Virus record (IMG/VR): IMGVR_UViG_3300047552_000971
Location: 1-32,697 of that record
Direction: 5' to 3' (one strand)
From: a virus
Length of the DNA stretch: 32,697 nt
A program made the translations under genes and the position numbers. The notes under the pieces were generated by a model that ran no database searches, had not been told where the DNA came from, and worked only from the letters and a program-made list of their open reading frames with translations. Shown piece after piece: positions 1 through 32,697 of this stretch (position 1 is its first letter; each line of letters begins with the position of its first letter).

Positions 1-218
1 CTGCCGACGTAAAAGTTCAGGTCGCCGATTAGCCTTGTTGTCATCTTTTCGCCAAAAAGTTGGATAAGCTGCTTGTGTTCGTCCGGGGTCAAGAAAACAT
101 AGTCCATATACTTGACTTTGCCGGCATCGGCCTTTGGCTTCCTTGTACGCTTCTTGTGGTACTCGGCGATATGCTTGCCTAATAATTCATCAATGTATGC
201 TTTTGTTTCTTCTGTCAT
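1..218 (-). CDS. Phage replication-type protein, N-terminal part (3' end outside window)
   Basis: The visible 72 codons start at an ATG (216-218) with a good AAAGGAG site 6-7 bases upstream and run off the left edge. The N-terminus is helical and basic, followed by a segment reading YMDYVFLTPDEHKQL then LIGDLNFYVGS. A D-Y-V-x-L/M-T-x-E-E-H/Y-x-x-L segment followed by R-I-x-x-L-N-x-Y-x-G-S is familiar to me from the C-terminal part of many phage replisome-organiser or replication-initiation proteins and from short stand-alone phage proteins. Its position at the downstream end of the leftward early operon, after an SSB-like gene, fits a replication role. The exact function is an inference. Confidence 0.6.
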   Translation of the reverse strand, partial: MTEETKAYIDELLGKHIAEYHKKRTRKPKADAGKVKYMDYVFLTPDEHKQLIQLFGEKMTTRLIGDLNFYVG

Positions 219-260
219 AAAACTCCTTTCTTACTGTCAAAAGTCAACTATTTTCTTTTT

Positions 261-440
261 TTAGGTGTTCTTTATTGTAAAATCTTTCCCAAATCTTGTC
301 TCATAACTATATCCTGCGTACGGATTCGCAGGCTTTAATTCACATTGCCAGCATAGATACTTGCCGTTCTTTTCAACTATGCCCTCTCGGTCGGGATGAT
401 TGGTGCAGGGGAACTTTACTTTTTCTCGTAGTCTGGACAT
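261..440 (-). CDS. Small CxxC zinc-ribbon-like protein (59 aa)
   Basis: I start this gene at ATG 440. A longer reading begins with GTG at 464 but has no ribosome site. The protein carries one Cys near residue 12, a CWQC pair about 20 residues later and a nearby His, so a small zinc ribbon is possible. The C-terminus (NPYAGYSYETRFGKDF) is not recognised. It overlaps the 31-aa gene upstream by 25 bases in another frame, so its translation is probably coupled to that gene. Function unknown. Confidence 0.5.
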   Translation of the reverse strand: MSRLREKVKFPCTNHPDREGIVEKNGKYLCWQCELKPANPYAGYSYETRFGKDFTIKNT

Positions 441-511
441 TTCAGCATCTTCTGGCCTGCACACGGGCAGGTCTTTTGATTCACACAGGATTCACACAAT
501 GATTTAGCCAT
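416..511 (-). CDS. 31-aa Cys-rich peptide
   Basis: This short gene starts at ATG 511 behind CAGGAGAGAATA, a strong ribosome site. The peptide begins MAKSLCESCVNQKTCPC and ends in CPDYEKK. Five cysteines in 31 residues (CxxC, CxC and one more) suggest metal binding or a disulfide knot. Its start overlaps the stop of the 120-aa gene upstream (ATGGCTAA), and its 3' end overlaps the next gene, which is typical of translational coupling. No family is recognised. Confidence 0.5.
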   Translation of the reverse strand: MAKSLCESCVNQKTCPCAGQKMLKCPDYEKK

Positions 512-866
512 TATTCTCTCCTGTTGTAACCGTTGCAAGGTAGCGGTTCATAGATTGTAGGCCATTAAGTTGCGCTTCAAGACGTTCTAATTTAGAGTAA
601 TGAGCTTTCATAGTTTCCTCGGCAATAATCCTATTGTAAAGTTGTTCTGATACTTCGCCATCAGCTAACTTCGGAATTAAAGTTGCAGGTTTTCCGGCAT
701 CCATTAACTTAATTGTAGCTATTGCCCTTGCCTTATCGTAATCCCGCATAGCTTCGGCCTTCTTGAGGATAAGGGCATCAGACCTCTGGCCTTCTTTAGA
801 CAACTCTATTATTGCCTTGTAAATTTGTTCTGCTATTACTACTGGTTCGAGTTTTAAGGTTTTCAT
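504..866 (-). CDS. Helical phage protein of unknown function (120 aa)
   Basis: The 120-aa protein is almost entirely predicted helix, rich in Lys, Glu and Ala. It has a central segment (AIATIKLMDAGKPATLIPKLADG) followed by a C-terminal heptad-like stretch (YSKLERLEAQLNGLQSMNRYL) that could form a short coiled coil. It lies directly downstream of the SSB-like gene. Phages often carry a small helical partner at this place (recombination or ssDNA-annealing accessory proteins), so a DNA-metabolism role is plausible but inferred only from context. Its stop overlaps the next start by 8 bases. Confidence 0.65.
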   Translation of the reverse strand: MKTLKLEPVVIAEQIYKAIIELSKEGQRSDALILKKAEAMRDYDKARAIATIKLMDAGKPATLIPKLADGEVSEQLYNRIIAEETMKAHYSKLERLEAQLNGLQSMNRYLATVTTGENNG

Positions 867-908
867 AAAAATCCTTTAACGCTAAACCTATACTTTCTCT
901 GCCCTTGT

Positions 909-1496
909 TTATTGGAAAGGGACGGCATCGTCTCCCACTGGCGGTTCGTCATCATCGCCCGGTTCCCTGGTAACAAGCGCAGGTTTCTTACCAGTCAAGA
1001 ACCATTCTGAAAGAGGAATAGCCAATTCCAATACATCGTTAATATTTATCGTTTGGCCTGCCAGTAATTCAGCCACACACTTACCCGCACATTGACGGCA
1101 GATACTTGCATTTGTATCGTACTGGGATGTTTGTGCTGGTTTGGGTGCGTTTGGGGCTTGACGGGGCTGTGGAGCGGCCTGCTGGGGCTGTTGTGCCGAT
1201 GTCTGGTTATTCCAAAAGCCTGAATAAAATAATCCTCTTTGTGTTCGGTACGAACTCAGCGAAAACGTCTGGGTCGTATTGAACAGATTCGGCGGCAGTT
1301 CTGCATTGCCGGCGTACAAAGTAACTTTCTGCTGCTCACCTAAACTATCAATAAGTGTAACCTTTTGGATTTTCTTGCCTGTCTTATTGAATTCTACCGG
1401 CAATATCTGACCTACAGTACAGGGCAGTGTGAATTTGACATCATATCCACTTTGGTCTTTTTGGCCTTCTAATTGTCTGACTTGTGCGAATGACAT
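909..1496 (-). CDS. SSB-like single-stranded DNA-binding protein with acidic tail
   Basis: The protein has 195 aa. Residues 1-95 are beta-rich with alternating hydrophobics (KIQKVTLIDSLGEQQKVTLY), as in an OB fold. Residues 97-125 are a Gln/Ala/Pro-rich linker, and the C-terminus is GDDDEPPVGDDAVPFQ. A disordered Q/P linker plus an acidic tail ending near D-D-x-P-F is the hallmark of bacterial and phage SSB proteins, whose tail recruits replication partners. An unusual feature is a cysteine cluster (C133, C136, C140) with a short helical segment inserted between linker and tail. The start is ATG 1496 with a GGAG site inside the upstream 48-aa gene. SSB is my best call; an ssDNA-annealing accessory protein is the alternative. 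Confidence 0.65.
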   Translation of the reverse strand: MSFAQVRQLEGQKDQSGYDVKFTLPCTVGQILPVEFNKTGKKIQKVTLIDSLGEQQKVTLYAGNAELPPNLFNTTQTFSLSSYRTQRGLFYSGFWNNQTSAQQPQQAAPQPRQAPNAPKPAQTSQYDTNASICRQCAGKCVAELLAGQTININDVLELAIPLSEWFLTGKKPALVTREPGDDDEPPVGDDAVPFQ

Positions 1497-1615
1497 TGTT
1501 TCTCCTTTTCTTTCTTAGTTTGCTGCCTGATTTTTGACAGTCTTTTGTTTATATAGTTCTTAAACTGTTCTTTATCGTGGTCTGACAGACCTTGAATTTG
1601 TTCTTCGTTAATCAT
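1469..1615 (-). CDS. 48-aa basic helical protein
   Basis: This gene starts at ATG 1615 preceded by AGAAGAG. The protein begins MINEEQIQGLSDHDKEQF and continues into a strongly basic helix (NKRLSKIRQQTKKEKEK), with a Cys and two His at the end. It fills the gap between the nuclease gene and the SSB-like gene and overlaps the latter by 28 bases, so translation is probably coupled. Function unknown; nucleic-acid binding is a guess from charge. Confidence 0.5.
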   Translation of the reverse strand: MINEEQIQGLSDHDKEQFKNYINKRLSKIRQQTKKEKEKQCHSHKSDN

Positions 1616-1642
1616 CTTTAGCTCTTCTCTTCTAAAATTACA

Positions 1643-2341
1643 CTACATTTTGTGCGGATGTTCTCTTTTTGCTTCTTGTTCTGTTTTGAGACATAAAGTC
1701 AAAAAAGAGCAATAGGAACATTGCCAATATGTTATTTCGCCTGTCCTTTTATCAACTTTCGGCGTACAGCGTGGTTCGGCTTTTGGTAATATGTCAGAAT
1801 CCCACAAAAACCTTAACGTTGCAATTTCGGCATTTATTTCTCTTTTCCAATAATCATCTACGGGCTGAACGTATTCTTGTATGCAAAGGTCGTCTTTGCT
1901 AACAAAGACAAGCCGTCCAAATTGTTTATTGAGTTCGGTTGCATAGTACATTACCTGTAACCAGTTATGGTATTTATCTTTCTTAATGTCCTGCGACTTT
2001 GTCATCCACCAGAAAGACTTTGAATGTACGCTCTTGCAATCGGCAACTTCATTCTCGGAAACTATATCAGCATAGCCGAGAATGTCGTCCGTTTCAACTT
2101 TGACCTGGAATTGATAACCGTTATCTTTCGGTAGCAATCCAACTACGAAATCTTCAAATAGCTGACCAGCTTTGAATATCCGCAAAGTTCTTTCGTCTAT
2201 TGGTTCAGACTTCGGTTCATTCTTGCGATTCCAAAACTGTTGCCGGTAACACATACCGAAACTTGACGGATTCCATTTGCCCGAACGCTCCCGTTCTTTT
2301 GGGATAAGGCTATCATCTATGAGTTGCTGGTAAGTTTTCAC
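1643..2341 (-). CDS. Cas4/RecB-like PD-(D/E)XK nuclease with Fe-S cysteines
   Basis: The 232-aa protein shows the PD-(D/E)XK nuclease order: a motif-I acidic residue in GQLFED (about E63), the metal-binding Asp in LGYADIV (D92), the D-x-K core in EVADCKS (D101, K103), and a Q-x-x-x-Y type motif in LQVMYYA (Q129, about Y132-133). C31, near the N-terminus, and the C-terminal triad C208, C211, C217 match the one-plus-three cysteine layout that holds a 4Fe-4S cluster in Cas4 and AddB-type exonucleases. Phage Cas4-like proteins of this size usually act as 5'-3' exonucleases in recombination or DNA processing. No cas1/cas2 or CRISPR array is nearby, so an adaptation role is unlikely. Its start overlaps the stop of the upstream zinc-protein gene by 4 bases (ATGA). 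Confidence 0.8.
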   Translation of the reverse strand: MKTYQQLIDDSLIPKERERSGKWNPSSFGMCYRQQFWNRKNEPKSEPIDERTLRIFKAGQLFEDFVVGLLPKDNGYQFQVKVETDDILGYADIVSENEVADCKSVHSKSFWWMTKSQDIKKDKYHNWLQVMYYATELNKQFGRLVFVSKDDLCIQEYVQPVDDYWKREINAEIATLRFLWDSDILPKAEPRCTPKVDKRTGEITYWQCSYCSFLTLCLKTEQEAKREHPHKM

Positions 2342-2727
2342 TTTTTCCCCCTTTCTATAGACATACGCTCAAACTCCAAAGTACCTCGTGCCTTACCAAT
2401 ATGATTAGCGTCCTCACTGCTGTCTTTGTATTCGACCTTCTTTAATTCCTCAATGGCTTCAAGGATAGCTTTGTTGCGGTCTTTAATATGCCTATGTTCC
2501 GCCCAAAGGACTTCAAGGCAAGCTGAGCATATCTTATAGTCGCTGTCCTTTTTTGTTTCCAAACAATTTCCACAGACCATATTGCCACAAATATTACAAT
2601 GAGATAACAGAAAGTCGCAGTCATTACAAAACGCATCTCCACAGACATTGCATAAATAATCTATTGTATTGCTACCGCAATTTATGCAGTTTGCAACATC
2701 AGTTAATTTGTTCTCGTCCATTTCCAT
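2338..2727 (-). CDS. Cys-rich zinc protein (B-box/RING-like N-terminus, helical C-terminus)
   Basis: I favour ATG 2727 because GAGGCG lies 4-7 bases upstream. An in-frame ATG at 2739 overlaps the upstream stop and would add four residues. The first 75 residues contain about 14 cysteines arranged as successive CxxC pairs (CINCGS, CNVCGDAFC, CDFLLSHCNICG, CGNC, CSAC), resembling a B-box or cross-braced zinc finger. The remaining 60 residues form a charged helix (IKDRNKAILEAIEELKKVEY). Such modules bind protein or nucleic acid. The gene is coupled by 4-base overlaps to both the HTH gene upstream and the nuclease downstream, suggesting the three work together. Function not known. Confidence 0.6.
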   Translation of the reverse strand: MEMDENKLTDVANCINCGSNTIDYLCNVCGDAFCNDCDFLLSHCNICGNMVCGNCLETKKDSDYKICSACLEVLWAEHRHIKDRNKAILEAIEELKKVEYKDSSEDANHIGKARGTLEFERMSIERGKK

Positions 2728-2735
2728 AATTCGCC

Positions 2736-2927
2736 TCATAAAAAATATCTTGCAACATACTTGCCTGATTTCGTCCGGTACGACTCGGATTTAACATTTA
2801 CGCCTCGCTTCTTAATATCATATATTCGGCCTGATAATCGCAGGCAGCTAAAGCGTCTCAATGCTTCGAGCGGCGTTAATCTCTGACCTGATTTCAGATA
2901 ACATAATATTTCACTATTCTGACTCAT
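2736..2927 (-). CDS. Helix-turn-helix domain protein (HTH_39-like)
   Basis: The 63-aa protein reads as a compact winged helix: a helix with LCYLKSGQRLTPLEALRRF, then CLRLSGRIYDIKKRGVNV as turn plus recognition helix, then a beta hairpin (YRTKSGKYVARYFL). The x-T-P-x-E-A-x-x-x-F-x-x-x-R-L-x-x-R-I-x-D-x-K/R-K/R-x-G pattern is common in short phage proteins assigned to HTH_39 (Pfam PF14090). It may be a small DNA-binding regulator or replication accessory. Start ATG 2927 has AGGAGA six bases upstream. Its stop overlaps the downstream zinc-protein reading frame by 4 bases. Confidence 0.8.
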   Translation of the reverse strand: MSQNSEILCYLKSGQRLTPLEALRRFSCLRLSGRIYDIKKRGVNVKSESYRTKSGKYVARYFL

Positions 2928-2980
2928 TTCATTCTCCTAAAAAAAGGCAGCAGCAAAAAATAGTTACGAGTTATTAGCAT
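2924..2980 (-). CDS. Possible 18-aa hydrophobic leader peptide
   Basis: A short frame starts at ATG 2980 behind GGAGAAAGTAA and encodes MLITRNYFLLLPFFRRMK. It ends in an ATGA overlap with the HTH gene. The hydrophobic centre and the coupling resemble a leader peptide. It may equally be a chance frame in a 91-base intergenic gap. Confidence 0.25.
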   Translation of the reverse strand: MLITRNYFLLLPFFRRMK

Positions 2981-3018
2981 TTACTTTCTCCGGTTCTACG
3001 CCGGTCTGATGTTAGTCT

Positions 3019-3471
3019 TTAGGTACTGCCGCCCTTGACAAATCTTGCCTGAACCCTTTTGCCTTCGGCAACAGCAAAAGCAACAGAGTCGATACGTATG
3101 TCTATCCATGTTTCCTTAAATTGGTCACTAACGCATCCGAAGCCTCGAAAGTCGGGCAAGCGGACTAAAGCATCTATGACGCAATATATTCCACCTATCT
3201 GCTTGGCTCTTAATTCGTTATTTATAATAATAACATCCTCATACATATATTCCGGCTGCGGCTGATAGTCAGACTTGATGCGGTAAGTTTGTTCATTCGG
3301 GAAATGATTTGTAGTTGCACTGCTGCTAAGTATTTCTAACCATTTATTTTCAACGCTATAAAATAAACAATTTTGTTTTCTAACTTCTTTGAAGCACTCC
3401 TGCTCTTCTTTTGTGCATAAGCCAAAAGGTCTTTCGTTGTGTTTCAATTTTTCTATTAGTTCTGCATTCAT
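3019..3471 (-). CDS. Conserved-type phage hypothetical protein (150 aa)
   Basis: The 150-aa protein starts MNAELIEKLKHNERPFGLCTKEEQECF and has the layout common in small phage proteins of unknown function: a short N-terminal helical region ending in CF, a strand-rich segment with VENKWLEI, and then a tyrosine-arginine turn (QTYRIKSDYQPQPEY) that in relatives reads Y-R-I-x-P/S-D-Y. The second half (VIDALVRLPDFRGFGCVSDQF) is not recognised. No signal peptide or membrane segment is visible. Function unknown. Confidence 0.65.
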   Translation of the reverse strand: MNAELIEKLKHNERPFGLCTKEEQECFKEVRKQNCLFYSVENKWLEILSSSATTNHFPNEQTYRIKSDYQPQPEYMYEDVIIINNELRAKQIGGIYCVIDALVRLPDFRGFGCVSDQFKETWIDIRIDSVAFAVAEGKRVQARFVKGGST

Positions 3472-3487
3472 TTTTCTATCCTCACTT

Positions 3488-3667
3488 TCAAATATTGCAA
3501 CCTACAGATTCCAATAAATCGACATATCGAGCTATGCGTCCTTTTGTTATTAACGCAAAAGGTTTCATATCTTTGTCGTTTTCGTATGACGCAACCAAAT
3601 TGCGCATTGCTTTCAATTCTTTTTCGATAAATGTCACTAAAATTTTGAGTTTTTGTGCGTCTGTCAT
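3488..3667 (-). CDS. 59-aa helical protein
   Basis: The gene starts at ATG 3667, overlapping the upstream 3D-domain gene's stop by 4 bases (ATGA). The product begins MTDAQKLKILVTFIEKELK, is helical and acidic/basic mixed, and ends LLESVGCNI. The stop is at 3488-3490. The intact frame, tight coupling and lack of another frame in this gap make it likely real. No family recognised. Confidence 0.55.
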   Translation of the reverse strand: MTDAQKLKILVTFIEKELKAMRNLVASYENDKDMKPFALITKGRIARYVDLLESVGCNI

Positions 3668-4089
3668 TTAAGTTCCACCTTTACCTTTAAATATTGTCGT
3701 CCCCACTTTAACGCTTCTGAATGAGAACTGAAAAAGAGGTCGAGACGATTATCCTTAATTGCCCCGCCTCTATCTTCTACCCGTACCCGTCCATAGCCAG
3801 GTATTGTAATCCACGTGCCAAACGGTATATCTTTTGGTGCAGCTACAAATTTATCACCAGCCTTGATTATATGCCCCGATGCTGTTCGCCGGGGATACAC
3901 TTTAGCCCATTTGCCACAGCATTTTTCGCACAGACAATAACCAGAGACGTTTGCCGTATATGTTTTTACCTCAGCCCCTTGCGTTAATGCTGCCATCAGC
4001 AGGATTATAATGATTCCGACACAGCACCAAAACATCACATTGCCTTCAAAGCCGGATTCACTTTGTCGTTTTTTGTAGTATGAGTTCAT
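3664..4089 (-). CDS. Membrane-anchored 3D-domain protein, putative peptidoglycan hydrolase
   Basis: The 141-aa protein has a short basic N-terminus, one clear membrane segment at about residues 18-37 (VMFWCCVGIIIILLMAAL), and then a 3D domain (PF06725, double-psi beta-barrel of the MltA/RlpA type). The three aspartates that name the fold can be placed in AAPKDIPFGT (D87), RVEDRGGAIK (D106) and NRLDLFF (D117). The terminal S-H-S-E-A-L-K-W-G-R-Q-Y-L-x-V-x-V is also typical. A four-cysteine group (C52, C54, C57, C58) sits at the start of the domain. Proteins of this kind cleave peptidoglycan glycan strands, so it could be an endolysin of signal-anchor type or help entry. Start ATG 4089 has GAGGT at 8 bases. 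Confidence 0.8.
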   Translation of the reverse strand: MNSYYKKRQSESGFEGNVMFWCCVGIIIILLMAALTQGAEVKTYTANVSGYCLCEKCCGKWAKVYPRRTASGHIIKAGDKFVAAPKDIPFGTWITIPGYGRVRVEDRGGAIKDNRLDLFFSSHSEALKWGRQYLKVKVELK

Positions 4090-4098
4090 AATTTTACC

Positions 4099-4350
4099 TC
4101 AATATCCACAACTTGCCATAACTGCTTTATGAGCTTCGTCATACCTGTTTAAATTATTTCTCTTTTTCCATTCATTATAACAAGCATCGCATTGCCAGTG
4201 AAAATCACTTCGAGGATTATTGCTTGCATAGGCTGATAACCAGATTTTATCTTTCGTTTCTGAAAAAAGCAGGTCATCACTTAAAGCGGATAGTCTATCT
4301 AAATATTCTTGCTTTGGCATGCCATAATTATCTTTATCTGTTTTTCTCAT
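4099..4350 (-). CDS. Small CxxC phage protein (83 aa)
   Basis: I start at ATG 4350, which has GAGGCG five bases upstream. A longer frame reaching 4485 needs a TTG start without a ribosome site and would run through the structured RNA element, so I reject it. The product begins MRKTDKDNYGMPKQEYLDRL and has WQCDACYNEWKKRN near its C-terminus, a CxxC with flanking aromatics. It looks like a small metal-binding phage protein. Function unknown. Confidence 0.55.
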   Translation of the reverse strand: MRKTDKDNYGMPKQEYLDRLSALSDDLLFSETKDKIWLSAYASNNPRSDFHWQCDACYNEWKKRNNLNRYDEAHKAVMASCGY

Positions 4351-4370
4351 AGTTCGCCTCAAAAATAAAT

Positions 4371-4541
4371 GGCTCGACAGCAGGGGGAGGAAAAGTGTAG
4401 CGAACACCGTAATAAGGAAGTTAAGTGTGCTGCCGAGCCGAGGGTTAAAAGTGCAACCCGCCCGGCATTGGTAGAAATTTGGCAATTATAGACTGTCTGC
4501 CGAGCGGGTAAATGTTTGATTGTGTTATCTATAATTGCCAT
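4371..4541 (-). ncRNA. Candidate structured RNA with three 12-bp helices, two in pseudoknot order
   Basis: Three long inverted repeats occupy this gap: 4371-4382 with 4428-4439, 4456-4467 with 4498-4509, and 4481-4492 with 4528-4539 (TCTATAATTGCC, perfect). The last two interleave, which is the order of an H-type pseudoknot. Read on the minus strand, the two imperfect helices become fully paired because their single mismatches turn into G.U wobbles. On the plus strand they are A/C mismatches. This points to the minus-strand transcript as the folded molecule. A 60-codon frame (4359-4541) also spans it but has a Ser/Leu/Arg/Cys-rich low-quality composition and looks incidental. It may act as an intercistronic regulatory or processing element, or as a separate small RNA. 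Confidence 0.55.
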
Positions 4542-4611
4542 AATTATTTTTATCCTTTTCTGAAAGTCTAATTTACTATCGGTTCGCTGTCAACAAAAAC
4601 TTTAATAATTT

Positions 4612-4677
4612 TCAAAATATTTCTATAACCAGATATAAAAATCCGATTGCTATCATACACGGTGCTATTAGTTCCAT
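4612..4677 (-). CDS. 21-aa predicted single-span membrane peptide
   Basis: A 21-codon frame starts at ATG 4677, behind AAGGAAAGTGAAAAT. Its product begins MELIAPCMIAIGFLYLVIE and is uniformly hydrophobic. The ribosome site overlaps the end of the upstream 117-aa gene. Phages encode membrane micropeptides of this size (lysis or superinfection functions), but nothing here identifies the role. Confidence 0.4.
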   Translation of the reverse strand: MELIAPCMIAIGFLYLVIEIF

Positions 4678-4681
4678 ATTT

Positions 4682-5035
4682 TCACTTTCCTTCTGCCTTT
4701 GCGATTGCTTGCTCGATGAGTTGTAATGGTTTTTCTAATTCAGAAGCACTTTTGTCTTGATAATGAAAGCAACCATCTATCCAGGTGCCGTTTGCAACAA
4801 TATTTACACAAATTAACTTGCAAGCCGCCAGCAGGTCAGGGGCAGCAACAATTAGATTAGCGTTGTCTTTAGCGTAATCTGGCTCGTTATCTCTTACCCA
4901 CACTTCAGCCACATAAGAATCATCGGCGTTTTTGATAGTGTAACATTCGGGTGCTGATACATATTCTCCGCCCTTGCTATTCTTACCCTTTATTACCGCA
5001 GGGCAATAGTCAATAACCCATTTTCTTTCATTCAT
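4682..5035 (-). CDS. Conserved phage hypothetical protein with NAxLIxAAPDLL motif
   Basis: The 117-aa protein contains YAKDNANLIVAAPDLLAACK, a motif I recognise from a very common family of small phage proteins of unknown function (D-A-x-L-I-A-A-A-P-D-L-L-x-A-L). The N-terminal half is beta-rich (KWVIDYCPAVI, SYVAEVWVRD) and the C-terminus is helical (LEKPLQLIEQAIAKAEGK). Start ATG 5035 has only a weak GAGGTG site. No enzymatic motif is visible. Confidence 0.75.
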   Translation of the reverse strand: MNERKWVIDYCPAVIKGKNSKGGEYVSAPECYTIKNADDSYVAEVWVRDNEPDYAKDNANLIVAAPDLLAACKLICVNIVANGTWIDGCFHYQDKSASELEKPLQLIEQAIAKAEGK

Positions 5036-5068
5036 ACTTTCACCTCATTATCTTTTAACCAGTTCCTT

Positions 5069-5111
5069 TTAAGCCGCCCTGCCGCCTCTACAGTGGCTTA
5101 ACGGACGGCGG
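5069..5111 (-). other. Intercistronic GC-rich hairpin in pseudoknot order
   Basis: TTAAGCC (5069-5075) pairs with GGCTTAA (5095-5101). CCGCC (5082-5086), which lies inside that loop, pairs with GGCGG (5107-5111), which lies outside. The element fills the gap between the 59-aa zinc-ribbon gene and the 117-aa gene, and stands out as GC-rich in an AT-rich neighbourhood. Confidence 0.45.
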
Positions 5112-5117
5112 AGGGTA

Positions 5118-5297
5118 TCAGACTACCTTCTTACTAAACTTTTTAGTGCATTTTAGGCAAAGTAATTGAGGAACATAGACATTCCCGCCCTGCCCTAAGA
5201 CGTGGTAGATATTAAAATCATCTACCTTATTGGACGGTATCTCGTGTTTCGTCCCACATTCAACGCATTTTAATACCATACATATTTCTTTTTTCAT
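5118..5297 (-). CDS. Zinc-ribbon protein (59 aa)
   Basis: The gene starts at ATG 5297 with a strong AAAAGGAGAATAAA leader and stops at 5118. The product begins MKKEICMVLKCVECGTKHEI and has a second pair in LLCLKCTKKF, giving a CxxC-x34-CxxC zinc ribbon with basic C-terminus. Such stand-alone ribbons are common in phage early regions and may bind nucleic acid or a host polymerase. Specific function unknown. Confidence 0.65.
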   Translation of the reverse strand: MKKEICMVLKCVECGTKHEIPSNKVDDFNIYHVLGQGGNVYVPQLLCLKCTKKFSKKVV

Positions 5298-5338
5298 TTT
5301 ATTCTCCTTTTCAAAACAGGTTCAATCGGCCTTCTTTG

Positions 5339-5806
5339 CTAAACTATTTTACAAAATGCATCTCTGTAGCCGTTTTCAGTAAGTCTATCAAAACTATAAC
5401 CTCTACGTTTGCATTTTGGGGCTAACAGAAACATTCTGCCGTTGTCATTGAGCAATAGTTTCTTACCGGCGGTTATGGCCTGTTGAATAATATCGACTGT
5501 CAATAACTGCCAGTTATCAGCTAACATCTTTTGACGGATTTCTAACCTATTGCGCTCGTGTTGACGGTCATTATTGAGATACCAAGCTGTACTTAAAACA
5601 TCTTGCTCAATTTCAGATAAATATTCTTTGCCAACAATTAACGGCCAACATTTATGTTTCATACCATTATGAGCCAGATATTCCGGCGTTTGAAAAATAT
5701 AATCAAGCTCTGAAAGATTGTTTTTTATCCAATCCCAGCCCGTACATACGTTGGTTTTCTTGTAGCCATTTTCAACGGCTAATCGACAAAATTCTTTAAT
5801 TTCCAT
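5339..5806 (-). CDS. Hypothetical protein (155 aa)
   Basis: The 155-aa product starts MEIKEFCRLAVENGYKKT behind AAAAGGAGATAAAA. It is mixed alpha/beta with a tryptophan-rich N-terminal part (TGWDWIKNN), a central helical region (LEIRQKMLADNWQLLTVDIIQQAI) and a basic C-terminus (APKCKRRGYSFDRL). There is no signal peptide, membrane segment or familiar catalytic motif. Its upstream leader shares CCTGTTTTGAAAAGGAGA with the leader of the 59-aa zinc-ribbon gene downstream. Confidence 0.6.
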   Translation of the reverse strand: MEIKEFCRLAVENGYKKTNVCTGWDWIKNNLSELDYIFQTPEYLAHNGMKHKCWPLIVGKEYLSEIEQDVLSTAWYLNNDRQHERNRLEIRQKMLADNWQLLTVDIIQQAITAGKKLLLNDNGRMFLLAPKCKRRGYSFDRLTENGYRDAFCKIV

Positions 5807-5827
5807 TTTTATCTCCTTTTCAAAACA

Positions 5828-5851
5828 GGCGGCCAGGCCGTCCCAGCCGCC
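5828..5851 (-). other. Intercistronic hairpin
   Basis: GGCGGC (5828-5833) pairs with GCCGCC (5846-5851) around a 12-base loop. An alternative short hairpin CGGCC-A-GGCCG lies inside. It sits after the 86-aa gene's stop and just ahead of the ribosome site of the 155-aa gene. It lacks a following T-run in either direction, so it is not a standard terminator. Confidence 0.45.
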
Positions 5852-5872
5852 AAGCTGAAAAAAATGACTTAG

Positions 5873-6133
5873 TTAATCTTCCAACAGACCTTCAAGACAC
5901 AATCTCACAGATAAAGCATTGAATTTTGCTCCGTCTGGTGTTTTCTGGTCATAATAATTAGAAATAAAGCGTCTTGTTGCTCCGTTTAATATCCTGCGTT
6001 TATCGCCGCCTCTCGATGTTTTTCTTGCTTCTGCGATACATTCCAGAGCAAAAGTATATATCTGCGCATCGTTTAATATCCACAAACTAACATTCCATGC
6101 GTTCCAACTTCTGTGTCCATTGTAAGTTTTCAT
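5873..6133 (-). CDS. Conserved phage protein with YNGHR-x-WNxWNVSLWI motif
   Basis: The 86-aa protein opens TYNGHRSWNAWNVSLWILND and continues with ALECIAEAR and TPDGAKFNALSVRLCLEGLLED. This pattern is familiar from a widespread family of short phage/plasmid proteins (DUF7249-like) of unknown function. A GGAG site lies 10 bases before ATG 6133. Family assignment is from memory of the motif; no function should be read into it. Confidence 0.7.
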   Translation of the reverse strand: MKTYNGHRSWNAWNVSLWILNDAQIYTFALECIAEARKTSRGGDKRRILNGATRRFISNYYDQKTPDGAKFNALSVRLCLEGLLED

Positions 6134-6161
6134 TTTTTCAGTCTCCTATTAAAGTTATTAG

Positions 6162-6214
6162 TTAAAGCCTACGGCCTCGGCTTGCACAAGGCAAGCTCCG
6201 GCGATGGGCTTTAA
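6162..6214 (-). other. Intercistronic hairpin enclosing a gene's stop codon
   Basis: TTAAAGCC (6162-6169) pairs with GGCTTTAA (6207-6214), closing an inner hairpin GCTTGC (6180-6185) / GCAAGC (6191-6196) with a 5-base loop. The outer stem contains the stop codon of the 61-aa gene (6211-6213). A second element at 6970-7018 has the same AAAGCC...GGCTTT outer stem, so the two may be related. Confidence 0.5.
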
Positions 6215-6396
6215 TCTTGTTTGTCTAATGCGTCAACAATCCTCAAAAAGCCATCTGGCGTTATTTCGTCTAATTGTAATGCCGTTTCTAATGTTACAGC
6301 AACATCAACAGAATATTTATTAACGGCATCCTTCAGTGAACGACCGTTTGTTGTAACATATTCTGCTAAGTTCTCATATATTTGCTTGTAGTTCAT
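6211..6396 (-). CDS. Hypothetical protein (61 aa)
   Basis: The small acidic protein (MNYKQIYENLAEYVTTNGRS...) is predicted helical throughout and has no cysteines. GAAAGGG lies about 8 bases before ATG 6396. The stop codon is buried in the hairpin at 6162-6214. Not recognised. Confidence 0.5.
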   Translation of the reverse strand: MNYKQIYENLAEYVTTNGRSLKDAVNKYSVDVAVTLETALQLDEITPDGFLRIVDALDKQD

Positions 6397-6420
6397 TTTT
6401 CAGCCCTTTCAGTTAAAGTT

Positions 6421-6699
6421 CTAATTTCTAATAAGATAATATTTATGCCAATTCAATATTATCCCACAAACCTTATTATCTGCCCGCCGGATAATTTTTC
6501 TTACTATTGCAGTCTGATGTTTATTCCAACAATCCTTAAAAGTGTAATCCCAAAAGATACCTAATTCTTTTTTGAAATCATATCTGTCAACTTGTTTATA
6601 CATATTTTCAGCTCCCTGTAAAATTCCCCCACCGATTGCCAGCGGACGCCAATCGGAACTGGCAGGGGCGGCGGAGGAGATGTTTTGTGTTGGTTTCAT
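6421..6699 (-). CDS. Hypothetical protein (92 aa, or 60 aa from internal start)
   Basis: Two starts are credible. ATG 6699 follows the leader AAGGATGCCAGAAC, shared with three neighbouring genes. ATG 6603 follows CAGGGAGCTGAAAAT and lies after a GC-rich hairpin, the arrangement seen at other genes of this operon. The first 32 residues are Ala/Ser/Pro/Gly-rich and unlike the rest, which supports the shorter form beginning MYKQVDRYDFKKELGIFWDY. The body is basic and aromatic (DCWNKHQTAIVRKIIRR). Function unknown. Confidence 0.5.
   Translation of the reverse strand: MKPTQNISSAAPASSDWRPLAIGGGILQGAENMYKQVDRYDFKKELGIFWDYTFKDCWNKHQTAIVRKIIRRADNKVCGIILNWHKYYLIRN
6632..6664 (-). other. Hairpin/pseudoknot inside a gene's 5' region
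   Basis: CCGATTG (6632-6638) pairs with CAATCGG (6650-6656). TGCCAG (6637-6642) pairs with CTGGCA (6659-6664). The two can form alternatively or, shortened by two bases, together as a pseudoknot. It precedes the internal start at 6603 and could control which start is used. Confidence 0.4.
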
Positions 6700-6722
6700 G
6701 TTCTGGCATCCTTTTGTGATTC

Positions 6723-6932
6723 TTATAGCTTCAAATCATCGGCAATAATTAACATTTGTTCAATTTCATCGCCGGTATAGTTTTTATCGTAACAAAACAT
6801 TGTACTCTTGTTATTCCTTGCGGCTATTACTTTACCTTGTAACATCTGGACAAATAAGCATTGACTATTTATGGACGGCTTGCCGTTTGTCCACTTGCGA
6901 AAATATTCTCTTATGAATCGAATGTTAATCAT
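6723..6932 (-). CDS. Hypothetical protein (69 aa)
   Basis: The product begins MINIRFIREYFRKWTNGKPS, a basic helix, followed by a strand-rich central part (MLQGKVIAARNNKSTMFCY) and an acidic C-terminus (DEIEQMLIIADDLKL). ATG 6932 follows the shared leader AAGGATGCCAAAAC. No recognised motif. Confidence 0.5.
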   Translation of the reverse strand: MINIRFIREYFRKWTNGKPSINSQCLFVQMLQGKVIAARNNKSTMFCYDKNYTGDEIEQMLIIADDLKL

Positions 6933-6969
6933 GTTTTGGCATCCTTTACATTAAGTTATTAATTTGTTC

Positions 6970-7018
6970 AAAGCCATTATCACCGCCCAGAAGTTAAGCT
7001 GAGCGGGGGAAGGGCTTT
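6970..7018 (-). other. Intercistronic hairpin
   Basis: AAAGCC (6970-6975) pairs with GGCTTT (7013-7018) around an inner stem CCGCCCAG (6983-6990) / CTGAGCGG (6999-7006). The inner stem's one mismatch on the plus strand becomes a G.U pair on the minus strand. It lies between the 63-aa gene's stop and the leader of the 69-aa gene. Confidence 0.5.
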
Positions 7019-7020
7019 AA

Positions 7021-7212
7021 TTAAATATCTGCGTCCTCAAATTCGATTAAGTCAGCCCGGAACTGTTCGAGCAAAGTCGATTTTTCATAATACACTTTGC
7101 TTACTGCATTGTCAGAATGTCGATGAAGATAATATCCACATTCGTCCGGGGAATATACAAGGTCATAATATTTGCCGCATCTTTCAATTAATTCTATATC
7201 TTGATTTTTCAT
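7021..7212 (-). CDS. Hypothetical protein (63 aa)
   Basis: The acidic product (MKNQDIELIERCGKYYDLV...) has the pattern YYLHRHSDNAVSKVYYEKSTLLEQFR, which resembles small phage proteins with a single alpha/beta unit (strand, strand, helix). ATG 7212 follows AAGGATGCCAAA. No function is known. Confidence 0.55.
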   Translation of the reverse strand: MKNQDIELIERCGKYYDLVYSPDECGYYLHRHSDNAVSKVYYEKSTLLEQFRADLIEFEDADI

Positions 7213-7239
7213 TTTGGCATCCTTAATAAGTGTTAAGTT

Positions 7240-7512
7240 TTAGCTGCCGATACAATCTGCTAACTGTACTGGCGCACCAGTGGAACTATCGTTGTGGATA
7301 TAAGTATAAGTGAAATATTCTTTGCCTGTCCAACTTATATGCGGCTTGTAACACATCTTTGCGAAGTTCTCTGCTTTTTGTAAGCAAAAATCATATTTAG
7401 CATAATTCAATCGTTCATGCTCATGGCCTTCGACTATTACAAAGAATCTTGGCTTGCCTTTCCATAATGATTTACGTACACCATATTCGATTGTTCTGTT
7501 TGTTGTTTCCAT
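7240..7512 (-). CDS. First leftward gene: hypothetical protein (90 aa)
   Basis: I start at ATG 7512 (METTNRT...), which lies 9 bases after AAGGG. The ATG at 7521 directly abuts that site and is unlikely to be used. The product is beta-rich and aromatic (KPRFFVIVEGHEHERL, WTGKEYFTYTYIHND). It is the first gene transcribed leftward from the control region, so it is likely expressed earliest. Not recognised. Confidence 0.55.
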   Translation of the reverse strand: METTNRTIEYGVRKSLWKGKPRFFVIVEGHEHERLNYAKYDFCLQKAENFAKMCYKPHISWTGKEYFTYTYIHNDSSTGAPVQLADCIGS

Positions 7513-7562
7513 TTTTGGCATCCCTTATTAAGTTGTGATTTATTGTTTACTTAACTATGTAA

Positions 7563-7590
7563 ATTCTATCATATATATCGTACATTGCAA
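7563..7590 (-). promoter_or_regulatory. Leftward early promoter
   Basis: Read on the minus strand, TTGCAA (7585-7590) and TAGAAT (7563-7568) are separated by 16 bases, with AT-rich flanks. It points at the leftward operon, and the predicted transcript start is near 7556, about 45 bases before ATG 7512. Confidence 0.5.
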
Positions 7591-7708
7591 GAAAAATCTT
7601 AAGAAAATTATTTTATTTTATGTAAATTGTTATAAACTGCTAAATGACAAGCATTTACAAAGCCAATGTCACGATATATGGACAGATAATTCTTTTAAGA
7701 AAATTATA

Positions 7709-7737
7709 TTGACTATGGTTTTGTGATTGATTATAAT
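7709..7737 (+). promoter_or_regulatory. Rightward sigma-70-type promoter, leaderless gene
   Basis: TTGACT (7709-7714) and TATAAT (7732-7737) are separated by exactly 17 bases. The expected start of transcription (about 7 bases after the -10 box) falls on the ATG at 7744, which has no ribosome site. Confidence 0.75.
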
Positions 7738-7743
7738 ATTTGT

Positions 7744-7902
7744 ATGAAAATAATATGCAGACGATGTAAAATCAAAAAAACACTGAAGCACTTTGGAATC
7801 AACGAAGACCAGCGAACTATTGCCTACAGGTGTAATGAGTGTAAAAACAAGCAATATTCGTATAAAAAGCCAAAAACTGAAATTTTACCAGAAAAATCTT
7901 AA
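7744..7902 (+). CDS. 52-aa zinc-ribbon protein, probably from a leaderless mRNA
   Basis: The product begins MKIICRRCKIKKTLKHFGI and has a second pair in YRCNECKNKQYSYKKPK. The layout CxxC-x-K-x-x-x-x-F...C-x-x-C-K resembles the small zinc-binding module found in phage HNH-type endonucleases and transcription factors (C-x-x-C-x-x-x-K-x-L-x-x-F). The HNH part is absent. The protein is very basic. No ribosome site precedes it, and the promoter places the transcript start at the ATG. It is the first rightward gene and may be an early regulator. Confidence 0.6.
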   Translation: MKIICRRCKIKKTLKHFGINEDQRTIAYRCNECKNKQYSYKKPKTEILPEKS

Positions 7903-8027
7903 AATTTTTATCACCAGAATTGCGCAGGATTGACGACCGGCGGGTGATTGGTATCAAAGTACAGGCCGGAAACGTGCAGGCTTAAAAACGATTTAAGACG
8001 CATTAAAAGAAAAAATGAAAAATGTTC

Positions 8028-8057
8028 TTGACAAAATAGAACTTTTAGTATTATAAT
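8028..8057 (+). promoter_or_regulatory. Second rightward sigma-70-type promoter
   Basis: A perfect TTGACA (8028-8033) and a perfect TATAAT (8052-8057) are separated by 18 bases. The predicted start is near 8064, two bases before ATG 8066. Positions 7903-8027 upstream hold no gene, only a weak CCGGC/GCCGG inverted repeat. Confidence 0.75.
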
Positions 8058-8065
8058 GCTGTACA

Positions 8066-8245
8066 ATGATTAATGGATTAATCGAAAATATGGATATTTA
8101 CCCGACTATTGGAAACAAAGTCGATGATGAGATGATAGAAAATCACCTCAGAGAAATATCGAAAGAGTTAAAACCGTGTGCAGTTTCTGCCGAAAGACAG
8201 GGCTGCACACTTTATTTTAAAAAGCAACAGGTAAATAAGAGATGA
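8066..8245 (+). CDS. 59-aa protein at the head of the rightward operon
   Basis: The product begins MINGLIENMDIYPTIGNKVDDE, is acidic and helical in the middle (MIENHLREISKELK), and ends in a basic strand (CTLYFKKQQVNKR) with two cysteines. There is no Shine-Dalgarno site. The promoter suggests a nearly leaderless transcript. An internal ATG at 8090 is possible. Function unknown. Confidence 0.55.
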   Translation: MINGLIENMDIYPTIGNKVDDEMIENHLREISKELKPCAVSAERQGCTLYFKKQQVNKR

Positions 8246-8430
8246 TTGCTCCAACTTCACGGTTTGTTGACAATGAAACCATACAAGCTGATAGACAGGT
8301 TTGTATGGGAGCGCAGTTTAATGAAATAGCGGATAAGCATAACACGGCTGCCTATGCGAAATATCCGTTTGTCTATGCGTATGAAACTTCTGAAGCGACG
8401 GCGACGACGGTATCGTCAATTAATCTCTAA
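8242..8430 (+). CDS. 62-aa protein of unknown function
   Basis: The gene overlaps the previous stop by 4 bases (ATGA) with AAGAG just upstream. The product begins MIAPTSRFVDNETIQADRQ. Its N-terminus recalls short phage structural proteins with an (A/P)-T-S-R-(Y/F) opening, but the rest (YAKYPFVYAYETSEATATT) gives no family. Positions 8431-8579 downstream contain no convincing gene, only an inverted repeat TTACAGT/ACTGTAA (8486-8504). Confidence 0.5.
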   Translation: MIAPTSRFVDNETIQADRQVCMGAQFNEIADKHNTAAYAKYPFVYAYETSEATATTVSSINL

Positions 8431-8579
8431 TGCAAACCTGTGATAATAGGTAGTTATTTTCTCTTAACTATGACTTTGTAGATAATTACAGTTAATGACT
8501 GTAAAAAACCGCTATTGCTTTTCGCTCTGGCTCTGCCGGTATCGCCGTAAAAGCTGTTAGTTACAAAGCTGATAGATTT

Positions 8580-8744
8580 ATGAGTACAGACAAAACATAT
8601 AAACACTGTCCAAGGTGTAAATGTCCTGTAAAACGGGATACAGAATATTGTGTTTGTGGTTATAAGTTCAGCAGTCCAGTTGATATGTTCAAGCATACAA
8701 AGCCAACAGATACAGACCTAAAGACTATATTCGGGATTAAATAA
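8580..8744 (+). CDS. 54-aa protein with N-terminal zinc ribbon
   Basis: The product begins MSTDKTYKHCPRCKCPVKRD and continues EYCVCGYKF, giving a CPxC...CxCG ribbon typical of small metal-binding proteins, then a short helical tail (SPVDMFKHTKPTDTDLKTIFG). The gene has no clear ribosome site, but the frame is intact and the next gene follows with one base between. Function unknown. Confidence 0.55.
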   Translation: MSTDKTYKHCPRCKCPVKRDTEYCVCGYKFSSPVDMFKHTKPTDTDLKTIFGIK

Positions 8745-8745
8745 T

Positions 8746-8844
8746 ATGACTCCAGCAGAACAAGTATTATTAATGATGTTGTTACTGAATAAAATGCCTA
8801 AAGGCGAACAAAAAGCGGAAAGTAAAGCTAAAAATGCGGATTAA
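8746..8844 (+). CDS. 32-aa amphipathic peptide
   Basis: The frame starts one base after the preceding stop. The peptide begins MTPAEQVLLMMLLLNKMPKG and then becomes charged (EQKAESKAKNAD): a hydrophobic N-terminal helix with a polar tail. The tight junction supports it, but its short length and weak ribosome site keep confidence low. Positions 8845-8956 downstream are an A/C-rich stretch without a gene. Confidence 0.35.
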   Translation: MTPAEQVLLMMLLLNKMPKGEQKAESKAKNAD

Positions 8845-8956
8845 TACATTAAGAGTAGCTAATAACAACAAAAACTACACAAAAGCCTACAAACTACAAT
8901 ATACAACTACTATAACCCGCAGCTTATATCTCTATAAGATAATCTAATAGACTAAA

Positions 8957-9013
8957 ATGAGCAAAAATAGCGAAAATAAGGTGGAAATGAAGGAAAGTAT
9001 AAGTAATGTTTAA
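8957..9013 (+). CDS. Possible 18-aa peptide upstream of the iteron gene
   Basis: A short frame (MSKNSENKVEMKESISNV) overlaps the start of the next gene by 8 bases and contains that gene's AAGGAAAG ribosome site. It may be a coupling leader or a chance frame. Confidence 0.2.
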   Translation: MSKNSENKVEMKESISNV

Positions 9014-9371
9014 GGATAAAGCAGCACAGCAGGCAGCAAACAGGGCAGCGCAGGCCAAGTTTAAGGCCAAACAGGGTATTACCAAGCAGCAGGGTATTAC
9101 CCAAAAGGTATTACCTAAACAGGGTATTACCGATGCAAAAGTAATACCCGATAGTAATACCCAGGTAATACCCGCAACAGGCTCTACAACCAATCCTAAC
9201 TTGCCGGCTAACTATGGCCTGGCCGATTGTCAGTGCCGGCACTGCTGTAATAACAGGCGAGCCGGCAGCAAGCATATCATTAACCATGCAGCCTACAAGC
9301 CAGCAGCAGAGCTATTGCCCAACGAGCTTAACCGTGTGAGCTTACCTGGTGATGTTGATTATGCCCTGTGA
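9006..9371 (+). CDS. Conserved phage protein (CxCxxC, NRVSLPGD motif) carrying the iteron array
   Basis: The 121-aa protein has an Ala/Gln/Lys-rich helix (residues 1-22), a low-complexity middle made of QGIT and VIP units (23-58), and a conserved C-terminal part with LADCQCRHCCNNRRAGSKHIINHAAYKPAAEL and NRVSLPGDVDYAL. I recognise the C-terminal part (D-C-x-C-x-H-C...I-N-H...Y-K-P-A-x-E-L...N-R-V-S-L-P-G-D) from small proteins just upstream of terminase genes in environmental phages. No small terminase is otherwise visible, so a packaging role is possible. The low-complexity middle is explained by the DNA repeats beneath it, not by protein needs. Confidence 0.65.
   Translation: MFKDKAAQQAANRAAQAKFKAKQGITKQQGITQKVLPKQGITDAKVIPDSNTQVIPATGSTTNPNLPANYGLADCQCRHCCNNRRAGSKHIINHAAYKPAAELLPNELNRVSLPGDVDYAL
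9074..9173 (+). repeat. Array of seven palindromic GGTATTACC iterons
   Basis: Four copies of (G)GGTATTACC (9074-9083, 9092-9102, 9107-9115, 9122-9131) are followed by three copies in the opposite orientation, [AG]GTAATACCC (9140-9149, 9153-9162, 9164-9173). Each 9-mer is an odd palindrome. Centre-to-centre spacing is 11-18 bases. The copies fall in two codon registers (GIT or SNT against VLP/VIP), so the DNA sequence seems to be what is conserved. Candidate terminase-binding/pac site or replication origin. Confidence 0.75.
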
Positions 9372-9375
9372 TTTT

Positions 9376-9456
9376 ATGTCAAAACCAAAAGCATGCTTAT
9401 TCCTGGAGGCAGGGGGTGGGGAGGGGTTAGACAAGGCCGAAATGATACATATATGA
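9376..9456 (+). CDS. Doubtful 26-aa frame over a G-rich patch
   Basis: A frame starting ATG 9376 (MSKPKACLFLEAGGGEGLDK...) fills part of the gap before the terminase but has no ribosome site. It includes a strikingly G-rich stretch at 9405-9426 with runs of 5, 4 and 4 G. The frame is probably incidental; the G-rich patch is real. Confidence 0.15.
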   Translation: MSKPKACLFLEAGGGEGLDKAEMIHI

Positions 9457-9465
9457 TGATTTTTC

Positions 9466-9480
9466 CATACTCCGAGTATG
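9466..9480 (+). promoter_or_regulatory. Palindromic operator-like site before the terminase
   Basis: CATACTC-C-GAGTATG is a perfect 7-1-7 palindrome ending 14 bases before the terminase ATG, next to its AAGGG ribosome site. It is too tight for an RNA hairpin, so a protein-binding site is more likely. Confidence 0.4.
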
Positions 9481-9494
9481 ATTGAAGGGTGCAG

Positions 9495-11357
9495 ATGAGT
9501 GAATTATCAGCTACAAGTAGGCGAAGGAAGTACTGTGTGGTCTGTAGCGGCAGTACTCACAGTAAGAACGGGTTGTGCAGGGATTGCTGGTATTTACTCA
9601 GAAGGTTAGAGGTTAAGGAGTTAGAGGAGTTCTGGAAGTATTCATTAGACAGGCAGAAGGAGATGATGGCTAAGTGGAAGCTGTCGAGGAAGCCTGGTGA
9701 GAAGAAGAAGAGAAGTGGCGGATTATCGAGCGACCCTGAAAAGCGTGCGAAGCAGTTAGCAAATTTATATCACCGCAGTACAAGTGCATTGGACAGTCAT
9801 TTGCCGATGGCGGTACAGAAGATAGCCAATGAGATGACAATAATAGAGTTTGCCGAGGCACATTTGGGGGTTGATTTTAGCAGGAGGCCTGCCCAGGAGG
9901 TTGTTTTAAGATGTATGTACGGTATGCCTTTGAGCAGCGAGACTGATGAGAAGATAATCAAGGCATATTCTGGGATTAAGAGGTATGGTCATCTAAAGAG
10001 TCAGATGGATATTTACAGGGAGATTACCGGCAATCAGGTGGAGTTTGAGGCGGGTATTGAGAAGGTAGAGGGTATTTGGGTAGTAGGTGCGAGGGGCGGC
10101 AAGAGTTTTATGACTTCTATTATAGCTTTGTATGAGGCTACGAGAGTTAAGTGGAAGAAATATCTTTCGGATGGTGAGACCGGCTATGCTGCGATTACAG
10201 CTACACGTCAGAAGCAGGCTGAGGACATTATACAGAAGGCCTGTGTAAGGATGCTGGAGGGCAGTAAGTTGAAGTCTATGATAGTTGATGCCATATCGTG
10301 TACTTTGAGACTTTCCAATGGAATGACGATTTCGAGTTTTCCGTGTAATAGTACGGCGGCGAGGGGTCTGCCGATTTTCATGCTTATTTTTGACGAGATA
10401 GCTTTTTACCGTTTGGAAGGCCCGAAGGCTGATGAGCAAATCTTTTCGGCTTTAAGGCCGAGAATGGCGCAGTTTCCAGGCGCTAAGTGCATTTTGATTT
10501 CTACTCCTGCTTCTGAGCAGGGTTTGTTCTGGGACTATTTTAACGAGGGTAAGCGTGTTTCCGGCAGACTTACTATAGAGGCTGATACCCAGTTAATGAA
10601 TCCTACGATAGAAAGTGCTTTCATAGAGAAGGAGTACAGGAGAGACGTTGATAATGCCAGGCGTGAGTTTGGTGCAAAGTTTGCCAAGCAGGTAAGTTCT
10701 TTCTTTCCAACTGATAAGGTCGAAAATTGTCTGGTTTTAGCTGGTGATTTGCCTTACGATGTCAAGTATCAGTACGCCGCCGGTATCGACCAGTCAGGTC
10801 TTTCCGGCAGGGACAGGTTCGCTTTCGCCATCGCTCACGGTGTACCAGGCATAGCAGGTGAAGTAAATCTCAGTTCCCGCAAGGTGGTTGACGTTTTGAG
10901 AAGCTGGGATACTACTGACGGCGATGAAATCCTTCACGATATAGGTTCTTTGACTGGTATGTACGGTATAAGGCACGTAATGATAGACAGGTACGCCTCC
11001 GGATGGGTAAGGGCTTCATTAGAGAAATTGGGTCTTGAAGTAGAGATAAGTCCTTCAATGACAGATATTTATACTAATATGAAGTCTCTGATGATAGCCG
11101 GTAAGCTGGAGTTACCAGACCATAGCGGCCTCAAGCAGGGTTTATTTCGGACTGCGGGTTATTTTTCGAAGGCCAACAATCTTACGATAGCTCACGAGAG
11201 GAGTTCTCAGGGACACGGGGACGAGGCTGACGCTGTAGGCAGGGCTATCTATGCAACTTCTCAGTTAATAGAGTTCAGTACGGACGATTCTCCCGATGCA
11301 GACGAGAAAGACAGAACGGAGAACGAATATACGACAAATATAGCTTTTGCAAGATAA
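9495..11357 (+). CDS. terL: Terminase large subunit with N-terminal zinc ribbon
   Basis: The 620-aa packaging motor starts at ATG 9495 (AAGGG five bases upstream; a GTG at 9489 has no spacing). Residues 14-31 form a CVVC...CRDC zinc ribbon, an unusual addition. The ATPase shows Walker A GARGGKS (about residue 198), Walker B LIFDE (about 297) and the coupling motif ILISTP (about 335). The nuclease domain shows the acidic triad in AAGIDQS (about 430), VMIDRY (about 497) and GHGDEADA (about 575), the RNase-H-like headful or cos nuclease. A basic linker (KPGEKKKR) follows the ribbon. No separate small subunit is recognised, so the ribbon or the upstream CxCxxC protein may recognise DNA. It packs DNA into the prohead through the portal. 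Confidence 0.95.
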   Translation: MSELSATSRRRKYCVVCSGSTHSKNGLCRDCWYLLRRLEVKELEEFWKYSLDRQKEMMAKWKLSRKPGEKKKRSGGLSSDPEKRAKQLANLYHRSTSALDSHLPMAVQKIANEMTIIEFAEAHLGVDFSRRPAQEVVLRCMYGMPLSSETDEKIIKAYSGIKRYGHLKSQMDIYREITGNQVEFEAGIEKVEGIWVVGARGGKSFMTSIIALYEATRVKWKKYLSDGETGYAAITATRQKQAEDIIQKACVRMLEGSKLKSMIVDAISCTLRLSNGMTISSFPCNSTAARGLPIFMLIFDEIAFYRLEGPKADEQIFSALRPRMAQFPGAKCILISTPASEQGLFWDYFNEGKRVSGRLTIEADTQLMNPTIESAFIEKEYRRDVDNARREFGAKFAKQVSSFFPTDKVENCLVLAGDLPYDVKYQYAAGIDQSGLSGRDRFAFAIAHGVPGIAGEVNLSSRKVVDVLRSWDTTDGDEILHDIGSLTGMYGIRHVMIDRYASGWVRASLEKLGLEVEISPSMTDIYTNMKSLMIAGKLELPDHSGLKQGLFRTAGYFSKANNLTIAHERSSQGHGDEADAVGRAIYATSQLIEFSTDDSPDADEKDRTENEYTTNIAFAR

Positions 11358-11362
11358 TTTTC

Positions 11363-11411
11363 TTGACAAACTATAAGTAAATGCTAATAGTAATATAAGT
11401 AATTACTTATA
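11363..11411 (+). promoter_or_regulatory. Promoter with an 18-bp palindromic operator
   Basis: TTGACA (11363-11368) and a weak -10 box AATAGT (11386-11391) have a 17-base spacer. TATAAGTAATTACTTATA (11394-11411) is a perfect 18-bp palindrome over the expected transcript start. One half-site, TATAAGTAA (11372-11380), also lies in the spacer, 22 bases earlier. The layout is that of a repressed promoter serving the portal-capsid genes. Confidence 0.55.
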
Positions 11412-11426
11412 AAGGGATACAGAAAT

Positions 11427-11624
11427 ATGAGTTCATTATTTTCAACGCCGAAGATTTCAGCACCTCCTATAATGACTCCTTTGCCGAAAGAGATTTCGCA
11501 GAAGCAGGTACAGGCTGGTCAGGATGATATGCGCAAGCGTTTAATGTCTATGATGGGCAGGAGTCAGACGGTTCTTACCGGCCCGTTTGGTGCGATGAAC
11601 AGGAAAACAGTTTTAGGTGCATAG
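11427..11624 (+). CDS. Small podovirus protein between terminase and portal (65 aa)
   Basis: The product begins MSSLFSTPKISAPPIMTPLP and ends RSQTVLTGPFGAMNRKTVLGA. The pattern R-x-x-T-V/I-L-T-G-P/G...K-T-x-L-G is common in small proteins encoded between terminase and portal in podoviruses and is often followed directly by the connector gene. It is probably a minor head or tail component. AAAGGG lies about 12 bases before the ATG at 11427. Confidence 0.65.
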   Translation: MSSLFSTPKISAPPIMTPLPKEISQKQVQAGQDDMRKRLMSMMGRSQTVLTGPFGAMNRKTVLGA

Positions 11625-11627
11625 GTA

Positions 11628-11789
11628 ATGGAAACTATAACCTGCGATAAATGTCGTAATGAAATAGAAGTACCAGAGGAGGAACAATTTGGTGGAGATT
11701 TTGTCTGTCCTTTTTGCGGGTGTAAATATGATGTAAGTTTCGACACAAATTATGGAATGTCGATTGAATGTTTGGGTTTGCCTAAATAA
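11628..11789 (+). CDS. 53-aa zinc-ribbon protein
   Basis: The frame starts three bases after the preceding stop. The product begins METITCDKCRNEIEVPEEEQ and continues FVCPFCGCKYDVSF, a rubredoxin-like CxxC...CPxCG ribbon, then GMSIECLGLPK. No ribosome site is clear, so translation is probably coupled. Function unknown. Confidence 0.55.
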   Translation: METITCDKCRNEIEVPEEEQFGGDFVCPFCGCKYDVSFDTNYGMSIECLGLPK

Positions 11790-11805
11790 AACTAAATAAC
11801 ATGGG

Positions 11806-11893
11806 GTTCTGTTCGATACCGGCCAGTAGAGAACGGACGCAAGAATAACTAAAGGCAGTTATAGTGCTATAACCACTACGACTGCCTTTTTTT
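11806..11893 (+). terminator. Structured leader ending in an intrinsic terminator, upstream of the portal gene
   Basis: AAAGGCAGT (11851-11859) pairs with ACTGCCTTT (11881-11889), followed by a run of seven T (11887-11893). An inner TATAG/CTATA hairpin sits in the loop. Upstream, GTTCT (11806-11810) can pair with AGAAC (11830-11834). The portal gene starts 24 bases after the T-run, so this may set the amount of transcript entering the head genes. The stretch ACGGACG...AAAGGCAG resembles the leader before the capsid gene. Confidence 0.65.
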
Positions 11894-11917
11894 ATTGCCC
11901 TGAAAAGGATTATTATA

Positions 11918-13579
11918 ATGGATTTAGTAAAAGAAATAATGGTTCGTCAGAGCGAGATGGAATTAATCAGGAGTTACTATGAACCTTTATGGTCTGATGA
12001 AACTACCCTGATGAATCAGCGAAGAGATGATATTTTACAGGTCGATACCAAAGGCCGCAAAAGAGGTACTGAATGTTGGTGCGGGATAGGGAACAGGGCT
12101 TTGAATATCTGGGTAGATGGTATTCAGGGTTTTCTTGCTTCCCAGACTTTAGTATGGGCGAGGGCGATGATTCCGATGTTTCGTGGTGTTGACGAGGTTA
12201 ACGCCTATCTTCAGAACTACGATGCCGCTATGCTTGACGCTTTCCGGCGTTCTAATTTTTATTCTACATTCGGCGATATTCTTCGTGACGGCGGTTCGAT
12301 AGGAACGGCAACCAATTTCATAGAGGAAGATTTAGTAAATAAAAGAAGCGTTCATACCGCTATCCATCCAGGCCAGATATTCATTTCGGAGAATCAGTTT
12401 GGTCAGGTCGATACAGTTCATAGAAAATTCAAACTTACGGCACGACAGGCGTTAAAGAAATTTGGAAAAGAAAAACTTTCACGAGGACTATTAGATGCCG
12501 CAGATAAACAGCCGAATCAGGAGTTTGATTTCCTGCACGCAGTATATCCGAACAATGAAAGAGTGATAGGGCATTTAGGTTCATCGAACAAAAAGTTTCG
12601 TTCTATTTATATTCAGGTCTCCAGCAATCCTAATCAGTATTCCGAATCCGCACAGGATGATGGTAACAGGACACGTTTAGTCAGAGATAGCGGTTACGAT
12701 TTTATGCCTTATTGTGTCTGGCGGTTCAGGAAGAACAGTGACGAGATTTATGGTTATTCCCCTGCTGCCGATGCTATTATCGAAATGGAAGCATCAAATG
12801 CCCTCAATAAGACAAAGATACAGGCTGCACAGATGTCTGTAGAGCCGCCTTATAATGTCCCTGAGGAGATGAGAGGACACACCAGGATACTCCCGAAGGG
12901 AATGAACTATTACAAAGACCCCAGAAGGATAGTAACACCACTGGTAACAGGTATAAATTATCCTGTAGGTATTGAAGAAGCGGAGAGACTCCAGTTTCTT
13001 ATAGAGGATAAGTTCAGGGTTAAGTTCTTCCTTCTCTTGGAAGGTGCTGAACGTGAAATGACTGCAACTGAAATTATCGAAAGACAGTCTGAGCAGGCTT
13101 CTTTAATGGGGCCGCAGGTCGATAGACTTATTAATGAAATGTTATCACCGATATACAATCTTGTCTCAGAGATAGAAAGTCGTGCCGGTAGATTGCCGGA
13201 ACCGCCGCCTATTCTTGAGGACTTGGAAGAACTTGACGTTGAATTTATCGGGCCGTTGGCACAGGCGCAGAAGCGTCTTTTTGAGAGTCAGCCTATCGTC
13301 AATACGATGAACGCCATTGCGCCTTTAATTGCAATGAAGCCGGAAGTTCTGGACAAGTTCGACTTGGACGGCTCGGCAGAAGATGTTGCAGAGGCCTTCG
13401 CCTTCCCGCAGAAACGAATATTAAGTGATGCTGCGGTAGCACAGATACGTCAGCAACGTGCGTCAGCACAGCAGGCACAGCAGCAGCAGGCAATGATGTT
13501 AGAAGCGGCTAAGGTTGCACCAAAGTTAGGAAAGACTATCGAACCAAATTCAATGTTAGATATTATGGCAGGAGTATAA
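11918..13579 (+). CDS. Portal protein (T7-type head-tail connector)
   Basis: The 553-aa protein matches the podovirus head-to-tail connecting protein family (PF12236): N-terminal helical region with QRRDDIL, then NIWVDGIQGFLASQTLVWARAMIP, the glycine-rich GDILRDGGSIGTATNFIEED, and TAIHPGQIFISENQFGQVD. The later part has the long helix ATEIIERQSEQASLMGPQVDRL typical of portals and a Gln/Ala-rich C-terminus (QQRASAQQAQQQQA). Twelve copies would form the ring at one capsid vertex through which terminase moves DNA. AAAAGGATT precedes the ATG. Confidence 0.92.
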   Translation: MDLVKEIMVRQSEMELIRSYYEPLWSDETTLMNQRRDDILQVDTKGRKRGTECWCGIGNRALNIWVDGIQGFLASQTLVWARAMIPMFRGVDEVNAYLQNYDAAMLDAFRRSNFYSTFGDILRDGGSIGTATNFIEEDLVNKRSVHTAIHPGQIFISENQFGQVDTVHRKFKLTARQALKKFGKEKLSRGLLDAADKQPNQEFDFLHAVYPNNERVIGHLGSSNKKFRSIYIQVSSNPNQYSESAQDDGNRTRLVRDSGYDFMPYCVWRFRKNSDEIYGYSPAADAIIEMEASNALNKTKIQAAQMSVEPPYNVPEEMRGHTRILPKGMNYYKDPRRIVTPLVTGINYPVGIEEAERLQFLIEDKFRVKFFLLLEGAEREMTATEIIERQSEQASLMGPQVDRLINEMLSPIYNLVSEIESRAGRLPEPPPILEDLEELDVEFIGPLAQAQKRLFESQPIVNTMNAIAPLIAMKPEVLDKFDLDGSAEDVAEAFAFPQKRILSDAAVAQIRQQRASAQQAQQQQAMMLEAAKVAPKLGKTIEPNSMLDIMAGV

Positions 13580-13581
13580 AT

Positions 13582-13704
13582 ATGCCCGTTCATAAAACAA
13601 AAGGTGGCTGGAAATGGGGGAAAAGCGGAAAAACGTATAAGAGTAAGGCAAAGGCACAAAAGCAGGCGAGGGCTATTTATGCTTCAGGGTACAAAGGCAA
13701 ATGA
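13582..13704 (+). CDS. 40-aa conserved podovirus protein (KGGW-WGKSGK)
   Basis: The product begins MPVHKTKGGWKWGKSGKTYK and ends RAIYASGYKGK. I recognise this tiny basic protein from many podovirus head-gene clusters, where V-x-K-x-K-G-G-W/Y-x-W-G-x-S-G-K and A-I-Y-A-S-G-Y are nearly invariant. Its role is unknown; it may be a minor virion or assembly factor. It sits two bases after the portal gene and overlaps the next start by 4 bases (ATGA). Confidence 0.8.
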   Translation: MPVHKTKGGWKWGKSGKTYKSKAKAQKQARAIYASGYKGK

Positions 13705-13940
13705 CACAGGACTTAACGAAAGATTTATACCGAAGCGTGTTCGGTACTCCAAATGGGATAAGGGTTCTTACGCATCTCTTAACGGAGATGTCCTTTTTTA
13801 CGCCTTATCCAAACGAAAAAGAGCAGATTCTAAGCAATTACGCAAAGCGTATTTTGGAGAACTGCGGAATATACAGGGACAATTCAGACGATTTGGAAAG
13901 TCTGATAACGGCAATGTTTAATATACCATTTAAGGATTAA
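13701..13940 (+). CDS. Bbp19-like phage protein
   Basis: The 79-aa protein has L-Y-R-S-V-F-G-T-P-N-G-I-R-V-L-T-H-L-L followed by NEKEQILSNYAKRILENCGI, the arrangement of the Bbp19-like family named after Bordetella phage BPP-1 (F-x-T-P-x-G-x-x-V-L-x-D-L, then E-G-x-R-x-x-x-x-x-I). It lies, as in BPP-1-like phages, between portal and scaffold genes. It is small and helical; function unknown but probably in the virion. A longer frame in another register (13604-13921) overlaps it and is a shadow. Confidence 0.7.
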   Translation: MTQDLTKDLYRSVFGTPNGIRVLTHLLTEMSFFTPYPNEKEQILSNYAKRILENCGIYRDNSDDLESLITAMFNIPFKD

Positions 13941-13943
13941 TTA

Positions 13944-14672
13944 ATGACTGAGGCAAACGACAACACCAATACTGGTGCGGATGGCAACCAAGGTACAGAC
14001 TGGAAAGTTGGTATTCCTGAGGAATACCATAAATCTATGGAAAGGTTTGTAGTCGATGGAAGACTTGACACAGGAAAAATCGCAAAGAGCTATACTGAAC
14101 TTGAAAAACTGGACTCGGGAAAAGTCAAAATACCGGACGAAAAAACTCCTGCGGAAAAAGCTACGGAATTCTGGACAAAGGTAGGAAAACCGGAAAAGCC
14201 CGATGACTATGAGGTTGTTATTCCTGAGGGCGTAACTACCGACAAGGAATTTGTTCAGAATATAAAGGCTGTAGCTCACGGTGCTAATCTTACGAAGTCG
14301 CAGATGAAAGCAGTTTCTGACGGCTACCTGAAATATCAGTTGTCCGCCGAGCAGAAGCAGGCCGAGCAGATAAAGAAACTAAATGATGAACGCTGGTCAA
14401 AAATGAAGCAGGAGCGTGGCGAAGATGGTCTTAAAGAGGATTTGGAGATTGCCAAGAGAATCTTTGATGAATTTGCTCCCGATGAGTTGAAAGCGTTAAT
14501 GACGAAAGATGATATTGATAAAGACCCTATCCTTGTAAAGATGTACGCAAAGATAGGTAGATTAACTATGGATGATACTTTAGTCAGGGGAAGGGCTGGA
14601 AAGCCTCCTGAGAAAAAGTTAAATTTTGAGCCGGAATTTGAACAAAAATACGGCAATAAAGGACAATCTTAA
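13944..14672 (+). CDS. Capsid scaffolding protein
   Basis: The 242-aa acidic, highly charged helical protein contains FWTKVGKPEKPDDYEVVIPEG, a hallmark of podovirus scaffold proteins (F-x-x-x-x-G-x-P-x-x-P-D-x-Y), then long helices with a coiled-coil-like stretch (YLKYQLSAEQKQAEQIKKLNDERW) and a basic, presumably capsid-binding, C-terminus. It directs assembly of the prohead and is absent from mature virions. AAGGATT lies 8 bases before the ATG, and three bases separate it from the Bbp19-like gene. Confidence 0.88.
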   Translation: MTEANDNTNTGADGNQGTDWKVGIPEEYHKSMERFVVDGRLDTGKIAKSYTELEKLDSGKVKIPDEKTPAEKATEFWTKVGKPEKPDDYEVVIPEGVTTDKEFVQNIKAVAHGANLTKSQMKAVSDGYLKYQLSAEQKQAEQIKKLNDERWSKMKQERGEDGLKEDLEIAKRIFDEFAPDELKALMTKDDIDKDPILVKMYAKIGRLTMDDTLVRGRAGKPPEKKLNFEPEFEQKYGNKGQS

Positions 14673-14687
14673 AAAGACCTTTTGCAA

Positions 14688-14774
14688 GCCTGTATAGACG
14701 GGCGAATGTAGTCAAAGGGCAGCCGTAATGTAACGGACAACTGCTGAAAGACGTAAAATTTACAGTTGTTTTTT
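14688..14774 (+). terminator. Leader with alternative hairpins and intrinsic terminator before the capsid gene
   Basis: ACAACTG (14737-14743) pairs with CAGTTGT (14763-14769), followed by six T. Upstream, GCAG-CCGT-AATGTA-ACGG-ACAA-CTGC (14719-14744) forms a competing hairpin that shares CTG (14741-14743) with the terminator stem, so only one can exist at a time. GCCTG/CGGGC (14688-14703) forms a first hairpin with a U.G pair on the plus strand. The capsid gene starts 16 bases after the T-run. Confidence 0.6.
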
Positions 14775-14789
14775 AAGGAAAGTTACATT

Positions 14790-15779
14790 ATGGCAACAAA
14801 TTATCCACGCACAACTTTAAGTTTGCTTGGACTTGCACGCCAGAGTGACCCGTCCGGTGGTATTCTCGATATTGCAGAGGTACTTGATGAAGTACAACCA
14901 GTACTTGTCGATGCCCCTATGGTAGCGAGTAATATGACGATGAGTCATCTTATAACGAGAAGGACATCACTTCCTGCTCCAACGTGGGGCAAGATTAACG
15001 GTGGTGTTACTCCGACTCGTGGCGACACACAGCAGATTGAAGAGGGAATCGGTTTCCTTGAGGCACGGTCAGAAATTGACGACCGCCTCCTGAAAATCGC
15101 CTCCGACCCTGCCAAAGTTCGAGCAAATGAAAACCGGCCTTTCATAGAAGGTATCGGTCAGGAATTTGGAAACACTTTCATTGCAGGAAATAGAACATCT
15201 TCTCCCGAAGAGTTTGATGGTCTTGAATACAGGTATGACGCTCTTGACAGTGGTACATATCAGACGGTATTCAATAACGGCGAGTCTGCCGGTTCTGCGA
15301 ACACATCAATCTGGATGGTTCAATGGGGTGAGAATATGTGTCACCTTATCTATCCCAAGAACGTAGGACAGATTGGTATTGTTCAGGAGAACAGAGGACT
15401 TGAGTCTGTTTTTGAAAGTGGTTCTACAACAGCCAAGTATTACGCTTGGGTTACTACATTCAGCTTTTATGTCGGACTTGCTATTCACGATATTCGATGC
15501 GTAAAGCGCATTGCCAATATCAATAGTGACAGGACTGATGCAGAAAGTTTGAATGAAGATGTACTGATTGCAGCTATCAACGCAATGCCTTACAACGGCA
15601 GGGGTGCGGTTATGTATTGCAACAGTACTATTCAGACCCAACTTGATATTCTGGCTAAAGATAAGACCAATGTTTATTATACGCCCGACGGCCCGTTCGG
15701 TCGCCCCCAGATGACGTTCAGAGGTATTCCCGTTCATCGTCTGGATTCAATAACGAATACCGAAGATGTAATATCTTAG
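14790..15779 (+). CDS. Major capsid protein
   Basis: I start at ATG 14790 (AAGGAA ten bases upstream). An in-frame start at 14766 lies inside the terminator and is rejected. The 329-aa protein follows the scaffold gene and shows the features of podovirus capsid proteins of the BPP-1/Bbp17 kind: an N-terminal arm, then APTWGKINGGVTPTRGDTQQIEEGIGFLEARSEID, PFIEGIGQEFGNTFIAGN, and IWMVQWGENMCHLIYPKNVGQIGI in the middle, with RGIPVHRLDSI close to the end. It is expected to adopt the HK97 fold and form the shell with the cement protein downstream. Confidence 0.9.
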   Translation: MATNYPRTTLSLLGLARQSDPSGGILDIAEVLDEVQPVLVDAPMVASNMTMSHLITRRTSLPAPTWGKINGGVTPTRGDTQQIEEGIGFLEARSEIDDRLLKIASDPAKVRANENRPFIEGIGQEFGNTFIAGNRTSSPEEFDGLEYRYDALDSGTYQTVFNNGESAGSANTSIWMVQWGENMCHLIYPKNVGQIGIVQENRGLESVFESGSTTAKYYAWVTTFSFYVGLAIHDIRCVKRIANINSDRTDAESLNEDVLIAAINAMPYNGRGAVMYCNSTIQTQLDILAKDKTNVYYTPDGPFGRPQMTFRGIPVHRLDSITNTEDVIS

Positions 15780-15793
15780 AAAGGGGGTATCCA

Positions 15794-16246
15794 ATGAGTA
15801 TTATAGACAAAATCTGTGAGTTCAGTGATGGTCAGGATTTGGCTGCTTTAAGTACAAGTTCTGTAATTTCTGACGATGTAGTTGACCTTGGTGATACCGA
15901 CCTCTACATGGGCGTAGGTTGTCCAGTCTATCTGATAGTTAAGATAGGTACAGCCGCTTCGGGTGGAACAAGCCTTCAATTCAGGCTCTATGAGCATACT
16001 ACTACCACTGTTAATTCCGGAACTTGTGTCTGGGATAGCGGTGCGATTGGCGTAGGAACTCTGGTAGCTGGCTATGAAATGGCTGTCGCTCTGCCTGCTC
16101 GACTTGGTGACAATGGTCAGTATATTGGTATGTACTATACCGCCGTTGGAGACGTTACTGCTTGCACAGTTGACGCATACCTGACATTAGCTCAGGATGG
16201 CTTCGGTGCATACGGCGCACAAGAAACTTCAAGTAATATAACTTAG
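15794..16246 (+). CDS. Bbp16-like capsid cement/decoration protein
   Basis: The 150-aa protein is beta-rich: DVVDLGDTDLYMGVGCPVYLIVKIGTAASGG, LQFRLYEHTTTT, GAIGVGTLVAGYEMAVALPARL, and YIGMYYTAVGDVTACTVDAYLTL. This resembles Bbp16 of phage BPP-1, a jelly-roll-like cement protein that sits on the shell (D-L-G-x-x-x-P-x-Y-L-x-V...G...L-P...Y-x-x-x-x-Y...T-x-G-x-x-x-A-x-L). Its place directly after the capsid gene agrees. AAAGGGGG lies 8 bases upstream of the ATG. Confidence 0.8.
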   Translation: MSIIDKICEFSDGQDLAALSTSSVISDDVVDLGDTDLYMGVGCPVYLIVKIGTAASGGTSLQFRLYEHTTTTVNSGTCVWDSGAIGVGTLVAGYEMAVALPARLGDNGQYIGMYYTAVGDVTACTVDAYLTLAQDGFGAYGAQETSSNIT

Positions 16247-16263
16247 AAAGGGGGTGATTTAGT

Positions 16264-18207
16264 ATGGCAGACATGACAAATAATATAAATGCCAAGATTA
16301 TCCAAGACCAGTGGTCTGGTTCTGGACACCCCGCAAGAGATAAATTGCTCAAGTTTCTTGTAGAAGCGCACTCAACTCTTAATACAACGACAAGCAACCT
16401 TGCCGTTGTAGCTGCTGCCACATCGGGTTCTTCCGATATGCAGGTAGTTACCAGCGACCTTGCCGTTCTTAACAGCGAAATAGCTTATGAGATGAGTAAG
16501 GGTATTGGTGGAAGTGCAAGCACAGTAAGGGCAACCGTAAGTGAAATTGCTTCACAAGTAAGTAATTTCAAATCTCTGGTTAGTGACTTCAAGTATAAAA
16601 TACCTGGTATTAGTGCAAGTACAATATCAGCGGTAGCATCTGAAATTGGTCAGACAGTATCAAACTTCAATGTACTTGAATCGGAACTTATGGCTAAAAT
16701 TCCTGGCATATCGGCAAGTTCTATTGCCGCAGTTGCCAGTGAAATAGGCCAGACGGTTTCTAATTTTAATGTACTTGAATCCGAGTTGATGGCAAAGACA
16801 CCTGGCATATCAGCATCGAGTATAGCTGCCGTAGCTTCCGTAATAGGAAATGCGGTAAGCGACTTTGCGGTATTAAGAAGTGACTTGATGAGAATACCTG
16901 GCATAAGTGCTTCCACTTTGGCGGCTGTCGCTTCGGAAATCATACAGACAGTTTCAAACTTCAATACATTGGAATCTGAACTGTTTGCAAGGATGCCGAG
17001 TGGCTCTTCTTCTATAGCTTCGGCTATTTCAGAAATTGGACGAGCAGTAAGTGATTTGAAGGTTGTTTCGGACGCTCTTAATACTGTTGACACTTCTGCA
17101 CCTTCTGATATTGCTTACCTGGTGGCGCAGTTAAAGACACGAATACCTGGTATAAGTGCCTCTACTGTTGCGGCTGTTACTTCAGAGATTGGACAGACAG
17201 TAAGCAATTTCAACGTACTTGAGTCAGAATTGATGGCTAAGGTTGTTGGAATCAGTGCTTCGTCCATCGCTGCTGTGGCTTCTGTAATCGGTTCGGTTTG
17301 CAGTGACTTCCGTGTGTGGAATAGTGAGATTCTGGCTAAAACGCCTGGTATCTCCGCTTCTACTCTGGCGGCAGTTGCTTCAGTAATCGGTTGCACAGTT
17401 AGCGACTTCAGGGCATTTGAAAGTGACTTGAAGGCTGCTATCGGTGGTATCAGTGCATCGACACTTGCTAAAGTAGCCAGTGAACTTGGAAAGGTTGTCA
17501 GTGATGTTGTCTATATCAAGACTGATATTACTGATAATGTCACTTCCAACTATACTACGGTACAGAGCGACCTTGACTATCTTGAAAGCGAGTTGCTATT
17601 CAGAATACCTGGTATAAGTGCATCTACGATGCTTGCTGTTGCTTCGGAAATAGGACAGACAATTTCCAACTTTAATGTTCTTGAAAGTGAATTACTTGCC
17701 AAGACAAAGGGAATTAGTGCTTCTACTATTGCTGCTGCAATGTCAGTTATAGGATGTGCTACAAGTGACTTTGCTGTTTTGAGGAGCGAGTTGCTTTGTA
17801 AAACACCTGGTATTTCAGCCTCTACTATGGGTGCTGTGGGTTCGGTTATTGGTAGTGCAGTTAGTGATTTCAGGGTACTTACCAGTGAATTGCTGGTAAG
17901 AATACCTGGAATATCTGCTTCTACGATAGCTGCTGTAGCATCTGAGATAGGTCAGACAGTCAGTAATTTCAATGTATTGGAATCCGAGTTAATGGCTAAA
18001 TGCGGCGGAATTAGCGCATCGTCTATTGCCGCAGTAGCTTCAGAAATCGGGGCTTCAATAAGCAACTGTAAGTCGTTGAAGAGTGACCTTAATGTGGTAT
18101 GGTCTAACTGGAAGGTTAAATACGCTTCGGATGCGTGGTCAAATGTTTCAGATATTAAAGTTTCAATATCTGATTTGATTACAATGTTATCCGAGGCATT
18201 AACTTAG
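16264..18207 (+). CDS. Long repeat virion protein: about 15 units of a 33-residue heptad repeat
   Basis: After a 75-residue head (with WSGSGHPARDKLLKFLVEAH), the 647-aa protein consists of about 15 units of PGISAS-T/S-I-A-A-V-A-S-E-I-G-Q-T-V-S-N-F-N-V-L-E-S-E-L-M-A-K. GISAS occurs 13 times and two units are degenerate. Within each unit Ser recurs every seven residues (S-E-I, S-N-F, S-E-L), so each unit looks like three to four heptads of a coiled coil broken by a Pro-Gly turn. I infer a trimeric fibre or shell-surface rod. Ser codons at equivalent places alternate between AGY and TCN, so units that are nearly identical in protein differ in DNA. It follows the cement gene with AAAGGGGG at 9 bases and precedes the sugar enzymes. 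It is the most Ser-rich structural protein besides the SPS protein. Confidence 0.75.
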   Translation: MADMTNNINAKIIQDQWSGSGHPARDKLLKFLVEAHSTLNTTTSNLAVVAAATSGSSDMQVVTSDLAVLNSEIAYEMSKGIGGSASTVRATVSEIASQVSNFKSLVSDFKYKIPGISASTISAVASEIGQTVSNFNVLESELMAKIPGISASSIAAVASEIGQTVSNFNVLESELMAKTPGISASSIAAVASVIGNAVSDFAVLRSDLMRIPGISASTLAAVASEIIQTVSNFNTLESELFARMPSGSSSIASAISEIGRAVSDLKVVSDALNTVDTSAPSDIAYLVAQLKTRIPGISASTVAAVTSEIGQTVSNFNVLESELMAKVVGISASSIAAVASVIGSVCSDFRVWNSEILAKTPGISASTLAAVASVIGCTVSDFRAFESDLKAAIGGISASTLAKVASELGKVVSDVVYIKTDITDNVTSNYTTVQSDLDYLESELLFRIPGISASTMLAVASEIGQTISNFNVLESELLAKTKGISASTIAAAMSVIGCATSDFAVLRSELLCKTPGISASTMGAVGSVIGSAVSDFRVLTSELLVRIPGISASTIAAVASEIGQTVSNFNVLESELMAKCGGISASSIAAVASEIGASISNCKSLKSDLNVVWSNWKVKYASDAWSNVSDIKVSISDLITMLSEALT

Positions 18208-18210
18208 TGA

Positions 18211-18249
18211 AAGGGGTTTAAGGGCGGTGTAAAAGCCGCCCTTGTCTTT
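18211..18249 (+). promoter_or_regulatory. Ribosome site bridged to its start codon by a hairpin
   Basis: AAGGGG (18211-18216) is 33 bases from ATG 18250, too far to work. AAGGGCGG (18220-18227) pairs with CCGCCCTT (18236-18243), an 8-bp stem with an 8-base loop. With the 24-base hairpin folded, 9 bases separate the site from the ATG. The short TTGTCTTT tail could instead give weak termination. Confidence 0.6.
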
Positions 18250-19851
18250 ATGAAGATAGTACATTTCAGCCAATTTGCTCCTAACCAGTGCGGTTTATAT
18301 CATACCGCAAAGGAACTGGTTCTTGCCGAAAGGCTTGCAGGTTTGGATGCTCGCATGGTGGCTTATGGCGATAAATATGACGGAAAGAAGAAAGATGGAA
18401 ATTTTGAGACTGAAGAACTTATCTGGGCTTACGGTGCAGATTTTCTTGTAAGACATTCGGCGATACCTACGCATCTTCAGTGTGCGGGAATACCAATAGT
18501 TATAGCTATGCACGGACGTCCTGAAAGTTCGGCAAGGCTTGAAGCCGCAGGAAGTAATCCGGTAGTAACGTCATTTTATAATAAGACATTCGATAAGCGT
18601 CATAAAGGTTATTTCTGTTTCTGGCCTGAGTATATAGATTACTGGAAAGTTATCATACCGCAGGATAAATTATTTCTCATTCCTTCGGCAGTTGACTTGA
18701 ATGAATATTCTCCTGAAAATAAACCGTTTGATTTAGGCGAATATAAAGCAAAATACAACATTCTCATTTCTGATATATGGCGTGATGATGTTACGCCGTT
18801 TAACTGTCTGTTTGCGGCAGTTGATTATGCCCGAAAGAACAAAGATGTTAAGATACACATGTGCGGAATACCAAACGAGTATATAAAAACTATTGCTCCG
18901 TTTATAGTTAATCTGCGGAAAGAAGGCGTCTTGGGTTATGTTCACGGGCAGACGAGAGATATTAAAGGTCTATACACGGCCTGTGATGTTCTTGTTACTC
19001 CTCACGTCATAGCAACTCGCTCCATAAGAGAAGCAATGGCTTCGGGACTTAAAATAGTTGCCGGTTCTGGTTGTATGTACACACCTTTTACTGCTAATCC
19101 TATGGATATTAAATCATTCTCGGAAGCAATAAGAGCTTGCTATGAAAAACCAAATGGATTTCTTCCGAGAGAGATAGCCAAGAAGGAATTTTCTTTACTT
19201 AATATGGGACTTGCCGCTAAAAAAGCGTTTGAGAAATTACAGATAAGGCCGGTACAGACCCAAAGAAAAGTAATGATAGATATTGGTGGACACTTAGGCG
19301 AAACGGTACGGAGATTCTACAGGGAAGTTGATGATGCCGACCAGTACGAAATATATTCATTTGAACCTGAACCTGCCACCTTTATAGAACTCGACAGGAA
19401 TGTTGGGCATATCAAGAACGTCAATCTTATAAATGCAATGGCAGGCCTAAAGGCTGGAATGGAAACATTCTACGTTGGTAAGGATAATCATAACGAAGGC
19501 GGAACATCTTTAATTGGTAAGACTACAGGTGGAATAGATTACAAGCAGTCTATCAAAGTCGAAAGTATAAACTTTGCAGACTGGATTAGAGATAATATCA
19601 ATGATGGTGACTACGTAATTCTCAAAATGAATATCGAAGGCGGAGAGTACGACCTGATGGAAATGCTGATGAAAGAAAACCTCACCGGCAAATTCAACAA
19701 GATATTCATTCAATTGCATAGTCATAAGTTTGATATGGGCGAACAGAAAGAACGATTCCAGAAGATAGAAGCGGATTTCTATAACGTAACTAAAGGCAAA
19801 GTATTTATGAAGAACAAGGGATTTTACGAGTTTAATGTTAATACTAAGTGA
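18250..19851 (+). CDS. Fusion of GT-B glycosyltransferase and FkbM-type methyltransferase
   Basis: Residues 1-330 resemble GT-B (GT4-like) glycosyltransferases: an opening beta strand KIVHFSQFAPNQCGLYHTA, KLFLIPSAVDLNEYSPE (the sugar-nucleotide fold junction), and SIREAMASGLKIVAGSG near the C-terminal donor site (E-A-M-A-x-G). Residues 335-533 are an FkbM-family SAM-dependent methyltransferase: MIDIGGHLGET (SAM motif I, about residue 341), SFEPEP, and LKMNIEGGEYDLMEML (about 458), the acidic motif of the family. FkbM enzymes O-methylate sugars or hydroxyl groups. A single protein that adds a sugar and then caps it by methylation is a reasonable inference. The gene lies between two structural gene groups on the same strand. 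The start relies on the hairpin-bridged ribosome site. Confidence 0.85.
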   Translation: MKIVHFSQFAPNQCGLYHTAKELVLAERLAGLDARMVAYGDKYDGKKKDGNFETEELIWAYGADFLVRHSAIPTHLQCAGIPIVIAMHGRPESSARLEAAGSNPVVTSFYNKTFDKRHKGYFCFWPEYIDYWKVIIPQDKLFLIPSAVDLNEYSPENKPFDLGEYKAKYNILISDIWRDDVTPFNCLFAAVDYARKNKDVKIHMCGIPNEYIKTIAPFIVNLRKEGVLGYVHGQTRDIKGLYTACDVLVTPHVIATRSIREAMASGLKIVAGSGCMYTPFTANPMDIKSFSEAIRACYEKPNGFLPREIAKKEFSLLNMGLAAKKAFEKLQIRPVQTQRKVMIDIGGHLGETVRRFYREVDDADQYEIYSFEPEPATFIELDRNVGHIKNVNLINAMAGLKAGMETFYVGKDNHNEGGTSLIGKTTGGIDYKQSIKVESINFADWIRDNINDGDYVILKMNIEGGEYDLMEMLMKENLTGKFNKIFIQLHSHKFDMGEQKERFQKIEADFYNVTKGKVFMKNKGFYEFNVNTK

Positions 19852-20155
19852 AATGTTCAAGAACGAAAAAGGTCAGCATAACTGGCCTCAACTTACTATT
19901 TGCGAGGCCGTCAGACAGACATACGACCAGATAGTTTTGAATTGTCAGGATAAGCCCCAGATGTTAATTACCGTAATTCCTTTAATAGAAAAGATTTACG
20001 AGATGGGGATAACAATGACAAAGAAATTGACTGAATACAAGATGTCTTTACCTGATTGGGAAAAGAACGAATCGAAAGAAGAAGTTGCAAGAATCAGACA
20101 GTTAAGGATAGAACTTGAAAAAACTCTCAATAATATACGACCCAAAGTGTCCTAA
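19835..20155 (+). CDS. Small helical protein in the glycan module (106 aa)
   Basis: The start may be ATG 19835 (overlapping the previous gene by 17 bases) or ATG 19853. Neither has a good ribosome site. The protein contains KGQHNWPQLTICEAVRQTYDQIVL, a helix pair, and a C-terminal charged helix (EEVARIRQLRIELEKTLNNI) that may be a coiled coil. It overlaps the next gene by 41 bases. It is not recognised; its position suggests a partner of the flanking glycosyltransferases or a small virion protein. Confidence 0.5.
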   Translation: MLILSEMFKNEKGQHNWPQLTICEAVRQTYDQIVLNCQDKPQMLITVIPLIEKIYEMGITMTKKLTEYKMSLPDWEKNESKEEVARIRQLRIELEKTLNNIRPKVS

Positions 20156-21062
20156 ATTGACACCGGAACATTATTCTCAATGTTACAGGGATATGTTTAA
20201 CGCCCTGATAGAGAGGTTCGGTGACGTTCAGCATATAACACAAGACTGCAACTACAAGGAGATAGAAGGCAATATCATTATCTTTTATGATATTCATTCT
20301 TCTCATTTCATCAATATTGAGGGGATTGAAAAACACGGAGCTATAAAATACGAGTATTTCAACGACCCGTGGCAGCAGGAATTCACAGGGACATACCAAA
20401 ACGGTCTTGAAGTACATAAACTAAGTCCACAGCAGAGAAGTGAACGAGCCAAAAGGCGTGGTGTCAGTTTTATAATATGCCCATACGAAAACCTGTATTA
20501 CAGGTTCATATATCCTCATTTCGGGGATAAATTAGTATGGTTTCCGATAGCACCTTCTCTTGAAAGATTCAAACCTGTTTCCGGTTCTCCGATTACTCAA
20601 AGGATACCAAAGGTTTTATTGAGTGGTAATGCGTGGTTAGGTGAACTTGGTTTCAAGCCTTACGATTTCAGGCGATGGGCTTATAAACAACCTGAACCTG
20701 AAAAAATAGAAAAGGACATTCCTGTCGGTTTGGAATATCCGAAGTTCTTATCGACTTATGCCGGTTCTTTAGCTTTGTGCGATACCCATATCTGCCCGAA
20801 GTATTCTGAGATACCAATGGCCGGTTGTGTCTGTTTCGCACAGAAACTTTTCGATTATCACAAGATGGGATTCGAGGACGGCAAGAATTGTATCTATGTT
20901 ACTAAAGGGGACTTCTCGAAGAAGATAAAAGACTTTGAGGCCAATATAGAAGACTATCAGGTGATTGCCGATAGCGGTAGGCAGATAATGGAAAGCAAGT
21001 GGACGGCAAGGCACTTTGCTGATGCTATCTATAATCATCAGGAGCAGAAACGTGGGGATTAA
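20115..21062 (+). CDS. CgeB-like glycosyltransferase
   Basis: The 315-aa protein has a GT-B layout without the first familiar motif but with a clear C-terminal half of the Glyco_trans_1_2 (CgeB) type: ICPKYSEIPMAGCVCFAQKLFDYHKMGFEDGKNCIYV (E-x-P/M-A-x-G), then KIKDFEANIEDYQVIADSGRQIMESKWTARHFADAI. In this family that half binds the nucleotide sugar. The start is probably TTG 20115, with AAGGA six bases upstream. The N-terminus reads KKLSIIYDPKCPKLTPEHY. It overlaps the upstream and downstream genes, so the glycan genes form one translational block. Confidence 0.75.
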   Translation: MKKLSIIYDPKCPKLTPEHYSQCYRDMFNALIERFGDVQHITQDCNYKEIEGNIIIFYDIHSSHFINIEGIEKHGAIKYEYFNDPWQQEFTGTYQNGLEVHKLSPQQRSERAKRRGVSFIICPYENLYYRFIYPHFGDKLVWFPIAPSLERFKPVSGSPITQRIPKVLLSGNAWLGELGFKPYDFRRWAYKQPEPEKIEKDIPVGLEYPKFLSTYAGSLALCDTHICPKYSEIPMAGCVCFAQKLFDYHKMGFEDGKNCIYVTKGDFSKKIKDFEANIEDYQVIADSGRQIMESKWTARHFADAIYNHQEQKRGD

Positions 21063-21651
21063 CAGGTATATACTGGGCTATTTAGATAATCACTTTAAGG
21101 ACAAGTATCAGGGTTTAAGGATGCTTGAACTTGGTGACCAGAAAATACATCCCGAAATTATAGTCGGAAGCAAGTGTGAGAGATTATGGGCGAAGGACTA
21201 TTTTGAGGAAATGGGAATTCATCATTATAGTATAGACTGGAATGGCAGTCACGGTGCATATCCACTGGATTTGTCCAAGCCTATAACTGATAGATTCTGG
21301 TTCAATAGGTTTGATGTCGTTACCAATTTCGGAACTGTTGAGCACGTAGAAGGTCAATATGAATGTTGGAGGAATATTCATAATTTCACAAAAATAGATG
21401 GTTTAATGATACACGCTTTGCCCTTTATATGGCCTAATCATTGTAATTATTATTACGGCAAAAATTTTGTCGTCAATCTTGCTGCATATAATAAATACGA
21501 GGTTTTGGATTGTCGCATAATAAAGACTACCATATCTTATCCAAAAAATGAAAAGGTATTTATGTATATGTTGACAATAAAAAAGAAGATTAAAGATTTT
21601 ATGACTGATAAAAACTTATTTGAAAGCTGGATAACAAATGGCAATAAGTAA
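21052..21651 (+). CDS. Class I SAM-dependent methyltransferase
   Basis: I start at GTG 21052 because CAGGAG lies 8 bases upstream. An in-frame reading from 21016 lies inside the upstream gene. The 199-aa protein shows RMLELGDQKIHPEI (motif I variant E-L-G), HHYSIDWNGSHGAYPLDL (motif II acidic residue and D-L), and FDVVTNFGTVEHVEGQYECWRNI (motif IV with T-V-E-H-V), then MIHALPF. This is the Methyltransf_11/12 style. The third glycine of motif I is missing (G-D-Q), so activity should not be assumed. Substrate unknown; context suggests a sugar. Confidence 0.75.
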   Translation: MGINRYILGYLDNHFKDKYQGLRMLELGDQKIHPEIIVGSKCERLWAKDYFEEMGIHHYSIDWNGSHGAYPLDLSKPITDRFWFNRFDVVTNFGTVEHVEGQYECWRNIHNFTKIDGLMIHALPFIWPNHCNYYYGKNFVVNLAAYNKYEVLDCRIIKTTISYPKNEKVFMYMLTIKKKIKDFMTDKNLFESWITNGNK

Positions 21652-22216
21652 AACAAAAATATGCAATCTTGCCTTGTACGCTTTGGGTGAAAAGACTATC
21701 GCTGATTTCGATACTCCCACTGACGACAATGGACGTATTCTATCGGCTATGTTCGACCAGACACTTGACGAAGTTTTGGTGGAGTACGATTGGAAGTGTG
21801 CAAAGGCAAGAGTGGAAATAGCACAGGATTCAGCTACGCCTGATTTCGGGTATGACTATCAGTATTCAGTTCCTGACGACTGTCTTAGAGTTATAAGTGC
21901 GTATTGTGGCGAAACTGAACTTGTCGATTGGGTTCGGGAAGGAAATAAAATCCTGACGAGTAATGTCGATGAGGACGATGAGTTGCAAATTGTTTATATT
22001 AAAAGACTTAATATTGATGAATTATCTCCGTCTATGATTAAAGTTCTTTACTTATCACTTGCTTCGGCAATAGCACAAAGACGGGCAAGGTCAGATAGAA
22101 AGACTATGGACTTGAAGATAGAACTTGAGAACGCAAAACTTCAGGCTTGGGGTATTGATGCCAAAGAAGATTACGCAGAAGAAAGTAACAACGACTGGCA
22201 AGATGCCGGTAGATGA
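21638..22216 (+). CDS. Tail adaptor (T7 gp11/tail tubular A-like)
   Basis: The 192-aa protein begins MAISKTKICNLALYALGEKT and includes FDQTLDEVLVEYDWKCAKARVEIA and YQYSVPDDCLRVISAY, the pattern of the podovirus head-tail adaptor (K-x-x-I-x-N-x-A-L-x-x-L-G...Y...W-x-x-A-x-x-R-x-x-L...P-x-D-C-L-R-V). Twelve copies are expected to attach beneath the portal and hold the nozzle. It sits after three sugar-module genes, an unusual placement, with a 14-base overlap to the methyltransferase. Confidence 0.85.
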   Translation: MAISKTKICNLALYALGEKTIADFDTPTDDNGRILSAMFDQTLDEVLVEYDWKCAKARVEIAQDSATPDFGYDYQYSVPDDCLRVISAYCGETELVDWVREGNKILTSNVDEDDELQIVYIKRLNIDELSPSMIKVLYLSLASAIAQRRARSDRKTMDLKIELENAKLQAWGIDAKEDYAEESNNDWQDAGR

Positions 22217-22231
22217 TAGAAAGGAAATTTT

Positions 22232-22603
22232 ATGGCTGCAAAAGTAACAGATAGAAGAAGTAACAAAAGACCAATATTCAGGTGTAAGTTGGCACAGCAA
22301 TCGTGGGCTGATGGCGAAACAGATGCCATTGACGTTGAGATACCTATTTGCGGGATACTCAATCAATATGCAACTAAGGTCAGTGATAATACCGGAAACA
22401 AAACGATGACTGTTTCCATTTACGATGAAGATGACCAGTTACTTTATACGGCTGCTGGAATAGCGGAAAACGCAACTACAGTAACCAAACTTACTGCTGA
22501 TACCGAAGTTTGTATTCCTGCCGGTTCGTATTGCAAGATGACCCCGTCAGGTGACCCAGGTGTAAGTGGGTTGACAGTAGATGTAACCTTGATTGGTAAA
22601 TAG
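22232..22603 (+). CDS. Beta-rich minor virion protein candidate (123 aa)
   Basis: The product starts MAAKVTDRRSNKRPIFRCKL and is made mostly of strands (AIDVEIPICGILNQY, KTMTVSIYDEDDQLLYTA, AGSYCKMTPSGDPGVSGLTVDVTLIGK). It looks like a small immunoglobulin-like or jelly-roll domain. An AAAGGAAA site lies 5 bases before the ATG. Its place between adaptor and nozzle genes suggests a tail-associated or decoration role. No family is recognised. Confidence 0.55.
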   Translation: MAAKVTDRRSNKRPIFRCKLAQQSWADGETDAIDVEIPICGILNQYATKVSDNTGNKTMTVSIYDEDDQLLYTAAGIAENATTVTKLTADTEVCIPAGSYCKMTPSGDPGVSGLTVDVTLIGK

Positions 22604-22604
22604 T

Positions 22605-25208
22605 ATGGATATAAGTATTTTAATTCCTGCTAATAACGAGGTCTATCTTCAAAAGACGATAGATGATATTATCTCGAAAGCCGAGAGCGACTTCGAGATT
22701 ATCGCCGTTTGCGATGGTTATAAACCGGAATTAAAAGAACATCCGTGCCTTAAAGTAATTTACAATGAAACCGCTTTGGGTCAGAGACAGGCAGTTAATC
22801 AGGCTGCAAGATTAGCAGAAGGTAAATATATATTCAAGTCTGATGCTCACTGTATGTTTGACGAAGGTTTTGATGTTAAGTTGATGGAATATGGTGAATA
22901 CGACTGGACAATAATACCGAGAATGTATGTCCTTGACGCAGAGAACTGGCGGCCTAAGTTACACAAAAGAACAGATTTTATGTTCTTCGCTTCTCCAAAT
23001 GCAAAAGAACATCCTTTCCGTATTCACTATTACGATAAGACCTGTGCTAAAAATTTTCCAAATGAATACAAAGCATACAAAGAGGCCGAATGGACTAAAG
23101 GCGATATTTGCGACACTATGACCTGCATAGGTGCAGGTTGGCTGATGAATAGGAATAGGTTCTTGGAGTTGGGGGGAATGGACGAACAGCACGGACACTG
23201 GGGTCAGATGGGAGTTGAACTGGCCTGTAAGACTTGGTTGTCCGGTGGAAGAATGGTAGTAAATAAAAAGACGTGGTTTGCCCATCAGTGGCGAGACCAT
23301 GCACCGTGGAAATTAACTCAACATCAGGTAGATAAAGCCAGAGAATACTCGATAGACTTATGGATGAATAATAAATGGCCTTTGCAGAAAAGACCTTTAA
23401 GCTGGTTGATAGAAAAGTTTTCGCCAGTACCTTCTTGGAATGGAGAATTTAAGAAGAAAACAAGTGACATTACACTTTTATACTATACTGCTAATAGAAT
23501 ACCGGATGGATTCAGAGATAAGGTGATAGACCAGTTAAAATGGTCTAAATTACCAATAGTAAGTGTTTCGCAGAAGCCTTTGAACTTGGGTGAGAATTAT
23601 TGTATCGGGGACATCGGAGTATCATTGCAGAATATATATAAACAGGTCTATGAAGGACTCAAGCACGTAAAGACGGATTACGTTGCATTAGTTGAAGATG
23701 ATTGTCTGTATGTCCCCGAACATTTTAATTTCAGACCCAAAACAATAACCTATAACCTTAATCGCTGGCTTTTGCATAACGATTCAGACCACGTATTTTC
23801 ATATCGTAAAAGACCTGTATTGAGTCAGTGTATTGCAAAGACTAAGGTTTTAATGGATTGCCTTGCACCAAGAATGACAATGGAAGTTCCGGTAGAGTAT
23901 TCCGGCGAGCCTGGATTATTTGAGAAGAAACTGGGACTGCCGGAAATCGAATATGAAACCTTCGAGACCAAAGAGCCTAATGTAGTTGTCTGTCATAACA
24001 AGAATACATCAGGCCGGAAATTACTGGGTAAGGACGCAGAGCCGAGAACAAATCTTGCGCCGTGGGGAAACGCAGAGGAATTACTGAATATATTATTTAA
24101 GGAAGAAGAAATGGCAAAATACGGCAGAGGAGCGAAACTTCATCAGCAACATTCTTATATCGGTTCGATAATTTTCAATATTGACGAATTGATGTCAACT
24201 ATAATTGAGTATAGAGACAGGCGCAGGCCAATCGAAAGAGCGCAAAAGAGACTTGAGGTTATACCGCCTTTTATTGAGAAGATTGCCAAAGGTCAGATTT
24301 TTACAAATGAAGAATTGACCAAAGAACCCTACTATGACTATCTGAAATCAACAGGGTGCAGTCATACCAAAAGTATCAATACTATGCGGGATTTGTTCAG
24401 CCTTTATAACAACATAAAGAATGAAGGTGTTAAAGCTCCACTTGACGGTTGGCGAGTTGGGAAAGAACAAGTAGTTATCCATCGAGGTTGGCGAAGATTA
24501 TTTATAATGGATTATTTGCATCGGAACGGAATCAGGAGTTTTCCGAGAGTATGTGTAAGACTATTCAAGTCAATAGACCTATTTAGGAAATATGCACCAA
24601 CACCAGATGTGAATTTCAGACCTAATTCAATACATGAACTTGCTAAAGACCAGTTTGTCCAGTTAGGGCATAAGGCAACTGATAAATACTGGGTACACGG
24701 TTATACAAAGTGGTATGACAGACACTTTAATCACCTGCGAAATGAAAAATTGAAGATACTCGAAATAGGGGTATTCAGAGGTGCTTCTCTTTTACTGTGG
24801 AAAGAGGCATTTCCGAAGTCGAAGGTCTATGGTATCGACAAGAATACTGCAATATGGAAAGAGCTGCTTCACGGCAAGAAGGATATTAAAGTCTTTGTCG
24901 GCCAGCAGCAGGATAAGAAGTTCCTGAAGGAACAGGTAATACCAAATGCGCCATTTGATATTATCATTGACGATGGCAGTCACTGGCCTAAACAGCAGTT
25001 GGCTACATTTGAGGCTTTATGGCCTCATATCAAGTCCGGCGGGTTCTTTGTAATTGAGGACTTGCACGGCAATTACTGGGACAAGATGAAAGGCCAGAAT
25101 CGCATAATGACAGAACGAATTAAGAAGGTAGTTGATGAAGTTAATGACGGTACAGAGATACGGTCTTTAACTTCATATTACAATATTACTTTTATTGAAA
25201 AGGTTTAA
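22605..25208 (+). CDS. Giant glycan enzyme: GT2 + second GT-like domain + unknown domain + methyltransferase
   Basis: The 867-aa protein starts at ATG 22605 (a TTG at 22593 is less likely). Residues 1-270 are a GT2 (GT-A) glycosyltransferase: ISILIPANNEVYLQKT, YIFKSDAHCMFDEGF (D-x-H metal site near 79), and CIGAGWLMNRNRFLELGGMDEQHGHWG. Residues 285-480 hold a second GT-A-like unit with YKQVYEGLKHVKTDYVALVEDDCLYVPEHF (acidic metal motif near 363). Residues 500-690 are not recognised, except IHRGWRRLFIMDYLHRNG, which recalls ParB-like or sulfiredoxin-like folds. Residues 700-867 are a methyltransferase with KILEIGVFRGASLLLW, VYGIDKN, FDIIIDDGSH and GGFFVIEDLHG, similar to macrocin-type sugar O-methyltransferases. 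It probably builds and methylates a glycan. Confidence 0.82.
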   Translation: MDISILIPANNEVYLQKTIDDIISKAESDFEIIAVCDGYKPELKEHPCLKVIYNETALGQRQAVNQAARLAEGKYIFKSDAHCMFDEGFDVKLMEYGEYDWTIIPRMYVLDAENWRPKLHKRTDFMFFASPNAKEHPFRIHYYDKTCAKNFPNEYKAYKEAEWTKGDICDTMTCIGAGWLMNRNRFLELGGMDEQHGHWGQMGVELACKTWLSGGRMVVNKKTWFAHQWRDHAPWKLTQHQVDKAREYSIDLWMNNKWPLQKRPLSWLIEKFSPVPSWNGEFKKKTSDITLLYYTANRIPDGFRDKVIDQLKWSKLPIVSVSQKPLNLGENYCIGDIGVSLQNIYKQVYEGLKHVKTDYVALVEDDCLYVPEHFNFRPKTITYNLNRWLLHNDSDHVFSYRKRPVLSQCIAKTKVLMDCLAPRMTMEVPVEYSGEPGLFEKKLGLPEIEYETFETKEPNVVVCHNKNTSGRKLLGKDAEPRTNLAPWGNAEELLNILFKEEEMAKYGRGAKLHQQHSYIGSIIFNIDELMSTIIEYRDRRRPIERAQKRLEVIPPFIEKIAKGQIFTNEELTKEPYYDYLKSTGCSHTKSINTMRDLFSLYNNIKNEGVKAPLDGWRVGKEQVVIHRGWRRLFIMDYLHRNGIRSFPRVCVRLFKSIDLFRKYAPTPDVNFRPNSIHELAKDQFVQLGHKATDKYWVHGYTKWYDRHFNHLRNEKLKILEIGVFRGASLLLWKEAFPKSKVYGIDKNTAIWKELLHGKKDIKVFVGQQQDKKFLKEQVIPNAPFDIIIDDGSHWPKQQLATFEALWPHIKSGGFFVIEDLHGNYWDKMKGQNRIMTERIKKVVDEVNDGTEIRSLTSYYNITFIEKV

Positions 25209-25211
25209 TGT

Positions 25212-25589
25212 ATGGCAATCACATATCCGGCAGGATGCGACAGCCCTGCACAAAAAACCGAATTTCTTTATGCCTGTCAGGAAATATTAAGACACATACA
25301 CAATCTTATGAGCTATTGGCTTCACAATGATATAACAATGGGGCAATATAACAATCCGCCTTTAGGTGGAATTAGTGTACCGGCAGAATTGCAGTCGATA
25401 GTTAATTCCGCCTTTACATATCTGAAAAATAAGTATCCATATAAGGTAAGATTGACAATGGATGACTGGGATAAATTCATCAAAGAAGATTTTACGCCGA
25501 GAACCGACAGGATATGTACCCAGATAAATATTCAAAGACAACTGTTAAAAAATTCAACTATGTACGAAGTAAAACTTAGTAATATGTAA
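25212..25589 (+). CDS. Hypothetical virion-region protein (125 aa)
   Basis: The product begins MAITYPAGCDSPAQKTEFLY, has a helical central part (ACQEILRHIHNLMSYWLHND) and a charged C-terminus (RLTMDDWDKFIKEDFTPRTDRI). AAAGG lies 8 bases upstream of the ATG and the gene shares one base with the next gene. It is not recognised. It may be a chaperone or structural partner of the SPS protein immediately downstream. Confidence 0.55.
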   Translation: MAITYPAGCDSPAQKTEFLYACQEILRHIHNLMSYWLHNDITMGQYNNPPLGGISVPAELQSIVNSAFTYLKNKYPYKVRLTMDDWDKFIKEDFTPRTDRICTQINIQRQLLKNSTMYEVKLSNM

Positions 25590-27721
25590 TGGCCTATCAG
25601 GATTTTACAACTTATACTGAAGTAGATGAAAATAACAAAATAACCGTAGATTCATCTACTAAAGTTTCTTGTGCCGAATTAGACAGGGACGAAACTTCAT
25701 ATTTGTATAAAGATTTCGGAGCAAACCATTTTTCCGGCGATTTCACCCATAAGTTTGAAATGTATATTAGTTCTGACACAACATCTACAGCAGCTTTTGC
25801 TACTTGGATGGTTAGTAAAATTGTCGGAGACGCTAAAGATGTAGAAGGGGCAAGTTCGGATTGTGCCAATGTTTTCGGATATAATCTTACCGGCTCTGCG
25901 AGAATATTTTTAAGATTAACACAAAATGGTTCAAATACGAGTGATAATGGTGTAGTTTCTTTTAACACATTATATTTTATAACTGTAACCAGAGATGACG
26001 ATGGCGGTGCTAATAACACTGGTCAATATGTAGCAAGAATCCGAACCGGAAGTCACACGGGTACACTGATAGACACATTAACATTAGATTCTTCTGCTGG
26101 TGAGCAGAACGATTTTCGATATTTATATTCAATGGCATCCTTTGACGATGACACTGCGACTGGTGCAAATTCTTATGGTTATAGTCAGAATCTTGATACA
26201 GGCGAAGCGTCACCAAGTGTATCTCCATCAATAAGTCCGAGTATCAGCCCGTCAATATCTCCGAGCATTTCGCCATCAGCAAGTCCATCGGCTTCAGCAA
26301 CGCCGAGTATATCTCCGTCTATATCGCCAAGTATTAGTCCTTCTGCTTCGCCGTCTATTTCGGCTACGCCGTCTATATCTCCAAGTTTAAGCCCAAGTAT
26401 ATCGCCGTCAGCTTCTCCAAGTGCAAGTGCTACTCCGTCAATTAGCCCTTCGGCATCTCCGAGCGTTTCGCCTTCCGCCTCACCTTCTGCTTCGGCAACA
26501 CCTTCAGTTAGTCCGTCAGTTTCGCCCAGTTTGTCGCCTTCAGCAAGCCCGTCTGTGTCTGCCACTCCGAGTATCTCGCCATCGGTATCGCCAAGTATTA
26601 GTCCGTCAGCTTCGCCTTCGGCAAGTGCTACACCATCAGTATCGCCGTCTTTATCGCCAAGCGTCAGCCCATCGGCCTCGCCATCGGCTTCGGCTACTCC
26701 GAGTATATCGCCGTCAATATCACCGTCTATTTCTCCTTCTGCGAGTCCATCTGCGAGTGCTACGCCTTCTGTTTCGCCGAGCATCAGCCCAAGTGCTTCC
26801 CCATCAGTAAGCCCTTCGGCCAGTGCTACACCGAGTGTATCGCCTTCGATAAGTCCATCTATATCGCCATCAGCAAGTCCATCAATTTCAGCGACTCCGA
26901 GTGTTAGCCCGTCTGTTAGCCCCAGTATCAGTCCTTCAGCTTCTCCGAGTGCTTCTACTACGCCATCCGTATCACCGAGTCTATCACCTTCGGCAAGTCC
27001 ATCGGTATCGGCAACGCCGAGTGCAACTCCGTCCGTAAGCCCAAGTTTAAGTCCATCGGCCTCGCCATCGGCAGGTGTATCTCCGTCAATATCTCCATCG
27101 TTAAGCCCATCAGTTTCGCCGTCAGCTTCGCCAAGTGTATCGCCAAGTGCTACTCCGTCTCCGCTAACTGATGCGGAGTTAGATAAAATAATTTCAGACC
27201 TTGAAGTGAGGGTATCAGATTTAGAGGTAGAGGTAAGTGATATGAACGCACAACTTATTTCAGATATAACCTATGTTATTAGTAAATTGCCCACGAATAA
27301 TATTATGGGCAGTAGTGATAAAGACAATCACGACACAACAATAGACACTATAGCCAGTGATTTGATTCTTGTTGATACGGTAGTAGATTCAATCAAGTCC
27401 GACCTAATAGTTACTGATACCATTGCAGACTCCATAAAGAGTGACTTAATAGTTACAGATACACAAGTCGATGCCATTAAATCAGACCTGACAACTGTTG
27501 ACGGGATAGCAGATACGATTAAGAGCGATTTGATAATTACAAACTCTGTTTGTGATACTATAGCTTCAGACCTTGTAATAGTTGCAAGTGATATAGTCGT
27601 AATTGAAGGCATGGAACGTACTCAGAATAATGACTGGGGCAGTGGTGGTTCAGGTGGTGGAGTGGATACAGGCGGTTCGAGTGGTGCAAATTCATTCAAT
27701 GTTACAGGAGGTAATTGTTAA
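25589..27721 (+). CDS. Lectin-like protein with mucin-like SPSx stalk and heptad coiled coil
   Basis: The 710-aa protein has three parts. Residues 1-205 are beta-rich and resemble LamG/concanavalin-like domains (VDSSTKVSCAELDRDETSYLYKDFG, FSGDFTHKFEMYIS, GQYVARIRTGSHTGTLID). Residues 207-522 are a nearly pure tetrapeptide array S-P-S-[I/V/A/L] with periodic SA-T-P steps, an extended Ser/Pro stalk with more than 150 hydroxyl residues. Residues 525-690 are heptads ending in S-D-L, including six 14-residue units (D-S-I-K-S-D-L-I-V-T-D-T-x-A), which suggest a trimeric coiled coil; the end is Gly-rich with a final Cys. I infer a virion surface fibre with a binding head. The stalk is a natural acceptor for O-glycosylation by the neighbouring enzymes. 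Ser codons vary (AGY/TCN), limiting DNA identity. Confidence 0.75.
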   Translation: MAYQDFTTYTEVDENNKITVDSSTKVSCAELDRDETSYLYKDFGANHFSGDFTHKFEMYISSDTTSTAAFATWMVSKIVGDAKDVEGASSDCANVFGYNLTGSARIFLRLTQNGSNTSDNGVVSFNTLYFITVTRDDDGGANNTGQYVARIRTGSHTGTLIDTLTLDSSAGEQNDFRYLYSMASFDDDTATGANSYGYSQNLDTGEASPSVSPSISPSISPSISPSISPSASPSASATPSISPSISPSISPSASPSISATPSISPSLSPSISPSASPSASATPSISPSASPSVSPSASPSASATPSVSPSVSPSLSPSASPSVSATPSISPSVSPSISPSASPSASATPSVSPSLSPSVSPSASPSASATPSISPSISPSISPSASPSASATPSVSPSISPSASPSVSPSASATPSVSPSISPSISPSASPSISATPSVSPSVSPSISPSASPSASTTPSVSPSLSPSASPSVSATPSATPSVSPSLSPSASPSAGVSPSISPSLSPSVSPSASPSVSPSATPSPLTDAELDKIISDLEVRVSDLEVEVSDMNAQLISDITYVISKLPTNNIMGSSDKDNHDTTIDTIASDLILVDTVVDSIKSDLIVTDTIADSIKSDLIVTDTQVDAIKSDLTTVDGIADTIKSDLIITNSVCDTIASDLVIVASDIVVIEGMERTQNNDWGSGGSGGGVDTGGSSGANSFNVTGGNC

Positions 27722-29919
27722 TGGCAAAGACACAAAACTTGCTCCTTGCATTTAATGGTGGTGAACTTAGTCCACTTCTCGATACAAGAATAGATACGCA
27801 GAAATATCAGGCTGGCTGCCGTACTCTTGAGAATATGATACCTCTGATTCAGGGCGGTGCAACACGGAGGCCAGGTACAGAGTATATCAACGCTGCGATA
27901 AGTAATGACCATCCATCTAAACTTGTCAGTTTTGAATATGATGTCGATACTAAATACATTCTTGAATTTGGCGAGCAGAAGATACGATTTTACAAAGACG
28001 GTTCACAGCTATATTCAGGCGGAACAGTTTATGAACTGACAACACCTTACCTGTGGGCGGATTTATTTCAACTTAAATTCGAGCATAGTGCCGATGTAAT
28101 GTATATTACCCATCCGTCCTATGAGCCTCGTATGCTGGCGAGGACAGGAGATACGAGTTGGACTTTAACCTGTGTTACACATAAGAAGGGGCCGTTCTTA
28201 CCACAGAATCTTGACGAGGATTTGACGATAACTCCGAGCGGAACTGGTTTGTCAGCTAATGTTGATTATTATCTTTTAGGTGATGATTATCGTGGTGTTG
28301 CTTACGGTAGTATTTATCTTGCACAATCATTTACCGCTTCAACTGGTTACAGTTGTACAGGTGTAAAACTTAAATTGGTAAGGAATGGTACGCCTGGCAC
28401 GGTTGCAATTAAATTGTATGCTACGGACGGTAGTTCCAAGCCTACGGGTGCAGCCCTTGCTTCCGGTACTTACGATGGCGATACGTTACCGGCTCACGGT
28501 GCAGGTAACTGGGTATCGGTTACGTGGGCATCTCCTTATACGGTAGTTAGCGGAACTAAATATGCTATAGTTGTTAATATTACCGGAGGTAGTACGGCGC
28601 AATACGTAGGCTGGCGGTATGATAGTACAGCCGCTTCTTATACTGGCGGTACGTATATTGCTTCTGCCGATTCAGGTGCTTCTTGGACACTTACATCTAC
28701 TGCCGATTTTATGTTTGAAATGATAGCTTTAGCTGAAGATGTCGGTGAGCCTACTACAGTTACATTGACAGCTTCCTCTGCCTTATTTGATGAAGATATG
28801 GCGCCTGCCGGAAGTGCGGCTACTGACGTTTCAAATAATGGTGCATTATTCAGACTTACCCAGTTGGCACAGGACAGAATGACGCAAACATCATTTGTAA
28901 GTAATTCAAGTGGTTCAATGCTGGTAGTTTATGCGGGTGATACAATAGATTACGTAACTACTGGAGTATGGAATGGAACTGTCGTAGTCGAAAAAAGCTA
29001 TGATAATGGTACTACGTGGTCAGCAGTCTGGAGTACCGTATCAGAAAGTAATGCCAACGACAAATCGACTTTTACAGAAGATTTTGAAGATTCCCACTGG
29101 CGAGTGCGTATGGAAAATTATGTATCTGGAACGGCTACGGTCAGACTGAAGGCCAGAAGTCGTCTTGTTGATAGATACGTTCAGATACTTACGGTTACAT
29201 CTTCGACTTCGGCAACGGCGGAAGTTCTTTCTTATGGTTCTAATTCTCATTTAGGCCTGATAAATACCGATGCTACTTGGCGATGGTCGCAAGGTGCTTG
29301 GAGTGATTATATGGGCTGGCCTGGCTCAGTCTGTATCTCGAAAGAGGATAGACTATGCTTTGCAGGCTCAACTGAAATGCCTCTAACGGTCTGGGGCAGC
29401 AGGGCAGGCGACTATCTGTGCTTCCTTGAGGGAACTAACGATGATGCTGCTGTTACCTTTACCTTGTCAGGTTCAGGTCAGCAGGACAGGATTCTGTGGA
29501 TGATGCAGAAAGAAGGTCTTGTCTTGGGAACTCTGGGTGGTGAGTTTATGCTGTCGGCTTCAGGTGAGAATGAGGCTATTACTCCTACTAACGTGCAGGC
29601 AAAGATTCAGACTACCTACGGCAGTCAGGACATTCAGCCTATTCTGGTAAATGACGCTATCCTATTTGTTCAGCGTGGCGGGCGCAAAGTCAGGGAAATG
29701 ATGTTCGAGTTCGGCCTGAGTAATTTCAGGGCGGACGACTTAACAGTCTTTTCAGAGCATATTACAGAGAGTGGAATAGTTGACTGGTGCTTCCAGAAAA
29801 GTCCCGACCCTATCCTTTGGACAGTATTGGACAATGGCAAAATAGCAATTTTATGTTACGACCGAGCGCAACAGGTAAATTCGTGGGCAAAGGTTATAAC
29901 AAAGGACAGTTCAGATTAG
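27721..29919 (+). CDS. Tail nozzle body (tail tubular B-like), lacking its C-terminal domain
   Basis: The start is ATG 27721, with AGGAGG 8 bases upstream; it overlaps the previous stop (TAATG). The 732-aa protein opens LLLAFNGGELSPLLDTRIDTQKYQAGCRTLENMIPLIQGGATRRPGTEYI, the hallmark of podovirus nozzle proteins, and later has GWPGSVCISKEDRLCFAGS and QPILVNDAILFVQRGGRKVREM. Residues about 177-345 look inserted: a beta-rich carbohydrate-binding-like domain (QSFTASTGYSCTGVKLKLVRNGTPGTVAIKLY). The protein ends DNGKIAILCYDRAQQVNSWAKVITKDSSD, whereas relatives continue with F-E-S-x-x-x-x-x-G-x...D-x-V-W-x-x-V-K-R. That continuation is present immediately downstream in the +1 frame. Confidence 0.88.
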   Translation: MAKTQNLLLAFNGGELSPLLDTRIDTQKYQAGCRTLENMIPLIQGGATRRPGTEYINAAISNDHPSKLVSFEYDVDTKYILEFGEQKIRFYKDGSQLYSGGTVYELTTPYLWADLFQLKFEHSADVMYITHPSYEPRMLARTGDTSWTLTCVTHKKGPFLPQNLDEDLTITPSGTGLSANVDYYLLGDDYRGVAYGSIYLAQSFTASTGYSCTGVKLKLVRNGTPGTVAIKLYATDGSSKPTGAALASGTYDGDTLPAHGAGNWVSVTWASPYTVVSGTKYAIVVNITGGSTAQYVGWRYDSTAASYTGGTYIASADSGASWTLTSTADFMFEMIALAEDVGEPTTVTLTASSALFDEDMAPAGSAATDVSNNGALFRLTQLAQDRMTQTSFVSNSSGSMLVVYAGDTIDYVTTGVWNGTVVVEKSYDNGTTWSAVWSTVSESNANDKSTFTEDFEDSHWRVRMENYVSGTATVRLKARSRLVDRYVQILTVTSSTSATAEVLSYGSNSHLGLINTDATWRWSQGAWSDYMGWPGSVCISKEDRLCFAGSTEMPLTVWGSRAGDYLCFLEGTNDDAAVTFTLSGSGQQDRILWMMQKEGLVLGTLGGEFMLSASGENEAITPTNVQAKIQTTYGSQDIQPILVNDAILFVQRGGRKVREMMFEFGLSNFRADDLTVFSEHITESGIVDWCFQKSPDPILWTVLDNGKIAILCYDRAQQVNSWAKVITKDSSD

Positions 29920-31795
29920 TAACTTTGAAAGTATAACTTGTTTATCAGGTGATGACCACATTAACGATGTATGGGCGTGTGTAAAGCGTACCATAGACGG
30001 CAATGTGGTTCGCTATATCGAACGCTTCAAAAGCAGGGAGTTCGCCGACACTTTGTATGATGCCCACTTTGTGGATTGCGAAGGTTCTGGTAAGCGTTGG
30101 CATAATCCTGCGGTGGAAGGGACAGAGGAGACTACAACGACTTATGGGGATTATACAGAATATTATGTTGCAAGAGGAAATTCAACGAATTTAATTTGTA
30201 AGGCCACAACGGATTCAGCGATAGATACTACATGGGGAACTAATGGATACTTTATATTTTCAAAAGATGGTACAGATTCAACTTATTGTTATGACTTATT
30301 TCAATTAGATGATGGCAGATTGCTTGCTGCTGTTAATGGTGCTGTTAATCTTGTAATGATAGATGAAAATGGTGATTTAGATACGACATGGGGAACTAAT
30401 GGATACTATATAAGTGCTTTATTGACAGGGTATTTTTCAAAAATACTTCAGGATTCTGATGGAAATTTTCATGTCTTTGGTGGAAATAGCGGAAGAGTAT
30501 ATGAAAAAATAAGTTCTACTGGTACTTATGTTACTGGATTAAATGGTACTAATAAAGAATGTCTTAGTGCTTATTATGATGCTGTTTGGGCTGATGATGA
30601 TAAGACGAGAATTATTGCTGTGGGTATATATAGTCAGATAGGGCAGATATGGGAAGATTACTGTCTTGCTAATATAACTGCAATAGACCCTTCTGTCGGA
30701 ACTCTTGATACTACATGGACTGGCAATTTGACTTATGCCGGATGTGCTTTGTTGGCGGGCACAGGAAAAAATGTGGGTGGAATAGTAAAATCTTCTGATG
30801 ACAATTTTATTACTCAGCATACTTATACAGAAACTACTTATTACACATTATCAAAAATGTTATCTGATGGTTCTGCACTTGATACTTCATGGGGCACGAG
30901 CGGTCAGGCTAAATCTGGTTGGCCTTCAAGTTTTCACAATAATGGACATTTAGCTTTAAGGATTGATGAAGATGACAATATTTATACCTTAACGAGAAAA
31001 TATGTTGATGGTGTTCAAGATTCTTTAACAGATGTAGTAAAAATATTTGATTCAAGTGGAACACAAACAAGTTCTCTGGAATTATCAGTTGGTAATGATG
31101 GAGATGTATATCATTGTATAAGAGTAATTGATGATTACATCTATTTTGGAACAAAGGGCACTGACGGTGCAAATTATGATGTAGAAAAATGGACAAGTGG
31201 ATTAGTGTATGAAAGTGGATTTGATGCTACTGGCGATTCTACTGTTCTTGTCCTTGAAATTATTCCCGATGAAATTACCCGAACCGTAACAATCACTACT
31301 ACCGGCGTAGGCGGCCAAGACGAAAGTTGGGGAGATATTCCTACAGGCTATTCGCAGTTAGAAGGTGAAACAGTCAACATCCTTGCCGATGGAATTAAAC
31401 AGCCTCAGCAAGTTGTTACCGGTGGAATAATTGACGAAACCGCCTTCCCACTGGCAACGTATAAGATAGTCGGCCTTCCGGTAACGTATAAACTTATGCC
31501 TATGGAAATGAATTACGGTGATTTAGCTTTCATCTTGCAGAAGAATATCTACGAACTCGTCCTGAACTTATATAGAAGTCTTGACGGACGGTACGGTGCT
31601 TTGGAGACTGATGTTGACAGGATTAACTATGTTTATGGCAATTACAACGCCAGTCCTACACTATTTACCGGAGAGGTTGAACTGCCGTTCAAGAGCCAGT
31701 GGGACAATAAAGGCGATATAATTATCTGGGACGATAGCCCCCTGCCGATGACGATACTTTCAATGGCGATAAGAATGGATATGGAGAACGACTAA
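29915..31795 (+). CDS. Nozzle C-terminal domain, copy 1, with non-canonical start and delta-60 insertion
   Basis: The domain begins SNFESITCLSGDDHINDVW, yet no ATG, GTG or TTG occurs in this frame between the stop at 29897 and GTG 30005, which lies mid-domain (VVRYIERF). AUU at 29915 is the best start: AAAGGA lies about 8 bases upstream and the start aligns exactly with copy 2 (start-S-x-F-[E/D]-S-I-T). The alternative is +1 frameshifting from the nozzle body. Residues from about 57 to 479 are an insertion with delta-60-like motifs (DTTWGTNGYF, DTTWGTNGYY, DTTWTGN, DTSWGTSG). The last 148 residues (SQLEGETVNILADGIKQPQQ...) complete the nozzle domain. A sequencing indel that broke one gene remains possible. 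Confidence 0.7.
   Translation: MSNFESITCLSGDDHINDVWACVKRTIDGNVVRYIERFKSREFADTLYDAHFVDCEGSGKRWHNPAVEGTEETTTTYGDYTEYYVARGNSTNLICKATTDSAIDTTWGTNGYFIFSKDGTDSTYCYDLFQLDDGRLLAAVNGAVNLVMIDENGDLDTTWGTNGYYISALLTGYFSKILQDSDGNFHVFGGNSGRVYEKISSTGTYVTGLNGTNKECLSAYYDAVWADDDKTRIIAVGIYSQIGQIWEDYCLANITAIDPSVGTLDTTWTGNLTYAGCALLAGTGKNVGGIVKSSDDNFITQHTYTETTYYTLSKMLSDGSALDTSWGTSGQAKSGWPSSFHNNGHLALRIDEDDNIYTLTRKYVDGVQDSLTDVVKIFDSSGTQTSSLELSVGNDGDVYHCIRVIDDYIYFGTKGTDGANYDVEKWTSGLVYESGFDATGDSTVLVLEIIPDEITRTVTITTTGVGGQDESWGDIPTGYSQLEGETVNILADGIKQPQQVVTGGIIDETAFPLATYKIVGLPVTYKLMPMEMNYGDLAFILQKNIYELVLNLYRSLDGRYGALETDVDRINYVYGNYNASPTLFTGEVELPFKSQWDNKGDIIIWDDSPLPMTILSMAIRMDMEND
30083..31351 (+). mobile_element. AT-rich delta-60-repeat insertion in the nozzle domain
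   Basis: Copy 2 runs from FVDC to LEGETVNVLADG in about a dozen residues. In copy 1 the same two points are about 420 residues apart. The intervening 1.27 kb is visibly more AT-rich than its flanks and encodes repeated D-T-[T/S]-W-G-T-[N/S]-G motifs of the delta-60 beta-propeller type. No transposase or terminal repeats are seen, so it is an acquired domain, not an autonomous element. Boundaries are approximate. Confidence 0.5.
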
Positions 31796-32425
31796 GTGTC
31801 TGAATTTGACTCTATAACTCGAATAGCAGGTGATACAGAAGCAGATGAAGTCTGGTGCTGTGTTAAGCGGACTATTAACGGTTCGACTGTCCGGTACATC
31901 GAGCGTTTTCACGCACGGGCGTTTGATACTATTGATGACGCTTACTTCGTGGATTGTGCTACAACTGCCGCAGGCGGACTATCGCATTTGGAAGGTGAGA
32001 CGGTCAATGTTCTTGCCGATGGTGTAGTTCAGCCCCAGCAGACAGTATCAAGCGGCTCGGTGGCGACTACAGCGTTTCCTACGGCAACTACACAGGCGAT
32101 AGGACTGCCGATAACCTATAAGTTAAAGCCGATGAAACTAAATCTTAACGATATGGCTTTCATAACGACTAAGAGAGTTATTCAGGTTATATTGAGTCTT
32201 TACAGGTCTGTAGGCGGTAAGGTAGGCAGGGACGAAAGTCATTTGGATAATATAAACTACGAACTGTCGAACTACGATACGGGAACGGCACTATTTACAG
32301 GAACGAAAGAACTGCCGTTTGAAGGTTCTTACGACAAGGACGGTGATATTCTTATTCAGGATGATAGTCCGTTGCCGATGACTGTCAGGGCAGTAGGTGT
32401 AAAGCTGGAGGTCAATAATGATTAG
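31796..32425 (+). CDS. Nozzle C-terminal domain, copy 2 (uninterrupted)
   Basis: The 209-aa product starts at GTG 31796, directly after the TAA of copy 1 and in the same frame; GGAG lies 9 bases upstream. It aligns with copy 1 along its length: SEFDSITRIAGDTEADEVWCCVKRTINGSTVRYIERF against SNFESITCLSGDDHINDVWACVKRTIDGNVVRYIERF, LEGETVNVLADG against LEGETVNILADG, and ILIQDDSPLPMT against IIIWDDSPLPMT. A TAA readthrough would join the two copies into one protein. It may be an alternative tail tip, or the ancestral domain before copy 1 took up its insertion. Confidence 0.75.
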   Translation: MSEFDSITRIAGDTEADEVWCCVKRTINGSTVRYIERFHARAFDTIDDAYFVDCATTAAGGLSHLEGETVNVLADGVVQPQQTVSSGSVATTAFPTATTQAIGLPITYKLKPMKLNLNDMAFITTKRVIQVILSLYRSVGGKVGRDESHLDNINYELSNYDTGTALFTGTKELPFEGSYDKDGDILIQDDSPLPMTVRAVGVKLEVNND

Positions 32426-32697
32426 TTTAAGACCCTGCACGATAGAAGATTTGAGGATTATAAAGGCTAATCCTGTCGATGAGGCCGTATCTAAATATCC
32501 TGATTTCGCACCGGACGATAATTCTTTTACTGCTGTCTGGGAAAGTAAGATTATAGGTTGTGGCGGTATCAAGGTTCTGTGGACTGGAGTAGGTGAATTG
32601 TGGATAATGCTGGCTAAAGAAATTGAAAACAATGGTATGCTTGTCAGGATTAAAACTATTGATATTATAAAAGACAAGATAAATGATTATATAAATA
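32418..32697 (+). CDS. GNAT-like protein, T7 gp13-like position (3' end outside window)
   Basis: The start is ATG 32418 with GGAGG 6 bases upstream; it overlaps the previous stop by 8 bases. The visible 93 residues begin MISLRPCTIEDLRIIKANPV and continue SFTAVWESKIIGCGGIKVLWTGVGELWIMLAKE, the first strands of a GNAT acetyltransferase fold (R-P-x-x-x-x-D...A-x-x-x-x-x-I-I-G-x-G-G). Podoviruses commonly carry a GNAT-like protein (T7 gp13 / DUF2833 type) after the nozzle gene, acting in virion assembly. The acetyl-CoA loop lies beyond the window, so activity cannot be judged. Confidence 0.7.
   Translation, partial: MISLRPCTIEDLRIIKANPVDEAVSKYPDFAPDDNSFTAVWESKIIGCGGIKVLWTGVGELWIMLAKEIENNGMLVRIKTIDIIKDKINDYIN

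Follow-up and report, generated by a model that had tools for sequence, protein, structure and literature searches.

Arrays of a short DNA word in a family of phage packaging-module genes follow the N-terminal basic helix encoded by the same gene

The pac site of phage P1 has repeated hexamers. In SPP1, pac comprises direct repeats near terS, and the small terminase of SF6 binds DNA with little sequence preference (PMC4737164). Given this low preference in at least some small terminases, it is only partly settled how a phage selects DNA of its own for packaging. In lambdoid phages it is established that iterons within a gene are bound by the product of that gene (PMC7466680). Of the bZIP proteins, Pap1 contacts TTAC through NxxAQxxFR (PMC7261193) and AP-1 contacts the AP-1 half-site through NxxAAxxCR (PMC8450079). 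A phage ORF unrelated to those described here has been annotated as a bZIP-domain protein (PMC9025141); we found no description of phage bZIP-like packaging proteins in the literature.

The window investigated here is a stretch of 32,697 nucleotides from an uncultured virus. A sequence-only reading had reported an array of seven copies of a short word at 9074-9173, four forward and then three reversed, and both reading of the sequence and a pattern search confirm that it is real. The 8-mer core (GGTATTAC/GTAATACC) is exact in all seven copies. The 9-mer GGTATTACC is exact at 9075, 9093, 9107 and 9123 on the plus strand and, as its reverse complement, at 9164; the reverse copies at 9140 and 9153, AGTAATACC, have one mismatch to that reverse complement. 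Start-to-start distances between the 9-mers are 18, 14, 16, 17, 13 and 11, in line with the reported spacing of 11-18, and the codon readings had also been given correctly. Site 1 (R0 plus GGTATTAC, 9074-9082), site 2 (9092-9100) and site 4 (9122-9130) read GIT, and site 3 (9106-9114), in a shifted register, reads VLP, all on the plus strand; in the reverse orientation site 5 (9141-9149) and site 7 (9165-9173) read VIP and site 6 (9154-9162) SNT. It had been argued that selection on the protein could not explain the array. When the same protein was recoded synonymously using the codon usage of the phage, the 7-mer core occurred 1.2 times on average and at most 5 times (n = 5000), against seven observed, so that the encoded peptide cannot by itself account for the array. 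The best 8-mer cluster of the window has seven copies in 120 bp, compared with 3 in the remainder of the window and with two (40 times) or three (20 times) in 60 Markov-1 shuffled windows. Only the description of the iteron as palindromic proved incidental: homologous arrays have the non-palindromic words GGTATGAC, GGTATCAC and GGCGTTAC, which indicates that the site is directional.

The array lies within an ORF of 121 amino acids (9006-9371, plus strand) that consists of an N-terminal helix, a disordered stretch encoded by the array and a C-terminal part with cysteines and histidines, a layout shared by a family of 48 members. The basic helix KAAQQAANRAAQAKFKAK (codons 5-22, 9018-9071, plus strand) is the predicted recognition helix, based on covariation, a model of the helix and a bZIP signature. 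In the AF2 model, which has a pTM of 0.26 overall, residues 5-22 form a helix with a pLDDT of 83-91 and the array stretch is a low-confidence coil without structure. A Cys/His cluster (CQCRHC...H; 9228-9287, plus strand), where the model has a helix at residues 78-86, aligns with one in the relative L005 and is probably a zinc knuckle. In a profile search of the PDB, YidC was the sole match and no bZIP chain was found. The gene for the large terminase subunit, terL (9489-11357, plus strand; phrog_2, E 3e-25), starts around 120 bp downstream of the array ORF. An additional stretch resembling a zinc ribbon (CVVC...CRDC, 9489-9700), with a subthreshold match to DZR_2, is present at the N-terminus of its product. 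No TerS was recognised in the 32.7-kb fragment. Elsewhere in the window, at 26200-27000, S-P-[SA] repeats extend over a long stretch that probably encodes part of a structural protein and has a large false ORF on its opposite strand.

A protein search gave a single true relative, L005, which has the same ORF ends with GGTACTAC repeats. Further relatives were gathered by searching with L005, by alignment of the N-terminus, by a DNA pattern for YKDxxKQ[RK]EA and by four DNA words alone, resulting in 48 array ORFs in uncultured viral contigs; all members are uncultured. Tblastn against cultured phages found no relative of the window ORF, nor of the replication-type protein L243 discussed below, and a genome search gave one match (L044), on a 4-kb contig binned as Heimdallarchaeota. 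Another candidate, L006, was false, as it overlaps a restriction-enzyme-like gene on the opposite strand. Nearly all the array ORFs have their own array at the same place, though the word differs from phage to phage. The word is present at least three times in 42 of the 48, with essentially one word per ORF, and it clusters only once per genome. The words (GGTATTAC, GGTATGAC, GGTATCAC, GGCGTTAC, GGTATTCC and others) align as R-GG-YR-T-N-A-C, and there are three to seven sites, in either orientation, spaced mostly 11-24 bp apart without strict phasing. Across the 42 ORFs, 71 of 159 copies are in non-main registers or in reverse orientation, and a purine lies one base outside the word in 98-99% of copies, non-main registers included. 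The array acts at the DNA level. A repeat at the level of the protein, such as collagen-like GIT repeats, does account for many matches of the word scan, but these are mostly in a single register; the array ORF family is of mixed register as a whole, although some single members are not. In a sister family of HNH-nuclease-like proteins with a similar N-terminus no such arrays were seen. An ORF at the start of a contig (L426:12-200), where the helix is cut off, has both GGTATGAC and GGCGTTAC arrays, and a DNA-methyltransferase-like ORF contains a mixed-register GGTATTAC array (L057:1826-1881, reverse strand) with no similar helix before it.

By comparing the arrays with different parts of the gene cluster we found that the word follows the N-terminal helix of the ORF itself. 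With pairs sharing a C-terminus or TerS excluded, the helix predicted the word in 33 of 42 cases (p 0.0005); the nearest neighbour by C-terminus did so in 6 of 31 and that by TerS in 4 of 25. Two ORFs that share a C-terminus, L028 and L039, have different words, and where two array ORFs that differ in both helix and word flank one terL (L032, at 421 and 2533) each helix matches its own word. Among 37 non-redundant helix-word pairs, residue 15 tracks bases 3-4, with TA found with alanine (25/27), CG with arginine (9/9) and TT with tryptophan (z 14, p 0.0002), and residue 16 tracks base 6, with C found with threonine (4/4) and A with methionine (2/2; z 6.8, p 0.0002); when base 6 is T residue 16 is mostly valine or glutamine, and when it is G mostly lysine or alanine. 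In the same pairs base 6 shows no dependence on residue 15, nor do bases 3-4 on residue 16; residue 19 tracks both sets of bases, and helix positions 9-11 and 13 gave nothing at p<0.05 against the bases of the word. Met16 occurs in both L037 (GGTATAAC, Ala15) and L043 (GGCGTAAC, Arg15), the same residue 16 with a different residue 15, which suggests that the code is modular. ORFs found by the DNA word alone, in the GGTATTAC, GGCGTTAC, GGTATGAC and GGTATCAC groups, mostly conform to this pattern as well. Residues 17-19 are confounded in the GGCGTTAC class, where a copy falls within the helix codons (AGGCGTTAC = RRY).

Arrays of GGCGTTAC are also found in replication-type genes of other phages, following helices such as AERQRRHRER, KRQARYRER and RERVRKWRE. 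The association with Arg15 is present in eight of nine such proteins (the exception is L261), three of the eight being close relatives, and evidence from replication-type genes is limited to this one word. In L243, L264, L270, L275, L280, L281, L288 and L301, from otherwise unrelated phages, the array is right behind the basic helix. Replication-type genes of another kind (L342, L348, L365, L399 and L407; HTH_36 in some) have GGTATCAC or GGTATGAC repeats at ~22 and 33 bp without a basic helix, as in classical in-gene iterons.

Since the helix adjoins the array, co-inheritance inflates the association between them; what argues for something beyond it is confined to the orthogonal, residue-specific pattern and the unrelated replication-type proteins. 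Taken at the level of sequence, helix and sites change together, such that a recognition code is readable from them. As the word follows the helix of its own ORF, the protein probably binds its own gene, and we consider it highly likely that its N-terminal helix is what binds the sites; the sequence-only reading had named the 121-residue protein just as one of several candidates for binding assays.

The predicted recognition helix has features of a bZIP basic region. In the window the residues in the bZIP register are Asn12, Ala15, Gln16, Phe19 and Lys20. The signature NxxA[AQV]xx[SCF]R, with lysine for arginine, is present in a subset of the family only, other groups varying at the same positions. 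The window ORF has no leucine zipper (R-x9-L) and no heptads, the array stretch following on from residue 22, and amongst the 48 members Pfam bZIP models gave one match at E up to 0.5 (L040, bZIP_2, E 0.005), which is below the cut-off. Because there is no zipper we do not claim membership of the bZIP family, but rather that the helix probably reads DNA much as a bZIP basic region does; 20 residues would fit either an independent or a common origin. R-x9-L and heptads were seen only in a 44-residue phage ORF without an array, MPYKDKAKQREAVRNASRKFRAKMKNKIAELEAKLRAYEQGRAT (L181:12304-12435, minus strand), which, with its basic region, resembles a complete miniature bZIP.

Relatives keep the array in the neighbourhood of terL: all 46 evaluable array ORFs (two of the 48 records end too soon for the distance to be obtained) lie within 4 kb of it, with terL downstream within 4 kb in 43 and upstream within 400 bp in three. 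A terS was recognised upstream in 31 of the 48, within 450 bp in 30, and in many it overlaps the array ORF by a few bases or is within 30 bp. The array ORFs are thus in the terS/terL region, where a pac site would be looked for. Arrays that come after terL (the second copy of L032, L419 and L195) and gaps to terL of up to ~3.9 kb fit less well with a single pac site. In L225 and L056 genes with the motifs of LAGLIDADG-type homing endonucleases (GFFDGEGS and GIIDGEGC) replace terS just upstream of the array ORF.

We lean towards a combined explanation in which the product of the ORF would bind the clustered sites that lie inside the ORF itself. The short N-terminal basic helix would read each RGG-YR-TNAC site seated over TNAC, with residue 15 setting bases 3-4 and residue 16, together with residue 19, setting base 6. 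A single helix presumably reads as a monomer, site by site. Several copies of the protein on three to seven sites in both orientations would then assemble into a nucleoprotein cluster within the packaging module. Most likely this cluster would serve to mark the phage DNA as a packaging substrate, as pac does, and the variable C-terminal part may contact TerS or TerL from the same gene cluster. For pac-like recognition as the purpose of the array, taken by itself, the chances seem evenly balanced.

The sites could instead be operators: by binding within its own gene the protein would repress or adjust transcription of the terS-terL cluster. Protein and sites are encoded in cis, often directly after terS, in-gene operators would give autoregulation, and the fast change in specificity is like that of immunity-type repressors. 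However, the sites fall within coding sequence and not at a promoter ahead of it, there is one word cluster per genome, and three to seven irregularly spaced sites exceed the needs of an autoregulator, so that this seems unlikely.

Somewhat less likely still is that the array is a replication origin, a role that the sequence-only reading had also raised, and that the ORF protein binds it, as an initiator or otherwise, much as lambda O binds iterons inside the O gene. Such a role is supported by the replication-type genes, two of them with HTH_36 or DUF1376, in which a similar helix accompanies a GGCGTTAC array, and for those genes it is favoured. The array ORFs, however, sit in the packaging module and not beside replication genes; iterons of an origin would be expected in or beside an initiator or helicase gene, whereas all evaluable array ORFs are by terminase genes. 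The mixed orientation and irregular spacing are also unlike a phased origin, and the GC skew of the window, suggested as a check for an origin, merely tracks the strand of the genes. Thirteen longer records were read in pieces, and in three of them (L080, L124 and L056) there is a further non-coding array, with an unrelated word, just upstream of a gene for a wHTH protein and a DnaB-like helicase, and in two of the three, primase or SSB and Erf genes are nearby. These helicase-side arrays (L450:9664-9752, L457:11706-11814 and L459:3725-3800, with the words ATGGACA, GTGTGACA and TGCTAATG), with words specific to each phage, are probably replication origins. A separate array at the helicase gene makes an origin role for the terS-side array less likely, and packaging recognition would then be the best role for it.

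In a classical pac box TerS or TerL would bind the array directly. The position of the array between terS and terL and the SPP1 repeats would suit this, but the nearly identical TerS of L033 and L039 accompany different words (GGCGTTAC and GGTATGAC, respectively), while their TerL and portal also fall in one cluster with equal length, and unrelated TerS families (phrog_51 and phrog_606) share GGTATTAC. Together with the poor prediction of the word by the nearest TerS, the L033/L039 pair argues against TerS as the reader, and direct binding by either subunit is very improbable. The suggestion of a pac/terminase-binding site therefore holds as regards an array at the DNA level in the packaging module of relatives, and is not supported as regards recognition by the terminase, as the word does not follow TerS. 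A strong hairpin formed in the transcript by copies of opposite orientation, acting as an attenuator or a protein target, can be all but dismissed: the stretch in the window does fold strongly (-45.1 kcal/mol, z -5.9), but 9 of 12 relatives are not notably more structured than expected (z above -2), above all those with arrays in a single orientation, Rfam gave no match, and the occurrence of copies in both orientations suggests that the site is duplex DNA.

If the ORF protein does read its own sites for packaging, a separate and rapidly re-specified reader beside terS would be one possible answer to how a phage chooses its own DNA. More speculatively, and with rather more doubt than for the explanation above, tailed phages may carry a portable recognition cassette, a single bZIP-like basic helix with its own site array right behind it, whose exchange and change of specificity do not depend on TerS or TerL. 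Phages whose packaging machines are otherwise interchangeable would thereby recognise their own DNA alone, and replication proteins of other phages would make use of the same cassette. In the family one helix of 20 residues would embody a naturally occurring code of protein-DNA recognition, for which sequence alone supplies dozens of evolved pairs of protein and site, and the parallel with the eukaryotic bZIP code is close enough to test for an independent rise of the same contacts.

Compared with the pac sites of headful phages such as SPP1 (PMC4737164), the arrays are alike in being short repeats in the terS region that overlap coding DNA; there, however, the proposed reader is the small terminase subunit, whereas here a separate protein is predicted. 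As with lambda O and ori-lambda (PMC7466680), the sites that a phage protein binds, or here is predicted to bind, lie midway along the gene encoding it, where extra copies lengthen the protein. Lambda O differs in being encoded by a replication gene, in having another DNA-binding domain and in its iterons, which are nearly invariant between phages, while the array ORFs belong to the packaging module and have sites in both orientations, with a word that varies with a short basic helix. With the bZIP proteins (Pap1/Yap1 and AP-1) they share a lone basic helix and five base-contact positions in the same register (residues 12, 15, 16, 19 and 20). They differ in being phage-borne, in having no zipper and no palindromic dimer site, and in a longer site, with RGG-YR before TNAC. 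The likeness extends to particular pairs: NRAAQAKFK of the window accompanies TTAC, as in Pap1, and NxxAQxxF[KR] is found in the related GGTATTAC subgroup, while NRLAAKEYR of L040 accompanies TGAC, as the AA of the AP-1 type does.
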